Positions 1 through 58,602 of a stretch of DNA of 58,602 nt are shown piece after piece (positions within the stretch are counted from its first letter, which is position 1; every line of letters starts with the position of its first letter). The stretch comes from a virus, in IMG/VR virus record IMGVR_UViG_3300030380_005307, positions 1 through 58,602 of that record; one strand, given 5' to 3'. A program made the translations under genes and the position numbers. The notes below the pieces were generated by a model. It made no database searches. It saw only the letters and a program-made list of their open reading frames with translations, and had not been told where the DNA came from.

Positions 1-98
1 AAATCTTTGTCGGCTTTTTTCTTTGTTATTTTATGTGCTTCCCATAGCTCATTTACCCTTTTTTCAATATCATCCATGCTTACTTTGTCTTCATCTTT
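1..98. repeat. Terminal overlap, copy 1 (circular assembly)
   Basis: Bases 1-98 are identical to 58504-58601. The next pair (99 and 58602) differs, a versus g. Because groEL reads in frame across the join, this is best explained as the overlap of a circular or circularly permuted assembly. A true 98-base terminal repeat lying inside a gene is less likely. Confidence 0.85.
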
Positions 99-1115
99 AA
101 GGATGATCGTGCTGTCTTTTCCTACGATAACCTTTTTGGCTCTACCCAAATCTTTAAAAGTCATAAGGCTCAGATCATCACCGGTGCTTTCTGAAAAATA
201 AGTAGCACCTACCGAGAGAGCGATGTCATGCATCAGCTCATGACGTTTGTATCCAAAATTGGGAGGTATTATGGTACAAAGTTTCAGATTGTTCTTCATG
301 ACGTTGGCCGCCAACGTATTTGTTACGTTTTGGGAACACGGTGCTACTATTAATAATCTCTTGTTCTCAGCGATAATTGGCTTTAGAACATTCTCAATAG
401 ATAGGATATTATTAATCTCAGAGTCAGAAACTAACACATGCACGTCCTCAAGTATACACTCATCCTTCTTGTGATTGTTTATGAACAGGTGGCTTGAGTA
501 CCCCCGGTCAACCTTTATTCCTTGGGTGGTTTCAAAAGTGGTATCAGAATTTTGACTCTTCTCAACTGTTACGATCCCATTGTCTCCTACCTGGTTATAA
601 GTATCTGATATAATCTTACCTATGCCAGGATCATTGTTGGATGAGATTGTTGCAACATCTAACAATAAATCTTTAGTGACTGGAATAGATCTCTTTTTTA
701 ATTTACTAACTACTTTATCACACAAAGTTGCAAGCTCACGCAATATTTTGGTTTTATTGTCAGTTGGACCTATATGGTCAAATGCATATTTTACAAGAGC
801 CTCTGTTAATACAATCGCTGTAGTTGTACCATCACCAGCTTCTGAAGCTGTCCGATCTGCAGCCTCTTTCATCATCTGTACCGAGAGGTTCTCAACTGCA
901 TCCAAAAGCTGAATGCTTTTAGCTACCGTTACTCCATCTTTAGTAACTGTGATTCCGTGAGTGTGCTGGGGACTCTCAATTAACACAGTGTTACCCATTG
1001 GACCCAATGTGCTCTTTACAGCATCTGATAATTTTGTAATACCTGAAATAAGTTTTGATCTGGCATCTTTTCCAAAATGCAAATCTTTTGGCGAATATCC
1101 TCCCGAATTTTCCAT
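1..1115 (-). CDS. groEL: Chaperonin GroEL, N-terminal part (continues at 58602)
   Basis: This is the N-terminal two-thirds of a 60-kDa chaperonin subunit, which would form the double-ring ATP-driven folding chamber in the host cytoplasm. The start is the ATG at 1115-1113 (MENSGGYSPK...). The ATPase signatures are present: TKDG around residue 58 (Asp60) and GDGTTT around residue 94 (Asp95), equivalent to E. coli Asp52 and Asp87. The apical domain keeps RGYSSHLF but is otherwise divergent. Joined to 58014-58503, the gene encodes 534 residues, close to the usual 540-550. A Bacteroidota-type promoter lies just upstream (1141-1169). groES follows with a 4-base ATGA overlap, the reverse of the usual groES-groEL order. 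Identity is certain. The phage role, probably folding of capsid or tail proteins, is inferred. Confidence 0.95.
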   Translation of the reverse strand, partial: MENSGGYSPKDLHFGKDARSKLISGITKLSDAVKSTLGPMGNTVLIESPQHTHGITVTKDGVTVAKSIQLLDAVENLSVQMMKEAADRTASEAGDGTTTAIVLTEALVKYAFDHIGPTDNKTKILRELATLCDKVVSKLKKRSIPVTKDLLLDVATISSNNDPGIGKIISDTYNQVGDNGIVTVEKSQNSDTTFETTQGIKVDRGYSSHLFINNHKKDECILEDVHVLVSDSEINNILSIENVLKPIIAENKRLLIVAPCSQNVTNTLAANVMKNNLKLCTIIPPNFGYKRHELMHDIALSVGATYFSESTGDDLSLMTFKDLGRAKKVIVGKDSTIILKDEDKVSMDDIEKRVNELWEAHKITKKKADKD

Positions 1116-1140
1116 TTGATTTAATTTGATTTAATTATTA

Positions 1141-1169
1141 CAAATATATACAAAAGTGACGAGTGTCAA
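1141..1169 (-). promoter_or_regulatory. Bacteroidota-type promoter of groEL
   Basis: On the minus strand TTGAC (1169-1165) is followed after exactly 16 bases by TATATTTG (1148-1141). This matches the Bacteroidota sigma-A pattern (TTG near -33 and TAnnTTTG near -7). Transcription would start near 1136, giving a leader of about 20 bases before the groEL ATG. The -33 element overlaps one copy of a repeated TTGACAC motif, so a protein binding that motif could regulate this promoter. Confidence 0.6.
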
Positions 1170-1458
1170 TTTTTTTCCCCTATACTTATATATATTTTTT
1201 TTTATTTATTAGTAGTTTTCTTGAAGCTTACGCGAGGAATAATTAACATTTCTGACACATGTGTTGATTATCAATGATTTAGGTATTTAAAATTAACACA
1301 ATATCGTCACAATCCGTGTCAATAATGTTGGTTTTGATTAAATCTTACTTGTTAAATAGCCAAACTAACCAAAACAAAATAACAACACTAACGTAAAATA
1401 TCAAACTCTCCGATGTCATTACATAAATTTTTGACACAATGTGTCAACTTTTGACACA
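1164..1458. repeat. Cluster of TTGACACA repeats, possible operators or iterons
   Basis: This 395-base intergenic region (1116-1510) holds no gene but carries repeated TTGACACA or its complement. Exact copies lie at 1431-1438, 1440-1447 (inverted) and 1451-1458. Near copies lie at 1164-1169, 1253-1267 (a near-palindrome around ACACATGTGT) and 1317-1322. Further copies lie at 1970-1976, 2217-2224 and 11033-11040, all outside genes. This looks like binding sites for a phage repressor or replication initiator. The protein is not identified. Confidence 0.5.
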
Positions 1459-1484
1459 AAAAAAGGCTACCCTAAAGTAGCCTT
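1458..1484 (-). terminator. Intrinsic terminator after the 71-aa gene
   Basis: On the minus strand AAGGCTAC (1484-1477), a six-base loop and GTAGCCTT (1470-1463) form a perfect 8-bp stem that runs into a T tract (1464-1458). It lies just downstream of the 1511-1726 gene and should stop transcription before the repeat cluster and groEL promoter. Confidence 0.7.
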
Positions 1485-1510
1485 CCCACAATGAATAATT
1501 AACCAACAAA

Positions 1511-1726
1511 TCAAAAATTATCCAACAAACTCTTTCGCATTTCTGCCCTCCTTATTCCATCAGCTATCTTACTAACCTCACGATCCCTATCAATCGCCCT
1601 CTTAATGTCAGCCATCTGCTGTATTCCATTCATACTATTAGGCCGACCGTTGATCAACCTACCATCCTTTACGTACAACCCGTCTACCATGTCACTAATT
1701 GTACTGTTCTTATTCATATGTGCCAT
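1511..1726 (-). CDS. Small hypothetical protein (71 aa)
   Basis: Not recognised. It is a soluble, charged protein of 71 residues rich in Asp, Arg and Lys, with motifs YVKDGRLINGRP and IKRAIDRDREVSKIADGI suggesting a helical C-terminus. A second ATG three codons in (1717) is an equally likely start, with AGGA about 11 bases before it. It is a single gene between a candidate promoter (1869-1876) and a clear terminator (1458-1484), transcribed away from the early operon. A small regulator is possible, but nothing in the sequence proves it. Confidence 0.55.
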   Translation of the reverse strand: MAHMNKNSTISDMVDGLYVKDGRLINGRPNSMNGIQQMADIKRAIDRDREVSKIADGIRRAEMRKSLLDNF

Positions 1727-2270
1727 ATCCTTTAATTTTTATCGATATTAATCCTATATATATTATTAATTCACTCCAATTATGATCCTTATCCCTAGAA
1801 TAGTAGGACCAACCCAATGCAAACCCTACTCGTAATCTATTATACAACTCTAAAGTATAAGACATTATCAAAGATACAAATTTATTAGATACATAGAAGC
1901 TTTGTATTATACTATACTATACGCGCGCTGGCCGTCAAAGCAAACGCATTTTTTTTGACTGGGGTGGGGTGACACATGATCGGTGCATTGCAGATTTTTT
2001 GCCGTTTTGTCTGACTGACTATCAGGTACTTACAAGGTCGTCAACTGGGGAGCATCCTTGGTGATCCGTATTTTGTTTGACGTTTCGCAAAAATAATCCT
2101 CTTTGAGGAACGCTCACTGCGTTCGCTTAATACCCCAAAAGAGCAATTTAAAACCTAATTAAAGTAGATAATCCAGTCCGGGATCCAGCCCGACCACCAC
2201 AAGATCCCGGTCAGATTTGACACAAAACAACATTTCAAACATTTGATCAAACAAATCAATGTAAATCTCA
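1727..2270. other. Gene-free control region, candidate origin
   Basis: No convincing gene is seen in more than 500 bases between divergent units. It contains a run of overlapping ATACT repeats next to cgcgcgc (about 1910-1926), several T tracts, a small hairpin GAACGC-TCACT-GCGTTC near 2110, and a perfect 8-bp inverted repeat CCGGGATC (2178-2185) / GATCCCGG (2203-2210) with a 17-base loop. It also holds two copies of the TTGACAC motif. Position at the main transcription divergence, together with the structure, suggests an origin of replication, packaging site or control region. Which one cannot be told from sequence. Confidence 0.4.
1869..1876 (-). promoter_or_regulatory. Candidate -7 element for the 71-aa gene
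   Basis: TATCTTTG on the minus strand is a perfect TAnnTTTG match and is identical to the -7 element at 37837-37830. No TTG is seen at the expected distance upstream, so the -33 part is weak. Transcription would start near 1863, about 135 bases before the small gene. Confidence 0.35.
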
Positions 2271-2303
2271 TTAGTTATTTATATAAATTCTATGTATATT
2301 TAC
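2271..2303 (+). promoter_or_regulatory. Candidate promoter of the early operon
   Basis: TTAG at 2271 and TATATTTA at 2296-2303 resemble the -33 and -7 elements of Bacteroidota promoters. The predicted transcript start near 2308 lies after the first in-frame ATGs at 2292 and 2307. This favours the later start at 2385 for the first gene and puts a perfect hairpin in its leader. Confidence 0.4.
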
Positions 2304-2337
2304 ATCATGAGAGACAAACAACATACTGAAATCAAAC

Positions 2338-2364
2338 GTAACTCACTCACTCTCAGTGAGTTAC
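2338..2364 (+). promoter_or_regulatory. Leader hairpin of the first early gene
   Basis: GTAACTCACT (2338-2347) and AGTGAGTTAC (2355-2364) form a perfect 10-bp stem with a 7-base loop. It ends exactly 20 bases before the ATG at 2385. The same spacing separates structured elements from the start codon in four downstream leaders. Confidence 0.7.
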
Positions 2365-2384
2365 CTAACTTAAACCCTATTAAA

Positions 2385-2879
2385 ATGAAAAATTCAACAA
2401 CAACAACAGGTTATCACTTCACCTACAAAAAATACGATGTACAGATTACTCGGCTTTTCTGGGGGGGGAACAAAGAAGGTGATTGGGCAGTCGATGTCTT
2501 CAGACCAAATGGTTATAGATTATCGAGTAAATGTTTAGCTACTACTGATGACTGCGAGTCGTTTGCCAAAGATCAGGTAGAAGATCACATCAATTCAATG
2601 ATTGATCCGGATATGATCGATTCAATCGTTTGGTATGGACTTAATTACAATCCTAACTTTATCGATGAATGTTGGTCAGATGATCCATCCTTAGCTAATC
2701 ATTTAAAAGACAAGTTTGCGATGTGTCATGAAGGAACTGATGAATTGAAAGGATGGGTAAAGATAAGGTTGTCATATGGAGTCTTCACAAGATTCTTAAC
2801 CATGTTGGACAATGGTAACAGAGAGAAGTTATACAAATACATTCTTGAGAGATATAGCCACAGAAAAGGATGGTTATAA
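2385..2879 (+). CDS. Hypothetical early protein (164 aa)
   Basis: Not recognised. A soluble, acidic protein of 164 residues rich in Trp, Tyr and Asp, without a signal peptide or membrane segment. The reading frame is open from 2292, but the start is placed at 2385 for three reasons. This ATG follows an A-rich stretch typical of the neighbouring genes. The promoter would initiate transcription downstream of the first two ATGs. A leader hairpin ends 20 bases upstream, as in other early genes. It heads the early region, where host take-over proteins are expected. Confidence 0.65.
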   Translation: MKNSTTTTGYHFTYKKYDVQITRLFWGGNKEGDWAVDVFRPNGYRLSSKCLATTDDCESFAKDQVEDHINSMIDPDMIDSIVWYGLNYNPNFIDECWSDDPSLANHLKDKFAMCHEGTDELKGWVKIRLSYGVFTRFLTMLDNGNREKLYKYILERYSHRKGWL

Positions 2880-2884
2880 TCAAT

Positions 2885-2939
2885 TGCCTAATTGGATGTA
2901 CCGGGGTTCGATTCCCCGGTAGGCATCGACAATAATGTC
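2885..2939 (+). ncRNA. Structured leader A with tRNA T-arm mimic
   Basis: The outer strand TGCC(TA) at 2885-2890 pairs with (TA)GGCA at 2920-2925. Inside, after a short linker containing ATTGGAT, TACCGGGG and CCCCGGTA form an 8-bp stem closed by TTCGATT, exactly a canonical tRNA T-loop (2907-2913). A weak second hairpin GACA-ATAA-TGTC (2928-2939) ends 21 bases before the ATG of the ardC-like gene. This resembles a tRNA acceptor/T-arm minihelix without D or anticodon arms. It could be an RNase P or RNase Z processing signal, a stability element or part of a ribozyme. The function is not known. Confidence 0.6.
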
Positions 2940-2960
2940 AAACAACAAACAACAAAAATT

Positions 2961-3908
2961 ATGAATAATCAAGACAAAATTTTCAAACAAGTAAACGACA
3001 TCGTTTTAGAGGGGCTAAAGCGAGATGGGATGAAATGGTTCATGCCATGGAAACCGGGTGAAGAGTTTCAACCTATGAATCACTCCTCCAAAACCTATTA
3101 CAAAGGGTTCAATGTGTTCATGCTCAATGCAGTCATGACCTATGAAAGATATGAGTTTAACCAATGGTTGACCTACAAGCAATGCAAAGCTAATGGTGGT
3201 CAGGTTAATAAAGGTGAGAAATCAACCCAGATATACTTTTGGAAGATCGGATACTTTGATCAAAAGACTGAGAAATACCTATCTGATAAAGAGATCAAGA
3301 AAGCTAATCTATCAGAAAAGATTGTGGTTGATGGTACAACACAAAACCGATACAAAAAGACATTCTCAGTCAGATATTACAATGTGTTCAATGTCGCCCA
3401 ATGTGATGGCATTGATCCAATTGTATTTGATCAGTCTGAGATCACAAAGGCAAACGAACCAATCAAGGTTGCTGATGATCTTGCAAAAAGCTATGTTGAC
3501 CGGGATGGTAAGTTAAGACTCGAACACCTACAAGATCGTGCATTTTACAATGTCAACAGAGACATGGTCAATATGCCTAAACTTGAATCGTTTGTAGACT
3601 CTGATTCGTACTACAAAGTACTTTTCCATGAGTTAGCCCATTCAACTGGACACAAGGATCGAATGGATCGTAAAAGTCTTACAGAAGTATCCAATTGGGG
3701 TGATAACACCTATGCCAAGGAGGAACTGGTCGCTGAGATTTCAGCGATGTACATCTCAGGGATGTTGGGGCTTGATCCGAAAGACTGTGATCAGAATAGT
3801 GTGGCCTACATCAAGGGATGGTGTAAGCATCTATCTGATAAGCCAAAGGAATGCTTGTATGCGATGCAACAAGCGACAAAGGTTGTTGCCTACATCCAAG
3901 GTAACTAA
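2961..3908 (+). CDS. ardC: ArdC-like antirestriction protein
   Basis: Resembles ArdC/DUF1738 antirestriction proteins, which protect incoming DNA from host restriction. The N-terminal half (about 1-150) has the ssDNA-binding-type pattern with KWFMPWKPG, YYKGFNVFML and NQWLTYKQCKANGGQVNKGEK. The C-terminal half carries a zinc-metalloprotease motif FHELAHSTGH (His223, Glu224, His227) followed by KEELVAEI near 254, the usual third ligand region. At 315 residues it has the normal family length. The start is the ATG at 2961 (MNNQDKIFKQ), 21 bases after leader A. The upstream in-frame codons run through that RNA structure and are unlikely to be translated. Placement among the first early genes fits a protein needed soon after DNA entry. 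Confidence 0.85.
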   Translation: MNNQDKIFKQVNDIVLEGLKRDGMKWFMPWKPGEEFQPMNHSSKTYYKGFNVFMLNAVMTYERYEFNQWLTYKQCKANGGQVNKGEKSTQIYFWKIGYFDQKTEKYLSDKEIKKANLSEKIVVDGTTQNRYKKTFSVRYYNVFNVAQCDGIDPIVFDQSEITKANEPIKVADDLAKSYVDRDGKLRLEHLQDRAFYNVNRDMVNMPKLESFVDSDSYYKVLFHELAHSTGHKDRMDRKSLTEVSNWGDNTYAKEELVAEISAMYISGMLGLDPKDCDQNSVAYIKGWCKHLSDKPKECLYAMQQATKVVAYIQGN

Positions 3909-3913
3909 TCAAC

Positions 3914-3969
3914 TCCGGGATTGGATCATGGAGGGGATCGTTTCCCCTCCCCGGATCGACAATATTGTC
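3914..3969 (+). ncRNA. Structured leader B
   Basis: Same plan as leader A. The outer stem is TCCGG (3914-3918) with CCGGA (3951-3955). A linker again contains ATTGGAT. The inner 7-bp stem is GGAGGGG/CCCCTCC with a 7-base loop ATCGTTT, close to but not a canonical T-loop. It is followed by the perfect palindrome GACAATATTGTC (3958-3969), which ends 20 bases before the ATG at 3990. Confidence 0.55.
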
Positions 3970-3989
3970 ATTAACTAACAACAATAATT

Positions 3990-4385
3990 ATGTTAAAATC
4001 AGTATCATTTAAAAACTTGCCGAACAAATGCAAGTGTGGTATGTGGAACGTTGACCCAAAGGATTATGATGTATCGAAGTATGTCGGTATTCGTGTGGTT
4101 GATATTCCTAAATGCCGATCAGCAAAGAAGTTCAATTCTTTAGGGATCGGAGTAGCTTGTTTCGATGGGATCGAGTATCAAGGGTTTGGAGTCAAACACT
4201 ATGTTGACTATCACCGAGGGTTTGGTGATAGCAATGGATGTTCTATGACAACTGGATTTGAGGATGGAACAATGGCTGATCTTCTTGACCATGTAACTTG
4301 TGGAAGTGAAGTTTATCTTCATTGGGAATATTTAAAGGGTCATCCTAAAGCGTATGATTGCGAATGTAAAACCGAGAAATCATGA
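3990..4385 (+). CDS. Hypothetical Cys-containing early protein (131 aa)
   Basis: Not recognised. It is a 131-residue soluble protein with CKCGM near residue 14 and further Cys pairs near the C-terminus (CECKTEKS). These could bind a metal, although no standard zinc-finger spacing is seen. Gly-rich patches such as GFGVKHYVDYHRGFGDSNG suggest a beta-rich fold. It follows structured leader B by 20 bases and overlaps the next gene by ATGA, implying translational coupling. Confidence 0.7.
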   Translation: MLKSVSFKNLPNKCKCGMWNVDPKDYDVSKYVGIRVVDIPKCRSAKKFNSLGIGVACFDGIEYQGFGVKHYVDYHRGFGDSNGCSMTTGFEDGTMADLLDHVTCGSEVYLHWEYLKGHPKAYDCECKTEKS

Positions 4386-4630
4386 AACAAAGACTATTAA
4401 AATTTATTTGGAACGCCTTGTCTAAAATGGACAAGGGAAGGAAATGGGATTATGAATCAGCACCATATTGTGGTCATCATCATCAGGGATTTGAAAACAA
4501 GTACATCTCTGAAAGCTATCACGAAGGTGAAGGTGGAGGATTCTCAAAAGTCTCATTGTTGGGTTACATCATTGAGATGGACAATGTGTACCAGTCAGGT
4601 ACAATGTATTATTTAGTTAAAAAGATGTAA
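4382..4630 (+). CDS. Hypothetical early protein (82 aa)
   Basis: Not recognised. An 82-residue protein with a basic N-terminus and a His-rich stretch PYCGHHHQGFENKY, without membrane segments. Its ATG overlaps the stop of the preceding gene (ATGA), so the two are probably co-translated. The hammerhead ribozyme lies immediately downstream, so this gene would form the 3' end of the upstream cleavage product. Confidence 0.65.
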   Translation: MKQRLLKFIWNALSKMDKGRKWDYESAPYCGHHHQGFENKYISESYHEGEGGGFSKVSLLGYIIEMDNVYQSGTMYYLVKKM

Positions 4631-4638
4631 CCGATGTC

Positions 4639-4658
4639 AGGGAGGGTTACACCTCCCT
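4639..4658 (+). other. Hairpin upstream of the hammerhead ribozyme
   Basis: AGGGAGG (4639-4645) and CCTCCCT (4652-4658) form a 7-bp stem with loop GTTACA. It occupies the place of the GC-rich first hairpin of leaders A, B and D and shares one base with hammerhead stem III. After self-cleavage it would sit close to the 3' end of the upstream mRNA and could protect it from 3' exonucleases. Confidence 0.6.
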
Positions 4659-4708
4659 CTGTCGATAGGTGTGTGCCTATCCTGATGAGATCAAAAGATC
4701 GAAACGGA
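4658..4708 (+). ncRNA. Type III hammerhead ribozyme
   Basis: All conserved parts are present in order. Stem III 5' strand (4658-4662) leads into cleavage triplet GTC (4661-4663). Stem I is GATAGG/CCTATC (4664-4669, 4676-4681) with loop TGTGTG. Core CTGATGA is at 4682-4688. Stem II is GATC/GATC (4689-4692, 4697-4700) with loop AAAA. GAA is at 4701-4703, then A4704 pairs with T4662 and stem III closes with 5 bp including one G-T. Cleavage after C4663 would leave a 66-base leader on the next gene. Its end lies 21 bases from the ATG at 4730. Hammerheads are known in phages. Activity here is predicted from the complete consensus. Confidence 0.88.
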
Positions 4709-4729
4709 TTATTAACTAACAACAAAATT

Positions 4730-5035
4730 ATGTTACATTCAAAATTTAACACATCGTTTGATCTGACTGAACGTTCAGTTACGATCCACATTACTTACCG
4801 AGTCAATGGTGAGAATCACTACTTATCACCTTGGTTTTTATTTGATGATCAAGGTAAGCTAATAATTGATGACAATCGAGTACTAAAGGATTGTTTTAAG
4901 TACATAGCAAGACATATTAAAACTACCATGTCAAAACTCCAACAATATTTAGAGAAAGGATATCAAGAGTATCAAGAGGAGTGGCTAATGAATTATGACC
5001 ATTTAGAAACCATCAAACAAACATTAAACGATTAA
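4730..5035 (+). CDS. Hypothetical early protein (101 aa)
   Basis: Not recognised. The frame is open from 4634, but those codons span the hammerhead, so the start is set at the ATG at 4730 (MLHSKFNTSF), preceded by an A-rich stretch like its neighbours. The 101-residue product looks soluble, with a beta-rich N-terminal half (SVTIHITYRVNGENHYL) and a helical C-terminus. The hammerhead suggests its message is separated from upstream genes after transcription. Confidence 0.7.
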   Translation: MLHSKFNTSFDLTERSVTIHITYRVNGENHYLSPWFLFDDQGKLIIDDNRVLKDCFKYIARHIKTTMSKLQQYLEKGYQEYQEEWLMNYDHLETIKQTLND

Positions 5036-5039
5036 GATT

Positions 5040-5306
5040 ATGTCACACAAAATTTTTCATGGCTCTCTTCAAAAACGAGAGCAAAGGGAACTGGCGAATT
5101 GGAAGAAAGATTTGCCAAGTATAGTCAGAGAATTTATGGCTACCAATCCATCAGAGGATGCGATTGAGGACTTTTATACCACAAAGGTAATGCGATATAC
5201 CAAAGATAGTATAGAAGAGATTCTAAAGGATGATTTAAATAACATTGAGACTACTGTGGAAATAGTAAACCATTTCGGTAGTTTCTTCAAACCTAACAAC
5301 AAATAA
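5040..5306 (+). CDS. Hypothetical early protein (88 aa)
   Basis: Not recognised. It is 88 residues, charged and predicted mostly helical (SIVREFMATNPSEDAIEDFYTTKVMRYTKDSIEEIL), without membrane segments or Cys. It starts five bases after the previous stop, within the same transcript downstream of the hammerhead. Confidence 0.65.
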   Translation: MSHKIFHGSLQKREQRELANWKKDLPSIVREFMATNPSEDAIEDFYTTKVMRYTKDSIEEILKDDLNNIETTVEIVNHFGSFFKPNNK

Positions 5307-5316
5307 ACCAAACAAA

Positions 5317-5514
5317 ATGACAATAAAAGAATTAAAAGATGTTTTGAAAACTTACAACGACAATGATGTTGTTGTAGTAGAAGTACATGATACAATCCTT
5401 TATGAGGATTTGTATGAATTTGACATTGATTCCATAAAGATGGACAAGAATAGAAAAGAGATAAGGATTTGTCCAAAAAACCATAAAGAAGAAGTTAACT
5501 TAAACCAACAATAA
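5317..5514 (+). CDS. Small protein, MTIKELKDVL type (65 aa)
   Basis: The opening MTIKELKDVLKTYNDNDVVVVE resembles a small domain frequent in phages and mobile elements (MTVKELIEKLSKFPDD...), whose function is unknown. The rest is acidic, and the C-terminus is Lys/Asn-rich. Only the N-terminal similarity is recognisable. It is part of a close-packed series whose starts follow A-rich spacers. Confidence 0.6.
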   Translation: MTIKELKDVLKTYNDNDVVVVEVHDTILYEDLYEFDIDSIKMDKNRKEIRICPKNHKEEVNLNQQ

Positions 5515-5515
5515 A

Positions 5516-5713
5516 ATGAAAGAGCAAAGAGTGTATATGATAGACACAACATTTGATGATTTGGATATTCCAAAGTTTGATGATAAAAGAACAGACAAAA
5601 TTTTTATGGAAATATCTGAACAACAAGGCAATGTATATTCTTTAGGAGGATTTACAAAGGCATTTAATAGAGGAGAAATAAACTCGAACACCGATATAAT
5701 AAGAATAATTTAA
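5516..5713 (+). CDS. Hypothetical early protein (65 aa)
   Basis: Not recognised. An acidic protein of 65 residues with TTFDDLDIPKFDDKRTDKIF near the N-terminus. Its start lies one base after the previous stop, in the usual TAAAATGA context. No membrane segment, Cys or known motif is seen. Confidence 0.6.
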   Translation: MKEQRVYMIDTTFDDLDIPKFDDKRTDKIFMEISEQQGNVYSLGGFTKAFNRGEINSNTDIIRII

Positions 5714-5724
5714 AAACCAATAAA

Positions 5725-5898
5725 ATGAAAGACAAGAAAACCTTTAGTTTTTATGTTCCTTGTAGTATGATGTATTACATAGAAGCAAAAAACGAAAAAG
5801 AAGCAAGACAAATTTTAATAGATCAAGGAGGGATTTCTATTCAAGGGGATTTACTAATTGATAAATCAGATTATTTAGAAGCTGAAATATATAATTAA
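5725..5898 (+). CDS. Hypothetical early protein (57 aa)
   Basis: Begins MKDKKTFSFYVPCSMMYYIE in the same TAAAATGA start context as its neighbours. The pattern of a short beta strand, then AKNEKEARQIL, then another strand resembles the small alpha/beta proteins common in phage early regions. It fits the gap between two close-packed genes exactly, which supports it as real. Confidence 0.6.
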   Translation: MKDKKTFSFYVPCSMMYYIEAKNEKEARQILIDQGGISIQGDLLIDKSDYLEAEIYN

Positions 5899-5913
5899 TT
5901 TAAAACCAATAAA

Positions 5914-6087
5914 ATGAAAGAATTAAATATTTGTTTACGTTGTGATCATTTATCTGAAGATGTATATGAAGATGAAACATTTGATATAGATGATTACCAC
6001 AGAATACAATGCCCAAAATGTTATAGTAGTGAATACTACCTTGCAACAGAGGTAGAAGAATTTATACATAAACTTAAATTAAAATAA
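5914..6087 (+). CDS. Small zinc-ribbon-like protein (57 aa)
   Basis: A 57-residue product with CLRC near residue 7 and CPKC near residue 35, two Cys-x-x-Cys knuckles arranged as in small zinc ribbons. Its middle is acidic (EDVYEDETFDIDDYH). A zinc-bound fold that contacts nucleic acid or protein is inferred from the four cysteines. No specific family is recognised. Confidence 0.6.
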   Translation: MKELNICLRCDHLSEDVYEDETFDIDDYHRIQCPKCYSSEYYLATEVEEFIHKLKLK

Positions 6088-6088
6088 A

Positions 6089-6397
6089 ATGAGAATGATA
6101 GATTTAGATAAAGAAAAAGTTGAAGGAGGATGTCTTTATTGGACTGCTTTAGATGTAGCATATAAAGTAGAACATTGGGTAGAAATGCCTTCTGATGTTC
6201 AAGAAGTTTATCAAATAATCGATGAACACACAGAAGAACACCGAGAATATTTACAAGGATTAATGCAAGATGCTATTGAGGAAAATCACGAAACCATATG
6301 CGATAAAATTAATGAATGCCTTTGGGATTATATGATTGAAAATAAAACAGAAATAATCCAAACGCTTATTGAAAATAAATATTTAAAACTAAAATAA
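6089..6397 (+). CDS. Hypothetical helical early protein (102 aa)
   Basis: Not recognised. It is 102 residues, strongly acidic and predicted mostly helical (DVQEVYQIIDEHTEEHREYLQGLMQDAIEENHET). A small acidic protein could be an inhibitor or DNA mimic, but nothing specific supports this. It starts two bases after the previous stop. Confidence 0.65.
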   Translation: MRMIDLDKEKVEGGCLYWTALDVAYKVEHWVEMPSDVQEVYQIIDEHTEEHREYLQGLMQDAIEENHETICDKINECLWDYMIENKTEIIQTLIENKYLKLK

Positions 6398-6398
6398 A

Positions 6399-6644
6399 AT
6401 GAAAATAATAACAAACACAAAAGTCATTGAAAAAGCTATCTCCTATGATGGGGATAGCTATATGGTATGGGAGTATACCAATGACAACAAGAACAAAGAG
6501 ATAGCCATCATGGATGATACCGGATATGATGTAAGCCTAAAGACCAAAGTACTGGAGGATGGTAAAGTAAAATCAGAAGTACATTTACTTTGTCCAGACC
6601 CGGAGGAGTACATACATGAACAATTTATAAACTTTAAAAATTAA
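6399..6644 (+). CDS. Hypothetical early protein (81 aa)
   Basis: Not recognised. An 81-residue soluble protein with alternating charged and hydrophobic stretches consistent with a small beta sheet (SYMVWEYTNDNKNKEIAIM). It starts two bases after the previous stop in the same A-rich context. Confidence 0.62.
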   Translation: MKIITNTKVIEKAISYDGDSYMVWEYTNDNKNKEIAIMDDTGYDVSLKTKVLEDGKVKSEVHLLCPDPEEYIHEQFINFKN

Positions 6645-6649
6645 ATAAA

Positions 6650-6808
6650 ATGAAAAAAAGATTTACAACAGAATTGGGAATATTTTTAAATGAATATGCA
6701 AAAAATAATTTTGACTGTGATGGTTATGACCAATTACCTGAAAACACAAAAATGTGGATTAGAAATGATATAGTTAATAAAATGGACGAATTATTAAATT
6801 TAAATTAA
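6650..6808 (+). CDS. Hypothetical early protein (52 aa)
   Basis: Begins MKKRFTTELGIFLNEYAKNN. It is charged and likely helical. The start lies five bases after the previous stop and the next gene starts five bases after this one ends. Spacing and start context match the other small genes. Confidence 0.55.
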   Translation: MKKRFTTELGIFLNEYAKNNFDCDGYDQLPENTKMWIRNDIVNKMDELLNLN

Positions 6809-6813
6809 AAAAA

Positions 6814-6921
6814 ATGAGAATATATAAAGAACACAAAGATGGAGAGATCGTGGCAATTTTACACAGAGATTTTCCAAAGGTTTATGATCAGATATTAGAA
6901 TATTTAGATCAAGAAGGATAG
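6814..6921 (+). CDS. Hypothetical small early protein (35 aa)
   Basis: Encodes MRIYKEHKDGEIVAILHRDF and a short acidic tail. Its stop codon lies inside the first stem of leader D (6916-6921), so translation termination and RNA folding there may affect each other. Its small size lowers confidence, but spacing and start context match its neighbours. Confidence 0.5.
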   Translation: MRIYKEHKDGEIVAILHRDFPKVYDQILEYLDQEG

Positions 6922-6972
6922 CATGGTGCATTGGGAGGTTCGATTCCTCCCTGTCCACGAGTAATAATGCTC
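6916..6972 (+). ncRNA. Structured leader D with tRNA T-arm mimic
   Basis: GGATAG (6916-6921) pairs with CTGTCC (6951-6956) through six pairs, one of them T-G. After an 11-base linker, GGAGG/CCTCC close the canonical T-loop TTCGATT (6939-6945). A short hairpin GAGT-AATAAT-GCTC (6959-6972) ends 20 bases before the ATG at 6993. The plan is the same as leader A although the stem sequences differ, so shape rather than sequence appears conserved. Confidence 0.6.
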
Positions 6973-6992
6973 AATAATTTAATCAACATATT

Positions 6993-7256
6993 ATGTCAGA
7001 ATTTGAAACAAAAAATTTAATTGTAAAATGGCAAAACTCAACAAGGAAGTTACTTGTTGGTAAAACGATCAAACACATCAGGTACTTAAATGATGAGGAA
7101 ATGGAGGCTCTTATGTGGCATTCAAGACCAATAGTAATTGTTTTTACTGATGGAAGTTTACTTATTCCCCAATCAGATGATGAGGGAAATGATGGTGGTG
7201 CAATGCTCTACCAAGACAAAGATGGTAATCATGATGTAATCCCAGTAATTTATTAA
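6993..7256 (+). CDS. Hypothetical early protein (87 aa)
   Basis: Not recognised. An 87-residue soluble protein with a beta-rich middle (PIVIVFTDGSLLIPQSDDEG). It is the first gene after leader D, and its ATG lies 20 bases past the last hairpin. Confidence 0.65.
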   Translation: MSEFETKNLIVKWQNSTRKLLVGKTIKHIRYLNDEEMEALMWHSRPIVIVFTDGSLLIPQSDDEGNDGGAMLYQDKDGNHDVIPVIY

Positions 7257-7257
7257 G

Positions 7258-7320
7258 ATGGCACATAACTACAACACTCCTGATGAGAATATCAGGGAAG
7301 AAAATGAAGAGAACAAATAA
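7258..7320 (+). CDS. Possible 20-aa peptide
   Basis: A short frame starts one base after the previous stop and ends four bases before the next ATG. It encodes MAHNYNTPDENIREENEENK. The close fit between neighbours suggests it is translated, but there is no other evidence. Confidence 0.3.
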   Translation: MAHNYNTPDENIREENEENK

Positions 7321-7324
7321 AATA

Positions 7325-7600
7325 ATGGTAATAATTAAAAACTTTGGTAAACGACATGGGTATGGCACAAATATCCATGTCGCTTTTATCATTAACGCTT
7401 TTTATAAACGTAGAGCGGGTGCAAATCTTGATATATTTGTAGAATCAATTGTTAATCATAATGGGATACAATTTATATCCTTACGAGAAAACGGAACTAA
7501 TAACTATTTAAATTTGGATTATATTGAAAAGTATGATCTGTACGAAATAATTATTAACGAAGTAAATAAAGACTATGAAAGCAGTTTTACAATATATTAA
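7325..7600 (+). CDS. Hypothetical early protein (91 aa)
   Basis: Not recognised. The start is placed at the ATG at 7325 (MVIIKNFGKR), in the usual AATAATG context, rather than at the non-ATG codon at 7283. The product is basic at the N-terminus, with alternating strands and helices and an acidic end. The next gene overlaps its end by 26 bases. Confidence 0.6.
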   Translation: MVIIKNFGKRHGYGTNIHVAFIINAFYKRRAGANLDIFVESIVNHNGIQFISLRENGTNNYLNLDYIEKYDLYEIIINEVNKDYESSFTIY

Positions 7601-7826
7601 AACCAAGCGAAAACAACGCAAATTGAGAATTGGTGAGCGTGATAAACTTTGGGATCAGTTAATAAAGAACGACCAAAAATGTAGAGAATTAAGGCTACAA
7701 CTGGCCAGGAAAAACAAGAAGGCTTTGACAAGACAAGATTACATTATTAACGACGATAAGGTTAGACAAATCATCTATTTATCACTACAACAACTTAAAA
7801 TTAAAAACCAACTAAAATATGATTAA
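7575..7826 (+). CDS. Hypothetical basic protein (83 aa)
   Basis: An 83-residue, very basic, predicted helical protein (KTKRKQRKLRIGERDKLWDQ and LQLARKNKKALTRQDY). Charge suggests nucleic-acid binding, but no family is recognised. It overlaps its upstream neighbour by 26 bases and its downstream neighbour by 8. Confidence 0.6.
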   Translation: MKAVLQYIKTKRKQRKLRIGERDKLWDQLIKNDQKCRELRLQLARKNKKALTRQDYIINDDKVRQIIYLSLQQLKIKNQLKYD

Positions 7827-7977
7827 AATTAAAGACGAATCGGTAGACAACCCAAACGATATAGGATATCTGCGGGCGAGTAATTATTTTTTACGCGAAG
7901 AAAATAAAAAATTAAAAGACAAACTATCGAATGTAAGTAAGTCATTGCATGATAGCTATCTTTTTACAAGAAAATAG
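7819..7977 (+). CDS. Hypothetical early protein (52 aa)
   Basis: Begins MIKIKDESVDNPNDIGYLRA and is charged, with a likely coiled helix (FLREENKKLKDKLSNVSKSL). It is the last gene of the first early transcript; the terminator begins 23 bases after its stop. Confidence 0.58.
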   Translation: MIKIKDESVDNPNDIGYLRASNYFLREENKKLKDKLSNVSKSLHDSYLFTRK

Positions 7978-8000
7978 TTTTGTTTGTTTGTTGATGATTG

Positions 8001-8029
8001 GGGGAAACTTTAGAGTTTCCCCTTTTTTT
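8001..8029 (+). terminator. Intrinsic terminator of the first early transcript
   Basis: GGGGAAACT (8001-8009), loop TTAG and AGTTTCCCC (8014-8022) form a perfect 9-bp stem followed by seven T residues. It separates the early operon from the convergent minus-strand gene at 8031-8261. Confidence 0.85.
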
Positions 8030-8030
8030 A

Positions 8031-8261
8031 TTATTTCTTAGCATCCAACAAACCTCGTTCGTATTCCAGTTGTTTTTCAATCTGAAGGATACGATCTTCA
8101 AGTTTATTTATAACAATAATCTTTTTGTCAAGACGTTCATGCACCATAGTTAGTTCATTCTTGATGGCAGTAAACTCAGCGAATATACCACCTGCAGTAA
8201 AGACTGCAACCAAAAAAGAAATGACCAGAGATAAGTTATTTTTTAGGAAAGTATCTGCCAT
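8031..8261 (-). CDS. Small membrane protein with coiled coil (76 aa)
   Basis: One membrane segment (about residues 9-29, NLSLVISFLVAVFTAGGIFA) is followed by a long charged helix likely to form a coiled coil (HERLDKKIIVINKLEDRILQIEKQLEYERG). Such proteins are common in phages and sometimes sit in lysis or virion assembly, but none is identified here. It lies on the opposite strand to its neighbours, convergent with the early operon, and so must be expressed separately. A weak -7-like TACCTTTA lies just upstream, near its ATG. Confidence 0.65.
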   Translation of the reverse strand: MADTFLKNNLSLVISFLVAVFTAGGIFAEFTAIKNELTMVHERLDKKIIVINKLEDRILQIEKQLEYERGLLDAKK

Positions 8262-8300
8262 ATGGTAAAGGTAAAAAAAATTACTTTCCCATTACAGAAC

Positions 8301-8337
8301 ACGTAAAAAATACGTTTTAAGCACGTTTTTAACACGT
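8301..8337. repeat. Four ACGT boxes at exact 11-bp spacing
   Basis: ACGT occurs at 8301, 8312, 8323 and 8334, exactly 11 bases apart and separated by A/T-rich spacers. The array lies in the 203-base gap before the recombination/replication operon, about 95 bases upstream of a candidate promoter. Helical phasing suggests cooperative binding by a regulator or replication initiator. Two direct copies of ACTTTCCAA follow near 8373-8391. Confidence 0.5.
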
Positions 8338-8430
8338 AGACAAAACAAGGGTTTGAAAAAAAAACATTGGTTTTTTCCATACTTTCCAAACTTTCCAACC
8401 TTTTATTTAAATTATATCAATAAAATATAT

Positions 8431-8438
8431 TATCTTTA
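8431..8438 (+). promoter_or_regulatory. Candidate -7 element, recombination operon
   Basis: TATCTTTA lies about 27 bases before the ATG at 8465 and matches TAnnTTTG except for the last base. The same sequence is found before the regulator gene at 57310. The upstream -33 element is not obvious in this AT-rich stretch. Confidence 0.4.
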
Positions 8439-8464
8439 TGAAAATTTAATTTAATATTAATCAA

Positions 8465-8656
8465 ATGCGTTTAACCAACAACCCAAGCATTGATGCGTTC
8501 GCTGATGACGAGTATCAATCCCAAGAGTTTATCAATAAACCAGAGAGAGAGCGAAAGCAAAAGCCTATCGCTACCTCTGATGATTTGATCTCTTTAGGTC
8601 GTGCAATCAGCACTGACCCTAACATTAACCCTTTATTTAAAATTTTATTCAAATGA
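8465..8656 (+). CDS. Hypothetical protein (63 aa)
   Basis: Not recognised. It is a 63-residue charged protein opening MRLTNNPSIDAFADDEYQSQ and probably largely disordered. It leads the recombination/replication operon and overlaps the next gene by four bases (ATGA), suggesting coupled translation. Confidence 0.6.
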   Translation: MRLTNNPSIDAFADDEYQSQEFINKPERERKQKPIATSDDLISLGRAISTDPNINPLFKILFK

Positions 8657-8952
8657 AGCAGTACATTTTTGACCAGTTTGTTGAGAACATTCTCAAGCAT
8701 ACTGGGTTTACAAAGGAACAACTCTTTGCTAATAATCGTAAGAGTGATGTTTCGGATGCGAGAAAATTTTTGTATAAGCTATGTAAAGATCGAGGCCTAT
8801 CCAACAAAGCTATTGAAACGTACATGGAAGAGAATGGTTATATATGTTATTCAAACACCATCCCTCAAGCATTATCTACGCTTGAAAAACAAATAGCAAA
8901 TGATCCTGACTACTCGGTGATCTTACAAAAATTGTCTAACGTAGATGCTTGA
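8653..8952 (+). CDS. DnaA domain IV-like DNA-binding protein (99 aa)
   Basis: Residues about 25-85 (NNRKSDVSDARKFLYKLCKD, then a second helix pair ending in SNTIPQALSTLE) follow the pattern of the C-terminal DNA-binding domain of DnaA, a helix-turn-helix normally reading DnaA boxes. The AAA+ ATPase domain is absent. It could mark the phage origin or recruit host initiation proteins, and it lies beside a phased repeat array. The similarity is by motif shape only and other helix-turn-helix classes are possible. Confidence 0.55.
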   Translation: MKQYIFDQFVENILKHTGFTKEQLFANNRKSDVSDARKFLYKLCKDRGLSNKAIETYMEENGYICYSNTIPQALSTLEKQIANDPDYSVILQKLSNVDA

Positions 8953-9328
8953 CCTGAAGGATATATATATTCAAGCTGAAGATGATCCTGCGACAACAAA
9001 TTTAGATGGCAAAGGATACGATGCTCAAATGTTGCATGGAGTACAAATTATGCGTGACCATGCTACAGAGAATATTAAAATTTTTAATCCAAGAGGTAAA
9101 GAATACTACGATGAACTCACTTCAGCTGAATATGAATTATTCAACCAAGGGTGGCGTAAAGGTGTTTTAAATTTAGTTCTCCAGGTATATAGAAATCGCT
9201 TGGATGTTATTGAAAAAAAAATACCTCAAGTATTAAATAACCACAAGACGTTGTCTGCTTTAAAAGAGAGAAGGAGTGGACTACTTAAAAAGTATTTCAA
9301 ACTAACACAAAAGTTAAACCAACTATGA
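8945..9328 (+). CDS. Hypothetical protein in recombination operon (127 aa)
   Basis: Not recognised. A 127-residue soluble protein with a helical, charged C-terminal half (KERRSGLLKKYFKLTQKLNQ) that could form a coiled coil. It overlaps both neighbours by a few bases, so it is part of the same translation unit as the DnaA-like and ERF genes, suggesting a role in replication or recombination. Confidence 0.65.
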   Translation: MLDLKDIYIQAEDDPATTNLDGKGYDAQMLHGVQIMRDHATENIKIFNPRGKEYYDELTSAEYELFNQGWRKGVLNLVLQVYRNRLDVIEKKIPQVLNNHKTLSALKERRSGLLKKYFKLTQKLNQL

Positions 9329-9930
9329 AAAATTATTACAAAGCATTGGCAGGATTTCAACAAGAATGTCCTGTCTTATTAAAGGATACCGATGGGTACA
9401 ACTATAAATACATTGATCTGCCGAAGATCATCCACACAATCAATCCTCTGATGAAAAAGTACGGATTAGGTTTCACACAAAAATTAGGGACAAACAAAGA
9501 AACGCAACAACCATGTCTAACCACAACTATCTTTCACTTTGAGAGTGGTGAGTTTGATACCGATACTGTTGACATTCCTATAGTGGATATGAAGAGCCAA
9601 AACTTATATCAATCTCTTGGTTCGGGAACTACTTATTTCAGGAGGTATGCGTTGTCATGTCAACTCGGTATAGTTAGTGATAAAGACCTTGATGCGTATG
9701 GGGAAGAAACTAAACCAGTAGCTAAAAAGGAATTAGACTTAGGAGTTCCAAAAAAGAAAAGCAATGTTCCAACTGGTAATGTACCTGACGATTTAATTAC
9801 CATCAAAAAAGGTGTTGATAATGGTAAAGATTTAGAAAAGGATATTATTCCTTGGCTAAAAAAAACATACGATGATCTAACAATCAAACAAATTAAAAAA
9901 CAAGCACATGAGCAAGAAATTATCAAATAA
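9325..9930 (+). CDS. erf: ERF-family single-strand annealing protein
   Basis: ERF proteins anneal complementary single strands and help circularise or recombine phage DNA. The family pattern is visible: YNYKYIDLPKIIHTINPLMKK near residue 25, the segment YGLGFTQKL, and SLGSGTTYFRRYALSCQLGI near residue 95 followed by an acidic SDKDLDAYGEE. The core ends near residue 130. The rest is a Lys-rich tail probably used for partner contacts. At 201 residues the length is normal. It overlaps the RecE-like exonuclease by 23 bases, giving a phage annealase plus exonuclease pair. Confidence 0.85.
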   Translation: MKNYYKALAGFQQECPVLLKDTDGYNYKYIDLPKIIHTINPLMKKYGLGFTQKLGTNKETQQPCLTTTIFHFESGEFDTDTVDIPIVDMKSQNLYQSLGSGTTYFRRYALSCQLGIVSDKDLDAYGEETKPVAKKELDLGVPKKKSNVPTGNVPDDLITIKKGVDNGKDLEKDIIPWLKKTYDDLTIKQIKKQAHEQEIIK

Positions 9931-10720
9931 GCAAATTATTAAGAAACTAAGGGATGATGAAAACTACTACGGTGAGTTTGGTAAGCAATGGCTGTCTAAC
10001 TCAAACATCCAAGATTTACAACCAAAAACATTTAAGCAGTTTGGTAGGGCCCAAGAAGACAATGAAAACTTTATCAAGGGAAGGTATTTTCATCAGCTTA
10101 TTTTGGAACCCAACAAAGCAGTAAGTTTTCCAGTTTTTACAGAAACTAAAACAAGGGGGGCCAAATATGAAAAATATCTACAGGACAAAGGTATAACGTC
10201 TGCCATACTCGAACACGAGGCTATATTAATGGAAGAGTTAAGAGATGAATTATTAAACATAAAAAATTATGGTGGTGCTAAACAACAAGTGGCTGATCTT
10301 ATAACAGACAAGGATGCTGAGTATGAGGTTCCAATAATTGGGGAGATTTTTGGTCACCCCTTTAAAGCTAAAGCTGACATTATCTCACAAGGAATTATTA
10401 TAGATCTTAAAACTACAACGGCAAAGAACGACCAAGAATTTGTTTGGTTGGGCAAGAACAAATATTTCTATGACACCCAAGCTTACATCTATCAAACGTT
10501 ATTTGATAAGCCTATGACGTTTATTGCTATAGATAAAAATAAAAAAGTCTATGGCGATACTGGTGAAAGTTACCATGAGATATATGTCTGTCCAGTTAGC
10601 GAAGAAAGTGTTTTAGAGGGCAAAAAAAAGGTAGAATCTGCTATACAGATTTATGAACATTATTATGGTAAAGACAAAAAAGAAGACATTAGAAATGTAA
10701 TATATAATCTTAAATTTTAA
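9908..10720 (+). CDS. RecE-like PD-(D/E)XK exonuclease
   Basis: Resembles the DUF3799/RecE type of dsDNA exonuclease that produces 3' single strands for an annealing protein. GRYFHQLILEP near residue 58 matches the family G-x-x-x-H-x-L-x-LEP motif. The PD-(D/E)XK core follows: FKAKADII (Asp157) and IIIDLKTTT (Asp166, Lys168). TQAYIYQTLF is the usual downstream helix with a Gln and Tyr. At 270 residues the domain appears complete. It is encoded directly after ERF and overlaps it. The DUF assignment is by motif, but the nuclease fold is well supported. Confidence 0.85.
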   Translation: MSKKLSNKQIIKKLRDDENYYGEFGKQWLSNSNIQDLQPKTFKQFGRAQEDNENFIKGRYFHQLILEPNKAVSFPVFTETKTRGAKYEKYLQDKGITSAILEHEAILMEELRDELLNIKNYGGAKQQVADLITDKDAEYEVPIIGEIFGHPFKAKADIISQGIIIDLKTTTAKNDQEFVWLGKNKYFYDTQAYIYQTLFDKPMTFIAIDKNKKVYGDTGESYHEIYVCPVSEESVLEGKKKVESAIQIYEHYYGKDKKEDIRNVIYNLKF

Positions 10721-10723
10721 ACT

Positions 10724-10987
10724 ATGAGTGAATTTGTACATCAACCTGGAAGGGGAAGTATTTTTAAAAACGACAGTAAACAAGGCAAACAACCCGACTA
10801 TACCGGCAAAGGAAAAGATATTGAGGGAAGAGATATTGAAATAGCCGCTTGGGTAGCAACAAGTGAAAAAGGGAACAAGTATCTTTCTATTAAAATGCAA
10901 TATCCCAAAACAGAAGAAGATAAGGTACCAAAGAAGGCACCTGAGCCAAAGATAGAAGAGCCTGAAGACCCTGATTTACCATTTTAG
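10724..10987 (+). CDS. Small protein with SSB-like C-terminal tail (87 aa)
   Basis: An N-terminal segment (GRGSIFKNDSKQ, then IEIAAWVATSEKGNKYLSIK) resembles DUF736-like small beta proteins of phages and mobile elements. The C-terminus is acidic and ends EEPEDPDLPF, close to the SSB tail (DDDIPF in E. coli) that recruits replication and repair enzymes. It follows the exonuclease by three bases and precedes a terminator. A role as a minimal single-strand-binding or partner-recruiting protein is inferred; DNA binding is not demonstrated by any motif. Confidence 0.65.
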   Translation: MSEFVHQPGRGSIFKNDSKQGKQPDYTGKGKDIEGRDIEIAAWVATSEKGNKYLSIKMQYPKTEEDKVPKKAPEPKIEEPEDPDLPF

Positions 10988-11005
10988 GTAACCCCAACTA
11001 AACTA

Positions 11006-11033
11006 GGGGGAGTTATGCTCCTCCTTTTTTTTT
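11006..11033 (+). terminator. Intrinsic terminator of the recombination operon
   Basis: GGGGGAG (11006-11012), loop TTATG and CTCCTCC (11018-11024) form a 7-bp stem with one G-T pair, followed by nine T residues. A copy of the TTGACACA motif in inverse orientation begins in the last T (11033-11040). Confidence 0.8.
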
Positions 11034-11084
11034 GTGTCAAGTGTTAAATTTATTTTACTTTACTTATTTATTTATTATTATATA

Positions 11085-11092
11085 TATATTTA
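11085..11092 (+). promoter_or_regulatory. Candidate promoter of the primase operon
   Basis: TATATTTA fits the -7 element except for its last base and lies in a very AT-rich stretch after the terminator. Transcription near 11098 would give a leader of almost 100 bases for the primase gene. Confidence 0.35.
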
Positions 11093-11109
11093 CTTTTTTT
11101 AAATCTGTA

Positions 11110-11169
11110 ATGAAACTCAAAACCAACATTTTCAACACTATGCAATCTATTGCAAGGATACACAAATAA
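11110..11169 (+). CDS. Possible leader peptide (19 aa) before the primase
   Basis: A short frame encoding MKLKTNIFNTMQSIARIHK begins about 12 bases after the predicted transcript start and ends 25 bases before the primase ATG. It could be a regulatory upstream frame or chance. There is no further support. Confidence 0.22.
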   Translation: MKLKTNIFNTMQSIARIHK

Positions 11170-11194
11170 TAATCAACATAAATCCAACACCAAC

Positions 11195-13609
11195 ATGTCA
11201 AATATCGTCACAATATTTAAAAATATTAACTCAACTACCTCTCCTTTTTTTAGAGAAGTAGAAATAATTTTAAAAAGAATTAAAGAGGGTGCCTCAAAAG
11301 ATTTAGTAATATCGATCAGAAAAGAGCAAGATAAGTCAAAACGAAATGAGTTAAAAAAACAACTACCATCAATTTGTTTTAGCGGTCAGTTTAATAAAAG
11401 GTCAGACGTTTCTCTGCAAGAACATAGTGGACTAATATGTTTAGATTTTGATGGCTATTTAAAAAAGCAAGAACTCTTATCTGACAAAACTAAATTTTCT
11501 AAAAACAAATATGTTTATTCTGTATTCATATCTCCATCTGGTAAAGGGCTAAAAGTTTTAGTTAAGATACCACCCAAACCTGAAAACCACATTGGTTATT
11601 TTAATGCTTTAGAAAAACATTTTAAATCACAATACTTTGACAAAACATCAAAGAATATAAGCCGAGTCTGTTATGAATCTTATGATCCACTAATTGAAAT
11701 AAACCAAGACTCTTTTGTGTGGGAAGAATATGAGGAAATAGAATATAAAGAAGTAAACGCTAACAATGGTATAACTACCATACCTATTACAGATGAAAAC
11801 AAAATAGTAAGCATACTTGTTAAATGGTGGCAAAAAAAATATCCAATGACAGAAGGGCAAAGAAATCAAAATGCTTTTATTCTTGCAATGGCCTTTAATG
11901 ATTTTGGAATATCTTCTACAACAGCATCACTTGTTATAAGTCAGTATCAAAGCAAAGATTTTAATTCAACAGAAATATCTAAAACAATAAAATCTGCATA
12001 TGCAAATACTAAAAACTTTAATACTAAATATTACGAGGATCAAGATAAGCTAGATGAGATACAACAAAGGCTTAGAAGAGGTGAGTCAAAAAAAGTAATA
12101 CGTCAAGACTTAGAGGAGTCGAGCTTGGCGGATGAGGTTATAGACTCCGTGATCCAAACTGCTGAAGAAAATAATTCTGTAAAGTTTTGGACGTTAAGCA
12201 AAAAAGGTGTTGTAAAATCTATTCCTTTAATATTTAAAAGGTTTTTAGAATCCAATGGGTTTTTTAAATTTTGTCCAGAAGGGCAAAAAAATTATGTATT
12301 TGTTAAAGTTACTAACAATCTTATTGATCATACAACAGAAAAAGATATTAAAGATTTTATTCTTAATCATTTACTTGATTTGGAGGACATGGCTATATAT
12401 AACTACTTTGCTGATCAAACTAGGTTATTTAAAGAGGACTTTCTTTCGTTACTAGGAACTATTGATATTTATTTTATTGAAGATACACTAGATACTTCTT
12501 ATCTATATTATCAGAATTGTGCAGTAAAGATTACAAAAAACAAGGTTGAGGCCATTGATTATCTTGAATTAGATGGGTATGTTTGGAAAGATCATGTCAT
12601 AAACAGACCATACAAATCTTGCAAAGAACTAGACAATGATTTCAAATTGTTTTTGGATAATGTTGCTGATAAAAAAACAGACAGAATAATAAGTCTAGAA
12701 TCAACACTAGGGTATTTAATGCATGCTCACAAAAATATATCTTACTGCCCTGCTGTAATATTAAACGATGAACACATATCAGATACAGCAAATGGTGGAA
12801 CTGGTAAAGGTATTTGGCTACAAGCCGTAGGTCACATGAAAAAAGTAGTAATGATTGATGGTAAATCTTTTGCTTTTGAGCAATCCTTTCCATATCAGCT
12901 TGTGTCAGCCGATACGCAAGTGATTGTTTTTGATGATGTAAAAAAATACTTTGATTTTGAAAGACTGTTTAGTGTTGTCACCGAAGGACTAACCCTTGAG
13001 AAAAAGAACAAGGATGCTATTAAAATTCCTTTTTCAAAATCTCCTAAAGTTGTAATAACAACCAACTACACCATAAAGGGCGCAGGTACATCATTCGCCA
13101 GGCGTAGGTGGGAGCTAGAATTAGCATCCCATTATAACGATAAGTATACGCCTATGGATGATTTTGGTAGGTTTATATTTGGTGAGGAGTGGGATGAAAA
13201 TGATTGGTGTAAGTTTGACAATTATATGATAAGCAATCTCCAATTATACTTAAAGGAGGGATTAATTGTAAGTGAATCTGTAAATGGGGAAATGAAAAGA
13301 TTTATCATGGAAACCAACGGAGATTTTTGTGAGTGGTGTGGACTTACAGACACTAGTCAATCTAATCCTATGTTACAAGTAAACACTAGAATAAGGCTTA
13401 ATGATATATACTATGATTTTGTTAACGCATACCCTGATTATGCTAGAGGCTCAAAATTTTCTGTATCTCATTTTAAGTTTAAAAACTGGATGATTTCATA
13501 TTCTAAATATACCCAAGGAATAGAAGCCGAAATAGGTAGAAGTAATGATGGTAAATGGATAAGAATTCGTCCAAGTAGCGAAACTCAGATTCAACAAAAA
13601 CTTATATGA
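11195..13609 (+). CDS. Primase-helicase (BT4734-like N-terminus, SF3-type helicase)
   Basis: A two-part replication enzyme of 804 residues. The N-terminal domain (about 1-190) has HSGLICLDFDGY (Asp84 and Asp86) and SPSGKGLKVLVK near 113, the pattern of BT4734/VirE-N-like domains related to archaeo-eukaryotic primases. A helical region resembling primase C-terminal domains follows. The helicase part has Walker A NGGTGKG near 532, Walker B VIVFDD near 574 and the TTNY sensor segment near 625. It would synthesise primers and unwind DNA at the phage fork. The start is set at the ATG at 11195 because the longer frame begins with TTG. It overlaps the helicase gene by four bases. Confidence 0.82.
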   Translation: MSNIVTIFKNINSTTSPFFREVEIILKRIKEGASKDLVISIRKEQDKSKRNELKKQLPSICFSGQFNKRSDVSLQEHSGLICLDFDGYLKKQELLSDKTKFSKNKYVYSVFISPSGKGLKVLVKIPPKPENHIGYFNALEKHFKSQYFDKTSKNISRVCYESYDPLIEINQDSFVWEEYEEIEYKEVNANNGITTIPITDENKIVSILVKWWQKKYPMTEGQRNQNAFILAMAFNDFGISSTTASLVISQYQSKDFNSTEISKTIKSAYANTKNFNTKYYEDQDKLDEIQQRLRRGESKKVIRQDLEESSLADEVIDSVIQTAEENNSVKFWTLSKKGVVKSIPLIFKRFLESNGFFKFCPEGQKNYVFVKVTNNLIDHTTEKDIKDFILNHLLDLEDMAIYNYFADQTRLFKEDFLSLLGTIDIYFIEDTLDTSYLYYQNCAVKITKNKVEAIDYLELDGYVWKDHVINRPYKSCKELDNDFKLFLDNVADKKTDRIISLESTLGYLMHAHKNISYCPAVILNDEHISDTANGGTGKGIWLQAVGHMKKVVMIDGKSFAFEQSFPYQLVSADTQVIVFDDVKKYFDFERLFSVVTEGLTLEKKNKDAIKIPFSKSPKVVITTNYTIKGAGTSFARRRWELELASHYNDKYTPMDDFGRFIFGEEWDENDWCKFDNYMISNLQLYLKEGLIVSESVNGEMKRFIMETNGDFCEWCGLTDTSQSNPMLQVNTRIRLNDIYYDFVNAYPDYARGSKFSVSHFKFKNWMISYSKYTQGIEAEIGRSNDGKWIRIRPSSETQIQQKLI

Positions 13610-14835
13610 AATTTAGAAACTACCAAAAGGATATTATATCTAAAGGTATAGATGTTGTTGGAGAGTATGGGTTTGTATATTTAGCTATGGAGGTTAGAAC
13701 AGGAAAGACCCTCACTAGCATGGGAATAGCTCAGGGTATGCAAGTTAAAAGCGTACTATTTATAACTAAAAAAAAAGCTATAAGTTCTATTGTATCTGAC
13801 TACAATTTGTTAAATCCTAGTTTTAAAATTGAAATTATAAACTACGAGAGTCTTCATAAAATAGAACCTAAAATTTATGATCTTGTAATACTAGATGAAG
13901 CTCATGGCATAGGAGCTTTCCCTAAGCCTAGTAAGCGTGCGAAAGATGTAAAATTTATTCTACAAAAGAACGACCCGATGGTTATATTATTGTCTGGTAC
14001 TCCTACTCCAGAATCATATAGTCAGATGTATCATCAAGTGTATGCCATACCTGGGAACCCATTTAGGGAGTACAAGAACTTTTATAGGTTTAGCGATACA
14101 CACGTAAATGTAACTCAGAGAATTATTAACGGCCTTAGTATCCGCGACTACTCCAAGGGTCAGGAAAGTATTATGGATGCCATGCAACCTTTCTTTTTGT
14201 CTTATAGTCAGAAGGAAGCTGGGTTCAAAGTTCGGACAAATGAAAAAGTAATGCACGTTAAGATGACTCCGTTTACTTATAACCTTGCTAATAAACTCAA
14301 GAATGACCTTGTGGTCCAAGGAAAAGATGAGGTGATCTTGGCTGATACCCCTGTAAAACTAATGATGAAACTACACCAGATATACTCAGGTACTGTAAAG
14401 TTTGAGAGTGGATCATCACAGATACTAGACCTAAGTAAGGCTAAGTTTATCCATAAAATTTTTAAAAATAAAAAGATTGGAATATTTTATAAGTTTAAGC
14501 AAGAGCTCCTAGCATTGAAGAAGGTATTCCAGGATAGCATTACCACAGAACTGGATGACTTTGTAAATGGCAATAAAAGTATAGCCCTGCAGATTGTAAG
14601 CGGCAGGGAAGGTATAAGTCTGAAACAAGCTGACTGTTTGGTATACTACAATATTGATTTTAGTGCAACAAGCTATTGGCAGTCACGTGATCGCATGACT
14701 ACCAAAGATAGAATTAATAATAATGTGTACTGGATATTCTCCAAGGGTGGGATTGAGGATCAGATATATAAAGCTGTAATCGGCAAGAAAGATTATACCC
14801 TCAATCACTTTAAAAAAGACTTACTTAGCTTATGA
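13606..14835 (+). CDS. SF2 (SNF2-like) DNA helicase
   Basis: A 409-residue superfamily 2 helicase. Motifs in order are a Q-like RNYQKDII at residue 4, Walker A MEVRTGKT (28-35), DEAH box LVILDEAHG (97-100), LLSGTPTPE (motif III), QIVSGREGISLKQ (motif V) and QSRDRMTTKD (motif VI). The compact architecture matches phage helicases such as those next to VRR-NUC nucleases. It could assist replication restart or recombination. It overlaps the primase and the following glycosyltransferase gene by four bases each, so all three are probably translated together. Confidence 0.9.
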   Translation: MKFRNYQKDIISKGIDVVGEYGFVYLAMEVRTGKTLTSMGIAQGMQVKSVLFITKKKAISSIVSDYNLLNPSFKIEIINYESLHKIEPKIYDLVILDEAHGIGAFPKPSKRAKDVKFILQKNDPMVILLSGTPTPESYSQMYHQVYAIPGNPFREYKNFYRFSDTHVNVTQRIINGLSIRDYSKGQESIMDAMQPFFLSYSQKEAGFKVRTNEKVMHVKMTPFTYNLANKLKNDLVVQGKDEVILADTPVKLMMKLHQIYSGTVKFESGSSQILDLSKAKFIHKIFKNKKIGIFYKFKQELLALKKVFQDSITTELDDFVNGNKSIALQIVSGREGISLKQADCLVYYNIDFSATSYWQSRDRMTTKDRINNNVYWIFSKGGIEDQIYKAVIGKKDYTLNHFKKDLLSL

Positions 14836-15626
14836 TATCAAGACCAATTATAGTTACCTCGTTATTTAATATAGGCAGGGATGTTTGGGATACATATACC
14901 GTATCCTATCACACCTACCTATGGTGGATGAAAAATACATTGTCATTAGATGCCGAGTTTGTTATATACACTGATGAACTATTGTATGACAAAATTATAG
15001 CAATTCGTAAAGAGTTTGATCCAACTATGATTAGCACTAAAATAATCAAGTGTAGTTTGAAGAACATACCGAGTTTTAAAATGTATAATAAGAGGCTTGA
15101 AATGCTAATGTACTCTGAAGACTTTAAGAAGAAAATTGTTCATCAAGTCCCTGAGATGACCAAGCCTTTGTACAATACTATTATATTTAATAAACTTGGA
15201 TTTATTAAAGATGCAAAAGATAATAAATATTTCCCTGGTGACTTTTATATTTGGGCTGACGCTGGTGGCCTTAGAGATGATCTTCAAAATTATAAAAGTA
15301 AGTCATGGCCCAACCTTGAAAAGCTAAATTTGTTGGCGTCAACAAATAAGGTTACCTTTTTTTCTCATCAACCTGATTTTAGTATAACTGATAGTGAGTA
15401 CCATGCTTTGTCTCAGATAAGATATATACAGGGGGGGAGCATCTTCTGCCCACCTGATTGCATTGATGATCTGCACGTTCAATTTAATCGAACTGTAAAC
15501 CAATGTTTAAATAGTGGATACATAGGTAGTGAAGAGAAGATTTTGGATATAACATATCACTCGGATAAGACTAAGTACAACCTAATTACTTGTGACTGGA
15601 GAGAATACTATGATAAATTTTTGTAA
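14832..15626 (+). CDS. HtrL/YibB-like glycosyltransferase
   Basis: The opening IIVTSLFNIGRDVWDTYTVS, then YLWWMKNTLSLDAEFVIYTDE, and FYIWADAGGLRDD near residue 138 match the HtrL/YibB family, proteins with a GT-A-like glycosyltransferase fold. ADAGG occupies the usual metal/sugar-nucleotide position. At 264 residues the length is normal. The substrate is unknown. Encoded inside the replication operon, it might modify a host component or phage DNA or protein early in infection. It overlaps the helicase gene by ATGA. Confidence 0.75.
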   Translation: MISRPIIVTSLFNIGRDVWDTYTVSYHTYLWWMKNTLSLDAEFVIYTDELLYDKIIAIRKEFDPTMISTKIIKCSLKNIPSFKMYNKRLEMLMYSEDFKKKIVHQVPEMTKPLYNTIIFNKLGFIKDAKDNKYFPGDFYIWADAGGLRDDLQNYKSKSWPNLEKLNLLASTNKVTFFSHQPDFSITDSEYHALSQIRYIQGGSIFCPPDCIDDLHVQFNRTVNQCLNSGYIGSEEKILDITYHSDKTKYNLITCDWREYYDKFL

Positions 15627-15632
15627 AATGTC

Positions 15633-15872
15633 ATGACAGAACAGCAGATACAAGCCAAAAAGATTCAGCAACTAGAAGCTCAAGGGTACTACGTCCTAAA
15701 GCTAATTAAGACCAACAAGAATGGAATACCTGATCTAGTAGCACTGCATGTGGGTAGGCCTGCCTTATTTGTGGAGTGCAAAACAAAAAAGGGTAGGGTG
15801 TCAAAACTTCAAGAGTATAGGCTCAAGGAACTAGAGGATCTAGGATTTATATGTGAAATATACAGAGGATAA
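15633..15872 (+). CDS. VRR-NUC domain nuclease (79 aa)
   Basis: A single-domain PD-(D/E)XK nuclease of the VRR-NUC family. KNGIPDLVAL (Asp34), LFVECKTKKGR (Glu48, Lys50) and a Gln at residue 60 form the expected active site. At 79 residues it is the usual phage size. Family members cut branched DNA such as Holliday junctions, so it could resolve recombination intermediates produced by the ERF/exonuclease pair. The ATG lies six bases after the glycosyltransferase stop. Confidence 0.9.
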   Translation: MTEQQIQAKKIQQLEAQGYYVLKLIKTNKNGIPDLVALHVGRPALFVECKTKKGRVSKLQEYRLKELEDLGFICEIYRG

Positions 15873-15897
15873 ATATATTTTTTATAATTTAGTGAGC

Positions 15898-16089
15898 ATG
15901 AATGGTTTGACTCCAATAGAAAACAAAAGAATACAAAATATAAATTTTGTAATGGGCGAACTTCACTCTTCACTTAATAATATATACGAACACTTGATGG
16001 ATAAAGAGTATACCACGCTTAGAGGTGAGGTAAATAATTTAACAAAAAAGCTTCGTAATGTTGGCGAGTCAGTGACCGATGAAGTTTGA
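15898..16089 (+). CDS. Hypothetical helical protein (63 aa)
   Basis: Not recognised. The ATG at 15898 gives 63 residues. A non-ATG start at 15853 overlapping the nuclease gene would add 15. The product is charged and helical (MGELHSSLNNIYEHLMDKEY), possibly a coiled coil. It overlaps the next small gene by 11 bases. Confidence 0.6.
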   Translation: MNGLTPIENKRIQNINFVMGELHSSLNNIYEHLMDKEYTTLRGEVNNLTKKLRNVGESVTDEV

Positions 16090-16165
16090 CCCTAATTATG
16101 ATTTTGTAGGTGCTATCTGCATCACCCTTATAGTGATGTACCTGCTGTTCTTGCTTATCTTTTAG
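16079..16165 (+). CDS. Tiny membrane peptide (28 aa)
   Basis: Encodes MKFDPNYDFVGAICITLIVM followed by YLLFLLIF, so about 18 residues form a membrane segment. It overlaps the preceding gene by 11 bases and the last codons of the convergent 57-aa gene on the other strand by 11 bases. Phages often encode such peptides; the function is unknown. Confidence 0.5.
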   Translation: MKFDPNYDFVGAICITLIVMYLLFLLIF

Positions 16166-16328
16166 GCAAGCGTCGACGTCTCCTTTGTGAAATTAACGAT
16201 GGCCTTTTCTTTTTTGGATGTATTCTTTTTGGTAGAGACCCAGACACTGTCTCCTCCTCCCACCGCGCAGCTATCTCCGGCAGGTTCTTGTACATGTACG
16301 CTCGTTGCGCTTGACTTTTGAATGGCAT
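16155..16328 (-). CDS. Small basic protein, MPFKS family (57 aa)
   Basis: The opening MPFKSQAQRAYMYKNLPEIA matches a small protein very common in tailed phages (MPFKSKAQRRFMFANHPEIAKRW). Its function is unsettled. The C-terminus is strongly basic (KRIHPKKKRPSLISQRRRRR), suggesting DNA or virion association. It is the last gene of the long minus-strand late cluster, starting one base after the stop of the 2404-residue protein. Confidence 0.8.
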   Translation of the reverse strand: MPFKSQAQRAYMYKNLPEIAARWEEETVSGSLPKRIHPKKKRPSLISQRRRRRLPKR

Positions 16329-16329
16329 A

Positions 16330-19300
16330 TTAATTATTAAATCGAGATGATTTTTTCTTATTAAATCTAGATGGCTTTTTCTTATTAAAACGTGATTTTT
16401 GTTTTACCCTTTTTCTTTTCTGTGGAGGTGTATAATTATACATCTCATCCTTTTGTTGTTGTTTTATTTGTCGTTGCGCTCTTTCAATTTCTTTAAGTGC
16501 CTGTCTTTCATCATAGCCTGGAGAGTTAGGACCAAAGGTTACATTCCACAACTCTCTGTCGTACCTCTTCATGTCCGACTCACTGTCGTAGCCTTGCAAC
16601 ATTTCTTTTTTGGCTTTCTGTTTGTCCTTAAGCTCTCTCTTGGCTCTAGAAAGATCTCCATAAATACGATCTAATGTAATCTTTCGCACGTCTTTGTAAA
16701 GAGGTATAAATCCTAGGTTACCAAGGAGTTCCAGGGGCAACCTTATAAACCTCTCCATGTCTTGACGTTCAATCGCTTCAGGTGTTTTCTTTTTGTCTTC
16801 TGTTAACTTTTTTATTAATAACGACCCTGCTCCAAGAGCGGGTCCGTATGCAGCGCCCACTCTTTTTATCAAATCTCCTATGTCATTACCCCTGCCAGAC
16901 GCAGTTTTAGGAAGAGGTGTATACTGTAAAGCGTCTTTAAAAGCATCATACTCACCATCCCTTAAGAAATCAAGTTGAGCTTCATTAAACTCTTCAACAC
17001 CTATATTAATAATTGATTTAGTTGCATTTCCAAAATCCCTACCTAAAAGAAGGGAGGTGAAGGTAGAAGCAAAGGCTTGACCCAACATTTTTTCTGGAGA
17101 CTTCATTCCCTCACCTGGCAATTCATCGTCGTCATCATCGTTTATTATAGATGTCATTCCCTCAGCTAAAAGCTGCCCTAGTATGGTATACAACATCATT
17201 CGGCTTATAACTGCGCCGATCAATCTACCGCCTTGTTTTTTGCTGAGCTCACCTTTGCCTATTAGATTGGCAACACCTGTACGTGCCGTTATATATTCAA
17301 ATATAAGGAACCGAGTCATAAAGTTGTTAAATGAATTAAACGCTCTAAGCAATGCGCTTTGATTTGGTTTAGCCGTACCCTTTAACATACCCATAAAAGC
17401 ATTGTCTGTAGCGCCCGCCATTACTGATTTTTTATCTGCTAAATTTGTAGCTTCATCTAAAGCGGATTGATTAGCCTGTATATAAGTTGAATCATTATCT
17501 GCGATTTTGTCAAAGTCAGGGGACTTACCGGTAATTCTTTTAAATTCATTCTCAAAAGCTCCAAACCACATTGGTCTCATTACGGCTTTATCAGGTGTAG
17601 AAATTAAAAAATCTGCAGCAGCCTCAACGCCCTTCTTCCAGCGCTGACCTGTCTTATTCCACATTTTGAGGATTTCGTTCTGTACGGGCGCAACAGCAGC
17701 ACCGCCTCGTACACCCGCCGCTTGATCAAGTATAGACTTGTCTATAAATCTTCCTGTCAGGCCATCAGCATATATTCGGGTTGTCTGTTTACTGTTTAAG
17801 TTATTTAAAACTTGTGCCCCTTTAGGAGAATTCAACCATCCCATCTTTGATCCGGCTATAAATCCTTTTGGATCTACAATCATTGCAAAGCTAACATTGG
17901 ATACGTATTCAGCAATAAATCTGCCAGTTCCCGCCAATATAGATCGGTATCCCGTTTTTTGTAAATAATTTAAAGCAGCATCGGCAACTGATGATTCGCC
18001 AAACATGTTAACCAATAAATTCTCTGTTGACTCTTCAAAGGCGCTTTCTATTGCATTGAAGACCCTGACGTTATCAAATGTGTATTTGCCTTGTTCTTTT
18101 AAAAGTTTTTTTGTTTGGTTTAGCGTTCCCCTTGCTGTCCTTAATGGAGATGTTAAATGGAAATCAATTAATGTGTTTTTGCTACCTCTTAGTGCTGAAG
18201 CGTAAATGTCAAAGTTCAGAGGCGACACATCTCCAGTCCTTTCAATCAAGGTCTTTGCTTTGGTGGATGGTTTTCTGCTAGTATTATAGGCCTCAATAAC
18301 AGTAAGCTGAGACGACTCCAAGGAATTTTTATTACCAGGAGGCAGTACGTTAAGGTGTACATAATTGTCTAGAGGATCATATTTTTCTCCTCTGATTAGT
18401 GTGGCGGCAACCTCAGCCTTTTCACCTAGACTATCATTTATGTCTCTTACGGTTTGAATAGATTGTTTTTCAGCCTTATTAAAAGAATCAAATAACGCTT
18501 GATTATCAAACTCGCCTTGGTCATTAGTATACGTATCAAGTATATCCTGAAGCATATCAGAATCGGCTTTTGTATATCGTGTTTTTTGTTCGTTAATTCT
18601 TTCTATAGTGGCTTTTAAAAATTCAGTAACTGGATTAACTTGTTTGCTATCAGGGTTACTCAGATACTCTTCTTGTATCATATAAGCCATTTGTTTATAC
18701 TTCGACTTGGTAAACTTGTTAGGATCACTACCTAAAGATTTACGTACATTAGCTTCAGCCTCATTTATCTTTTCTTGTATAACGTCAAACTCCGCTCTAA
18801 ATTTAGTTACAGCTTTTGAAGCCTCTCCAAAAACAGCGTTAAATATATTCTTGGTTTTAAAATCTCCAAAAACTTGGTCAATATAAAATAAAGGATTACG
18901 TCGTACCAATTCTTGAATGCTGTCTTTCCCTGTTATTAAGGCCTTAACCCTAGCATACATTGCACTAAAAGTTAGCGGTTTAGCAGTATTAATCGAAGTG
19001 GCCAAGCCGGAGGCTTTGTTGATTGATTCTAATTTTTCGTTATATCTCTGTATAAGATGAGGCGCATAGCCATTATTAATATTGTCTATTAGTTTTAATA
19101 CATTCTTTAATTCAACATTATCAAATTTATTAATTGCCTCTGTTTGTATTAGTTTTTTAAACTGTTTGGCTAAATCTCTAGCGTATGGTAAAGCCAATTC
19201 AGACACAGAAAAATCAGTTGATTCGTCTATACCCTCCAAAAGTAATTCTCTTTCAGCTTCTAATTCAGCCTCAGTTTTTGGTTCTTTAAGTTGGGGCGGG

Positions 19301-22300
19301 GAAATCTGTGACTTATATTTACGCATTACCTCAAGCTCCCGCTCGTTTATTTCACCGTTATCAAGCATTTTTTTAAGGGTAGCTGCATAATCTAACTTGT
19401 TGTCTGAGTCAAAGACCTTGCTATCTGTATTTGCAAATCTGTCAGCAAGATCAATTGCCATTGACTGCTCCTCATCTAACTGCTTCAATACCTTTTCAAC
19501 CTGTCTTTTTACCTCGGATATTGAGGGAAGAGACAATACCGCTTCGGCTTTGCTAAACGAATCAACTAAAGATATATACTGATCTAATACACTATCGGGT
19601 ATTAAGGTTGGATTAACACTAAACAACTCCAACAACTGAGGCACTATTGAATCAGCCATACCAATTTTAGACTGCGCCGCTTTTTTTGCTTTATTCCTAC
19701 GGGCTTTACTCGCAAAGTTTATTTTTGCTGCATACTCGGCATCAGCAAATACTTTAGCCATATAGTCCACAAATCGGTCTATAGAGGTAGGATTAAACAT
19801 ATTAACCTTAGAAAATCTATTAAGAACGGCGGTAAGTTGAGAGTCAGATATTTTGCCCCCACGTCTCATGTCCTTTATTTGAGAAGTCAACACCTTTTGA
19901 GCTTTAATAAACGAGGCTTTAGCGGTTCTAGCTCCTCGATTCAAAAGTTTTATTTGTGTTGCTATTGCCTGTCTTTGGGTCAGGGTAATCTTAGAGGGAT
20001 CTTTTATGTTTGTAAATAAACGTTCAAAGGTTTTAATAACGGAACTAACCGTTGGCGTTTTCCTTGGGATTTCTTTTCCTTTATTGTCAGTTCTTTTAAG
20101 GCCCTCTCTTACTCTTTGCTCCTGAGATTTTTCTCCTTTTCTCATCCTAACAGCAGCCCCTTTTGATTCTGCTTGAGCGTCAAAAGATGCAGAGACAGCC
20201 GTTCCTTTAAATAAATCTGCTAGACCAGTATTAATAAAATCATCTAAGGTCATTTTATTAATATCTTTTATTTTTAAATCTTTCGTTGTGGTAAACTTTT
20301 CTTTTATGTATTTAAACATAGCGTTCATCCACTCCTTAAACTTAGATCTTTGACTAGCATTTGCTATGGTCTCCCCTTTCGTAGCTAATAATTCTACTAG
20401 AGCTTCTTCCCTTGCAAGTTTTGTGTCACCATATTTTTGTATAGCTTTTGTAAGTTCTGGCGTTCCTTCAACAAGCTTTAACCCTCTCGCAAGAAGCTTA
20501 TCTCCTTTCCTTCCACTATCTTTTGATCTTAAAAAATCTAACCATATATGACCAAACTCATGTATAGGGGTGCCTAAAGATTGTACTTCCGGGTTTAAAT
20601 AAATTTTACCGTCAGTTGTTAGTCCTAGTATTACTCTGCCCTTTGACTCTTTGGTACGGACTCCTGGCTGTGACAATATATTATTAAACTCTTCTATAGT
20701 TGTAGTTACGCTAACGCCAGGAAAAGCAAACTTTAATTTTCCTATAAGAATATCGAGAGGACTCATTTCGGTAGTGACAACATCTCCTTGAAAAGCTTCA
20801 TCATTAGCAACAGTCCCCATGGTCTGAGCTGCCACTTCCTTATCTCCAGGCCTTTTACCGCGAATATTCTTTTTAAAGACTCTGTTAGACTTGGCTTTCC
20901 ATGTAGGGAAAACCTCCATCCCGTTTGTAGGATTTTCTATTAAAGCAATGGGTCTACCCTTAGGTCCCGTCCCATAGTTTTCATGATTAATATCTATAAC
21001 CCCTCCATTTTTTACATCAACACCAACTACAGCAACAACATCTCCTTTATTAGCCTTAAGCATAGAAGGCTCCCCGATAGAATTGTAGAGATTATCTGCC
21101 GTAAACATAGTTTGATTAACTTCACCTCCTTTGTATAATGATTTAATAAAAGGCTTGTTTGCCTTTTTAACCCCCTCACCAGAAATTAAATTGTCAAAAA
21201 TAAACGCTCTTTCTTTTAGAGATAATGTATTTTTATTTTTTTTAGACCTCTGGTTAGCATCACTAACTATAGCATCAAAAAATTGACCTAATGTTGTTAT
21301 ATTATTTCTATTTATAAATGCAAGAACAGCATCAGCTTCAGTACGTTGTTTATCTGGTTTGTTTTCAAACAGCGATTTAACATCGTTCATTGCCTCGGTT
21401 TGATTTTCTTTTGACTGAGAGTTTATTTCAGCAGAGAAAAATCTAAATGAAGCTTCATTTGAATGAACGGCTTCATTGCCCATTTTTATAATAGCCATAG
21501 GTATATGTCCATCTGGTATCTTACCCTCTTTCCATAGCCTATCAAATAGTTCTTTGTTATTTTGGTAGGTCCTAACAGCGTTATCATACTGCCCTTGTGA
21601 CTTGTCTCTTGCAACCCCTGCCCATGCAGCATTTTTATTGTCTCCCTTAACATTAAACAGTAATCCTCCGCTAACCTTCATATCATTCCCTTTCGAGTCT
21701 TTAACTGTGCCCGTGGAAAGCATATCTGATATAGCTGTGATCATAGGAATACCATCGAAATAAGATATAGGCTTAACTAGATCATCGGTGGTTTCATATC
21801 CAAGCTCTGTAAGTTCCTCTTCTGTTATTGTTTCAGGCGTCGTGCTTTCTTTTAAAGGGTTGACGGTAACGGTAGTCTCTCCTTCTGGAGTAGTAAAGTT
21901 TACTTCTTCAGGATCCATTGCGTTCATCTCTTCAGCTATCGCATCTACATCTTCTTCCGTTGACTGAATTATAGCATCTACCTCTACGTCATCTTGCATG
22001 CTAAATCTCGCACGTCCCGCTTCTACCTCTACCTCTTCTTGTAAGGGAGTGGCTTGCAAGTCTTTCATTTGTTGCCTTAGTAAAGAAGCTTTTTCTTTGG
22101 CTGGCTCTGTTTTGTTTCCTTCTAGCTCGTTTAATTCTAACTGAAGATCAGTCAATGCTTCGAGTGTAGGCTTGTTTAAATCTGGGTTAGCTTGTAAAAG
22201 TTCACGCTCCACAGACAACCTTATCACCCTATCGTTTAACTCCTTAGATTTTCCGGAGTAATCATTGTCAATATCTATCTTAGTAGCTTGTATTTGCTCT

Positions 22301-23544
22301 AAAGTAAAATTATTAATTACATTATCAATCTCTTCTACGTCTACTCTCTGACCGTTTATCTTATATTTAGGTTTGCTGAATCTAGCCGAGACTATGTCTT
22401 TTATCCCGCCTGGGGTTTCAGCCAATCCCTCTAAAGCAATCTCAGATATGTCCATCTCCTGACCAATCAGCCCTCTAGCAGTGGCTTCTCCAATTGACCC
22501 GCCAGCCCCCTCTATTAACCCAGCCGCGCCAACGGATTTAATCTTGTCTAATTTACTTGCGGCAGAAAGACTCTTACCACCTTTAGTTAAAAGTTTTGCG
22601 CCTACGCCTCCCGCCAGTTTACCCGTAAACGCATCTATTGTTCCAATAGCAATACCTCTAGTAATCGCCTTGTTTCTTATATTATTAAAGGCTTCCGGAT
22701 CTTCTAAAACAGCTCTGACGTTTTCAGAAGTTAAATCTTTACCTTCAAGTTCTTCTTGTAATAATTCCGAGAATGTAGCGCCCATCTCTAAAGCGGAGCT
22801 TGCCGCTCCAAAAGCAAAAGGTATGGCAGCAGCTGCGCCTGGAAGACCTCCTCCGACTGCTGCTCCGGTACCTATAGTAGCTGCACCGGCTAAAAGAGAG
22901 TCCGTGTTTGTTGCCATAGATGTAAGTGAACTTACAATTAACTCTGGCAATATAGTTAGACCACTTTTACTTAAGCCTTTTACAACACCCCAAAAGCTTT
23001 TACCTTCATCTTCGTAAGCCTTTTGATACTCCTGCATCTCAGCTGATGGGCCGTATATCTGTGTGTTTTTATTTGCCTCTATAAAACTAGCTATATCTTC
23101 TTCCGAAGCCATTGACCCTGCAAGGAGAAGGTCGGATGCGTTTTCTGAAGCAACGCCCTGATAATAACCCGACGCTACACTACGCGCCATGTCATCTACA
23201 AAATCACCTAATCCTGTCTGTGTAACGTTATCAAACCCTCGAAGTATGTCGCCAAAGGTTCCTTCAAAGTAATCTTTTTCAGTGGGCTGCTCTGGAGACT
23301 CTGGTAAAACCGAAGAACCATCCTCCGATACGGAAGCCATAGCGATCGGGTCTTTTTTTTTTACGCCTATTAAGATTTGAAAGTCGTCAATACTATCTTC
23401 ATATCCCTCATCTTGAAAAATAGTAAAAGCATCATTTACTGCTTCCGAATTACTTTGCATTAAACTAATAAACTCTTCAATAGATCCCTCATACCCCTCG
23501 GCACGAAATAAATTATAAGCGTCTTTTAAAGCTTGTTCGTTCAT
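16330..23544 (-). CDS. Giant internal virion protein with HEFGH protease motif (2404 aa)
   Basis: Resembles the very large polyvalent proteins of podoviruses thought to be packed in the virion and ejected with DNA. The N-terminus has two tandem copies of a short repeat (DAYNLFRAEGYEGSIEEFIS and DAFTIFQDEGYEDSIDDFQI). A Gly/Ala-rich, probably membrane-active stretch lies near 215-260. A zinc-protease motif TPIHEFGHIW is at 993-1002 (His995, Glu996, His999), with REEALVELL about 45 residues later supplying a likely third ligand. Further hydrophobic segments lie near 2120-2160. It ends in three RFNKKK-type repeats. Its start overlaps the stop of the next virion gene by one base. Protease activity is inferred from the motif. 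Confidence 0.75.
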   Translation of the reverse strand: MNEQALKDAYNLFRAEGYEGSIEEFISLMQSNSEAVNDAFTIFQDEGYEDSIDDFQILIGVKKKDPIAMASVSEDGSSVLPESPEQPTEKDYFEGTFGDILRGFDNVTQTGLGDFVDDMARSVASGYYQGVASENASDLLLAGSMASEEDIASFIEANKNTQIYGPSAEMQEYQKAYEDEGKSFWGVVKGLSKSGLTILPELIVSSLTSMATNTDSLLAGAATIGTGAAVGGGLPGAAAAIPFAFGAASSALEMGATFSELLQEELEGKDLTSENVRAVLEDPEAFNNIRNKAITRGIAIGTIDAFTGKLAGGVGAKLLTKGGKSLSAASKLDKIKSVGAAGLIEGAGGSIGEATARGLIGQEMDISEIALEGLAETPGGIKDIVSARFSKPKYKINGQRVDVEEIDNVINNFTLEQIQATKIDIDNDYSGKSKELNDRVIRLSVERELLQANPDLNKPTLEALTDLQLELNELEGNKTEPAKEKASLLRQQMKDLQATPLQEEVEVEAGRARFSMQDDVEVDAIIQSTEEDVDAIAEEMNAMDPEEVNFTTPEGETTVTVNPLKESTTPETITEEELTELGYETTDDLVKPISYFDGIPMITAISDMLSTGTVKDSKGNDMKVSGGLLFNVKGDNKNAAWAGVARDKSQGQYDNAVRTYQNNKELFDRLWKEGKIPDGHIPMAIIKMGNEAVHSNEASFRFFSAEINSQSKENQTEAMNDVKSLFENKPDKQRTEADAVLAFINRNNITTLGQFFDAIVSDANQRSKKNKNTLSLKERAFIFDNLISGEGVKKANKPFIKSLYKGGEVNQTMFTADNLYNSIGEPSMLKANKGDVVAVVGVDVKNGGVIDINHENYGTGPKGRPIALIENPTNGMEVFPTWKAKSNRVFKKNIRGKRPGDKEVAAQTMGTVANDEAFQGDVVTTEMSPLDILIGKLKFAFPGVSVTTTIEEFNNILSQPGVRTKESKGRVILGLTTDGKIYLNPEVQSLGTPIHEFGHIWLDFLRSKDSGRKGDKLLARGLKLVEGTPELTKAIQKYGDTKLAREEALVELLATKGETIANASQRSKFKEWMNAMFKYIKEKFTTTKDLKIKDINKMTLDDFINTGLADLFKGTAVSASFDAQAESKGAAVRMRKGEKSQEQRVREGLKRTDNKGKEIPRKTPTVSSVIKTFERLFTNIKDPSKITLTQRQAIATQIKLLNRGARTAKASFIKAQKVLTSQIKDMRRGGKISDSQLTAVLNRFSKVNMFNPTSIDRFVDYMAKVFADAEYAAKINFASKARRNKAKKAAQSKIGMADSIVPQLLELFSVNPTLIPDSVLDQYISLVDSFSKAEAVLSLPSISEVKRQVEKVLKQLDEEQSMAIDLADRFANTDSKVFDSDNKLDYAATLKKMLDNGEINERELEVMRKYKSQISPPQLKEPKTEAELEAERELLLEGIDESTDFSVSELALPYARDLAKQFKKLIQTEAINKFDNVELKNVLKLIDNINNGYAPHLIQRYNEKLESINKASGLATSINTAKPLTFSAMYARVKALITGKDSIQELVRRNPLFYIDQVFGDFKTKNIFNAVFGEASKAVTKFRAEFDVIQEKINEAEANVRKSLGSDPNKFTKSKYKQMAYMIQEEYLSNPDSKQVNPVTEFLKATIERINEQKTRYTKADSDMLQDILDTYTNDQGEFDNQALFDSFNKAEKQSIQTVRDINDSLGEKAEVAATLIRGEKYDPLDNYVHLNVLPPGNKNSLESSQLTVIEAYNTSRKPSTKAKTLIERTGDVSPLNFDIYASALRGSKNTLIDFHLTSPLRTARGTLNQTKKLLKEQGKYTFDNVRVFNAIESAFEESTENLLVNMFGESSVADAALNYLQKTGYRSILAGTGRFIAEYVSNVSFAMIVDPKGFIAGSKMGWLNSPKGAQVLNNLNSKQTTRIYADGLTGRFIDKSILDQAAGVRGGAAVAPVQNEILKMWNKTGQRWKKGVEAAADFLISTPDKAVMRPMWFGAFENEFKRITGKSPDFDKIADNDSTYIQANQSALDEATNLADKKSVMAGATDNAFMGMLKGTAKPNQSALLRAFNSFNNFMTRFLIFEYITARTGVANLIGKGELSKKQGGRLIGAVISRMMLYTILGQLLAEGMTSIINDDDDDELPGEGMKSPEKMLGQAFASTFTSLLLGRDFGNATKSIINIGVEEFNEAQLDFLRDGEYDAFKDALQYTPLPKTASGRGNDIGDLIKRVGAAYGPALGAGSLLIKKLTEDKKKTPEAIERQDMERFIRLPLELLGNLGFIPLYKDVRKITLDRIYGDLSRAKRELKDKQKAKKEMLQGYDSESDMKRYDRELWNVTFGPNSPGYDERQALKEIERAQRQIKQQQKDEMYNYTPPQKRKRVKQKSRFNKKKPSRFNKKKSSRFNN

Positions 23545-25559
23545 TATCCTCCTTTATTGTATTTTGATCCCAGCCCGCCTCGCTTTTTTACGTCAGCTTT
23601 TAATTTAAGCTTTTCTATCAAGTCAGGTCTTCTTTTAAGGGCGTTAGTTATAAATTCTCTAAGCTTTTGTATTTCAGCTAAGTCTCCTGAAGTAGTAAAA
23701 TTATTAGCATCTATTGTAATTGTCTTCGTAACCCCAGGGATTCTTACATTTACTTCATTATTCAGACCACCAGTATCTAAAGCAATTAAACCTATATCTT
23801 TAAAATCTTTATTTAATGCTGCCGCTAAGTCTTGATCATAGCCACCCAAATCTTGTTCACCAGCATCAGAAAACTCAGCCGTAACCGTTTTAATAACTTT
23901 ATCAAAATACTCATCAGCTGAAACATTATACGTGTCGGATTCAGCTAATGTTTCACCCTCTTCAATCGTTGTGGTGGCAGTAATCGGACTGTCGACCGAT
24001 GTCAGGGCTCGGTTATATAATAATTCACCGTCATCACCTCTCCTTTTTAATTCAGTTGACACGTCTTCACCTATTAATAGCTGTGAAGCTGCATTTATAA
24101 ACTGGGCCTCAGTCAATTGTCTACCTTTGACAAGCTTTGGATTTGTTTCACTTTCGGGTTGGCTTGGATCAAAGTCAGGGTTGGGGACATTGGTTTCTGA
24201 AGTGGCATCAGCCGTAAAGAAACTCACGGGCCTTGCTTGAACATTTCCATTTTCGTCTTCAAATGTAACAACAATTCCGGCATCATTTCTTTTAACCTCA
24301 AGAACATTAGTGTTCCCCCCGTAGTCTCTGTAGTAATCTACAGCCGCGTTAATATCGGCAGTTGTTCCAGAGTACAGGGTGCTTATAACTTGAGCTTTTG
24401 TTTTTAAGTCTGTCGCCTTGTCTCGATCTGGTTTCTTAAATTTATCTTTTTCTAAGTTTAGCTTGTCAAAGTCTAGTGCTAATCTTTGTTTTTTAAGTTT
24501 TAATTCTTCTTTTTGTACAGCAGTTAAATCTTGAGCCTCTTCTCTTGTTCCTCCTAGCCCAGCTTCAAACTGTGCAGATGCAAAGTCTTTTGCAGCTTGC
24601 AGTTGTTTTTTTCCGTTAGCAGTTGTAAAGTTGTTTGTACCGTCGGGGTTTACAAGAATAAGGTTCTCATTTATTTTTGCCTTATTCTCATCATATGTAA
24701 AAGTATAGGCTTCACCATTAGGTGCAAATCCCATGTTCTCAGTAAGGATACTAGACACATGGTCTGGGTTGGCAGTGAAAGACGCAACCATATTTAATTT
24801 AGCTTGGTCCAAAAGTCTTTGCTCCTTCTCCCCTAGAGTTCCATCTTGTATAGCTTGAAAAAACTGCTTAGTAGTTAATCCGCTGCTTTCTTTTATTAGA
24901 GTTGCGCCTAATCCCTTTATAGCTTTATTAATAGAACCATCCAGATCATATTTATTATACTTCGCTGAGGCTTGCTGAACAAGCTCGGAGGCGTTGGCAA
25001 ACTCCCCTGGTTTAGTTGATATTTGCCACTCTCCGTTCTCATCTTTGTACCTGCGTGCAACGTTTACCTCGCCCGTCAATGGGTTTATGTAAGCTCCGTT
25101 ATTAGCAAAAGCTAGGAACCCTTCAGTCTGTTGACGCATCCAGTTTTCTTTGGACTGACTTTCACCATCCGCAAACCTACGCATTGACTCGTCATACCCT
25201 TCGTTGAATTTTTTTCCAGCTTCAAACATAAGGTTCGTCCCTTGAGTGGCATTGGCTCTAAACTTATAAAAGTCTCTCTCTGACATGTTACCGCTTTTAA
25301 GCAGCCTCTCCGCGTTTCTCATGGCTTCTCCTGCGTCTGCAGAAAAATCCCCCATAAATCGATTAACCTCCGCATTTGTCCCCTGTGGTTGATTTAAGAG
25401 GTCTTTGTTATATTGTGTTAGTTGTTTATCAATATCGTCTTTTCTGTTTTGACGATCTGTTATTTCAGCTTGGATGCTGTCGGTCATTTGCTTACCAACC
25501 TCTTGCCAATTTATTTGCATTGGCTTTGCATCCCTAACGTACCCGTATCCTAGTGCCAT
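23544..25559 (-). CDS. Putative internal virion/ejection protein (671 aa)
   Basis: No known domain is recognised. The opening MALGYGYVRDAKPMQINWQE and long charged helical stretches resemble the middle-sized core proteins encoded between gp14-like and giant proteins in podoviruses. It lies exactly in that slot, contacting the 262-aa gene by one base and the giant gene by overlap. No signal peptide or membrane segment. It probably forms part of the ejected core. Confidence 0.6.
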   Translation of the reverse strand: MALGYGYVRDAKPMQINWQEVGKQMTDSIQAEITDRQNRKDDIDKQLTQYNKDLLNQPQGTNAEVNRFMGDFSADAGEAMRNAERLLKSGNMSERDFYKFRANATQGTNLMFEAGKKFNEGYDESMRRFADGESQSKENWMRQQTEGFLAFANNGAYINPLTGEVNVARRYKDENGEWQISTKPGEFANASELVQQASAKYNKYDLDGSINKAIKGLGATLIKESSGLTTKQFFQAIQDGTLGEKEQRLLDQAKLNMVASFTANPDHVSSILTENMGFAPNGEAYTFTYDENKAKINENLILVNPDGTNNFTTANGKKQLQAAKDFASAQFEAGLGGTREEAQDLTAVQKEELKLKKQRLALDFDKLNLEKDKFKKPDRDKATDLKTKAQVISTLYSGTTADINAAVDYYRDYGGNTNVLEVKRNDAGIVVTFEDENGNVQARPVSFFTADATSETNVPNPDFDPSQPESETNPKLVKGRQLTEAQFINAASQLLIGEDVSTELKRRGDDGELLYNRALTSVDSPITATTTIEEGETLAESDTYNVSADEYFDKVIKTVTAEFSDAGEQDLGGYDQDLAAALNKDFKDIGLIALDTGGLNNEVNVRIPGVTKTITIDANNFTTSGDLAEIQKLREFITNALKRRPDLIEKLKLKADVKKRGGLGSKYNKGG

Positions 25560-26348
25560 TTATTGAAAATTTGAAAATTGTCCACCCGCTGAAATACTTG
25601 GTATGTCTATTGATCCAGGAAACGCTATTTGTGGTGTTTGAAAATTCCTATCAAATATACTAGGAAACGGATCACCAAAACTTCTATTATTCTGAGGCTG
25701 TACAGTATTGACCATGCCTTGAATAGATGTATCCACATCTGGCAAAGTACCGCCAGGCAAAGGTGTTCCTTGTGCAACTTGTGACTGGGCACTACCATAC
25801 AATGAAGGAAGCTTCATTGCCTGTGTACCTAGATTTACTAATCCGCCGACGGCTGCCATATTAGCGGCTTGCTCGGCTGCTCTGGCGTCAGCGGCAATCT
25901 GCTGTTGTCCTACAACTTCAGCTAAATCTAAATTGGCCCTAGCATCGCGGAGTCTAGACTCCTCTTTTAGTGCTGCAGTTTCAAGGTTCTGAAGATCTTG
26001 AGCCATATCAGTTCTTGCTTGTGCTTGAGCTGCTTCATTAAACACTGCTGCTCTACCTGCTCCAACGGATGCTCCTCTTTGCTCACCCTCCCTAGCTGCT
26101 TGAACAATCTGAGCTGCACCTGTTATGCCAGCTTCTCTAGCTCGCTCGTACGCCTCTTTTTGGATTGATCTTCCCTCCATGTAATTAACTTCCAATTTAG
26201 CTTTGGCCGCGTCCATTGCTTCTTGAGCATCTATTTCAGCTTGCTTCTGCCTTTCTCTTTGCTTTGCAGCCTGGACAAAACTCCCCGCCGTTGATGCCGC
26301 GGACGTTGCTAATCCAATACCTGCTGCTATTGTTGTAAATCCCGCCAT
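25560..26348 (-). CDS. gp14-like internal virion protein (262 aa)
   Basis: The N-terminus is a Gly/Ala-rich hydrophobic segment (FTTIAAGIGLATSAASTAGS). A long Ala/Gln/Glu helix with coiled-coil character follows (KQRERQKQAEIDAQEAMDAA) and then a second hydrophobic patch near 165. This is the typical plan of T7 gp14-like proteins, which form a channel through the outer membrane when DNA is ejected. The C-terminal third is Pro/Gly-rich. The position before two larger core genes supports the role. The similarity is architectural rather than by close sequence. Confidence 0.65.
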   Translation of the reverse strand: MAGFTTIAAGIGLATSAASTAGSFVQAAKQRERQKQAEIDAQEAMDAAKAKLEVNYMEGRSIQKEAYERAREAGITGAAQIVQAAREGEQRGASVGAGRAAVFNEAAQAQARTDMAQDLQNLETAALKEESRLRDARANLDLAEVVGQQQIAADARAAEQAANMAAVGGLVNLGTQAMKLPSLYGSAQSQVAQGTPLPGGTLPDVDTSIQGMVNTVQPQNNRSFGDPFPSIFDRNFQTPQIAFPGSIDIPSISAGGQFSNFQ

Positions 26349-26349
26349 A

Positions 26350-26760
26350 TTATAATACTTTAATCATTTCTTGTGTGTAATTGTCTGCTTTAATATATCC
26401 AAGCTTCTCATATGTTCCCATCAAACCCTTATGTTTTATAAGAGCATATGAATATTTTTTTCCTGAGTTCTTAGCCAGATTAGTTAAAGTGTCAACTAAT
26501 AGGATTACAGCGCTATGCTTTTTCTTCTTGCTGTCGTAATTTTTATTTGATATAATCCAATCCACCCAAGCTACTTTTGAATTTGTTACATATATAAATC
26601 CTGCACATACAGGAATGTCTTCGTCTAACACTAAAAACCCTCCTTCGCCGTCATCTGGCAGAAAGTCTTTGGCTGGAGGCTCCCATCCCCAGTCCTTCCA
26701 CCAACCAACTAATACTTCGTCATAGTCAGTGGAATTTAGTTTTCGTATATCAAACTCCAT
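26350..26760 (-). CDS. GNAT-like acetyltransferase (136 aa)
   Basis: A small GNAT-fold protein. GGFLVLDEDIPVCAGFIYV forms the central strands, WVDWIISNKNYDSKKK the acetyl-CoA region, and LMGTYEKLGYIKADNYTQEM the conserved C-terminal strand-helix. Similar genes sit among tail genes in many marine podoviruses; their substrates are unknown. A perfect TAnnTTTG element (TATCTTTG, minus strand 26775-26768) lies just before the ATG and could give a nearly leaderless transcript. Confidence 0.75.
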   Translation of the reverse strand: MEFDIRKLNSTDYDEVLVGWWKDWGWEPPAKDFLPDDGEGGFLVLDEDIPVCAGFIYVTNSKVAWVDWIISNKNYDSKKKKHSAVILLVDTLTNLAKNSGKKYSYALIKHKGLMGTYEKLGYIKADNYTQEMIKVL

Positions 26761-26782
26761 ACACTAACAAAGATACTATTTT

Positions 26783-28171
26783 TTATGGATAGCTTTTCAT
26801 GATCTCAGCTTGTACAGCAAAGAGCTCTGTGGGTGATGGCCCTTTGTTTTCTATTTGGAACCTACAAAAATGTCCTAGTAGCCCATACGATTCTGCTGTA
26901 TTGTTTTTTACACCTATAACATATGGATCACCTACTGTTGGATCTTTAGCTCCATTTATACTCGCATCAACTACTATGTTATTAATATTAGATTTTAAAT
27001 CAATATTAATTTGTGTGACTTTCCCTGCTAGTTCAGGCGTATTAGTAAATTCGTCGTTAAAATACAAGAAATCACCAACACTAAGTATGGAGCCAATATT
27101 AATCGTTGGGCTTGATAAAAAATCAAATTGCCTAGCAGAAGCCAAGCCGCTAAATGCACTTGATCTACCTATACCGTTTATAGCTCTAGATGCAAAGTTT
27201 GATATTAACGTTGGTGACTGAGTAGTATTTTTAATGTCAGCGTACCAGGATCCCTCTTTAAGCTGAAACCATTCATTACTTATAAATCCACCGCCTTGTA
27301 TATCAGTGTTTAAAGTCACAGTCCACGGTTCATCAGATTGAAGGTTAATAGTCTTAAATAGCTTTGTAACAATCGGCAACTCATTAATGACACTAGTTAC
27401 TGTGGAATTATATTGTCTACCGTAAAAGTTGTTTCTGAGTTGATTGGTGTTATGTCTGTATAAATTACCTCCGTTAAATGTGTAAAAAAAGCTGTTCATT
27501 CCAACCATATAATCAGGGTTGTATGAATAGAAAGACGGCCATCCTTTTGCCTTTTCACTATACGTTAAGGTATATTGTGGTCCCAAAGGCACAATAGGGC
27601 GTGGGACAGGATTTTCAGGTATAACTGTTGGAACTGGCGTAGGAGTAGGATGGGGTGTAGGCGTTGGGGTTGGAGCGGGAGTTGAAGTAGGTGTGGCGGT
27701 AGGGTTAAAAGTAGGTGTTGGTGTAGGTGTAGCTTGAACTTCACCCTCTAAACATATTTGACCAAAACCTGATGCTGCTCCAGCTTGGGGAACAATTTCA
27801 AATACTAAAATTTCGTAACTTCCTGCAGCTAAAGTGTCTCCAACTACAGGTGCAAACACTGTAACATTAGGGTCAGTGCTAAAAGCTTCAGCCGCTCTAA
27901 TATCAGGATAAAATCTAACTACTTCTCCTCCATTAGCGTCAAGAATAACACCTTGAGCGCTAATAAATGCATTGTTTCCTCCTGGAGTTAATGAACCACT
28001 TTCATATTGGGCGGTAATATTGGGTCTATTATTTGCAGTAAAGGTAAGGTCCGATGGGACATTAACTGACTGCCTAGAGCCAATTATATATTTACCTGTA
28101 CCGCCTTCATAAGTTTCACCTGTGTTTTGAAACTCATAAACTTCATCACTACAAACCTTAAAAGTAGACAT
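26783..28171 (-). CDS. Tail adhesin with Thr-Pro linker (462 aa)
   Basis: Probably a receptor-binding or host-range protein on the tail. The N-terminal domain (about 1-145) is beta-rich. A low-complexity linker follows (QATPTPTPTFNPTATPTSTP and further TP repeats to about 185), then a C-terminal domain of about 275 residues rich in Asn, Ser and aromatic residues. It lies directly downstream of a GlcNAc-type glycosyltransferase gene whose other neighbour has the same type of linker. No family is recognised for either globular domain. Confidence 0.65.
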   Translation of the reverse strand: MSTFKVCSDEVYEFQNTGETYEGGTGKYIIGSRQSVNVPSDLTFTANNRPNITAQYESGSLTPGGNNAFISAQGVILDANGGEVVRFYPDIRAAEAFSTDPNVTVFAPVVGDTLAAGSYEILVFEIVPQAGAASGFGQICLEGEVQATPTPTPTFNPTATPTSTPAPTPTPTPHPTPTPVPTVIPENPVPRPIVPLGPQYTLTYSEKAKGWPSFYSYNPDYMVGMNSFFYTFNGGNLYRHNTNQLRNNFYGRQYNSTVTSVINELPIVTKLFKTINLQSDEPWTVTLNTDIQGGGFISNEWFQLKEGSWYADIKNTTQSPTLISNFASRAINGIGRSSAFSGLASARQFDFLSSPTINIGSILSVGDFLYFNDEFTNTPELAGKVTQINIDLKSNINNIVVDASINGAKDPTVGDPYVIGVKNNTAESYGLLGHFCRFQIENKGPSPTELFAVQAEIMKSYP

Positions 28172-28205
28172 AAAACAAAATTACGAATTTATTTATTAGT
28201 GATTT

Positions 28206-29417
28206 TTATATTAAACCCTCTAGAGTTTCGCTCCACCCTTTCTTTTTGCTATACGCCCATAACATCCAAGATGACGGTTTACTGATGTTTAAATCAACAG
28301 TTATAACAGGCTTGTTTAAAAGATAAGTAAAATTTTCATAGTCTTTTCGATAAACTTCTTCTTTTTTGTCGTTTTTAAGTATAAAGGCAGCAAAAGAATA
28401 ATCTTTTTGTTTAAATTTAGATGCATTAAATTCTATAGTATATTTGAATTTAGGCAAGTATTTGTGGCTTTCTAATCCAGGTGGGGTTAGGTTTTTAATG
28501 CAGTGGTCTGTTATCGATCTATCCTTAAATCTAAGGCCAGCGTAAATTTCATAATCAAAAATACTTCTTGCATTACCTACATTAAAACCATCAAAACTTT
28601 TTGCATTGCATGGACTGCACACATTGCCATCAACACCTAATAGTGTCCTAGTCCTGTCGTGGGCTCTGTTGTTTTTATCGCCCCAAGTTTTATCATCATC
28701 CCAATGCTTTGTCCTACCATTTCTTGTGTACTCATGCCAAGCAATAATTATATTAGGATGAAACAAATCATAGCCATGCGTATAAGCTCTTACAGCTATT
28801 GTTATTTCTTCCCCATGAAAATACAATAAAGGATCATGTGGTACTTCTTCACAAAATACTCCTAATGTAAAAGCAAAATGTGCGGAGTAAAATCTTGCAG
28901 GAATTGGCTCTTCTATTTTGTTTTGAATATAATAAGGTTTGAAAAATACTATACCCTCCGGTGTAAATTTATCAAATTCCATCCCCCAAGGTTGTTTGTG
29001 ACGCTCTGCTGGATCATTTTCTGGATTGAAAGACGGTATATAACTAGTGATTAGTGGTTTATTATGACCTTTTTTTTGTAAAGACTTTAGCATTTTAATG
29101 CTAGCTGTGTCCCATCCCTTAATAAATCTATGATGAGAATCTATTTGTAAAGTATATGTTTGTCCATTATAATGCTGTTGTATTTGATTTCGAGCCCAAC
29201 AAGCCCCTAAAGATTCATTGTGAGGTATATCTATAATAATAAAACGACCATCGTCTGCATATTTATGTAGTTTATCCCACTTATCATCTGCATGATGTTG
29301 ATGAGCAATACAGATTGTTAAATTTTCTGGATGGTCAGCTTTTAATAATAAATCATCTATCGTGGGTATAAGTTGTGGATCTCGATAACTTGCTATTTGT
29401 ACAAATATAGATTTCAT
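28206..29417 (-). CDS. GlcNAc-type glycosyltransferase (403 aa)
   Basis: Matches the GlcNAc glycosyltransferase family (Pfam GlcNAc) that includes the Skp1 prolyl-hydroxyl GlcNAc-transferase. The pattern is IFVQIASYRDPQLIPTIDDL at the N-terminus, ENLTICIAHQ, ESLGACWARNQIQ near residue 68, and the metal-binding YTLQIDSHHRF (Asp93, His95). FYSAHFAFTLG and GEEITIAVRAYTHGYDLF form the acceptor region. Cytoplasmic and complete. Members transfer sugars to proteins or polysaccharides. Lying between two adhesins with Thr-Pro repeats, it may glycosylate them, or instead modify the host surface. Confidence 0.85.
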   Translation of the reverse strand: MKSIFVQIASYRDPQLIPTIDDLLLKADHPENLTICIAHQHHADDKWDKLHKYADDGRFIIIDIPHNESLGACWARNQIQQHYNGQTYTLQIDSHHRFIKGWDTASIKMLKSLQKKGHNKPLITSYIPSFNPENDPAERHKQPWGMEFDKFTPEGIVFFKPYYIQNKIEEPIPARFYSAHFAFTLGVFCEEVPHDPLLYFHGEEITIAVRAYTHGYDLFHPNIIIAWHEYTRNGRTKHWDDDKTWGDKNNRAHDRTRTLLGVDGNVCSPCNAKSFDGFNVGNARSIFDYEIYAGLRFKDRSITDHCIKNLTPPGLESHKYLPKFKYTIEFNASKFKQKDYSFAAFILKNDKKEEVYRKDYENFTYLLNKPVITVDLNISKPSSWMLWAYSKKKGWSETLEGLI

Positions 29418-29473
29418 TAGATTTCATTTAATTTAATTAAAATATTATGTAATTAATTTTAAGGCGTAAACTA

Positions 29474-30610
29474 TTAACTGAATGAACCATCCCTTCCAGC
29501 ATTTCCTGCATAAACTAAATCTCTATCTCTTAAATTGAATGAATCGTCCACACCATCTGAAACTGTATTAGTACATTGAGAGCAGCTATCTACCTTATAT
29601 GAACCGCTTAATATTACTGCGTTTGCACCAGCAGTTCCAGTTCTTTCAGGTCCTAAAGTGTAACATCTTTGATTAGAAGGAGCATATATTACATCTCCAG
29701 TATTATAACCTCGTTGTTGCCAAAATAAAGCAGTTTGAGCGCTGATTTCATTGCCTCCACCGCCTATACATCTATTTAATACAAAGTAGGACTGATTATC
29801 AGGACAATTGCTAGCACATCCACTAAAGTTAGGATCAGACGGGCTTCTATTATCATTGTCAACACAGAAAAGGCCGCTGACAGATGGGAATAAAGAAGCG
29901 TTTCCAGTTTCTCCCGCTACGGTATAGAAGATACTACCATCTGTTAGTCTAGTAGAACCGCTATATACTGTGGTGGTGGAGAAAATAAAGGACTCATTTG
30001 TATCACATCTAGTCAATATATAATTAACAGTTGGAGGACCGACAGGAACTGTTGGGCATCCAGTTTGACCAGGATCTTCCGATATATTTATAATTAAACT
30101 TTGATCAACAGAAACTAAAGGAGGATAAGAAGAACTTTCAACATACTTGTAGAAGCATCCGGTCTGCGGTTCAATATACCTCTGATTGTCAGTCAAAGCA
30201 GACGTAGAGAATAAATATCTTATTTCAGTTGTATTACATGGAGGACACGGCTCTAATCTGTAATAATATCCTGCAATCGTAGGTGTTGGCGTAGGCGTAG
30301 GCGTAGGCGTAGGCGTAGGGGTTGCAGTAGGCGCTGACGTTGGCCCTGGTGTTGGTGAAGGGAATGGCGTAGCGGTAGGGGTAGGCACAGGTGTCGCTGT
30401 AATTGTTGGAGTAGGTGTAGCCGTGGGTGTGGGTGTAGCAGCACAGTTGCAGGTTTCTGCAGCTTGAAGTTTCCCACTTACTTGTTGTCTTGCTATTATG
30501 TCATCAGAATAAAAACCATCGGGGGCAATTTGAGTTAGCTGCTGATCTGTATAAACAGTGATAGCGTTAGCAAATGTTGCTGTGTCTAAAAAATATGTTC
30601 CTACTGCCAT
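29474..30610 (-). CDS. Tail adhesin with Thr-Pro linker and Cys repeats (378 aa)
   Basis: A short N-terminal domain (1-55) is followed by a Thr-Pro linker to about residue 110 and then three imperfect Cys-containing repeats. These begin YYYRLEPCPPC, NYILTRCDTNE and YFVLNRCIGGG, each about 80 residues long and ending in a small Cys cluster. Repeated extracellular-type modules on a flexible stalk suggest a receptor-binding fibre. The last residues (NAGRDGSFS) are polar. No family is recognised. The neighbouring glycosyltransferase gene is immediately downstream. Confidence 0.65.
   Translation of the reverse strand: MAVGTYFLDTATFANAITVYTDQQLTQIAPDGFYSDDIIARQQVSGKLQAAETCNCAATPTPTATPTPTITATPVPTPTATPFPSPTPGPTSAPTATPTPTPTPTPTPTPTIAGYYYRLEPCPPCNTTEIRYLFSTSALTDNQRYIEPQTGCFYKYVESSSYPPLVSVDQSLIINISEDPGQTGCPTVPVGPPTVNYILTRCDTNESFIFSTTTVYSGSTRLTDGSIFYTVAGETGNASLFPSVSGLFCVDNDNRSPSDPNFSGCASNCPDNQSYFVLNRCIGGGGNEISAQTALFWQQRGYNTGDVIYAPSNQRCYTLGPERTGTAGANAVILSGSYKVDSCSQCTNTVSDGVDDSFNLRDRDLVYAGNAGRDGSFS
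30288..30317 (-). repeat. Hexanucleotide repeat (GGCGTA)5 in the Thr-Pro linker
   Basis: Five perfect tandem copies of GGCGTA on the plus strand encode TP dipeptides on the minus strand. Slippage by one unit would add or remove one TP pair without changing frame. Adjacent sequence holds further imperfect copies. Confidence 0.8.
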
Positions 30611-30621
30611 AATATTTTAAT

Positions 30622-33600
30622 TTATACTGGACATGATAATGTTACTGTCCACTGAGTACCAGACATTGGGGCAAATACTTTAAGTGTCGCTGTTGTTGTT
30701 GATGTGCTCTTAGTAAAGGTAGCGGTTCCGCTCCCCGATCCTTGTATAGTTTCTGGTGGCAAACCTCTTTCTGCCAAAGCAGTATTTAATGCCCCTTGGA
30801 ATTGTGAATCTCCTCTGTATCCTGTATTTATAACTTCAGACCCATCAAACTCAACTATAAATTTATCAGGAACTCCTCCAGCATTAAAGGTTAGCGTTAC
30901 AACTCCTGTAGCTGCCCCTAAATTAATAATTTGAGTAGAGGGGAAGCTTTCTCCACCACTGTATCCTGTTTGTGTATTACAATCGAACTCTGGACCAACT
31001 GGTACTGTTCCACAACAAGCATTTCTAGCTGATGTAGAGTCATAATTTAAAAACAGTTGAGTTGGACTTCTATAATCCCAAATTAAATATAAAAAGTCAC
31101 CTAAATTATTTGGCATTGCAAAATCAGCATAATGTAAATCATTAGAAGATACTATTGGTGAAGCCAAACTTGATGCGTTTAATAAAGATAATATTTCATT
31201 GGAGTTGTTGGAATATTTTGTGCTTGTTCTTAAAAATCTAAATTGATTAGTTGAGGTGTTAAATGTAAAATTATCGTTTGCTAACTTGTTGCTAATAATT
31301 TTTACGTTTGCACCCTCACTTGGTATTGCACCAGACCCTATAATTCCTGTAACTAATGAGTATTGTGAAACTATTGGATCAGATGATGTATCGGATGAAA
31401 AAGTTATTTGGTTTGAATGTAGAGGAGATGAAAAAGTACTGTCTTGCCAAGAATATTGATTATGAATAAATTGACCTGCCTCATTATTACTCGTTATTGC
31501 TATGCTATATATGTTCAATATATTTTGTGCTGGACACTCAGTTGTTACTTGTATAGTATCTGATACGGTCGAGGTTGTTGTAACTTTTAGAGTTACCTCT
31601 CTTACATCTACATTATTTTTATTAAACTCTAATGTACCACTTTGAAAAACCAATCCAGTTGAAAAACTAACATTATTATATATAGCTTCAATAGTATAAC
31701 CAACTCCAGAATTTGTTGCTTCTGTCCTTATATCTAAACCTGCTTCCGATATGACATCAACTAAACCAGCGCCAGCACTAGGGGTATCAGTTTCACTAAT
31801 AATGTTATCTTCTACAGAATTTGGAATAACATAATTAATAGCAACGGTGCCTACCTCTTGAGTCACGTTCACACAATATATAGTTTCTTCACCAGGATTT
31901 ACTAATACATTTTCTGTAGTGCCACATGGCAAACAGTTTGTAAAGGTTGTTACTTGCTCTGAATTACTAGCTAAAACATATTCATTCATATAGGGATCAA
32001 ACCCACCAAGCTTTTGATTTCCGATACAATCAACAAAGAAGTCTCTAAACCAAGACCTCATGCCAGATTCAGAAATGACTGTTAATATTTCAGGACCTGT
32101 GTCACCACCTGTTAATCTTATAACTGCTGCGCGCTTAGAATCAGTAAAAAATTTATTATTACCATAAACAGCAAAACTCTCTGGATTACTACTAATTCCA
32201 AACTCTTCATCACGAGCTACTTGTGTGCCTAAAACAGTAGGCACTGAAGTCAAAGCACCACCTCCACTAGCGTCTGTTAACAAGTCTTTGCCTTGTAAAA
32301 CATATGATATTTTATCTTCTTGTAGGGTAAGTATATCGGTTCTTCTGCCATGTAGCTTTTGTATTGGGCCATATAGGTCTTCAAGCGGTTTAAAATTTAA
32401 AAGCCCTAAATTAAATTCATTTAGCTTATTAACATTTGACTCATCATTAAAAACTCCGCTGTATGTAAGATCAGCAAATCTATGTGCTCTTTTATATATT
32501 TGAGAAGAGGTAGTGATAACCCTATTTCCAAAATTAATTTCCTTTCCTGTTATAGAGTCTCGGATCTTATAACTTTCGACTCCATTTCCGAATGTAATAC
32601 AGTTAGCAAACCCCGTGTTTACTATTGCATCTTGTGGAGTAATAGGTTGAGTTGAATTTTGAAAGTTTATAACTTGATTTTGAACATCGCCAGAGTGTTG
32701 ACCTTGAGAATCAATGGCAAATGATAAATCATTTTCATACCACACATCAGGTAGAGAATCTAGTGGAATGGTTTCAAAAACAATACTAGACTCTTGCCTA
32801 ACAACTTCTATCTGAAGCCTAACGGTGGAATCGTTACCAGAGGCTGATCCGGCAGCTGCTCGTGTTCCCGTAGCCATTAAAAATGTTTCACCCGTAGTTG
32901 TATTCTCAGCAAACCTCCAAAAATTGACAAACATCGCAGTGTCGATTTGCGCATTTCCTTTTCCTCGTAATATGTTTTCTGGATTGGATGTCGACTGAAA
33001 ATTTGAACTTGTGTACACATTAGTAGTATTAGCGTCTCGACAAGCCACATCTCTACCATCAGACAATGGAAATGGAGGCCAAGAATTACAAGAAACTCCG
33101 TTAGCGTTAATTCTGTCAATAACATTTTCTCCCTCGAAAAAAGCTTTAAAGTTAGCATAAGTAGCTGTTGCAACTATTTCATCTTCATATTCATAAAAAT
33201 GTCGTTCAACTGTAAAGCTGGTTCCAGGTCTAAGTTGGTGATATTTAATTTTTACCACACTTCCTTCAGGCAAAGTATAATCAGCATTAGTTACTGGACT
33301 TGTTGCCGAAGGATCAGGAACCGTTACAGGAAAATTAGCAACAGGATATCGATCATTATCGGAGGCTGTCACAGCAGCTTCAGGGTAAGAAACAAAATTT
33401 CCTCCTAACTCTGTAGAGTTCGTCGTAGAGAAGTTACTAGGGAATAACTTCATGTAAACACCTGACGGTATAGGTATTTTTTTTGTTGGGTCTAAAGGAT
33501 TATCAATCTCTAAGAACTGAGACGGTTGACTTTGTTTTTCTAAAACAGTGGTATACGCACATTGAGACAAAGGGCTCACGGAATCTCTCTTAACTATTAG

Positions 33601-35136
33601 GCGATCGCCCTCTTGTACTTTATTTGCATTTTCACCTTCTAACAAAAAATACACAAAATTACTGTCTGGATCTTGAAAGTAAACGTTAGTGTATATGGTA
33701 TCGTAATCAGTTTTATCTGGCTTAATAACAAATTTATACCTTGTAGCCCACTCCGGTGCTATTTGAGGCGGTGTCGTTATGCCTCCAGGTATTGTAACTT
33801 GAATGGTATTTTGAGTAACTGAATCGCCACAGGATACATGAACAGTGTTTTCAGAGCTGACAAGTGCCGTACTTGATCTATTAAATTCGTCCATGTAAAC
33901 TATTCCAATTTCATAGCCACGGTTACTGTGTAAGGAATAATTATTTACCGAACTAGAATAAGTTACTTGCGCTGATGTGAATCTATAATATTCGTAAAAA
34001 GTCTGTGTAGGTGAACTCAAACTGTCTACGAACTGCATTGCTATAAGCTGTAAACCTAAAAAGTTGCTGTTGGGTGCGCTAAATATTTGAATCGGTTCCC
34101 CTGCTGCTGCAATCCCACTAGCTTTTTTGAAATAACTATCTAGTTGGTTTGGAATAGTACAATTTAAAACATCAGTGTAAGTAGCTCCATTACAAGAATT
34201 TGCTACAGTTTGTATGTTAGTAGATGATCCCACCTTTGAAACAAAATCGGCACTTTGAGCAAGTTCATGAACGGAAGAGAAGTCTTGTGGCAAAATATAA
34301 ACAAAACTAAACTCTTGTTGTGTTGTTGTTTCGGAAGGAAAGGGTGTTTGACCTTGAAAGCTAGCGTGTTCAATTGGCAGCACAAAAGTCAAAGAGGACC
34401 CCGCTACTAACAGTGTTGGGTCTAATTCTATAGTCACGTCACTATCTGCAATAACAATATAACCCCCGAAATTATATCCACCATTTGCTGTTATAACTGA
34501 TACATCTTGAGAATTAATTGTATAAGCTTGTAGTGATGCACTAAAATTTAATTGTATTGGAGTATTAAACCTATCTACTAAATTATAACCTTCAACGTAA
34601 TTACCATAAATTAACCTATTACCCATCAAGGTTTGAGCCTTAGCTATAATCGGAACATTATCGTATAATCTTAAAATTTCGTTTTCTGGTAAAACAGTAA
34701 ATATTTTTTGACTATCGAATATAAAGGTGGATGTTTGATTATTAGCCAAACCTAAAGTTAACTTGTTTAGTTTTTCGATAACCTTTATTGTAGGATCATT
34801 AAATTCTTTAAAAAGTAACTCTATGGATTTAACTAAATTATCGCCCGTTTCAAATGTAATTTCTACAGCATTTGATGAGTTTAACATTCCTTCATTTAAG
34901 TAGCTATCAAGGCTAAAACGAAATGATTGCGTTGTAAAAGCTGGTGCACTAAATTGTGAAGTAGCTGAATACTCTCCATTAGCATATTGATATCTATAAG
35001 CAAAACAAACAAAACGGTCTTCTAAAAAATTATTATCTGTTGCAGACTTGAAAGGGCGTATAATAGGAGCACTTGTCGGTGGTTTTTTAACAACTAGTAG
35101 TGCGTCTGCGTTAAATTGATCTATATAACTAGCCAT
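30622..35136 (-). CDS. Large tail stabilisation/fibre-like structural protein (1504 aa)
   Basis: The segment LEDRFVCFAYRYQYANGEYS near residue 38 and the following SATSQFSAPAF resemble structural proteins of Bacteroidota podoviruses, where in many cases they continue the polypeptide that starts RNFI-GRMNK. Here that N-terminal part is a separate gene just upstream (35136-36170), joined by a one-base stop/start overlap (TGATG). The remainder is beta-rich with many Ser/Thr/Asn. The C-terminus has a Cys pair (NACCGTVPVG) like the neighbouring adhesin. It is probably a tail hub or stalk component. Confidence 0.7.
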   Translation of the reverse strand: MASYIDQFNADALLVVKKPPTSAPIIRPFKSATDNNFLEDRFVCFAYRYQYANGEYSATSQFSAPAFTTQSFRFSLDSYLNEGMLNSSNAVEITFETGDNLVKSIELLFKEFNDPTIKVIEKLNKLTLGLANNQTSTFIFDSQKIFTVLPENEILRLYDNVPIIAKAQTLMGNRLIYGNYVEGYNLVDRFNTPIQLNFSASLQAYTINSQDVSVITANGGYNFGGYIVIADSDVTIELDPTLLVAGSSLTFVLPIEHASFQGQTPFPSETTTQQEFSFVYILPQDFSSVHELAQSADFVSKVGSSTNIQTVANSCNGATYTDVLNCTIPNQLDSYFKKASGIAAAGEPIQIFSAPNSNFLGLQLIAMQFVDSLSSPTQTFYEYYRFTSAQVTYSSSVNNYSLHSNRGYEIGIVYMDEFNRSSTALVSSENTVHVSCGDSVTQNTIQVTIPGGITTPPQIAPEWATRYKFVIKPDKTDYDTIYTNVYFQDPDSNFVYFLLEGENANKVQEGDRLIVKRDSVSPLSQCAYTTVLEKQSQPSQFLEIDNPLDPTKKIPIPSGVYMKLFPSNFSTTNSTELGGNFVSYPEAAVTASDNDRYPVANFPVTVPDPSATSPVTNADYTLPEGSVVKIKYHQLRPGTSFTVERHFYEYEDEIVATATYANFKAFFEGENVIDRINANGVSCNSWPPFPLSDGRDVACRDANTTNVYTSSNFQSTSNPENILRGKGNAQIDTAMFVNFWRFAENTTTGETFLMATGTRAAAGSASGNDSTVRLQIEVVRQESSIVFETIPLDSLPDVWYENDLSFAIDSQGQHSGDVQNQVINFQNSTQPITPQDAIVNTGFANCITFGNGVESYKIRDSITGKEINFGNRVITTSSQIYKRAHRFADLTYSGVFNDESNVNKLNEFNLGLLNFKPLEDLYGPIQKLHGRRTDILTLQEDKISYVLQGKDLLTDASGGGALTSVPTVLGTQVARDEEFGISSNPESFAVYGNNKFFTDSKRAAVIRLTGGDTGPEILTVISESGMRSWFRDFFVDCIGNQKLGGFDPYMNEYVLASNSEQVTTFTNCLPCGTTENVLVNPGEETIYCVNVTQEVGTVAINYVIPNSVEDNIISETDTPSAGAGLVDVISEAGLDIRTEATNSGVGYTIEAIYNNVSFSTGLVFQSGTLEFNKNNVDVREVTLKVTTTSTVSDTIQVTTECPAQNILNIYSIAITSNNEAGQFIHNQYSWQDSTFSSPLHSNQITFSSDTSSDPIVSQYSLVTGIIGSGAIPSEGANVKIISNKLANDNFTFNTSTNQFRFLRTSTKYSNNSNEILSLLNASSLASPIVSSNDLHYADFAMPNNLGDFLYLIWDYRSPTQLFLNYDSTSARNACCGTVPVGPEFDCNTQTGYSGGESFPSTQIINLGAATGVVTLTFNAGGVPDKFIVEFDGSEVINTGYRGDSQFQGALNTALAERGLPPETIQGSGSGTATFTKSTSTTTATLKVFAPMSGTQWTVTLSCPV

Positions 35137-36170
35137 CAGGATAAAGTGTATGTTACGTCCTCCGTTAAGGTAAGACCAGTTAATGTAACAGAGCCAACTG
35201 ACTCTGGTTGTTGTGTATCGCCGTTACCATCTGTATAAGACAGAGAGGTAGAATAATTACTAGACCAAGTGCCACTAGTGCCATTATCTCCTGCAATTGT
35301 ACCTGATATACTTGATGTCCCAGGATTAGATATAGTATTGGCATTAATTAAACCGATAGAAGTGGTCCCTGCAGTTACATCAGTAAAAAAATGTGTCAAA
35401 GCTAGTGAAGAAGCTAAATTATTACCTTGTAATCCAAACCCTTTTGTAAAAGTAGTTCCGGAGGTGTAGCAGTCAACACCAGGCAACGGTATTAGAGTTA
35501 TAGTAGGCGAAACGCCTACACCATATGGATCCAAGCTAGTCGGGCATCCTGAAAGAGTCCCCCGATGAAACCCAATAAATTCATCAACACCGACAATTGA
35601 TTTTTTGGCTTGAAACTTCCATAGTGCTGTTGTGCCTGATGGCGGTGTTCCGTCTAACAATGGCTCTTGATAACTAAAATTTACGTTTATAAATCTAGGA
35701 GGATTGAAATTGTCAGTAAAATATAAAAAATCTCCTATTTTATCAACGCCAGTTATTAACTTTTGTGGATTAAAATTTAAAGTAGTTTTTACTCCACTGC
35801 CATCATCAGTGCTTACCACGTGATATGTTAAAGCTGTCGTTACTGTATTAAAAGAACAAATCATATCACATTTACCAGTATCCACCAAAGTAAAATTTGG
35901 ATCATGGACAAACCAGTAAATTGTTTCATTAGCAGTATCAGCAAAAGAACCAATGCATCTAGCTCTAGAGCTTAGAGCTTGTTGGTCTAAAAAAAATAAG
36001 CTAGTTAGCTGTACATTACCCTTAGCGTTTTCGACGGAACCAATTTCGGAAGCTTCAGTAGACCCTAATCTAACGTTTAGAGCATCTTCATATTCACCAT
36101 TTGGTATAAGCCTCTCATCAAGGCTTTTATTCATACGGCCTGCAATAAAATTCCGTTGTGTCCGTGCCAT
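35136..36170 (-). CDS. Tail stabilisation protein, N-terminal part (344 aa)
   Basis: The opening RNFIAGRMNKSLDERLIPNG, then YEDALNVRLGSTEASEIGSVE, matches the stabilisation proteins of crAss-like and related podoviruses (P22 gp10-like tail hub family). GDFLYFTDNFNPPRFINVN near 165 belongs to the same family. From about residue 210 the sequence changes to a Ser/Thr/Gly-rich beta domain not expected in the family. The conserved continuation is found in the next gene. The split may reflect insertion of this domain followed by separation, or coupled re-initiation. Confidence 0.75.
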   Translation of the reverse strand: MARTQRNFIAGRMNKSLDERLIPNGEYEDALNVRLGSTEASEIGSVENAKGNVQLTSLFFLDQQALSSRARCIGSFADTANETIYWFVHDPNFTLVDTGKCDMICSFNTVTTALTYHVVSTDDGSGVKTTLNFNPQKLITGVDKIGDFLYFTDNFNPPRFINVNFSYQEPLLDGTPPSGTTALWKFQAKKSIVGVDEFIGFHRGTLSGCPTSLDPYGVGVSPTITLIPLPGVDCYTSGTTFTKGFGLQGNNLASSLALTHFFTDVTAGTTSIGLINANTISNPGTSSISGTIAGDNGTSGTWSSNYSTSLSYTDGNGDTQQPESVGSVTLTGLTLTEDVTYTLS

Positions 36171-36171
36171 G

Positions 36172-37083
36172 TTATTTTATCCACTTATTTTCACCCCTCA
36201 AATTCATAAGCAATCTTCCAGGATGAATATTACTCAAGCGTATTTTAGCATTACGTAGTAATGCCGTCTTATCTTTACGTGCGCGATTAACAATGTATTC
36301 TTGGACTCCAAATTTATTATTTAGCAAAGAATATTTAATGTAAGCGTATATGTAATCTTCGAATAATTTATTTAGAGTTATTAAAGAATCGTCACCATTC
36401 TCCATGCCATCAGAAATATACTCTAAAATACACTCCTCATTTGCCATCGTAGAATTAAAATTGATAACCCCAGCTTTCTTATCTATCGTAAAGGTAGGGT
36501 TTATATTAGCTGTCTCCGTATTAAGGCCGTATCGAGCTCCCATGAAGGTATCATAATAATCCTCATTAAATGGAGGTATATTATCTTGATCTAGTTTTGC
36601 TTGATTCAAGTATATGCTATTAAGTGATCCATCTGTTCTTGCCGTGTCTAGGCTAGATGTTTTAGTTTGCACATTGTTACCATCGTAAGTAAAGCTAGCG
36701 GTTGCTGTTTGTACATAAGATAAAGCTGACTGTACTTGAATATTTTCCACTAGAGGTCTAATTGTATTGTCCTTAAACATAGATACTCTTACCCAATTTA
36801 CATAGTCGGGAGGTAAAACGAACCTTAAATCAGAATAAACTGTTAATTGTAGAGATTTAATTTCTTTAAATGCATCATAATTTAATTCTTGTATACCTCT
36901 TTTTGCGTGAAATAATATTTTAAAACGATTAACATTATTAACAAGAGCATGATTGCCACTATACATTAGCATAAAATTAGTGACTATATCGCTAAGACTT
37001 ACATATTGATAAGATCCCCAATTTGCATCTGTAGGCGTAACTCCATCATTTGAATAATATTTTTTTTGAGTTATATACGTCAT
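36172..37083 (-). CDS. Tail tubular/adaptor protein, P22 gp4-like (303 aa)
   Basis: The region FKILFHAKRGIQELNYDAFK, IKSLQLTVYSDLRFVLPPDY and VNWVRVSMFKDN is typical of the gp4/gp11-like head-to-tail adaptor proteins of podoviruses in Bacteroidota. The C-terminal helix LFEDYIYAYIKYSLLNNKFG with NRARKDKTALLRNAKIRLSN fits ring assembly below the portal. Length and place between capsid genes and the stabilisation protein support this. Confidence 0.75.
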   Translation of the reverse strand: MTYITQKKYYSNDGVTPTDANWGSYQYVSLSDIVTNFMLMYSGNHALVNNVNRFKILFHAKRGIQELNYDAFKEIKSLQLTVYSDLRFVLPPDYVNWVRVSMFKDNTIRPLVENIQVQSALSYVQTATASFTYDGNNVQTKTSSLDTARTDGSLNSIYLNQAKLDQDNIPPFNEDYYDTFMGARYGLNTETANINPTFTIDKKAGVINFNSTMANEECILEYISDGMENGDDSLITLNKLFEDYIYAYIKYSLLNNKFGVQEYIVNRARKDKTALLRNAKIRLSNIHPGRLLMNLRGENKWIK

Positions 37084-37085
37084 AA

Positions 37086-37814
37086 TTATTGCTCTTGATT
37101 TTGTGTTTGTTCTTCTACTTGACCAAATCTAAATATATCTGCTTCTCTAATAGATATACCTGCATATTGTAATATTTTAGATACTAAATCATTACCATCA
37201 TCTAAGGGTAATTCAAAGTCTTGAAAATCAGGTTGGCTTTGATCAAATACAGGCTCACCATTAGATATTGTTTGGAATGTCCATTTCGGGTCTTTAGGGT
37301 ATCGTATATACTGGCACTCTATATCACTAGCTCCATTAAATGTATTAGGAAATATTGCAATAGATCCAGCTTCTTGAGTATATGCCGGAAAAGCAACAGA
37401 AGGTGCAGTGAGTAAAGAATTGTTTAGTAGCGTAATATTATTGTTAGAAACTAGCTCTGCTATACCTTTAAAGACTCCTCCGCTAGAGCATCTAACTTGA
37501 TTTATTAAATAATAATCAGAACCAGTAGTTGCAGCAGATGGAAGAAAATATACATTTGAAGCATTTTGTGTTAGTGCGCTTGTAACTGAAAAAGTGTCTA
37601 TGACCTCCTCATACCCTTTTTTAATATCTGCATATCCTGTACCTGATAATCTAGCGTTTTCTTCATTTATTTGTTGATTATATTGAAAAAAATACTCATC
37701 GAATAAATCAAGTTGCGCTTGTTTAGCAAATAAATTAAAATCATTTGGTGATAAATAACCATAATTGTTTTTGTTAATGATTGCTAAAACTGTATTTCGT
37801 ACAGAATTTATCAT
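37086..37814 (-). CDS. Conserved head-tail structural protein (242 aa)
   Basis: Resembles a structural protein encoded beside the gp4-like gene in Bacteroidota podoviruses (MINSVRNTVLAIINKNNYGY, LFAKQAQLDLFDEYFFQYN), probably a head-tail connector component. The start is placed at the ATG at 37814. The longer frame would start with TTG inside the promoter region. A strong promoter (37830-37858) lies directly upstream, so this gene begins a tail transcript. No enzymatic motif. Confidence 0.65.
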   Translation of the reverse strand: MINSVRNTVLAIINKNNYGYLSPNDFNLFAKQAQLDLFDEYFFQYNQQINEENARLSGTGYADIKKGYEEVIDTFSVTSALTQNASNVYFLPSAATTGSDYYLINQVRCSSGGVFKGIAELVSNNNITLLNNSLLTAPSVAFPAYTQEAGSIAIFPNTFNGASDIECQYIRYPKDPKWTFQTISNGEPVFDQSQPDFQDFELPLDDGNDLVSKILQYAGISIREADIFRFGQVEEQTQNQEQ

Positions 37815-37829
37815 ACGTAGTCTTTTACA

Positions 37830-37858
37830 CAAAGATAAGTAAAAAAAAAAGAGGTCAA
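37830..37858 (-). promoter_or_regulatory. Promoter of the tail gene transcript
   Basis: On the minus strand TTGAC (37858-37854), a 16-base spacer and TATCTTTG (37837-37830) repeat the spacing of the groEL promoter exactly. The start would fall near 37825, giving a leader of about 10 bases before the ATG at 37814. The -33 element lies inside the stem of a terminator. Confidence 0.6.
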
Positions 37859-37873
37859 TTTTACTTGACCCCT
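37841..37873 (-). terminator. Intrinsic terminator after the 93-aa gene
   Basis: On the minus strand AGGGGTCAA (37873-37865), loop GTAAAA and TTGACCTCT (37858-37850) form a 9-bp stem with one G-T pair, followed by a run of ten T residues (37850-37841). It separates the capsid genes from the tail gene transcript and overlaps that transcript's promoter. Confidence 0.8.
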
Positions 37874-37912
37874 AACTTCAAAATTGAAAAAACAATAAAA
37901 AAATGTGTAGTA

Positions 37913-38194
37913 CTAACCGATAGCTACCCCAGTCACAGTCATATCGTCTTCTAGATCGACCGCGACAGTAGCATTGGTCCAGCTAGTTTGAGCTGCTGTT
38001 ACCATTGCTGCATTTACGTTCTCTCCAAAACCAGACGTTAAGTTTGTTCCAGTGATTGCAATATGCTTAGTTCCGTCCATTAAAAATATCTTGGCTGCTG
38101 TAGACGAATTGGTCTCAGCAAACAAAATCTTATCTATTGCGATGTGTACATTTCCAGCGTCAGCTGAACTGCTAATAGTTATATATTTTGCCAT
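37913..38194 (-). CDS. Small putative virion protein (93 aa)
   Basis: Not recognised. It is a 93-residue beta-rich protein (YITISSSADAGNVHIAIDKI, then AKIFLMDGTKHIAITG) with a low Lys content and no membrane segment, as expected of a capsid decoration or cement protein. It is transcribed alone between a -7 element (38232-38225) and a strong terminator, suggesting high expression. Confidence 0.6.
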   Translation of the reverse strand: MAKYITISSSADAGNVHIAIDKILFAETNSSTAAKIFLMDGTKHIAITGTNLTSGFGENVNAAMVTAAQTSWTNATVAVDLEDDMTVTGVAIG

Positions 38195-38224
38195 ATTTAA
38201 AAAATTAATGGGTTAAACAAAGTA

Positions 38225-38232
38225 CAAATATA
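38225..38232 (-). promoter_or_regulatory. Candidate -7 element before the 93-aa virion gene
   Basis: TATATTTG on the minus strand is a perfect TAnnTTTG match, 30 bases before the ATG at 38194. No TTG is seen at -33. Confidence 0.45.
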
Positions 38233-38253
38233 CAAAAAATAAAAAGGTAGTAT

Positions 38254-39006
38254 TTATACGTTTTTAGATAGATTAGATAAATGCTTTAGTGCTTCCAAGC
38301 CATCATCGCTTTGAAAATATGATCCTATAATGTAATATGGATCCTCTTGAAAAGGTACATTTAACATTTTCTTTTTATTTGAAGGAGTATTAAACCATAC
38401 TTCTTTTTGACTGTTACGGAACTGTAATAAATTTTTATCAAAGAAAAGTTGAATCTTAGAATTTAATTTAAGTGAAGGATCTTTTAATAATGTTAAAAAA
38501 TCTTTAGGTTGATTCTTTGCAAAAACTAAAATATCTCTCCTTAATTCAGCTGTGGTTACTTTGGATATATCATGTTGAAATAAAACTCTAGATATGTTCT
38601 CTACTTGATCAACGGTTAACTGCCTTGCTTCTATTAAAGCGTCAACTTCTTCATTTAAATTATCGACAACCTTTGCCGCATCTTTTGCTTTATCGACTTC
38701 AACATAAACCCTGCCTTTACCTGGATGGTATTCTAAAAATTTTTGTAATACTTGATTTTCTTTTTTAACAGTTAAAAATCCATTTTCAAACACAATAGGC
38801 TCTAAAATAGCATTATCGTCTTGCTCCTCTTGAAAAGGGGAGTTCTGATTACGTGCATATCTTAGGGCTTTGTTTGTGCCTGTTTCTTCGTCAAACCACA
38901 AGAGGGGAAATCTTTGTGTATGACGAGATGCTAAAATTAAAGAAAGTGGAGCGCTTTCACGCGTAAGTTTGTAGATTTTATCTACATATTTTGTAGTAGT
39001 ACTCAT
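38254..39006 (-). CDS. Hypothetical protein next to the capsid gene (250 aa)
   Basis: The function is not recognised. It begins MSTTTKYVDKIYKLTRESAP, followed by FPLLWFDEETGTNKALRYAR, an arrangement also found near capsid genes in related phages. The middle is helical and charged, with no membrane segment. Placement directly downstream of the major capsid gene suggests a head protein or assembly factor. Confidence 0.6.
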   Translation of the reverse strand: MSTTTKYVDKIYKLTRESAPLSLILASRHTQRFPLLWFDEETGTNKALRYARNQNSPFQEEQDDNAILEPIVFENGFLTVKKENQVLQKFLEYHPGKGRVYVEVDKAKDAAKVVDNLNEEVDALIEARQLTVDQVENISRVLFQHDISKVTTAELRRDILVFAKNQPKDFLTLLKDPSLKLNSKIQLFFDKNLLQFRNSQKEVWFNTPSNKKKMLNVPFQEDPYYIIGSYFQSDDGLEALKHLSNLSKNV

Positions 39007-39030
39007 TAGATTAAATTTAAAATTTATATA

Positions 39031-39055
39031 AAAAAGGGAGCCCGAAAGCTCCCTT
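39031..39055 (-). terminator. Terminator after the major capsid gene
   Basis: On the minus strand AAGGGAGC, a six-base loop and GCTCCCTT form an 8-bp stem (39055-39034) followed by T residues. It lies 13 bases after the capsid stop. Partial termination here could set capsid above downstream gene expression. Confidence 0.75.
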
Positions 39056-39068
39056 GAACAAAAATATA

Positions 39069-40526
39069 TTACTCTTGGAAGATAAAGAAATTATTTGCAC
39101 CCATAGTACAAACTGCTCTTTCTGACAAGAAGTTAACTTGCATGTTATCAACATCACTTGTTCTTGCGCCACCAGCAGAACCAGTGATCCAAGTTTTGTA
39201 ACGTCTGTCTTCTGTTTCAGAAGCTCTATATCTAACATGGAGGAACGGTCTTTTAGCATTTTTGCCTAAAATTTGATCATAAACACTGGTAGATCCCGCA
39301 GGGACTAATAGACCATTTACACGTCCTGATCCAGCGCCTGTAGGAAGACCTCCACGCATAGTTGGATCGTTTAGGTATTTCCAATCTGTTTTATAGAAAT
39401 CATATCCTCTTCTAAAACCAGAAAAACCTAAATTCAGTGCCATTTCTTCGTCATTATCAAATAGTCCATAAGAAGTTCCGCCTGCTCCGTAAGCATTTTG
39501 TGCTGCTAACATATCGTCAATATCAAAAGCAAACTGTCTGTCAACGAATAAAACATTTTCTTCAATTGCTCCTTGCTTGTCGAGTCTGCTAATAACGTTA
39601 TCAAAATCTGCTAGTACAGTAGGGTTACCACCGTCCCAGATATTTCCTCTCTGTTGTACAGAAAAGAAAATACCATCTGATCCAGCGCCAGGATTTGCAG
39701 CAGCACCTGAGCTTCCAAGTATAGCAGCAGCACCAGAGTTTTGCTCAGCTGGTACAGCCTCAATCATTGCAGTCTCTAGGTAATCATCAAATCTCAACCT
39801 TGTTTCATGCTCTGATTTTAAATACCATAAATATCCTGTAGCTCCATCTTCAGTTGTAATCTCTACCCATCCGATTTGAGCCATATCAGATCCAGATACA
39901 TTATATGTATCTTTAATAATAATAGGCTTGTTATCGAAGATAAAGTCATTAGATTCAAGAGAACCTTCCATTCCGGCAGTTCCTTTCTTAAATTCAGATC
40001 CATAAATAAATACAGTTACATCAGCATTACCTGCACCAGTACCAGCGGTAACTAAACCACCAGCTTCGTAGAAATCAGCAGTAAACTGTCCTCTTCCACC
40101 ACCAGCATTATTAACTGCGCTTACAACAGCCTTATTAGATCCTGATCCGTCATTTTGAACAACAACAATTGTTTGTCCAACTCTAATTACTTGCTCTGCA
40201 GCTGTAGGGTCTAGTGTGTCATTAACTTGAAAAGTCACTTGATCCGCACCTTGAGCACCTGCAGTTCCAACTGAAGTATATTTTGTATGTAATCTACCTT
40301 GCTCTGCCCATTTAATTAAGTCAGAGTTAGTAGGCATCTCAGCTCCTACCATACGTAGGAATGAAGAGATAGTTCTGTTTCCATAACGCTCAAACTCTTT
40401 TTCATAAGTATCAGGTAGATACTGGTTTAAAAAGTCAAAGTTAGTTATGTAATTTTCCGCTGTTGGAGTTCTTTCTGAACTCGGTGTTAGCGCAAACGTA
40501 GGGGTTGATTTAACTTGTCCCGGCAT
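39069..40526 (-). CDS. Major capsid protein
   Basis: At 485 residues it has the size and position (after portal and scaffold genes) of the major head protein. The motif YEKEFERYGNRTISSFLRMV (41-60) followed by AEQGRLH near 74 resembles the capsid proteins of crAss-like phages and Cellulophaga podoviruses, with an HK97-type fold expected. Gly/Ala-rich segments near 165-185 and 270-285 look like surface loops. There is no visible cleavable prohead domain; a separate scaffold gene lies just upstream. A terminator follows. Confidence 0.85.
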   Translation of the reverse strand: MPGQVKSTPTFALTPSSERTPTAENYITNFDFLNQYLPDTYEKEFERYGNRTISSFLRMVGAEMPTNSDLIKWAEQGRLHTKYTSVGTAGAQGADQVTFQVNDTLDPTAAEQVIRVGQTIVVVQNDGSGSNKAVVSAVNNAGGGRGQFTADFYEAGGLVTAGTGAGNADVTVFIYGSEFKKGTAGMEGSLESNDFIFDNKPIIIKDTYNVSGSDMAQIGWVEITTEDGATGYLWYLKSEHETRLRFDDYLETAMIEAVPAEQNSGAAAILGSSGAAANPGAGSDGIFFSVQQRGNIWDGGNPTVLADFDNVISRLDKQGAIEENVLFVDRQFAFDIDDMLAAQNAYGAGGTSYGLFDNDEEMALNLGFSGFRRGYDFYKTDWKYLNDPTMRGGLPTGAGSGRVNGLLVPAGSTSVYDQILGKNAKRPFLHVRYRASETEDRRYKTWITGSAGGARTSDVDNMQVNFLSERAVCTMGANNFFIFQE

Positions 40527-40548
40527 GATTTTTTAATTTTAAATTAAA

Positions 40549-41718
40549 CTAAGTTTTCTTAATACTTTTAATTCTCAGCCCATTACTCGAAGGCGATGAA
40601 ACTGATTTTACTTGAAACCCTGACTTTACTGATACTTCTGGCGTTTTGCGTGTACTCATATTTATATTTTTAGTTTTACGCATAACATCCTCTGTAGCAC
40701 TAGACTTTCCTTGCTCATAAAAAAACTGAGCAAATTTTTCAGGGTTCATAGCAATAGCTAAAGATCTGTGGTAACCTTCCGCATCTTTTAAAAGACCACT
40801 TGAGTCTAAAAATTTATTTACAAAATTCATAGGTGTCTCTTGTGCTTTTTTTAGTTCGGAAGTCCCCCCAGGGGTAAAGTAAACTTCGCTTTCATCCAAA
40901 TTAAATTTAAAACCTTTAAATTCATTGTTAAATAATTCATCACTCTTTTTGATAAACCATTCGCTCTTGCGCTGTGCTTCTTCCTGTTGACTTTGAGCTG
41001 TTTTTATATATTGCTGATAAGTTTTATATTCTTCAGTATCTGAAAAACTGTTTTCTCTTGACTCAAGAGGCAACTTATACTGTTCTTGCTGATCTTTAAA
41101 GAATCTTTTTGCTTTAGCAACAATTTTTTTCTTTGCTAATTTAGTTTTCTTAATTACCGATTCATCGTCTATTTCCTCATCATAAACATAGTCTTCCATT
41201 AATGACTCAATGTCTTCTGGATCTAGACCTTCTTCTGTAACTGTGAGATACTCTCTTAACAAAGCGTCGGGATGAAGATCTGAATAATCTCTTTGTAGTC
41301 TTACAAAGTCTTCTATACTTCGTCCCGTTTCTTTTTTGTATTTAAAGTAAGCAGCTACGTCAGTTGGCATCTCAGGAGTTTCCTCTCTAGCCGCAACTAA
41401 CTCATCTATAGAATTTATCTGCTTACCATACCTGTCTCCAATATATGAAAGAACTTCTTCTTCTGAAAGAGGCTTAGCTTCATCAACCGCCTCCTGTTTT
41501 GCTTCTTCCCTAATCTCTTCTTTTTTTGGCTCCTCCTTTGTACTATTTGCGTCTTCGGATTTGCTTGAAGATTCAGCATCTTTATTCTGTACTTCTATTT
41601 TAGGGTCTTCATCAAATTTTATTTCTTGCTGAGCTTCATGTTTTTCTAACAACTCTTGCTCAACTTGTTGTACTGATTTTTCTTCAACATCAGTTAGTTC
41701 TCTTACTTTAATTTCCAT
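40549..41718 (-). CDS. Scaffolding protein (389 aa)
   Basis: A highly charged, acidic and helical protein. The first 90 residues are Glu/Lys-rich and probably disordered (SSKSEDANSTKEEPKKEEIR). The middle has coiled-coil potential and the C-terminus is basic (SSNGLRIKSIKKT), as expected for a tail that binds capsid subunits. Position between portal and capsid genes is typical of scaffolds. A perfect -7 element lies about 28 bases upstream. Confidence 0.75.
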   Translation of the reverse strand: MEIKVRELTDVEEKSVQQVEQELLEKHEAQQEIKFDEDPKIEVQNKDAESSSKSEDANSTKEEPKKEEIREEAKQEAVDEAKPLSEEEVLSYIGDRYGKQINSIDELVAAREETPEMPTDVAAYFKYKKETGRSIEDFVRLQRDYSDLHPDALLREYLTVTEEGLDPEDIESLMEDYVYDEEIDDESVIKKTKLAKKKIVAKAKRFFKDQQEQYKLPLESRENSFSDTEEYKTYQQYIKTAQSQQEEAQRKSEWFIKKSDELFNNEFKGFKFNLDESEVYFTPGGTSELKKAQETPMNFVNKFLDSSGLLKDAEGYHRSLAIAMNPEKFAQFFYEQGKSSATEDVMRKTKNINMSTRKTPEVSVKSGFQVKSVSSPSSNGLRIKSIKKT

Positions 41719-41745
41719 TAGATTTAAATTAGATTTTACTAATTA

Positions 41746-41753
41746 CAAAGTTA
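41746..41753 (-). promoter_or_regulatory. Candidate -7 element before the scaffold gene
   Basis: TAACTTTG on the minus strand is a perfect TAnnTTTG match in the 61-base gap before the scaffold ATG. No clear -33 TTG is seen. Confidence 0.45.
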
Positions 41754-41779
41754 TATAAAAAATATATACGTTTTTGAGC

Positions 41780-44215
41780 CTATCGTGGGGAGAACTCAGC
41801 TAAATCAAAACCATCTAAACTATCTTCATTAGATTCAAAATTTTGAGGGGGAAGATTGTTTTTTCGCTGATTAATAAGTTTAGACTGCTCAGTGTTTTGT
41901 TGACTAATACGTTGACTCTTTGCATCTTCCCGACTCTTTTCTCTGTTAGCGAGTGCCATACCGTCCATATTGCGAAGTTGTAAATTGTACTGAAACTCTT
42001 GCTCCATAAGTTGGCTTTTAAGTTGAGCTTCTGCTTTATTTCTTTCAATTTCTAATTGTATCTCGCCTTGCTTATATTTTAACTTGCCTTGAGTTTCTAA
42101 TTCAATTTTTTGTACCGCAACCTGTGCAGCTAACTCTTGAGATTTTAATTGTTGCTGAGATATCATAGCCTGCTTTTGCATCTCTCTCTGCTCGTCTTTT
42201 TCTTGTTTAGCTTTTCGTTTTACTTTTAATAATTGGTTAGCTAATTTAAGATTTTTAATTTCTCTAATATCGATTGCATCTTCGAGATTTATATCGCCTT
42301 TAGATAAAGCCATTTGTATATTTTCCTCTAGTTTGGCTTGTTGTTCTTCATCAGGTGATAGCTCAATAAACACACCAAAATCATAGATATATAATTGAGA
42401 TATTTCTCCAAGTATACTTACGTTATACTTGCCAATTTTATTAACAAAGTCTTCTTTAAAATCTGAAAACTCTAATACATCAGCTACCCTATACGTTAAG
42501 GCTTCTGCCAAAGTACGATATATGTAAAGACTTCCGTCTAATATATGTCGGGTAGCTGTATTAGATGATAATGCCGCTAGCTTCTGAACTCCAACTAAAG
42601 CATCTGGATTTGGCGTGCTACCATCTCTAGCCTCATTTAATCCAGTAACAGATCTTATCATATCTAAATAATGGTTATAATTGGCTATAAGCATTTGTGT
42701 TTTAGATGCCCCAGAGTTGCTTGTAAGTTGTTGTATTGGAACTCTTCCTTGATTGAACTCGCCCTCTTGGGTATAACTTCGGCCAATAACACTCCCTGTT
42801 TGGAAATATAATCTTAATGCATCCTCTGGATTATAGGCCGAACCAGTACCAAGATCTACTTCATTTAATCCATCTGCATCGATATAAACACCATCAGGAA
42901 CAGTACGAGCTATTACTTGTTGTAACTTTAAATGAGTGATCTGAATTAAATCAGCAAAAGGAATCATTCTTCTTACAAGAGATTCTATAACACCTTTATA
43001 CATACGTGGGGCTGCTGCAACATAATTAGGTAAAGCGTGTTGAGAAGAAGACTTAGGTCTAACCATGTTTTTAGCTAACTCCCATTTTAGTATTATGTTT
43101 GTTCCCATAACCATAACACCATCATACCATACATCTATAGTCTTTTCTATTTTTTCAAAATTACCTTCATCCATCATCTCCTCAGGAGGATTAAATGAAT
43201 CATCTTTTTCGATCATTCTCGTAGCGCCATTATCATTGATCTTTTTCTTATATACCATCTTTTTAGTGGTTTTATAATTAAAATACATCAATGTACAGGT
43301 GTCCCTGTAAAATATATCATTTTCATAATATTGAGCTGTATTAAAATAATCATACCAGCTCTGGCTATATTGAGATATAATTTCTAAATCTTCTGTTGTT
43401 AAAGTGGGATCGATTTTATTTAATTCAGTTATTGAAACAGTTTTAATTTCACCCCAATAAAAACAATCCTTAAAAAATGGATCCTCGGTATAACTGTAAA
43501 CAACATTAGCAGGATCCACATAGGATATTTGCACTCCTGCTCCAGCTAAAAATTCATGTTTAGCCATACCGACACCTACAACCATTTGATCATAATCTAT
43601 TCGCTTTCTTATATCTTCATAATGATTTTCAGCAAACATAGTATCTATAGCCTCTTCTTCAGCTATTTCTATAGCAGGCTTATAATTGAGATTCATATAT
43701 AGAGACAACTCTTCATCAGTAGATGGTAAGTCATCCGGATTCATAATAAAGGGATCGAAACCGGTGTTCTGTTGTACCGTATTTAAAATATCTTTGGCAG
43801 CCATTTGCCCTTCAATCATGTCTTGATATTTGCTTCTTTTAGCTTGAGACAAGGCATCTTGAGCATATGCTTTTACTTTAAATAAACGATCTTGCATTCC
43901 ATTGACAACAACATCCACAAATTTGGGAAGTATTGGAACTGGTGTCCAATCAAGATTTAAATAGGAAAGGTCACCATCTACAGCAAGCTCATTTTTATAC
44001 TTAGCCACAGATTGTTCTCCGCGTGCGTATAAACGAAGCCTGTTGAAATCTCTCCACTGACTATAGTAGCGGGAGCCATTGGAATCTTTACGAAACCATT
44101 CATATTGTATCGCTTGTCCTATCTGTAATCCAAATTCTTTGGTGGCCTTTTCTGAGTCTGATACAAACTGACTTGGAAAACCTACAGATGAAATATTAAT
44201 TTTTACGTCTTCCAT
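41780..44215 (-). CDS. Portal protein (811 aa)
   Basis: The long portal protein through which DNA is packaged and ejected. At 811 residues it fits the large portal type of crAss-like podoviruses. Recognisable stretches are SQWRDFNRLRLYARGEQSVA, VVVNGMQDRLFKVKAYAQDA and MVVGVGMAKHEF. The last 170 residues form a Gln/Lys/Glu-rich coiled coil and a disordered tail, as expected for a barrel or crown. The ATG directly abuts the terminase stop codon. Confidence 0.85.
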   Translation of the reverse strand: MEDVKINISSVGFPSQFVSDSEKATKEFGLQIGQAIQYEWFRKDSNGSRYYSQWRDFNRLRLYARGEQSVAKYKNELAVDGDLSYLNLDWTPVPILPKFVDVVVNGMQDRLFKVKAYAQDALSQAKRSKYQDMIEGQMAAKDILNTVQQNTGFDPFIMNPDDLPSTDEELSLYMNLNYKPAIEIAEEEAIDTMFAENHYEDIRKRIDYDQMVVGVGMAKHEFLAGAGVQISYVDPANVVYSYTEDPFFKDCFYWGEIKTVSITELNKIDPTLTTEDLEIISQYSQSWYDYFNTAQYYENDIFYRDTCTLMYFNYKTTKKMVYKKKINDNGATRMIEKDDSFNPPEEMMDEGNFEKIEKTIDVWYDGVMVMGTNIILKWELAKNMVRPKSSSQHALPNYVAAAPRMYKGVIESLVRRMIPFADLIQITHLKLQQVIARTVPDGVYIDADGLNEVDLGTGSAYNPEDALRLYFQTGSVIGRSYTQEGEFNQGRVPIQQLTSNSGASKTQMLIANYNHYLDMIRSVTGLNEARDGSTPNPDALVGVQKLAALSSNTATRHILDGSLYIYRTLAEALTYRVADVLEFSDFKEDFVNKIGKYNVSILGEISQLYIYDFGVFIELSPDEEQQAKLEENIQMALSKGDINLEDAIDIREIKNLKLANQLLKVKRKAKQEKDEQREMQKQAMISQQQLKSQELAAQVAVQKIELETQGKLKYKQGEIQLEIERNKAEAQLKSQLMEQEFQYNLQLRNMDGMALANREKSREDAKSQRISQQNTEQSKLINQRKNNLPPQNFESNEDSLDGFDLAEFSPR

Positions 44216-46492
44216 CTATTTGATTAATTCACTATATATTCCATTATTAGCATATCTTGCAAAGTTAAGATTTATTTTGTTTTGTTTTTGTTCAGGTAAA
44301 TACAGGTTTTTTTGATTTGCCATGACCGCTAAACCTGAACTTATCGTGGCATCAAACTTTGTACGATTGTTTATATCAAACCTTGCCCACTCTTCTAATG
44401 TTTGAGAAAAATACATAGTTCCCATTTCCGTAGGCTCTCGATAAGCGCCCGACAAATCTAAACCAATATGCTTTTCAATATAAGACTCTATTGCAGATGC
44501 ATGTGATTGTTTTACGTCTTCAGATGTATTGGGAATGCCTCCTAATTCTTTTTCTGTTTTAGATAATTTAGTGTAATGCTTATCTGGTCTATTCATGCAA
44601 AATCCTCTATATCCTCTGTTTTTAAAATGATACAAAAGTCTAGGTTTATTGTTTTCTATAAGAATAGGCATGCTATAGAACACACAAGCCATCAACACCT
44701 CTTCAAAAAAAACCTCTGCTGTTTGAGGTCTTGCAACGTATTCTAAAAAAAACTCGTTACTAGGCGCTTCTTCCATGTTAAACTTTGTCAAACCATGTAA
44801 GGCACCATTAGAACCCCTGCCTACCACAGTACCTGATATGTCGTAAGAATCACAGCCAAATGCACCTATATGTTCATTAAGTGGAAAATATTGGTTATAT
44901 TTTTTATATTTTTTATTAGTTATGTTTTTATTTGGCATCCAAGAAACTTTAAACCTACCTTTAGGATCAGGAGTAAATATTACTTTGGAGTCTTGTATTC
45001 CATTTTCCCAATAGAATCTTCCCCTAGTCACGTGATGCTGAATCACTAAAGAATCATTGTAATCTATTTGCTGATATATTTTTGTAAGATTAAAAAGTGA
45101 AGTTTTGCTTTCGTCCCGAAATGCATGGGATTCTGTCCTAGGAAATTGTCTATAAAATTCATTTAGGGCATCGGGATCGCTTTTAAATGAATCTACTTCC
45201 GCTTGCCAATAGTCAATAGCTCCGTTATAAATATATTCATCATCCACACCTAAGACTTTTGTTTCTGGTTTATAAAAAACAGGCATACCGTATTTATCTA
45301 TAAATCCTTCCATATTCCATTCCATAGGAATAAAAAGTGAATACATGCCACTTTTTGTCTGTCCATTTGTGTTTCGTGTTTCTACATTACTATCTTCATA
45401 AAGCTTTTTAAAATTATCTCCACCTTTGCTCAAAGAATTTGACGTGGAACCCATCATACATTTACCGATGATCTTACTACCTAATCGCAAACAGGTTTTG
45501 GTAACCCTCCAATTATTTAAAATGTTGTTAGGCCTTACCCATTTACCGCTCTCATCGTGTACTAATAAAAGTAATTTTTCACCATCATAAGAGTTTTCAT
45601 CAGTATTTTTCCAGTCTATAGTCGTATCTAAACCATAAAGCTCATCATCTACTGTGTCATACATGTTCTTTTTGGTTATTTTAGAAGCTGGTACCCTAAA
45701 TGCTAATTCAGTTTTAGGTTTATCCATTCCGTCTTGTATTGGCTTGAAAAAAAACGGAAGTCTGTTTGCGATTGGTACAACTTTGTCTGTAAACATTTTT
45801 TTGGCATCAGATCCAGTTTTTGAAAGTATGCCAACTCTTGAATCTTTAACTAACGTTCCCGTATTAACACATTCAGAAGATCCCATAAAAGAAAAACCTG
45901 ACCGTCTGATCTTTAAATATACTAAACCAAAAGATCTTTTGTCAGCCTTACAAGCTTCCCAAAATATAAAAAATATACGATTAGCTTCACGAAAATCAGG
46001 GTACCCTACGTCAATACTTGTCCATTGAAGATACATGTAATGAGACCCTGTTATGTATGTTGGTTTTCCATTATTATAAAACCAATGTCCTAATTCTCTA
46101 TTATCAAATTCTGTTTCAATGTATTCTACCCATTTATTTTTAAAATTACTAGGCATTTCATTCCATTGAAATATTGAATGTATTCTACTTAATTCTTTTG
46201 GCAAATCTTTCCTTTCCCAAAATTGTTTAGATTTATTCTCAGATCTTTGAACAATATTCGATGCTTGGGGAGGTAAAGCTATATTAAGACCATTAATATT
46301 AACTATACTACCAATTTGTCCATTTTTACTAATTACGACAATATCATATTGTTCATTATAACCATAAATCCATGTTTTACCTTTATTTTTTTTGGAAAGA
46401 GCAGCTGCTGGTATTAAGTTTTTAACTACGTAGAATAATCTATTTTGATCTTCTTTCGGCAAATCCCTGTCTTGTTTCAACTTTATGGCCAT
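44216..46492 (-). CDS. terL: Terminase large subunit
   Basis: The packaging motor and nuclease. The ATPase has a divergent Walker A LKIRRSGFSFMG (about 193-204) and Walker B LLLLVHDESGKW (307-318). The nuclease part shows IGAFGCDSYDISGT (Asp548) and the region FYRQFPRTESHAFRDES near 446. At 758 residues it matches the long terminases of crAss-like phages. The usual Walker A Lys appears shifted (R-R-S), as in other phage terminases. The gene overlaps the putative small subunit by 53 bases and abuts the portal gene. Confidence 0.92.
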   Translation of the reverse strand: MAIKLKQDRDLPKEDQNRLFYVVKNLIPAAALSKKNKGKTWIYGYNEQYDIVVISKNGQIGSIVNINGLNIALPPQASNIVQRSENKSKQFWERKDLPKELSRIHSIFQWNEMPSNFKNKWVEYIETEFDNRELGHWFYNNGKPTYITGSHYMYLQWTSIDVGYPDFREANRIFFIFWEACKADKRSFGLVYLKIRRSGFSFMGSSECVNTGTLVKDSRVGILSKTGSDAKKMFTDKVVPIANRLPFFFKPIQDGMDKPKTELAFRVPASKITKKNMYDTVDDELYGLDTTIDWKNTDENSYDGEKLLLLVHDESGKWVRPNNILNNWRVTKTCLRLGSKIIGKCMMGSTSNSLSKGGDNFKKLYEDSNVETRNTNGQTKSGMYSLFIPMEWNMEGFIDKYGMPVFYKPETKVLGVDDEYIYNGAIDYWQAEVDSFKSDPDALNEFYRQFPRTESHAFRDESKTSLFNLTKIYQQIDYNDSLVIQHHVTRGRFYWENGIQDSKVIFTPDPKGRFKVSWMPNKNITNKKYKKYNQYFPLNEHIGAFGCDSYDISGTVVGRGSNGALHGLTKFNMEEAPSNEFFLEYVARPQTAEVFFEEVLMACVFYSMPILIENNKPRLLYHFKNRGYRGFCMNRPDKHYTKLSKTEKELGGIPNTSEDVKQSHASAIESYIEKHIGLDLSGAYREPTEMGTMYFSQTLEEWARFDINNRTKFDATISSGLAVMANQKNLYLPEQKQNKINLNFARYANNGIYSELIK

Positions 46493-46721
46493 TTTCTTTG
46501 TTTGTTATTAGATTCTCTTGCTCTTGATCAATTTTATTTAATATGTCAAACGCATCAAATATTGCAAGCTTTTTAGTTGCCGCTGCATTCTTTAACCTAT
46601 CTGCAGCCAACTCATCTTCGGGATCAGGTTTAATTATATCCTCTTTTGCCACCTTGATTAACTGTTCCACAGCTTTTTTACCTGCTACTATTATTTGTTG
46701 TTTTAAAAGTTCTGAACTCAT
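46440..46721 (-). CDS. Putative terminase small subunit (93 aa)
   Basis: A 93-residue helical, charged protein (LLKQQIIVAGKKAVEQLIKV, then DRLKNAAATKKLAIFDAFDI) directly upstream of and overlapping the large terminase gene. Size and position fit a small subunit, though no helix-turn-helix is obvious by eye. It overlaps the GroES-like gene by four bases. Confidence 0.5.
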   Translation of the reverse strand: MSSELLKQQIIVAGKKAVEQLIKVAKEDIIKPDPEDELAADRLKNAAATKKLAIFDAFDILNKIDQEQENLITNKENGHKVETRQGFAERRSK

Positions 46722-47281
46722 ATTAACATAGTTATTTGGTGATCATACATCCTATAAAGCTTTTCTCCGTCAACATTAAACTCATACTCAGTATCTGGCT
46801 GAAAACTAACTAGTGCCCCTGGTTTTATTCCATGAGATAAAATATACTCATTAGGGTAAATCATTTCCCCCATAAGTGGCTCTTCTTTACCACGTTTAAA
46901 CATAAATGACTTTTGTTTTTTTATTGGCCTTACAAAACAATATTTATCATGACTAATCCACTGATTATTATGATTATACATAAAAAACTGACTATTATCT
47001 ACAAAAAATAAATTGTCCTTAAAAAAGCTTTTACCACTTTGCTGCCTGCCTTTCATGTCATTGTAATATTTAAATACATTATGATGAACTAGAAGAATAT
47101 CTCCTACTTTAACCGGACCTTTATAATTTAAAGGAACTGATATAACTATACCTTTTCTATTTGACACTGTAAAGTCCTCTTCGCTTGTACTAGTAATAAA
47201 ATCAATACCCGAAATATTTTTAGTATTATTATATCGTTTGCCTTGTACAGGCTCCACAATAAAGTAGAAGGGTGACTTCAT
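46718..47281 (-). CDS. Two-module GroES-like protein (187 aa)
   Basis: The sequence reads as two successive GroES-type beta-barrel patterns. Module 1 has FYFIVEPVQGKRY (5-17), GIVISVP (44-50) and VKVGDILLVHHNVF (57-70). Module 2 begins at CFVRPI (115-120), then has LMGEMIYPNE (136-145), GIKPGALVSF (151-160) and DGEKLYRM (171-178). GroES itself shows the same order: vkPl..., G-V-x-x-v, VKVGD-V-f and ge-Y-i-v. It could act as a co-chaperonin or be a structural use of the fold. It is encoded just before the terminase genes, while a conventional groES lies elsewhere. The call rests on motif order only. Confidence 0.55.
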   Translation of the reverse strand: MKSPFYFIVEPVQGKRYNNTKNISGIDFITSTSEEDFTVSNRKGIVISVPLNYKGPVKVGDILLVHHNVFKYYNDMKGRQQSGKSFFKDNLFFVDNSQFFMYNHNNQWISHDKYCFVRPIKKQKSFMFKRGKEEPLMGEMIYPNEYILSHGIKPGALVSFQPDTEYEFNVDGEKLYRMYDHQITMLI

Positions 47282-47505
47282 TAAAAGTTAATATTATATT
47301 CTATAGAAATAGGTACTGATGATGTAAATTCTTTCCACAATAGTATTTCATCTTTTCTTTGTATCCATATTCTAATTGAGTCTACATCATTATCGTGCTG
47401 TATTAAATGAATAAAATATTTTCCATTTAAAACTTCTTGACCCACTATGTAGTGCATTGCTCCGGATTTATAGTCTGGACCAACAGATATTTTTCTAATA
47501 TCCAT
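47281..47505 (-). CDS. Small conserved protein upstream of terminase (74 aa)
   Basis: The sequence MDIRKISVGPDYKSGAMHYI, then VGQEVLNGKYFIHLIQ, resembles small proteins seen near terminase genes in Bacteroidota phages. Function unknown. Beta-rich, no membrane segment. Its stop overlaps the GroES-like ATG by one base. AT-rich -7-like elements (TATATTTA) lie upstream near 47527-47534. Confidence 0.65.
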   Translation of the reverse strand: MDIRKISVGPDYKSGAMHYIVGQEVLNGKYFIHLIQHDNDVDSIRIWIQRKDEILLWKEFTSSVPISIEYNINF

Positions 47506-47542
47506 TAGATTAGATTTAATTAAAGTTAAATATACAAATATT

Positions 47543-47671
47543 TTATCTGCCCTGCCCTCGGTATAACTTACGGTAATTACGAGAGGACTTTAATGAAGAA
47601 GTTTTGGTTTTAGCATGAACACCAGGTCTTTTAATATTAGGCTTCAAATTAGATTTTTTATAATTTATCAT
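47543..47671 (-). CDS. Small basic protein (42 aa)
   Basis: Encodes MINYKKSNLKPNIKRPGVHA and ends NYRKLYRGQGR. Basic short proteins with RPGVHAKTKTS and YRGQGR are common in Bacteroidota phages and are possibly virion-associated. It overlaps the holin gene by 14 bases. Confidence 0.7.
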   Translation of the reverse strand: MINYKKSNLKPNIKRPGVHAKTKTSSLKSSRNYRKLYRGQGR

Positions 47672-48158
47672 TATCTGAGCTTGTATTAATTAAATGTGTT
47701 TTTTGCTTACTACCTGCGGAAGATCCAAAATAATAACCTATAACTTGAGTAAAGGCAGCTACTACTGCACCAAAACCCATATCAAACAATCTCTGTGATT
47801 CTTTAGGTATTTCCCATAGTCCAATAGCCCCTGCAACTACGCCGATAAAACACAAAGTAATACCCCAGCCGACCGTTTTAAAAAGCAAGTCGTTTGATCC
47901 TGCAGCTAAAGCCGTCATTTCTCTTTGTCTAGCTGAGGCTCTATCAGCCACTTCAGCTTCATACGCCTCTAGCACCATTTCTTGAGCTCTTATTTTGTCC
48001 TCTGGTGGAGCGTCAGAATTTTTAATAGAATTTACGACTTCCTCTACAGACATATCACCTTGAACTAATTTACCTAAAGTTGGGTTTATCAATCCAATAG
48101 AAGCTTTTAATATACGTCCAACTGTTGTTTGTCCAAACTTTTTTTTAGGCTTGCTCAT
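47658..48158 (-). CDS. Holin (3TM-type) (166 aa)
   Basis: The first 100 residues are soluble and charged. The C-terminal part has hydrophobic segments LLFKTVGWGITLCFIGVVAG and FGAVVAAFTQVIGYYFGSSAG, ending in the GSSAGSKQKT motif typical of GTA/3TM-type holins. It would permeabilise the inner membrane at lysis. The start is set at ATG 48158 (MSKPKKKFGQ), overlapping the endolysin by 14 bases. The longer frame would overlap it by more than 120 bases. Confidence 0.75.
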   Translation of the reverse strand: MSKPKKKFGQTTVGRILKASIGLINPTLGKLVQGDMSVEEVVNSIKNSDAPPEDKIRAQEMVLEAYEAEVADRASARQREMTALAAGSNDLLFKTVGWGITLCFIGVVAGAIGLWEIPKESQRLFDMGFGAVVAAFTQVIGYYFGSSAGSKQKTHLINTSSDNDKL

Positions 48159-48615
48159 ATAATTTATATTTTGTTTTTCCGTCTTGCTTATATGCTTGAA
48201 GTATTTTTCCTCTGTTTTCTTCATTAGATACATAGCTAACATGAATCCAGTCAGGATTTTTATCATCTCCAAACTCCCAAATTATCTGATCAAAATTTAA
48301 TTCATTTTTAATATAATTAAACATTTCAGCATTGGTTTTATATCCGAAAGTATCGTCTAAATCCATAGCTCTACCTTGGCAATGCTGAGACTGGCTACTA
48401 CCTCCAATAGCAGTATTTAAATCTTCACATCTATAAAATGAATTTATTTTGATTGGACCACCAACATAACGCCTAAGTGGTTCAAATATGTTTATAGCAA
48501 CTGCAGTCATGTTGCTAAGGGCATAAGCCGTAGGTGTATTGTCTATGTTTAGCCTTGTTGCGGTATTAGATTTAGTTGCTTCTTTATATGAAACATGATT
48601 ACTTATTCTTTCCAT
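48145..48615 (-). CDS. M15-family endolysin peptidase (156 aa)
   Basis: A peptidoglycan-cutting zinc peptidase of the M15 type. Zinc ligands are visible as SQSQHCQGRAMDL (His78, Asp85) and DWIHVSY (His125), preceded by INSFYRCEDLNTAIGGS. The length is normal. There is no signal peptide, so release through the holin encoded next is expected. It overlaps the neighbouring membrane protein gene by 17 bases. Confidence 0.88.
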   Translation of the reverse strand: MERISNHVSYKEATKSNTATRLNIDNTPTAYALSNMTAVAINIFEPLRRYVGGPIKINSFYRCEDLNTAIGGSSQSQHCQGRAMDLDDTFGYKTNAEMFNYIKNELNFDQIIWEFGDDKNPDWIHVSYVSNEENRGKILQAYKQDGKTKYKLYEQA

Positions 48616-48772
48616 ACATTATGTACCACTTATGTAAAGTATAGCCGATTGCAATAGCTGTAGCTAAGATTTTCAGCGCTACATCAATATCAGTCATAGA
48701 GGTGGCTAAAGCACCAATATTAAGACTGTATATTTTTAGGTCTGTCAATTTCTCCGTTTTTAGATTCAACAT
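48599..48772 (-). CDS. Small lysis-cassette membrane protein (57 aa)
   Basis: Begins MLNLKTEKLTDLKIYSLNIG (ATG at 48772). One membrane segment covers about VALKILATAIAIGYTLHKWY. Similar small proteins sit beside endolysins in Bacteroidota phages and may be a second holin or antiholin. It overlaps the endolysin gene. Confidence 0.65.
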   Translation of the reverse strand: MLNLKTEKLTDLKIYSLNIGALATSMTDIDVALKILATAIAIGYTLHKWYIMYGKNK

Positions 48773-48824
48773 AATCATAAACAAAATTAATATTACCAGC
48801 AGAAGTATTTGTAAAAAACATAAA

Positions 48825-49124
48825 CTATCTTTTTTTGATTTTTTTGCCTATTCTTTTTTGTCCTTGAACAGCTTTGGGAACATGGCTTATTTGTTTACCA
48901 ACTTCTTTAATTGCTATTGATACGTCTTTAAGTTCTTGACCTACTCTGTCTACCTTATTTGAAACATCTGCTTTAATATCCGCAAATTTTTCCTCTAAAA
49001 TGTCGGGGATCATATTGTTGTTTTCATCTTTAGTAAATCCTTTTTTTGCAAGCATAATAGCTACCACCATGTTAAGTACTATTAATACCCCTACCATTAC
49101 TATAATTATTATTATTATATCCAT
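48825..49124 (-). CDS. Spanin-like membrane/coiled-coil protein (99 aa)
   Basis: A long N-terminal membrane anchor (MDIIIIIIVMVGVLIVLNMV) is followed by a charged helix and a strongly basic end (QGQKRIGKKIKKR). The plan resembles inner-membrane spanins (Rz-like), and it lies at the edge of the lysis cassette, but no partner outer-membrane lipoprotein is seen. Confidence 0.6.
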   Translation of the reverse strand: MDIIIIIIVMVGVLIVLNMVVAIMLAKKGFTKDENNNMIPDILEEKFADIKADVSNKVDRVGQELKDVSIAIKEVGKQISHVPKAVQGQKRIGKKIKKR

Positions 49125-49132
49125 AAATTATT

Positions 49133-52100
49133 TTATTTAAATGCCATATATAGGTATGTATCACCCGATTTATTCCATTGTACAGAAGATGCAACAGACC
49201 CTCTGGTTACACTAAATCCACCAGAAATAAATTGACCTGAGCCATAAGAAGAAGGAGTATTTGCGTTTTGATTAAAAGATTCGTTTGCATATAAATTATT
49301 TCCACCACCCCTTGCTTTGTCTATTATATCCCAATTGCCACCGGCGCTATCTACATTTTTAACCATTACAAAACTTGGGTCAAAACCAAGCCCTGTTATT
49401 TGTTTACTATTATCATTTGTACCATCCCCTTCATAGGTCGATATAGAGCTTTGCCCCGATACTGAATGCCAAGAATACATTACATAAGTATTATTAGCAC
49501 CATTAACGAACCAATCAGTTTTTACTTTTACAACACTATCTGTAGCGGCGCCATTAAAAAAATAATTAATAGCAGTGTAATAAGCTGCGGATGAATTTAA
49601 ATAAAAAGCACCAGTCCAATTGTTTGAAGCTAAAACGCCTGTTCCTACAACCCAAGCCCCTGCACCTCCACTTTGTCCAGTTCCGCCAGTTCCTTTAATA
49701 AAAACTATATCAGGGGCTTGAGTCAGCCCGTGACCAACTTCAGCGTTAGTTGCATTAGGATAGCCAACACCTGTAAATGTTGCAATACTAAACCCTGAGC
49801 CAGTATTGGCACTAACTTGACTGTCAATAGTGCCTTCTTCGTTTAAGACCGCATTACCTCCTGCTTTCCAATTCCAAGCTACAAAGTCTTGACCGCTTTG
49901 ATTTACATCACCAGCTTGCAAAGGAGCGATAAATCCATTTGCTTCAAAGCTAGTTATTATCTGTCCAGAAGCTGTTGCATTTACAGCTGTCTGATTAGAA
50001 GATAGTGACCCTGCACTTGCTGTTCTTACAACATCAAAAAGTCTATTATTACTTGAAAAAGTTATACCCTTAACCCATAAAAGGTCAGGCTGAAAACCTA
50101 CGTTTGAAACGTAAGATGAATTGCCCTCATACAATGTAGCTGCAAAGTTAGATGTATCAGCACAAGGCTTTTCGTTGTAAAGTTCGGATACTTGGCTACT
50201 TGTAAGCGCAGTTTCAAATATCCTTACTTGGTCAATACTACCTTCAAAAAACCTTGCCGCACTGCCACTCCAAGTTCCTCCAATAGATGTATTGTAAGTT
50301 GTGTTATCTACAAATGAACCGGAAATTCCATCTACAAGACTTGTGTCCTCTGTACCATTTATATACATTTTAATACTATCAGTAACACTGCTAAAATCTA
50401 CACTTACTGCAATATGTGTCCAAGTATCATCAGCAATAGATACTGAACTATAAGTTTGTTGTACCCCTCCCATAGCTGAACTTGCTACAGAAAAAGAAAG
50501 CCTTTGATTTGGTGCATTGCCATAGCCAGTAGAAATACCCCACCCTCCCGTAGCTGTTGTAAGTCCATCTCCGATAATCATATTATCGTTAGAATTATCG
50601 GTTACAAATATCCAAGCAGAAAAAGTCATAGTTTTGGTTGCATAAGTAAACCCACTCCCCAAAATATCTTTTATGATACTACTACTTCCATTAAACACCG
50701 CAGCTTGATTAAAACGGCCAAAGGCATAGAAAACGTCTGTAGAGGTTCCATCATAAACTCCAGTCTCGTCATCAGCGGAGTTGTCTAATTTGTAATATGC
50801 AAGGTTTGTAGTAGGGTAATTTGTAGTGTCTGTTGTACAAGTGTAATTACAAGGGTTTTCTGCGACAAGAACGTCAATTTCTTCCTGGGATAACGATTTT
50901 CTAAAAAATCTTACTTGATCTATATCCCCAGTAAAGTAGTAATTTGAACTAAACCACGATCCAATGGATGCGGTTTGCGTTCCCGAATCTACTCCATTGT
51001 TATTAGTAGCAGTACCTATAGAACTTCCATTTACAAAAGCTTCATAACTACTGCCCGATACAACCAAAGCAAAATGATACCAAGTATTTGCCGATATAGT
51101 GCTTGTTGGATTACTTCCCGCAGTCCCGGAATAAGCGGTTATTGTCCCATTTGAATTAGTTATTTGCACTCCAATTCTTCCGTTTGATAGACCAGTTCCA
51201 TTCATAAAAAAAGGCATTCCATAGCCGTTTGATCCGGGATTTGAGCCATCCCAATTAAACCAAAGGGAAAAACTTTTATTAGCAACATCAAAAGCAGATA
51301 TAAAAGAACTTCCTAAAACAATATCTGCCGCTACCGTACTACCATCAAAAAATCCTGCTGTATTTATCTGTCCTTCTACTCCGAACAGAACGTTTGAAGG
51401 TGTGCCATCATATAATCCTCCAGCGTCTGAAGCATCATAATCGAGAGTGTATAAAGCTACACCTGCACCTTCGTTAAAAAGGTTTGTGTTTGAGGTTGTT
51501 GAATCTGTTTCGTTATAAAGAACATTTAGTTCAGAGGCAGAAAGCGCTCTGTTAAACACTCTCACTTGGTCTAAAAGACCATACATTGTTCTGCTAGCAT
51601 TATATGGCCCTAAATTCCCTAAAGTTAAATTTATACTATTAGAGCGCAATGAAAGACTTACGGCTGATGTAGTTATAGCACCATTTAAATTAAGGGATAT
51701 TTGGTTTTTGTCGTCAATTGAAAAAGCAACAAAATTCCATTGATTTAATGGAACAGTGCCTCCAGTAACAGTAATACTGCCAGAAGTTAAATTACTAAAA
51801 AAACTTAAAGTGCCGTTATTGACATAAAATATCCAAGATTGATTACCCGAACTTCCGTTCCAATAAGCACCTGCAATTGAATAATAATCACTACCTCCAC
51901 TATTTTGTGTAAAATACACCCAAGCAGACAAAGAAAATGAGTTGCCTAATATTGTGGGAGATATACTTGTTGTAAAATAATCAGTATCGCTGTTTGATAA
52001 AGAAGCGGCTTGACCAAATTTTCCAGTTACATATGAAGGACTTCCTTGGGTAGTCGCATTATAATTTGTTGTTGCATCATTTGCATTACCGTTAAACTGA

Positions 52101-52210
52101 TATACAGCTATATTGCTACTATATGCACCGTCAGCGCCAAATACTTGTACTGAGTCTGTCAAGCATTGAGCTACTCCTCCTGTTGCAAGTAATTGTCCAT
52201 TAAAACTCAT
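49133..52210 (-). CDS. LamG-repeat tail adhesin (1025 aa)
   Basis: Three tandem LamG/concanavalin-like domains are visible by their repeated opening and closing patterns: IAVYQFNGNANDATTNY near 35, VALYTLDYDASDAGGLYDGT near 250 and LAYYKLDNSADDETGVYDGT near 470. Each ends with an IDQVRIF- or LDQVRVF-type strand. The C-terminal third has DUF7483-like repeats (FVAWNWKAGG, WDIIDKARGG and the last WNKSGDTYLYMAFK). Such proteins bind host surface glycans. The position within the fibre gene group supports a receptor-binding role. Confidence 0.8.
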   Translation of the reverse strand: MSFNGQLLATGGVAQCLTDSVQVFGADGAYSSNIAVYQFNGNANDATTNYNATTQGSPSYVTGKFGQAASLSNSDTDYFTTSISPTILGNSFSLSAWVYFTQNSGGSDYYSIAGAYWNGSSGNQSWIFYVNNGTLSFFSNLTSGSITVTGGTVPLNQWNFVAFSIDDKNQISLNLNGAITTSAVSLSLRSNSINLTLGNLGPYNASRTMYGLLDQVRVFNRALSASELNVLYNETDSTTSNTNLFNEGAGVALYTLDYDASDAGGLYDGTPSNVLFGVEGQINTAGFFDGSTVAADIVLGSSFISAFDVANKSFSLWFNWDGSNPGSNGYGMPFFMNGTGLSNGRIGVQITNSNGTITAYSGTAGSNPTSTISANTWYHFALVVSGSSYEAFVNGSSIGTATNNNGVDSGTQTASIGSWFSSNYYFTGDIDQVRFFRKSLSQEEIDVLVAENPCNYTCTTDTTNYPTTNLAYYKLDNSADDETGVYDGTSTDVFYAFGRFNQAAVFNGSSSIIKDILGSGFTYATKTMTFSAWIFVTDNSNDNMIIGDGLTTATGGWGISTGYGNAPNQRLSFSVASSAMGGVQQTYSSVSIADDTWTHIAVSVDFSSVTDSIKMYINGTEDTSLVDGISGSFVDNTTYNTSIGGTWSGSAARFFEGSIDQVRIFETALTSSQVSELYNEKPCADTSNFAATLYEGNSSYVSNVGFQPDLLWVKGITFSSNNRLFDVVRTASAGSLSSNQTAVNATASGQIITSFEANGFIAPLQAGDVNQSGQDFVAWNWKAGGNAVLNEEGTIDSQVSANTGSGFSIATFTGVGYPNATNAEVGHGLTQAPDIVFIKGTGGTGQSGGAGAWVVGTGVLASNNWTGAFYLNSSAAYYTAINYFFNGAATDSVVKVKTDWFVNGANNTYVMYSWHSVSGQSSISTYEGDGTNDNSKQITGLGFDPSFVMVKNVDSAGGNWDIIDKARGGGNNLYANESFNQNANTPSSYGSGQFISGGFSVTRGSVASSVQWNKSGDTYLYMAFK

Positions 52211-52212
52211 GT

Positions 52213-52770
52213 TTATTCTGGTAATTCAGAGGGTGGAAAGAAAGTTTTATTATATTGTAATACTTCAGCATATGTTGTTAAAGCAGATACTTCAGCTTCT
52301 TTTCTATCACACTCGGTTAATATTTTAGCTCGCTCTGTTGCAGTAGCTGTACTTATTTCTACTCCTCTCTCAGCTTTACGTATAACTTCCCAATCAGTAG
52401 GTTCTAATAATACACCTGCTTTTGCTTTTAGTTCTATTATTGTTGTAGATTTTAATGCATCTATATCATAAACAGGAAGTTTATTACCCGTTGGATTACC
52501 CTCTTCGTCAACTTCATCATAAGTAGCATCAAAGTCTTTGTCAGTTATAGGAAATGTAAATATCTTGTTTTCTTCATCCCATTGTAATCCACCTTTATTT
52601 TGTGTGAGTGGGTTATAACTTGGCTTTACTAAATCATAAAAACCTTCGGCCTCTAGTTCTGCTGTATCCGATTTACTGAAGTTAAGCACCGCGCTGCCAT
52701 TTGATTTGGTATATGTATTGGGTAATTGCTTGTACGTTATAATATTTCCGTCTATTAGTTTTGCCTTCAT
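52213..52770 (-). CDS. Tail fibre-associated protein (185 aa)
   Basis: No close family recognised. It combines an N-terminal beta domain (MKAKLIDGNIITYKQLPNTY), an acidic middle with DFDATYDEVDEEGN, and a helical C-terminus with many Ala and Glu. This layout resembles tail fibre assembly or host-specificity proteins encoded between fibre genes. Start and stop are within three bases of both neighbours. Confidence 0.55.
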   Translation of the reverse strand: MKAKLIDGNIITYKQLPNTYTKSNGSAVLNFSKSDTAELEAEGFYDLVKPSYNPLTQNKGGLQWDEENKIFTFPITDKDFDATYDEVDEEGNPTGNKLPVYDIDALKSTTIIELKAKAGVLLEPTDWEVIRKAERGVEISTATATERAKILTECDRKEAEVSALTTYAEVLQYNKTFFPPSELPE

Positions 52771-52771
52771 A

Positions 52772-54277
52772 TTATCCTGGTGTTGAATCGCTTTGGAATG
52801 TTGCTACTGAGTAATGATATACTTTTGCACCCACAGCATCATCCGTGCAAATAATTTGTATTAGATTGTTTGTGGTAGAATCATATTCCACTGAGCCCAC
52901 TCTGTTAAATGTGCTGCCTGTTTCTGCAAATGTCAGTGTATAATTACCACTAACAATTAAATCTACAACTTGTCCCTGAACAGCATTGCTAAAGTTAAAT
53001 GTAGCATTATTGCTTGCTGAAGCAGTAAATGTAGTAGCAGTCGCAAAATCTAAAGCGAAAGTTATACCAGAACCAAGTGCTGAAAGTCCCGTATATCTGT
53101 CGTTAAGAGAAACAATCGAACCACCCATTCCAGAGTGATTTGAGCAATAATAATAAAGTGCAGGTGAATTTTGATTAATTCTTATTCGAACTCTAGCTGT
53201 TCCAGTACCACTTGAATATGTAGTACTATTTGTAACATAATCTGTTTGAGTTACGGGTGTTAATGTGTTTTGTGATGCACTTCCGTAATATTGTATTCCA
53301 GTAGCATAAGGAGTAGATCCATCTAACACTTCTCCTAATTCTATGGGGTGTCCACTGTTAGTGGATGCATCTTGATTAAACTCATATGTAAAACCTTGTG
53401 GTAGATTTATAATAGGCTGGTAATCTCCATCTATATACAATAAATTTCCACTACCAGGATTTACCATGGTTACAACAAGCTCAGAAGTTTGATCTAATAA
53501 TAACTGGTCGGTAGCAGCAGCTTTTGTTTGAATCCCTCCACCGACTTGTACACTATTAACTACTGTTCCATCATTTTCTTTTATTTGAGCAAGATTGCCA
53601 GCTGTAATTAGCTGATTAGTTCCAGCTGAATCTCCACCGGCTAAAGTCCAAAGTGCTACTGTTGTGTCTAGAGTTATTGTAACTGTGTCAGTCGCAGAAA
53701 CAGCTGTATTTAAATATGTACCACCGGTAAAAGTAACAACATCACCATTGCCTATGGTCTCAGTATTAGAACCGTCGGAAATATCAAAGCCTGAAAACCC
53801 TCCCGCAGGAGTACCCCAAGTTCCGTCTCCCTTTAAAAAAGTAGAGCCAGTTCCCCCTGTGGGTACATAACCAATATTTGTTGTCCCCGCATATGAATGT
53901 GCGATTATCTTAACATCACCGGTCGTTGGTGAGACTGTGATAGGATCTCCAGTTGAAGTCAAAGTAGAACCTTTATCTACTGTAGTTACGGCCCCGGATG
54001 CACTTATAGTAAATCCAGAAGCTGTGACACTTGAGAAAGCTATTCCACTGCCTTTAGTAATTGTAATTATGTCATCCGTGGCTGTGCCTCCAGGTTTTGT
54101 GCCATCTAAGGTTAAAAGCACATTATCACCTGAAGAAGATGATTGTAGAGTATATGTTGTGTCTAAATTAGCTGGAGGTATTTGGACATTTAAGTTGCCA
54201 GATGCTGTATATCCTACAATTCTTGTAATATTAGCTGCATCTGTTTCTTGGGTAAACTGTGAAAACTTAACTGCCAT
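52772..54277 (-). CDS. Tail fibre protein (501 aa)
   Basis: The Ser/Thr/Gly-rich N-terminal half has a fibre-type segment FLKGDGTWGTPAGG common in phage tail fibres. The C-terminal region has PALYYYCSNHSGMGGSIV near 375, a Cys/His/Met motif resembling the cupredoxin-like modules found in marine phage fibres, which might bind metal. The start ATG (54277-54275) follows an A-rich leader. It probably contacts the host receptor or forms fibre shaft. Confidence 0.7.
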   Translation of the reverse strand: MAVKFSQFTQETDAANITRIVGYTASGNLNVQIPPANLDTTYTLQSSSSGDNVLLTLDGTKPGGTATDDIITITKGSGIAFSSVTASGFTISASGAVTTVDKGSTLTSTGDPITVSPTTGDVKIIAHSYAGTTNIGYVPTGGTGSTFLKGDGTWGTPAGGFSGFDISDGSNTETIGNGDVVTFTGGTYLNTAVSATDTVTITLDTTVALWTLAGGDSAGTNQLITAGNLAQIKENDGTVVNSVQVGGGIQTKAAATDQLLLDQTSELVVTMVNPGSGNLLYIDGDYQPIINLPQGFTYEFNQDASTNSGHPIELGEVLDGSTPYATGIQYYGSASQNTLTPVTQTDYVTNSTTYSSGTGTARVRIRINQNSPALYYYCSNHSGMGGSIVSLNDRYTGLSALGSGITFALDFATATTFTASASNNATFNFSNAVQGQVVDLIVSGNYTLTFAETGSTFNRVGSVEYDSTTNNLIQIICTDDAVGAKVYHYSVATFQSDSTPG

Positions 54278-54287
54278 TTTATTTCTT

Positions 54288-54428
54288 TTATTCTATTATT
54301 AATTCTTGACTAGAAGCTTCCGTAACAATTTGATCGGAGGCTTCTGTTACTATTTTTTGCAAAGTAGGAGTGCCTCCGTTGTTGAAGGTCGATCCTATTA
54401 TATTTCCAATTGCAATGACACTTATCAT
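54288..54428 (-). CDS. Hypothetical small protein (46 aa)
   Basis: Encodes MISVIAIGNIIGSTFNNGGT and a C-terminal short tandem repeat (IVTEASDQ, IVTEASSQ). It fits the gap between two fibre-region genes with 10 and 22 bases to spare. Translation is supported only by this arrangement. Confidence 0.5.
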   Translation of the reverse strand: MISVIAIGNIIGSTFNNGGTPTLQKIVTEASDQIVTEASSQELIIE

Positions 54429-54450
54429 TGTATTATTATAACAATACCTA

Positions 54451-54954
54451 TTACCACAATGCTATAATATTAGTGGCAGTCGTACCAGTGCTAAAAACCT
54501 TTTGAACCTGTACAGGGAAGAAAGTTCCTTGTAGTACACCCACAAAAGTAACTTCATCACCAGCGATTGTTGTAACTTTAATATTCCCAGCTCCACCAAT
54601 ATATAAAACCGAACCCTCTTGAGTCCCACCGTATATAGCATAATCTTTTCCGCTAACCGAAAATATGTTATCATCTACATTTAATGTCGTACCATCAACC
54701 ACATTTTTAACGGTTGTTTGGCTGCCATCTGAAGTATTAACTATGACCATACCTGGTTTTATGCCAGCCAAAAGGAAACTTAAAGTAGCCATATTATCAG
54801 GATCAGTCCCTACTCTATTAGCGTCAATAAGCTGAGTGGTGCTACCTGAAGTCGTAGTTCCCGTAGCCCCTCCTACACCAATATCTGGTATTACTGTATT
54901 ATCACTTGGATATACTGACCATGCTTTTCCTGCTTGTAATTTTTGATATGCCAT
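54451..54954 (-). CDS. Structural protein, MAYQKLQAG type (167 aa)
   Basis: The opening MAYQKLQAGKAWSVYPSDNT and the closing FFPVQVQKVFSTGTTATNII with ALW are a pattern seen in small structural proteins of marine phages. Function unassigned (possibly head or tail decoration). The product is beta-rich with many Thr and Gly and no membrane segment. Confidence 0.65.
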   Translation of the reverse strand: MAYQKLQAGKAWSVYPSDNTVIPDIGVGGATGTTTSGSTTQLIDANRVGTDPDNMATLSFLLAGIKPGMVIVNTSDGSQTTVKNVVDGTTLNVDDNIFSVSGKDYAIYGGTQEGSVLYIGGAGNIKVTTIAGDEVTFVGVLQGTFFPVQVQKVFSTGTTATNIIALW

Positions 54955-54955
54955 T

Positions 54956-55114
54956 TTAATATCTTTTATAAGGGAAAACTCGATTTAAAGTGTCGCGTCT
55001 TTCATCGCATCCGCAGTCGGTGTTAGTTGCCTCGGCAACTTTATCAACGACGTATTTTATTCCGGTCGCTTTTGTAAATTTAGCTACACTATCTCCGAGA
55101 CCTCTTGATTTCAT
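54956..55114 (-). CDS. Small phage protein, MKSRGLGD type (52 aa)
   Basis: Encodes MKSRGLGDSVAKFTKATGIK followed by TDCGCDERRDTLNRVFPYKR. Proteins with this opening and a CGCD-RR segment occur widely in marine phages, with unknown function. Its stop lies two bases before the next ATG. Confidence 0.7.
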   Translation of the reverse strand: MKSRGLGDSVAKFTKATGIKYVVDKVAEATNTDCGCDERRDTLNRVFPYKRY

Positions 55115-55116
55115 AT

Positions 55117-55323
55117 TTATTTTTTACAGCCAAAATTGTTAGCAAAGTTAGCCATTGCTACAACATTCTTGGAATATTTTCCCTTATTGCGCATAACAGC
55201 TGAAGCGGCACTACATGTGCTTTTGCCAGGCATGTTATTTTTTACCCAACGAGTAAATTTCCCCTGGTTTTTATCCTTAATCATAGGAAAAGCATCCTTG
55301 CTAGTTCTGCCTCTTTTAGCCAT
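55117..55323 (-). CDS. Small basic protein (68 aa)
   Basis: A Lys-rich 68-residue protein with TRWVKNNMPGKSTCSAASAV and GKYSKNVVAMANFANNFGC, resembling small conserved phage proteins of unknown function. Two Cys residues at the ends of these stretches might bind metal. Its start overlaps the previous gene's stop by one base. Confidence 0.65.
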   Translation of the reverse strand: MAKRGRTSKDAFPMIKDKNQGKFTRWVKNNMPGKSTCSAASAVMRNKGKYSKNVVAMANFANNFGCKK

Positions 55324-55550
55324 TATTTTCTAATTAACATAGATAAATGATCCTTAACGCTTCTTTTTTCGCCATGAGATTCGTAAGTCATTGAGTGATC
55401 ACCTCCATAAGCATGTCCATATAATTTCTTAGACATCCCTTTGCTTTCATCTCTTCTAGCTTTCATGCTTTGAGATTTTTTTCCGTCCTTCATACCAATA
55501 GACTCATCGAGTCTGGCATTGTATCCTTGAGAATATTTTACTGTAGGCAT
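55323..55550 (-). CDS. Small charged protein (75 aa)
   Basis: Encodes MPTVKYSQGYNARLDESIGM, with repeated DES-GM stretches (LDESIGMKDGKK and RRDESKGMSKKL). Likely disordered and highly charged. Function unknown. A perfect -7 element lies 29 bases upstream. Confidence 0.65.
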   Translation of the reverse strand: MPTVKYSQGYNARLDESIGMKDGKKSQSMKARRDESKGMSKKLYGHAYGGDHSMTYESHGEKRSVKDHLSMLIRK

Positions 55551-55578
55551 TTTTAAAAATTTTTAATTAAACATATTA

Positions 55579-55586
55579 CAAATATA
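55579..55586 (-). promoter_or_regulatory. Candidate -7 element within the small late genes
   Basis: TATATTTG on the minus strand matches TAnnTTTG perfectly and lies upstream of the 75-aa gene. It starts at the 3' edge of the 96-aa gene. No TTG is visible at -33. Confidence 0.4.
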
Positions 55587-55877
55587 CTAATATTTTCCTT
55601 GCCTATTTTTGGGAGAACTTTTTGTAGATCCTCCTGGACCAGACCATAATTTTTTACAAGACCAGTACCTTGCTGTAAGCTTTGATTTAGCTGTGCCACA
55701 TTTATGTCTAGCCCTAAAAGATTTTCTAGCTGCCGAAGAATAATTATGACCATAGCCCGTTGCACCAAAATGAATAAGTTTTTCTTTACCCCCCTCGCAA
55801 CCTTTTACCATTTTTTTCTTTCCAGCTCTGTCGCTTTTCATTACGACATTGCATTTCATTTTGGATTTCTCAGCCAT
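55587..55877 (-). CDS. DUF5872-like basic protein (96 aa)
   Basis: The pattern CNVVMKSDRAGKKKMVKGC, GGKEKLIHFGATGYGHN, RKSFRARHKC and ARYWSCKKLW resembles DUF5872 proteins of cyanophages and other marine phages. Four Cys residues could coordinate a metal. The function is unknown; virion or DNA association is suggested by charge. Confidence 0.65.
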   Translation of the reverse strand: MAEKSKMKCNVVMKSDRAGKKKMVKGCEGGKEKLIHFGATGYGHNYSSAARKSFRARHKCGTAKSKLTARYWSCKKLWSGPGGSTKSSPKNRQGKY

Positions 55878-56110
55878 TATGCATTTCTTACGGTTGAAGT
55901 ATTTTTTACGAATTGGCGTTTCCCACCTGATGCTTTTTTCTTTCTAGCTGTTGCCGCTAGTGCTCTTTTTGAAAGCCTTTTAGCTTTGGATAATGGCAAA
56001 CATCTATCTGGATTTTTTTTGTTTTTGCTAGTTCCACATGGTCCTTTTATTTTGCCATCTGTTCCTATACGAACCCACTTTTGTTCTCGCCATTTTTTTA
56101 ATTCACCCAT
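55877..56110 (-). CDS. DUF6321-like basic protein (77 aa)
   Basis: KWREQKWVRIGTDGKIKGPC, then NPDRCLPLSKAKRLSKRALA, resembles DUF6321 proteins of marine phages. Two Cys residues and very basic composition. Function unknown. It shares one base with the following gene. Confidence 0.65.
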   Translation of the reverse strand: MGELKKWREQKWVRIGTDGKIKGPCGTSKNKKNPDRCLPLSKAKRLSKRALAATARKKKASGGKRQFVKNTSTVRNA

Positions 56111-56111
56111 T

Positions 56112-56246
56112 TTATTTTTTCATTGTTGCACCAGCTATTCTATCAGCTTGTGTTGCATTCGGGTTGTTATCAATACCAGCTTTTACACTTAGCATTCCGA
56201 AAGTACTTCTTTTTTTCTTTCGGCTTTTTTTATCCATTTTACTCAT
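56112..56246 (-). CDS. Small phage protein, TFGMLSVKAGID type (44 aa)
   Basis: Encodes a Lys-rich start (MSKMDKKSRKKKRS) and TFGMLSVKAGIDNNPNATQA, a stretch shared by small proteins in many marine phages. The function is unknown. The close spacing to its neighbours supports it as a real gene. Confidence 0.7.
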   Translation of the reverse strand: MSKMDKKSRKKKRSTFGMLSVKAGIDNNPNATQADRIAGATMKK

Positions 56247-56248
56247 AA

Positions 56249-56329
56249 CTATTTATTTAAGTGCGATCCATCACAGAAACCTTCTGTATTAGATGTATTT
56301 CCGCATGCGCACATTGGTTCCTTTTTCAT
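56249..56329 (-). CDS. Minimal CDGSH-like Fe-S/zinc peptide (26 aa)
   Basis: Encodes MKKEPMCACGNTSNTEGFCD followed by GSHLNK. The Cys-x-Cys, Thr and Cys-Asp-Gly-Ser-His arrangement follows the CDGSH signature that binds 2Fe-2S clusters, but with one additional residue in the loop and Glu-Gly in place of Pro. Only the metal-binding loop is present. In CDGSH proteins the fold is normally a dimer or tandem of about 40-residue motifs. Its start overlaps the preceding stop (ATGA). Reality of the gene is supported by its place in a tight series. Confidence 0.65.
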   Translation of the reverse strand: MKKEPMCACGNTSNTEGFCDGSHLNK

Positions 56330-56448
56330 TTCTTTTTACTTTTATTCATTGATTTTAGCATTCTGTCTATCTTTGCCGCTTGGCCTTTGTGCATAGCAGA
56401 AGCTTTTCTAAGTTGTGAAGCAATTTCTTTAAGTTTTTTACCGTCCAT
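56326..56448 (-). CDS. Small phage protein, MDGKKLKEIA type (40 aa)
   Basis: Encodes MDGKKLKEIASQLRKASAMH and a Lys-rich helical end. This sequence type recurs in marine phages near the previous small genes. Function unknown. It overlaps both neighbours at stop/start codons. Confidence 0.65.
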   Translation of the reverse strand: MDGKKLKEIASQLRKASAMHKGQAAKIDRMLKSMNKSKKK

Positions 56449-56603
56449 TATCTTTTACTTTTTTTTGCGTAGTTAGGGTCTTTACAATATTTGCTTGCAG
56501 CCATATTTGCATAGGCTGATGGATATTTGTCAAAGGTACGCTTTGCCCAAGCAATTCCTGCTGGGCAAATTTTATTACCTTTTGTGCGTCCTTTCTTAGC
56601 CAT
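56448..56603 (-). CDS. Small phage protein, PSAYANMAASKYC type (51 aa)
   Basis: Encodes MAKKGRTKGNKICPAGIAWA, then KYPSAYANMAASKYCKDPNY. It is widely recurring in marine phages, with two Cys residues and basic ends; the function is unknown. Stop and start codons overlap those of its neighbours by one base. Confidence 0.7.
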   Translation of the reverse strand: MAKKGRTKGNKICPAGIAWAKRTFDKYPSAYANMAASKYCKDPNYAKKSKR

Positions 56604-56755
56604 TAGTATCCAGACTTAGTTTTTTTCTCCATTCCATAACCAGGATTGTAAGAAATTTTTCCTTTCATCATTTTTGCAAATGAATCAGCCTGTGCTTTCC
56701 CTACAGCGTTGTAAGGAAATGTTCTAGACATGTTTTTAACTTTTACAGTCGGCAT
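56603..56755 (-). CDS. Small basic protein (50 aa)
   Basis: Encodes MPTVKVKNMSRTFPYNAVGK with a C-terminal YNPGYGMEKKTKSGY. The MPTVK opening is shared with the 75-aa gene, suggesting related N-terminal signals or a common origin. Function unknown. Confidence 0.65.
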   Translation of the reverse strand: MPTVKVKNMSRTFPYNAVGKAQADSFAKMMKGKISYNPGYGMEKKTKSGY

Positions 56756-56766
56756 AATATTTAATT

Positions 56767-56898
56767 TTAAAGTTCAACAATATCCCACCTTTCACCTGTC
56801 CAAACTCTCTTTGTTTTTGGAGAAGCGGGTTTCTTTTCTACAGGAGCCTCTTGTACTTTTGGCTCTTGTTTTTTAGCGGTCTTTTTTTTCGCTGCCAT
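56767..56898 (-). CDS. Small Lys-rich protein (43 aa)
   Basis: Encodes a Lys/Ala/Pro-rich N-terminus (MAAKKKTAKKQEPKVQEAPV) and an end WTGERWDIVEL. The basic disordered part resembles histone-like tails and the acidic end could bind a partner. Function unknown. Confidence 0.6.
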   Translation of the reverse strand: MAAKKKTAKKQEPKVQEAPVEKKPASPKTKRVWTGERWDIVEL

Positions 56899-56933
56899 AA
56901 TTTATAATTTTTAGTGAAGTTAAATTAAATTTT

Positions 56934-57296
56934 TTATTTTTTATTTTTTAACTCAAAATACACTCCAGCAATTGAAAGCTTATTTACTATTTCTTTTTGC
57001 ATTTCTATAAGCATTCCCTCTAACTCATCCTTCTGTTGAATTAATTGCTGAACCTGACCTTGTAGTTTTTCATTCCTGTTTTTAAGTTCTTGAACTTCAT
57101 TGGGGTTTCTTCCAATAATTGTAAAAAGTATTACTGATAATGAACCAGAAATAACCCCTACAATAGATACAAACAAATCTTTGTTTTCGGTTGGTATGGT
57201 ATTGTAAGATAAAAAAAACAGTAAGCCAATAACTACTAAAAATATACCTAGAGCTCCTGCATAATTTCTTATATCCTTACCAATATCCTTTTGCAT
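56934..57296 (-). CDS. Membrane protein with coiled-coil tail (120 aa)
   Basis: Two hydrophobic segments (GALGIFLVVIGLLFFLSYNT and FVSIVGVISGSLSVILFTII) form a membrane hairpin, followed by a Glu/Gln/Lys coiled coil (LQGQVQQLIQQKDELEGMLI). It is the first gene of the late cluster and has its own promoter in the divergent region. Function unknown; the layout is seen in marine phages. Confidence 0.65.
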   Translation of the reverse strand: MQKDIGKDIRNYAGALGIFLVVIGLLFFLSYNTIPTENKDLFVSIVGVISGSLSVILFTIIGRNPNEVQELKNRNEKLQGQVQQLIQQKDELEGMLIEMQKEIVNKLSIAGVYFELKNKK

Positions 57297-57317
57297 TTGT
57301 AATATTCAATATCTTTA
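57289..57317 (+). promoter_or_regulatory. Promoter of the regulator gene
   Basis: TTTTG (57289-57293), a 16-base spacer and TATCTTTA (57310-57317) give a plus-strand promoter with a start near 57323 and a short leader before the ATG at 57342. Its -7 element is only two bases from the opposing -7 of the late cluster. Confidence 0.5.
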
Positions 57318-57319
57318 CA

Positions 57320-57327
57320 CAAAGTTA
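57320..57327 (-). promoter_or_regulatory. Promoter -7 of the late gene cluster
   Basis: TAACTTTG on the minus strand is a perfect TAnnTTTG match. Transcription near 57314 would give a leader of under 20 bases for the 120-aa gene at 57296. No strong -33 element is seen, so an activator may be required. Confidence 0.45.
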
Positions 57328-57341
57328 TAAAATTAAATCTA

Positions 57342-57794
57342 ATGAATATTTCGAGAAAAAGAGACTATCTAAAGTACTGGCGAGTTATAAGATACTTTGT
57401 CATGAGAAAATATAAAGTCAATACACAAGAACTTGACATGCTATTATTTTTATATAGTGAAGAATATTTTAACGTAGACAAATTTCAAGAGTTTAATAAC
57501 CTTTTGGGATGGAACAAAAATAGATTTAACAAGCTCAAGCAAGAAGGTTGGATTGAAGTTATTCGGCCTTACAACAGAAGAGAAAGAAAGAAAGCGCTTT
57601 ACGGATTGTCATTTAAAGCCGTTCGAATGTTAGGATCTATTTACGACAAATTGGATGGTGGAATGATACCTACTCACAAATCAAACAATCCTATGTTTTT
57701 AGCTAATGTTGGATTTAGTGACAAAGTATACAGAAAACAAATACTGAAAATGAACGAGGCTATTCGACAAGAACAATGTCATTCTCTCGAATAA
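57342..57794 (+). CDS. Winged-helix (MarR-like) regulator (150 aa)
   Basis: A charged, helical protein with YKVNTQELDMLLFLYSEEYF, WNKNRFNKLKQEGWIEVIRP and YNRRERKKALYGLSFKAVRM, the helix-helix-wing order of MarR-type winged helices (about residues 25-100). It would bind DNA, plausibly at the divergent promoters just upstream, to control late genes or itself. It is alone on the plus strand in this region, and its last 35 bases overlap the end of groES on the other strand. Confidence 0.7.
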   Translation: MNISRKRDYLKYWRVIRYFVMRKYKVNTQELDMLLFLYSEEYFNVDKFQEFNNLLGWNKNRFNKLKQEGWIEVIRPYNRRERKKALYGLSFKAVRMLGSIYDKLDGGMIPTHKSNNPMFLANVGFSDKVYRKQILKMNEAIRQEQCHSLE

Positions 57795-58017
57795 TTGTGT
57801 AGGGCTCATCGTGAATAAGCATAGTATATCCCGCGCGCTTATCGTAATATATAATACTATCCTTCTTTATGGGTATAACATCGTTACCTACTTCAACGAT
57901 CCTCCCCTTTTTATACCTAAGCTGGTTCGCATCTTCAGCAGAAAGAAGAAGTCCAGAAGAGGTTTTTAGTTCCTCCTCGATTGTTTTAATTACAACATAT
58001 TTCCCTATTGGCCTCAT
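57760..58017 (-). CDS. groES: Co-chaperonin GroES (85 aa)
   Basis: The lid of the GroEL chamber. MRPIGKYVVIKTIEEE is the first strand. LKTSSGLLLSAEDA is the mobile loop region that contacts GroEL. KGRIVEVGNDVIP, then KKDSIIYYDKRAGYTMLI, with the ending IIRENDIVLVE, completes the fold. At 85 residues it is slightly shorter than the usual 95-100. The ATG overlaps the groEL stop (ATGA), so the pair is translated together, groEL first. Confidence 0.9.
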   Translation of the reverse strand: MRPIGKYVVIKTIEEELKTSSGLLLSAEDANQLRYKKGRIVEVGNDVIPIKKDSIIYYDKRAGYTMLIHDEPYTIIRENDIVLVE

Positions 58018-58602
58018 GAGTTGTCAATTGTACGTGCCATAGTAACAATAGCATTTGTTGATAGTATCGTGGTTGCAACAGACACGGCATTTTGAAGAGC
58101 CGAACGTGTAACCTTCAAAGGATCTATAATCCCCATCTCAATCATGTCCCCAGTTTTCCCAGATTTTACGTCTAACCCTTGACCAACCTTCGCTGTATCA
58201 TGATAAATATTGTTTGGTAACCAATCAATTCCAGCGTTATCTAGTATTTGATTTAAAGGCGCTTCAAGCGCCTCCATCATTATCGCGTAAGCGATCGATT
58301 TTTTATTTTCATTTCTTATATCCTCGGCTGCCTCCCACAGCGCAAGGCCTCCTCCTGGAAGAATGCCTTCAACTAGAGCAGATCTTACAGCACATACTGC
58401 GTCGTCTACTCGATCATACAGTTCTTTCTGCTCTAAGTCAGTATTCCCGCCGACATAGATTACGCCTACACCGCCTGTGAGGGAAGCGATGCGAGACATG
58501 ATAAAATCTTTGTCGGCTTTTTTCTTTGTTATTTTATGTGCTTCCCATAGCTCATTTACCCTTTTTTCAATATCATCCATGCTTACTTTGTCTTCATCTT
58601 TG
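58014..58602 (-). CDS. groEL: Chaperonin GroEL, C-terminal part (continues at 1115)
   Basis: This part carries ELYDRVDDAVCAVRSALVEG and ILPGGGLAL (equivalent of E. coli Asp398), and GIIDPLKVTRSALQNAVSVA (Asp495 region). The protein ends NAIVTMARTIDNS without the Gly-Gly-Met tail of most bacterial GroELs. In E. coli that tail is not essential but influences folding in the cavity. Together with 1-1115 the gene is complete at 534 residues. Confidence 0.95.
   Translation of the reverse strand, partial: KDEDKVSMDDIEKRVNELWEAHKITKKKADKDFIMSRIASLTGGVGVIYVGGNTDLEQKELYDRVDDAVCAVRSALVEGILPGGGLALWEAAEDIRNENKKSIAYAIMMEALEAPLNQILDNAGIDWLPNNIYHDTAKVGQGLDVKSGKTGDMIEMGIIDPLKVTRSALQNAVSVATTILSTNAIVTMARTIDNS
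58504..58601. repeat. Terminal overlap, copy 2
   Basis: Identical to 1-98. The final base of the window (58602, g) differs from the corresponding base 99 (a). In the groEL frame the change is in the third position of a Leu codon and is silent. Confidence 0.85.

Follow-up and report, generated by a model that had tools for sequence, protein, structure and literature searches.

What does a predicted self-cleaving RNA motif do between two small genes of a phage? The question of the role of phage and bacterial hammerheads dates from 2010-2011, and it arises at a locus in a viral DNA (IMG/VR record IMGVR_UViG_3300030380_005307), of which we analyzed the entire stretch of 58,602 bases (hereafter the window). 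Coordinates of the features are collected in Table 1.

A type III hammerhead ribozyme between two small genes

Read directly from the sequence, positions 4658-4708 of the plus strand form a complete type III hammerhead ribozyme of 51 bases. Stem III is open and stems I and II are closed by loops, as the type III topology demands, with stem lengths (III/I/II) of 5/6/4 bp, and the invariant core (C3U4G5A6N7G8A9, G12A13A14 and the UH at the cut site) is present throughout as CUGAUGA, GAA and U4662 C4663. An earlier note on this DNA had given the class, coordinates, cut site and placement ahead of the 101-aa gene (ATG 4730) correctly. Its description of the complementarity as perfect holds only if G-U pairs are counted; strictly, the 5 bp of stem III include one wobble (U4660-G4706). 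The same note recognized the hammerhead and overlooked both the coupled hairpin at 4640-4657 and the tRNA-like elements at neighboring genes. The combination of UGUGUG and AAAA loops resembles that of the sTRSV ribozyme.

Table 1 Features of the window around the hammerhead and at neighboring genes
Feature	Position	Strand	Details or basis
tRNA-like mini-element 1, before ArdC-like gene	2885-2925	+	acceptor-like stem, linker with GG, T-arm (loop UUCGAUU)
Small hairpin after mini-element 1	2928-2939	+	GACA-loop-TGTC
ArdC-like anti-restriction gene (ArdcN + MPTase-PolyVal)	2961-3908	+	tRNA-like element ahead; hammerheads in relatives
tRNA-like mini-element 2, before 131-aa gene	3914-3955	+	
Small hairpin after mini-element 2	3958-3969	+	GACA-loop-TGTC
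82-aa gene upstream of hammerhead	4382-4630	+	no Pfam/PHROG match; 94% identical homolog in L006
GC-rich hairpin GGGAGG-GUUACA-CCUCCC	4640-4657	+	pair probability 0.99; stem kept, loop changed in L006
Stem III, 5' strand	4658-4662	+	UCUGU
C17, predicted cleavage 3' of base	4663	+	RF00008 alignment, phage model
Stem I, GAUAGG 4664-4669 / CCUAUC 4676-4681, hexaloop UGUGUG 4670-4675	4664-4681	+	sequence, descriptor scan, covariation
Core CUGAUGA	4682-4688	+	sequence, RF00008 match
Stem II, GAUC 4689-4692 / GAUC 4697-4700, loop AAAA	4689-4700	+	sequence, descriptor scan, covariation
Core GAA 4701-4703 and stem III 3' strand ACGGA 4704-4708	4701-4708	+	sequence, RF00008 match
101-aa gene headed by ribozyme	4730-5035	+	ATG 4730
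tRNA-like mini-element 3, before gene at ATG 6993	6916-6956	+	

A descriptor scan of both strands found exactly one type III motif in the 58,602 bases, compared with 0.01 motifs per dinucleotide-shuffled window at loose settings and none in 200 at settings as strict as the window hammerhead. Rfam returned no match at the hammerhead when the window was searched at the gathering threshold, and an E-value search of 301 bases did not recover it; a narrow search of 76 nt matched RF00008 (Hammerhead_3) at 4656-4710 with 35.2 bits (E = 9e-7), below the gathering threshold of 48.5. A covariance model built from 60 phage and genome relatives, the window sequence among them, scored the element at 69.4 bits (E = 3e-23), and as nothing else in the window scored with this model, a second type III hammerhead was ruled out. 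In a thermodynamic model of the isolated fold, the full hammerhead lies 2.7 kcal/mol above the minimum free energy structure, with pairing frequencies of ~7% for stem III and ~99% for stems I and II and the 5' hairpin; since the median gap in the family is 2.2 kcal/mol, this marginal fold is typical. We regard the element, on its sequence, as a genuine type III hammerhead, and the original observation as confirmed.

The hammerhead ends 21 nt before the start codon of the 101-aa gene. Its interpretation as coding DNA was rejected, since an in-frame extension to an ATG at 4634 has stops in the nearest relative, the contig L006. This was the one near relative found for the flanking gene; no DNA relative was present in the phage collection, and one search of viral contigs detected no relatives of the 101-aa protein. 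Further upstream, the window gene at 3990-4385 and its L006 counterpart (~4520-5002) are mosaic, with different N-terminal bodies and a common C-terminal end (KGHP...DCEC), which lies directly before the conserved 82-aa gene and marks a recombination junction. Annotated relatives of the terminase and portal (PHROGs) come from Flavobacterium, Cellulophaga, Tenacibaculum and Maribacter phages, with about 45% identity to those of Flavobacterium Elemovirus, so that a Bacteroidota host, which the earlier note had assumed, is well supported. The C-terminal part of a GroEL gene (PF00118) lies at the window end (58014-58580). As GroEL and GroES are encoded by relatives, the window ends may interrupt a circular or permuted genome.

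Conservation and placement in phages

The element is retained in the 58.6-kb contig L006, where the ribozyme differs at two positions and pairing is preserved at each: a U-G pair of stem III has become U-A, and a U-A pair of stem II has become U-G. The 5' hairpin of L006 has an unchanged stem and an altered loop. A search pattern that fixed only the core and loop types drew at least 120 stretches from viral contigs; samples are pattern-drawn, with counts taken from the matches listed and inflated by related contigs. Among the matches listed, 113 of 119 distinct core-pattern matches were complete hammerheads, and three stem II pairs left unconstrained by the pattern were formed in all 119. Across 60 diverse relatives, 97% of alignment cells were paired, the covariation score was 0.86 (vs. 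0.22 when shuffled and at most 0.13 when slid) and double-sided compensatory cells numbered 310 vs. 91 in shuffles. Compensatory change in related phages, which the earlier note had proposed looking for, is thus present both in the nearest relative and across the family.

Spacing was identical in 127 of 152 type III copies among the matches listed, and the family loops are conserved as UGWGYR-like (loop I) and NAAA (loop II). This geometry bears on the possibility that the element is a regulated switch, in which a ligand, a protein or a ribosome on the 82-aa gene governs folding or cutting and so tunes the 101-aa gene. A marginal stem III that competes with another fold, the short distance of 21 nt to the ATG and the precedent of glmS are in keeping with such a switch, but stems I and II are compact and fixed in their geometry, an extra conserved aptamer-like domain is absent and the hairpin-hammerhead module precedes unrelated genes, all of which makes regulation of this kind unlikely.

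With a stem II pattern that did not favor type III, most of the hammerheads recovered were type I, often with several on a single contig, and the phage contigs L025, L028, L134 and L135 carry 3-6 or more type I hammerheads within a few kb. Clustered hammerheads in related phages would suit a role in generating RNA circles or spliced RNA by cleavage and ligation, as known from viroids and retrozymes; we consider this very improbable here, as the window holds a single hammerhead and Perreault et al. sought circular or spliced products and found none (PMC3088659). In bacterial genome contigs, the type III pattern returned 83 stretches, mostly from Patescibacteria MAGs and some from Cytophagales; these contigs held no strict copy of the window module but did contain the looser type III pattern. 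The phage-like type III hammerheads in L469-L548, mostly Patescibacteria MAGs, may stem from phages of these bacteria or from binned phage contigs.

A cultured phage, Flavobacterium Elemovirus vB_FspP_elemoA_13-1A (L568, MT497065.1), carries its own type III hammerhead on the minus strand at 18491-18543 (44.9 bits, E = 1.5e-13). Across 68 cultured records this region shows at least 99% identity, and all records listed leave it unannotated, which opens the ribozyme to testing in culture. The Elemovirus hammerhead apparently overlaps the upstream gene at its end; a weak second match to the model lies at 16720-16759 of the same genome (17.7 bits, E = 0.0029). The searches and alignments place the window hammerhead in a large phage family.

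A same-strand ORF of at least 60 aa follows within 60 nt of 82% of type III hammerheads, 60% of type I hammerheads and 71% of the tRNA mimics described below, vs. 18% of random positions, and 3-7% of elements (7% for type III) fall inside ORFs of at least 80 aa vs. 40% of random positions. This placement, together with the shuffle expectation, the pair-preserving changes in L006 and the family covariation, renders a chance motif or inactive relic close to negligible as an explanation, although the Rfam score is below gathering and the flanking gene has one near relative only.

The 5' hairpin and the tRNA-like elements

The GC-rich hairpin abuts the first base of stem III with a gap of 0 nt. 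As an intrinsic terminator it was rejected, given that it has no T tract and received no terminator call. Among the matches listed, a strong hairpin ends at most 8 nt from stem III in 77.7% of the complete viral type III hammerheads, vs. 5.9% in shuffled sequence and 8.7% at position-matched sites upstream of other ORFs, and the gap is zero in 65 of 87 viral copies. An independent set from bacterial genome contigs gave 46.9% vs. 4.9% (shuffled) and 7.5% (other ORFs), the nulls throughout being mononucleotide shuffles and other upstream regions and the loci being partly related. Type I hammerheads have such a hairpin in 6.8% of cases vs. 3.5% when shuffled. Frequent hairpin loops are UCAA, UUCG and GAAA. 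About a quarter of the viral and half of the genome type III copies have no hairpin, including the cultured Elemovirus copy, which indicates that it is not obligatory.

After type I cleavage, stems II and III would stay as a 3'-end hairpin on the upstream RNA; after type III cleavage, the ribozyme body would go with the downstream RNA and the upstream end would be bare. The extra hairpin of type III copies would supply the upstream end structure that this topology lacks, and the hairpin at 4640-4657 and the ribozyme are best read as one cassette.

The tRNA-like mini-elements, or tRNA mimics, ahead of neighboring genes have a common design: a stem of 5-7 bp, a GG-bearing linker (UUGGAU or AUGGU) and a T-arm whose loop resembles UUCGAUU. 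In 2.5 Mb of fetched phage loci, a generic scan yielded 26 tRNA-like elements vs. 5 in a shuffle (mononucleotide only). Among the matches listed from viral contigs, a T-stem of 5 bp or more occurs in 111 of 121 distinct matches, and the two stems together most often measure 12 bp, like the acceptor plus T stems of tRNA; the helix was missing from 117 of 121 flank-shuffled copies. tRNA mimics lie a median of 37 nt ahead of an ATG, and a small hairpin follows them in 47.7% of cases vs. 8.7% for comparison. The mini-elements were rejected as tRNA genes, as ARAGORN finds none in the window and a cloverleaf with an anticodon arm is lacking, and also as known Rfam RNAs, with no match to tRNA mimics above gathering in the loci tested (the best sub-threshold match of the tRNA-like element was mascRNA-menRNA). 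The scans mark the tRNA mimic as a widespread phage element without an Rfam match in the loci tested. By analogy with model substrates made of an acceptor stem and a T-arm, which RNase P cleaves (PMC11143913), the mini-elements are plausible processing sites.

Different element types precede homologous genes. Families were defined by clustering the genes downstream of elements; the loci derive from separate scans by pattern, and selection on these genes played no part in any of them. For the ArdC-like genes, the element ahead is a type I hammerhead in L006, a type III hammerhead in L014 and L066 and a tRNA mimic in the window, L336, L347 and L445, and a family of 13 genes has 10 type III hammerheads, 2 tRNA mimics and 1 type I hammerhead ahead. 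The type I hammerhead before the ArdC-like gene of L006 occupies 3407-3460; its window counterpart is a tRNA mimic. The one property that all these structures would have in common is RNA cutting, and this speaks for a role of the window hammerhead in mRNA processing; the best reading of these sequence patterns is that hammerheads and tRNA mimics are interchangeable mRNA-cutting sites that would leave structured ends.

The exchange also bears on whether the hairpin-hammerhead unit is mainly a recombination seam for shuffling small genes, with cleavage secondary. The unit stands before different genes in L006, L008 and L014 and is near-identical between the window and L006 while the downstream protein is strongly diverged, as expected of a seam. 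However, homologous genes are headed by non-homologous element types, and stems vary across phages with pairing retained, which selection for DNA homology would not bring about, and we judge a mere seam to be improbable.

Proposed transcript processing and known systems

Given the observed sequence, structure, covariation, hairpin coupling, position and swap of element types, we consider it likely that the type III hammerhead cleaves the polycistronic early transcript of this phage, an Elemovirus-like phage of flavobacteria, and leaves structured ends, as the tRNA mimics would do nearby. We infer that cleavage, end protection and the use of RNase P would proceed as follows. Assuming co-transcription across 4630-4730, the hammerhead would divide the early transcript 3' of C4663 and separate the 82-aa gene from the 101-aa gene. 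The upstream mRNA would then end in the GC hairpin followed by UCUGUC and a 2',3'-cyclic phosphate, and with this hairpin cap it should withstand 3' exonucleases. The downstream mRNA would carry a 5'-OH at its start, on the hairpin of stem I and 66 nt ahead of the ATG, and should withstand 5'-phosphate-dependent decay. The acceptor/T-arm mimics at neighboring genes would do the same job, probably via host RNase P and the tRNA 3'-end nuclease RNase Z. The association of the hairpin with type III and not type I hammerheads and the replacement by tRNA mimics point to transcript cutting with end protection, which is testable. Evenly balanced, in our judgement, is the broader proposition that the early transcripts of many tailed phages are punctuated by RNA-cutting cassettes of interchangeable kinds (a hairpin plus type III hammerhead, a type I hammerhead, or a minimal tRNA mimic served by host tRNA-processing enzymes), each giving structured mRNA ends. 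If true, the tRNA-mimic class would be a new phage RNA element.

For the hammerheads that they found clustered in prophages, Perreault et al. (2011, PMC3088659) suggested a role in dividing long transcripts into mRNAs of gene length, and they observed cleavage in vitro and in E. coli. Processing of a polycistronic mRNA by a cut at 4663 would agree with this proposal. Since hammerheads and the processing idea were already part of the 2011 work, the window ribozyme adds a member to a known class, and its function had been suspected before; the cassette, with its hairpin coupling and tRNA-mimic exchange, is what sets the whole apart as a variant. Searched by text, PMC3088659 yielded nothing on a 5' hairpin coupled to the ribozyme or on tRNA-like elements taking the place of hammerheads, and neither the type III hairpin coupling nor the tRNA-mimic exchange was found in the literature searched, which included few subscription papers; their novelty is a lead and not proof.

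The prophage hammerheads of Perreault et al. likewise lie between phage genes, some of them before anti-restriction genes, ardA there and ArdC-like genes in the relatives studied here. With the type III hammerheads of RF00008, the window element has its core, topology, cut site and stem arrangement in common; unlike them, it resides in the leader of a DNA phage and not in a viroid or satellite RNA, scores below gathering and combines a compact, fixed geometry with a UGWG-type hexaloop, an NAAA tetraloop and the coupled 5' hairpin. Elements of the mascRNA/MALAT1 type and RNase P model substrates resemble the window mini-elements in having an acceptor-like stem and a T-arm, and they can direct tRNA-processing enzymes, as the mini-elements may; the mini-elements differ from them in their location in phage 5' leaders, the lack of an anticodon arm and a GG-bearing linker of 10-12 nt. 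HDV-like theta ribozymes of gut phages are also self-cleaving RNAs of Bacteroidota phages, but they belong to another ribozyme class and are tied to the processing of real suppressor tRNAs (PMC10879173).
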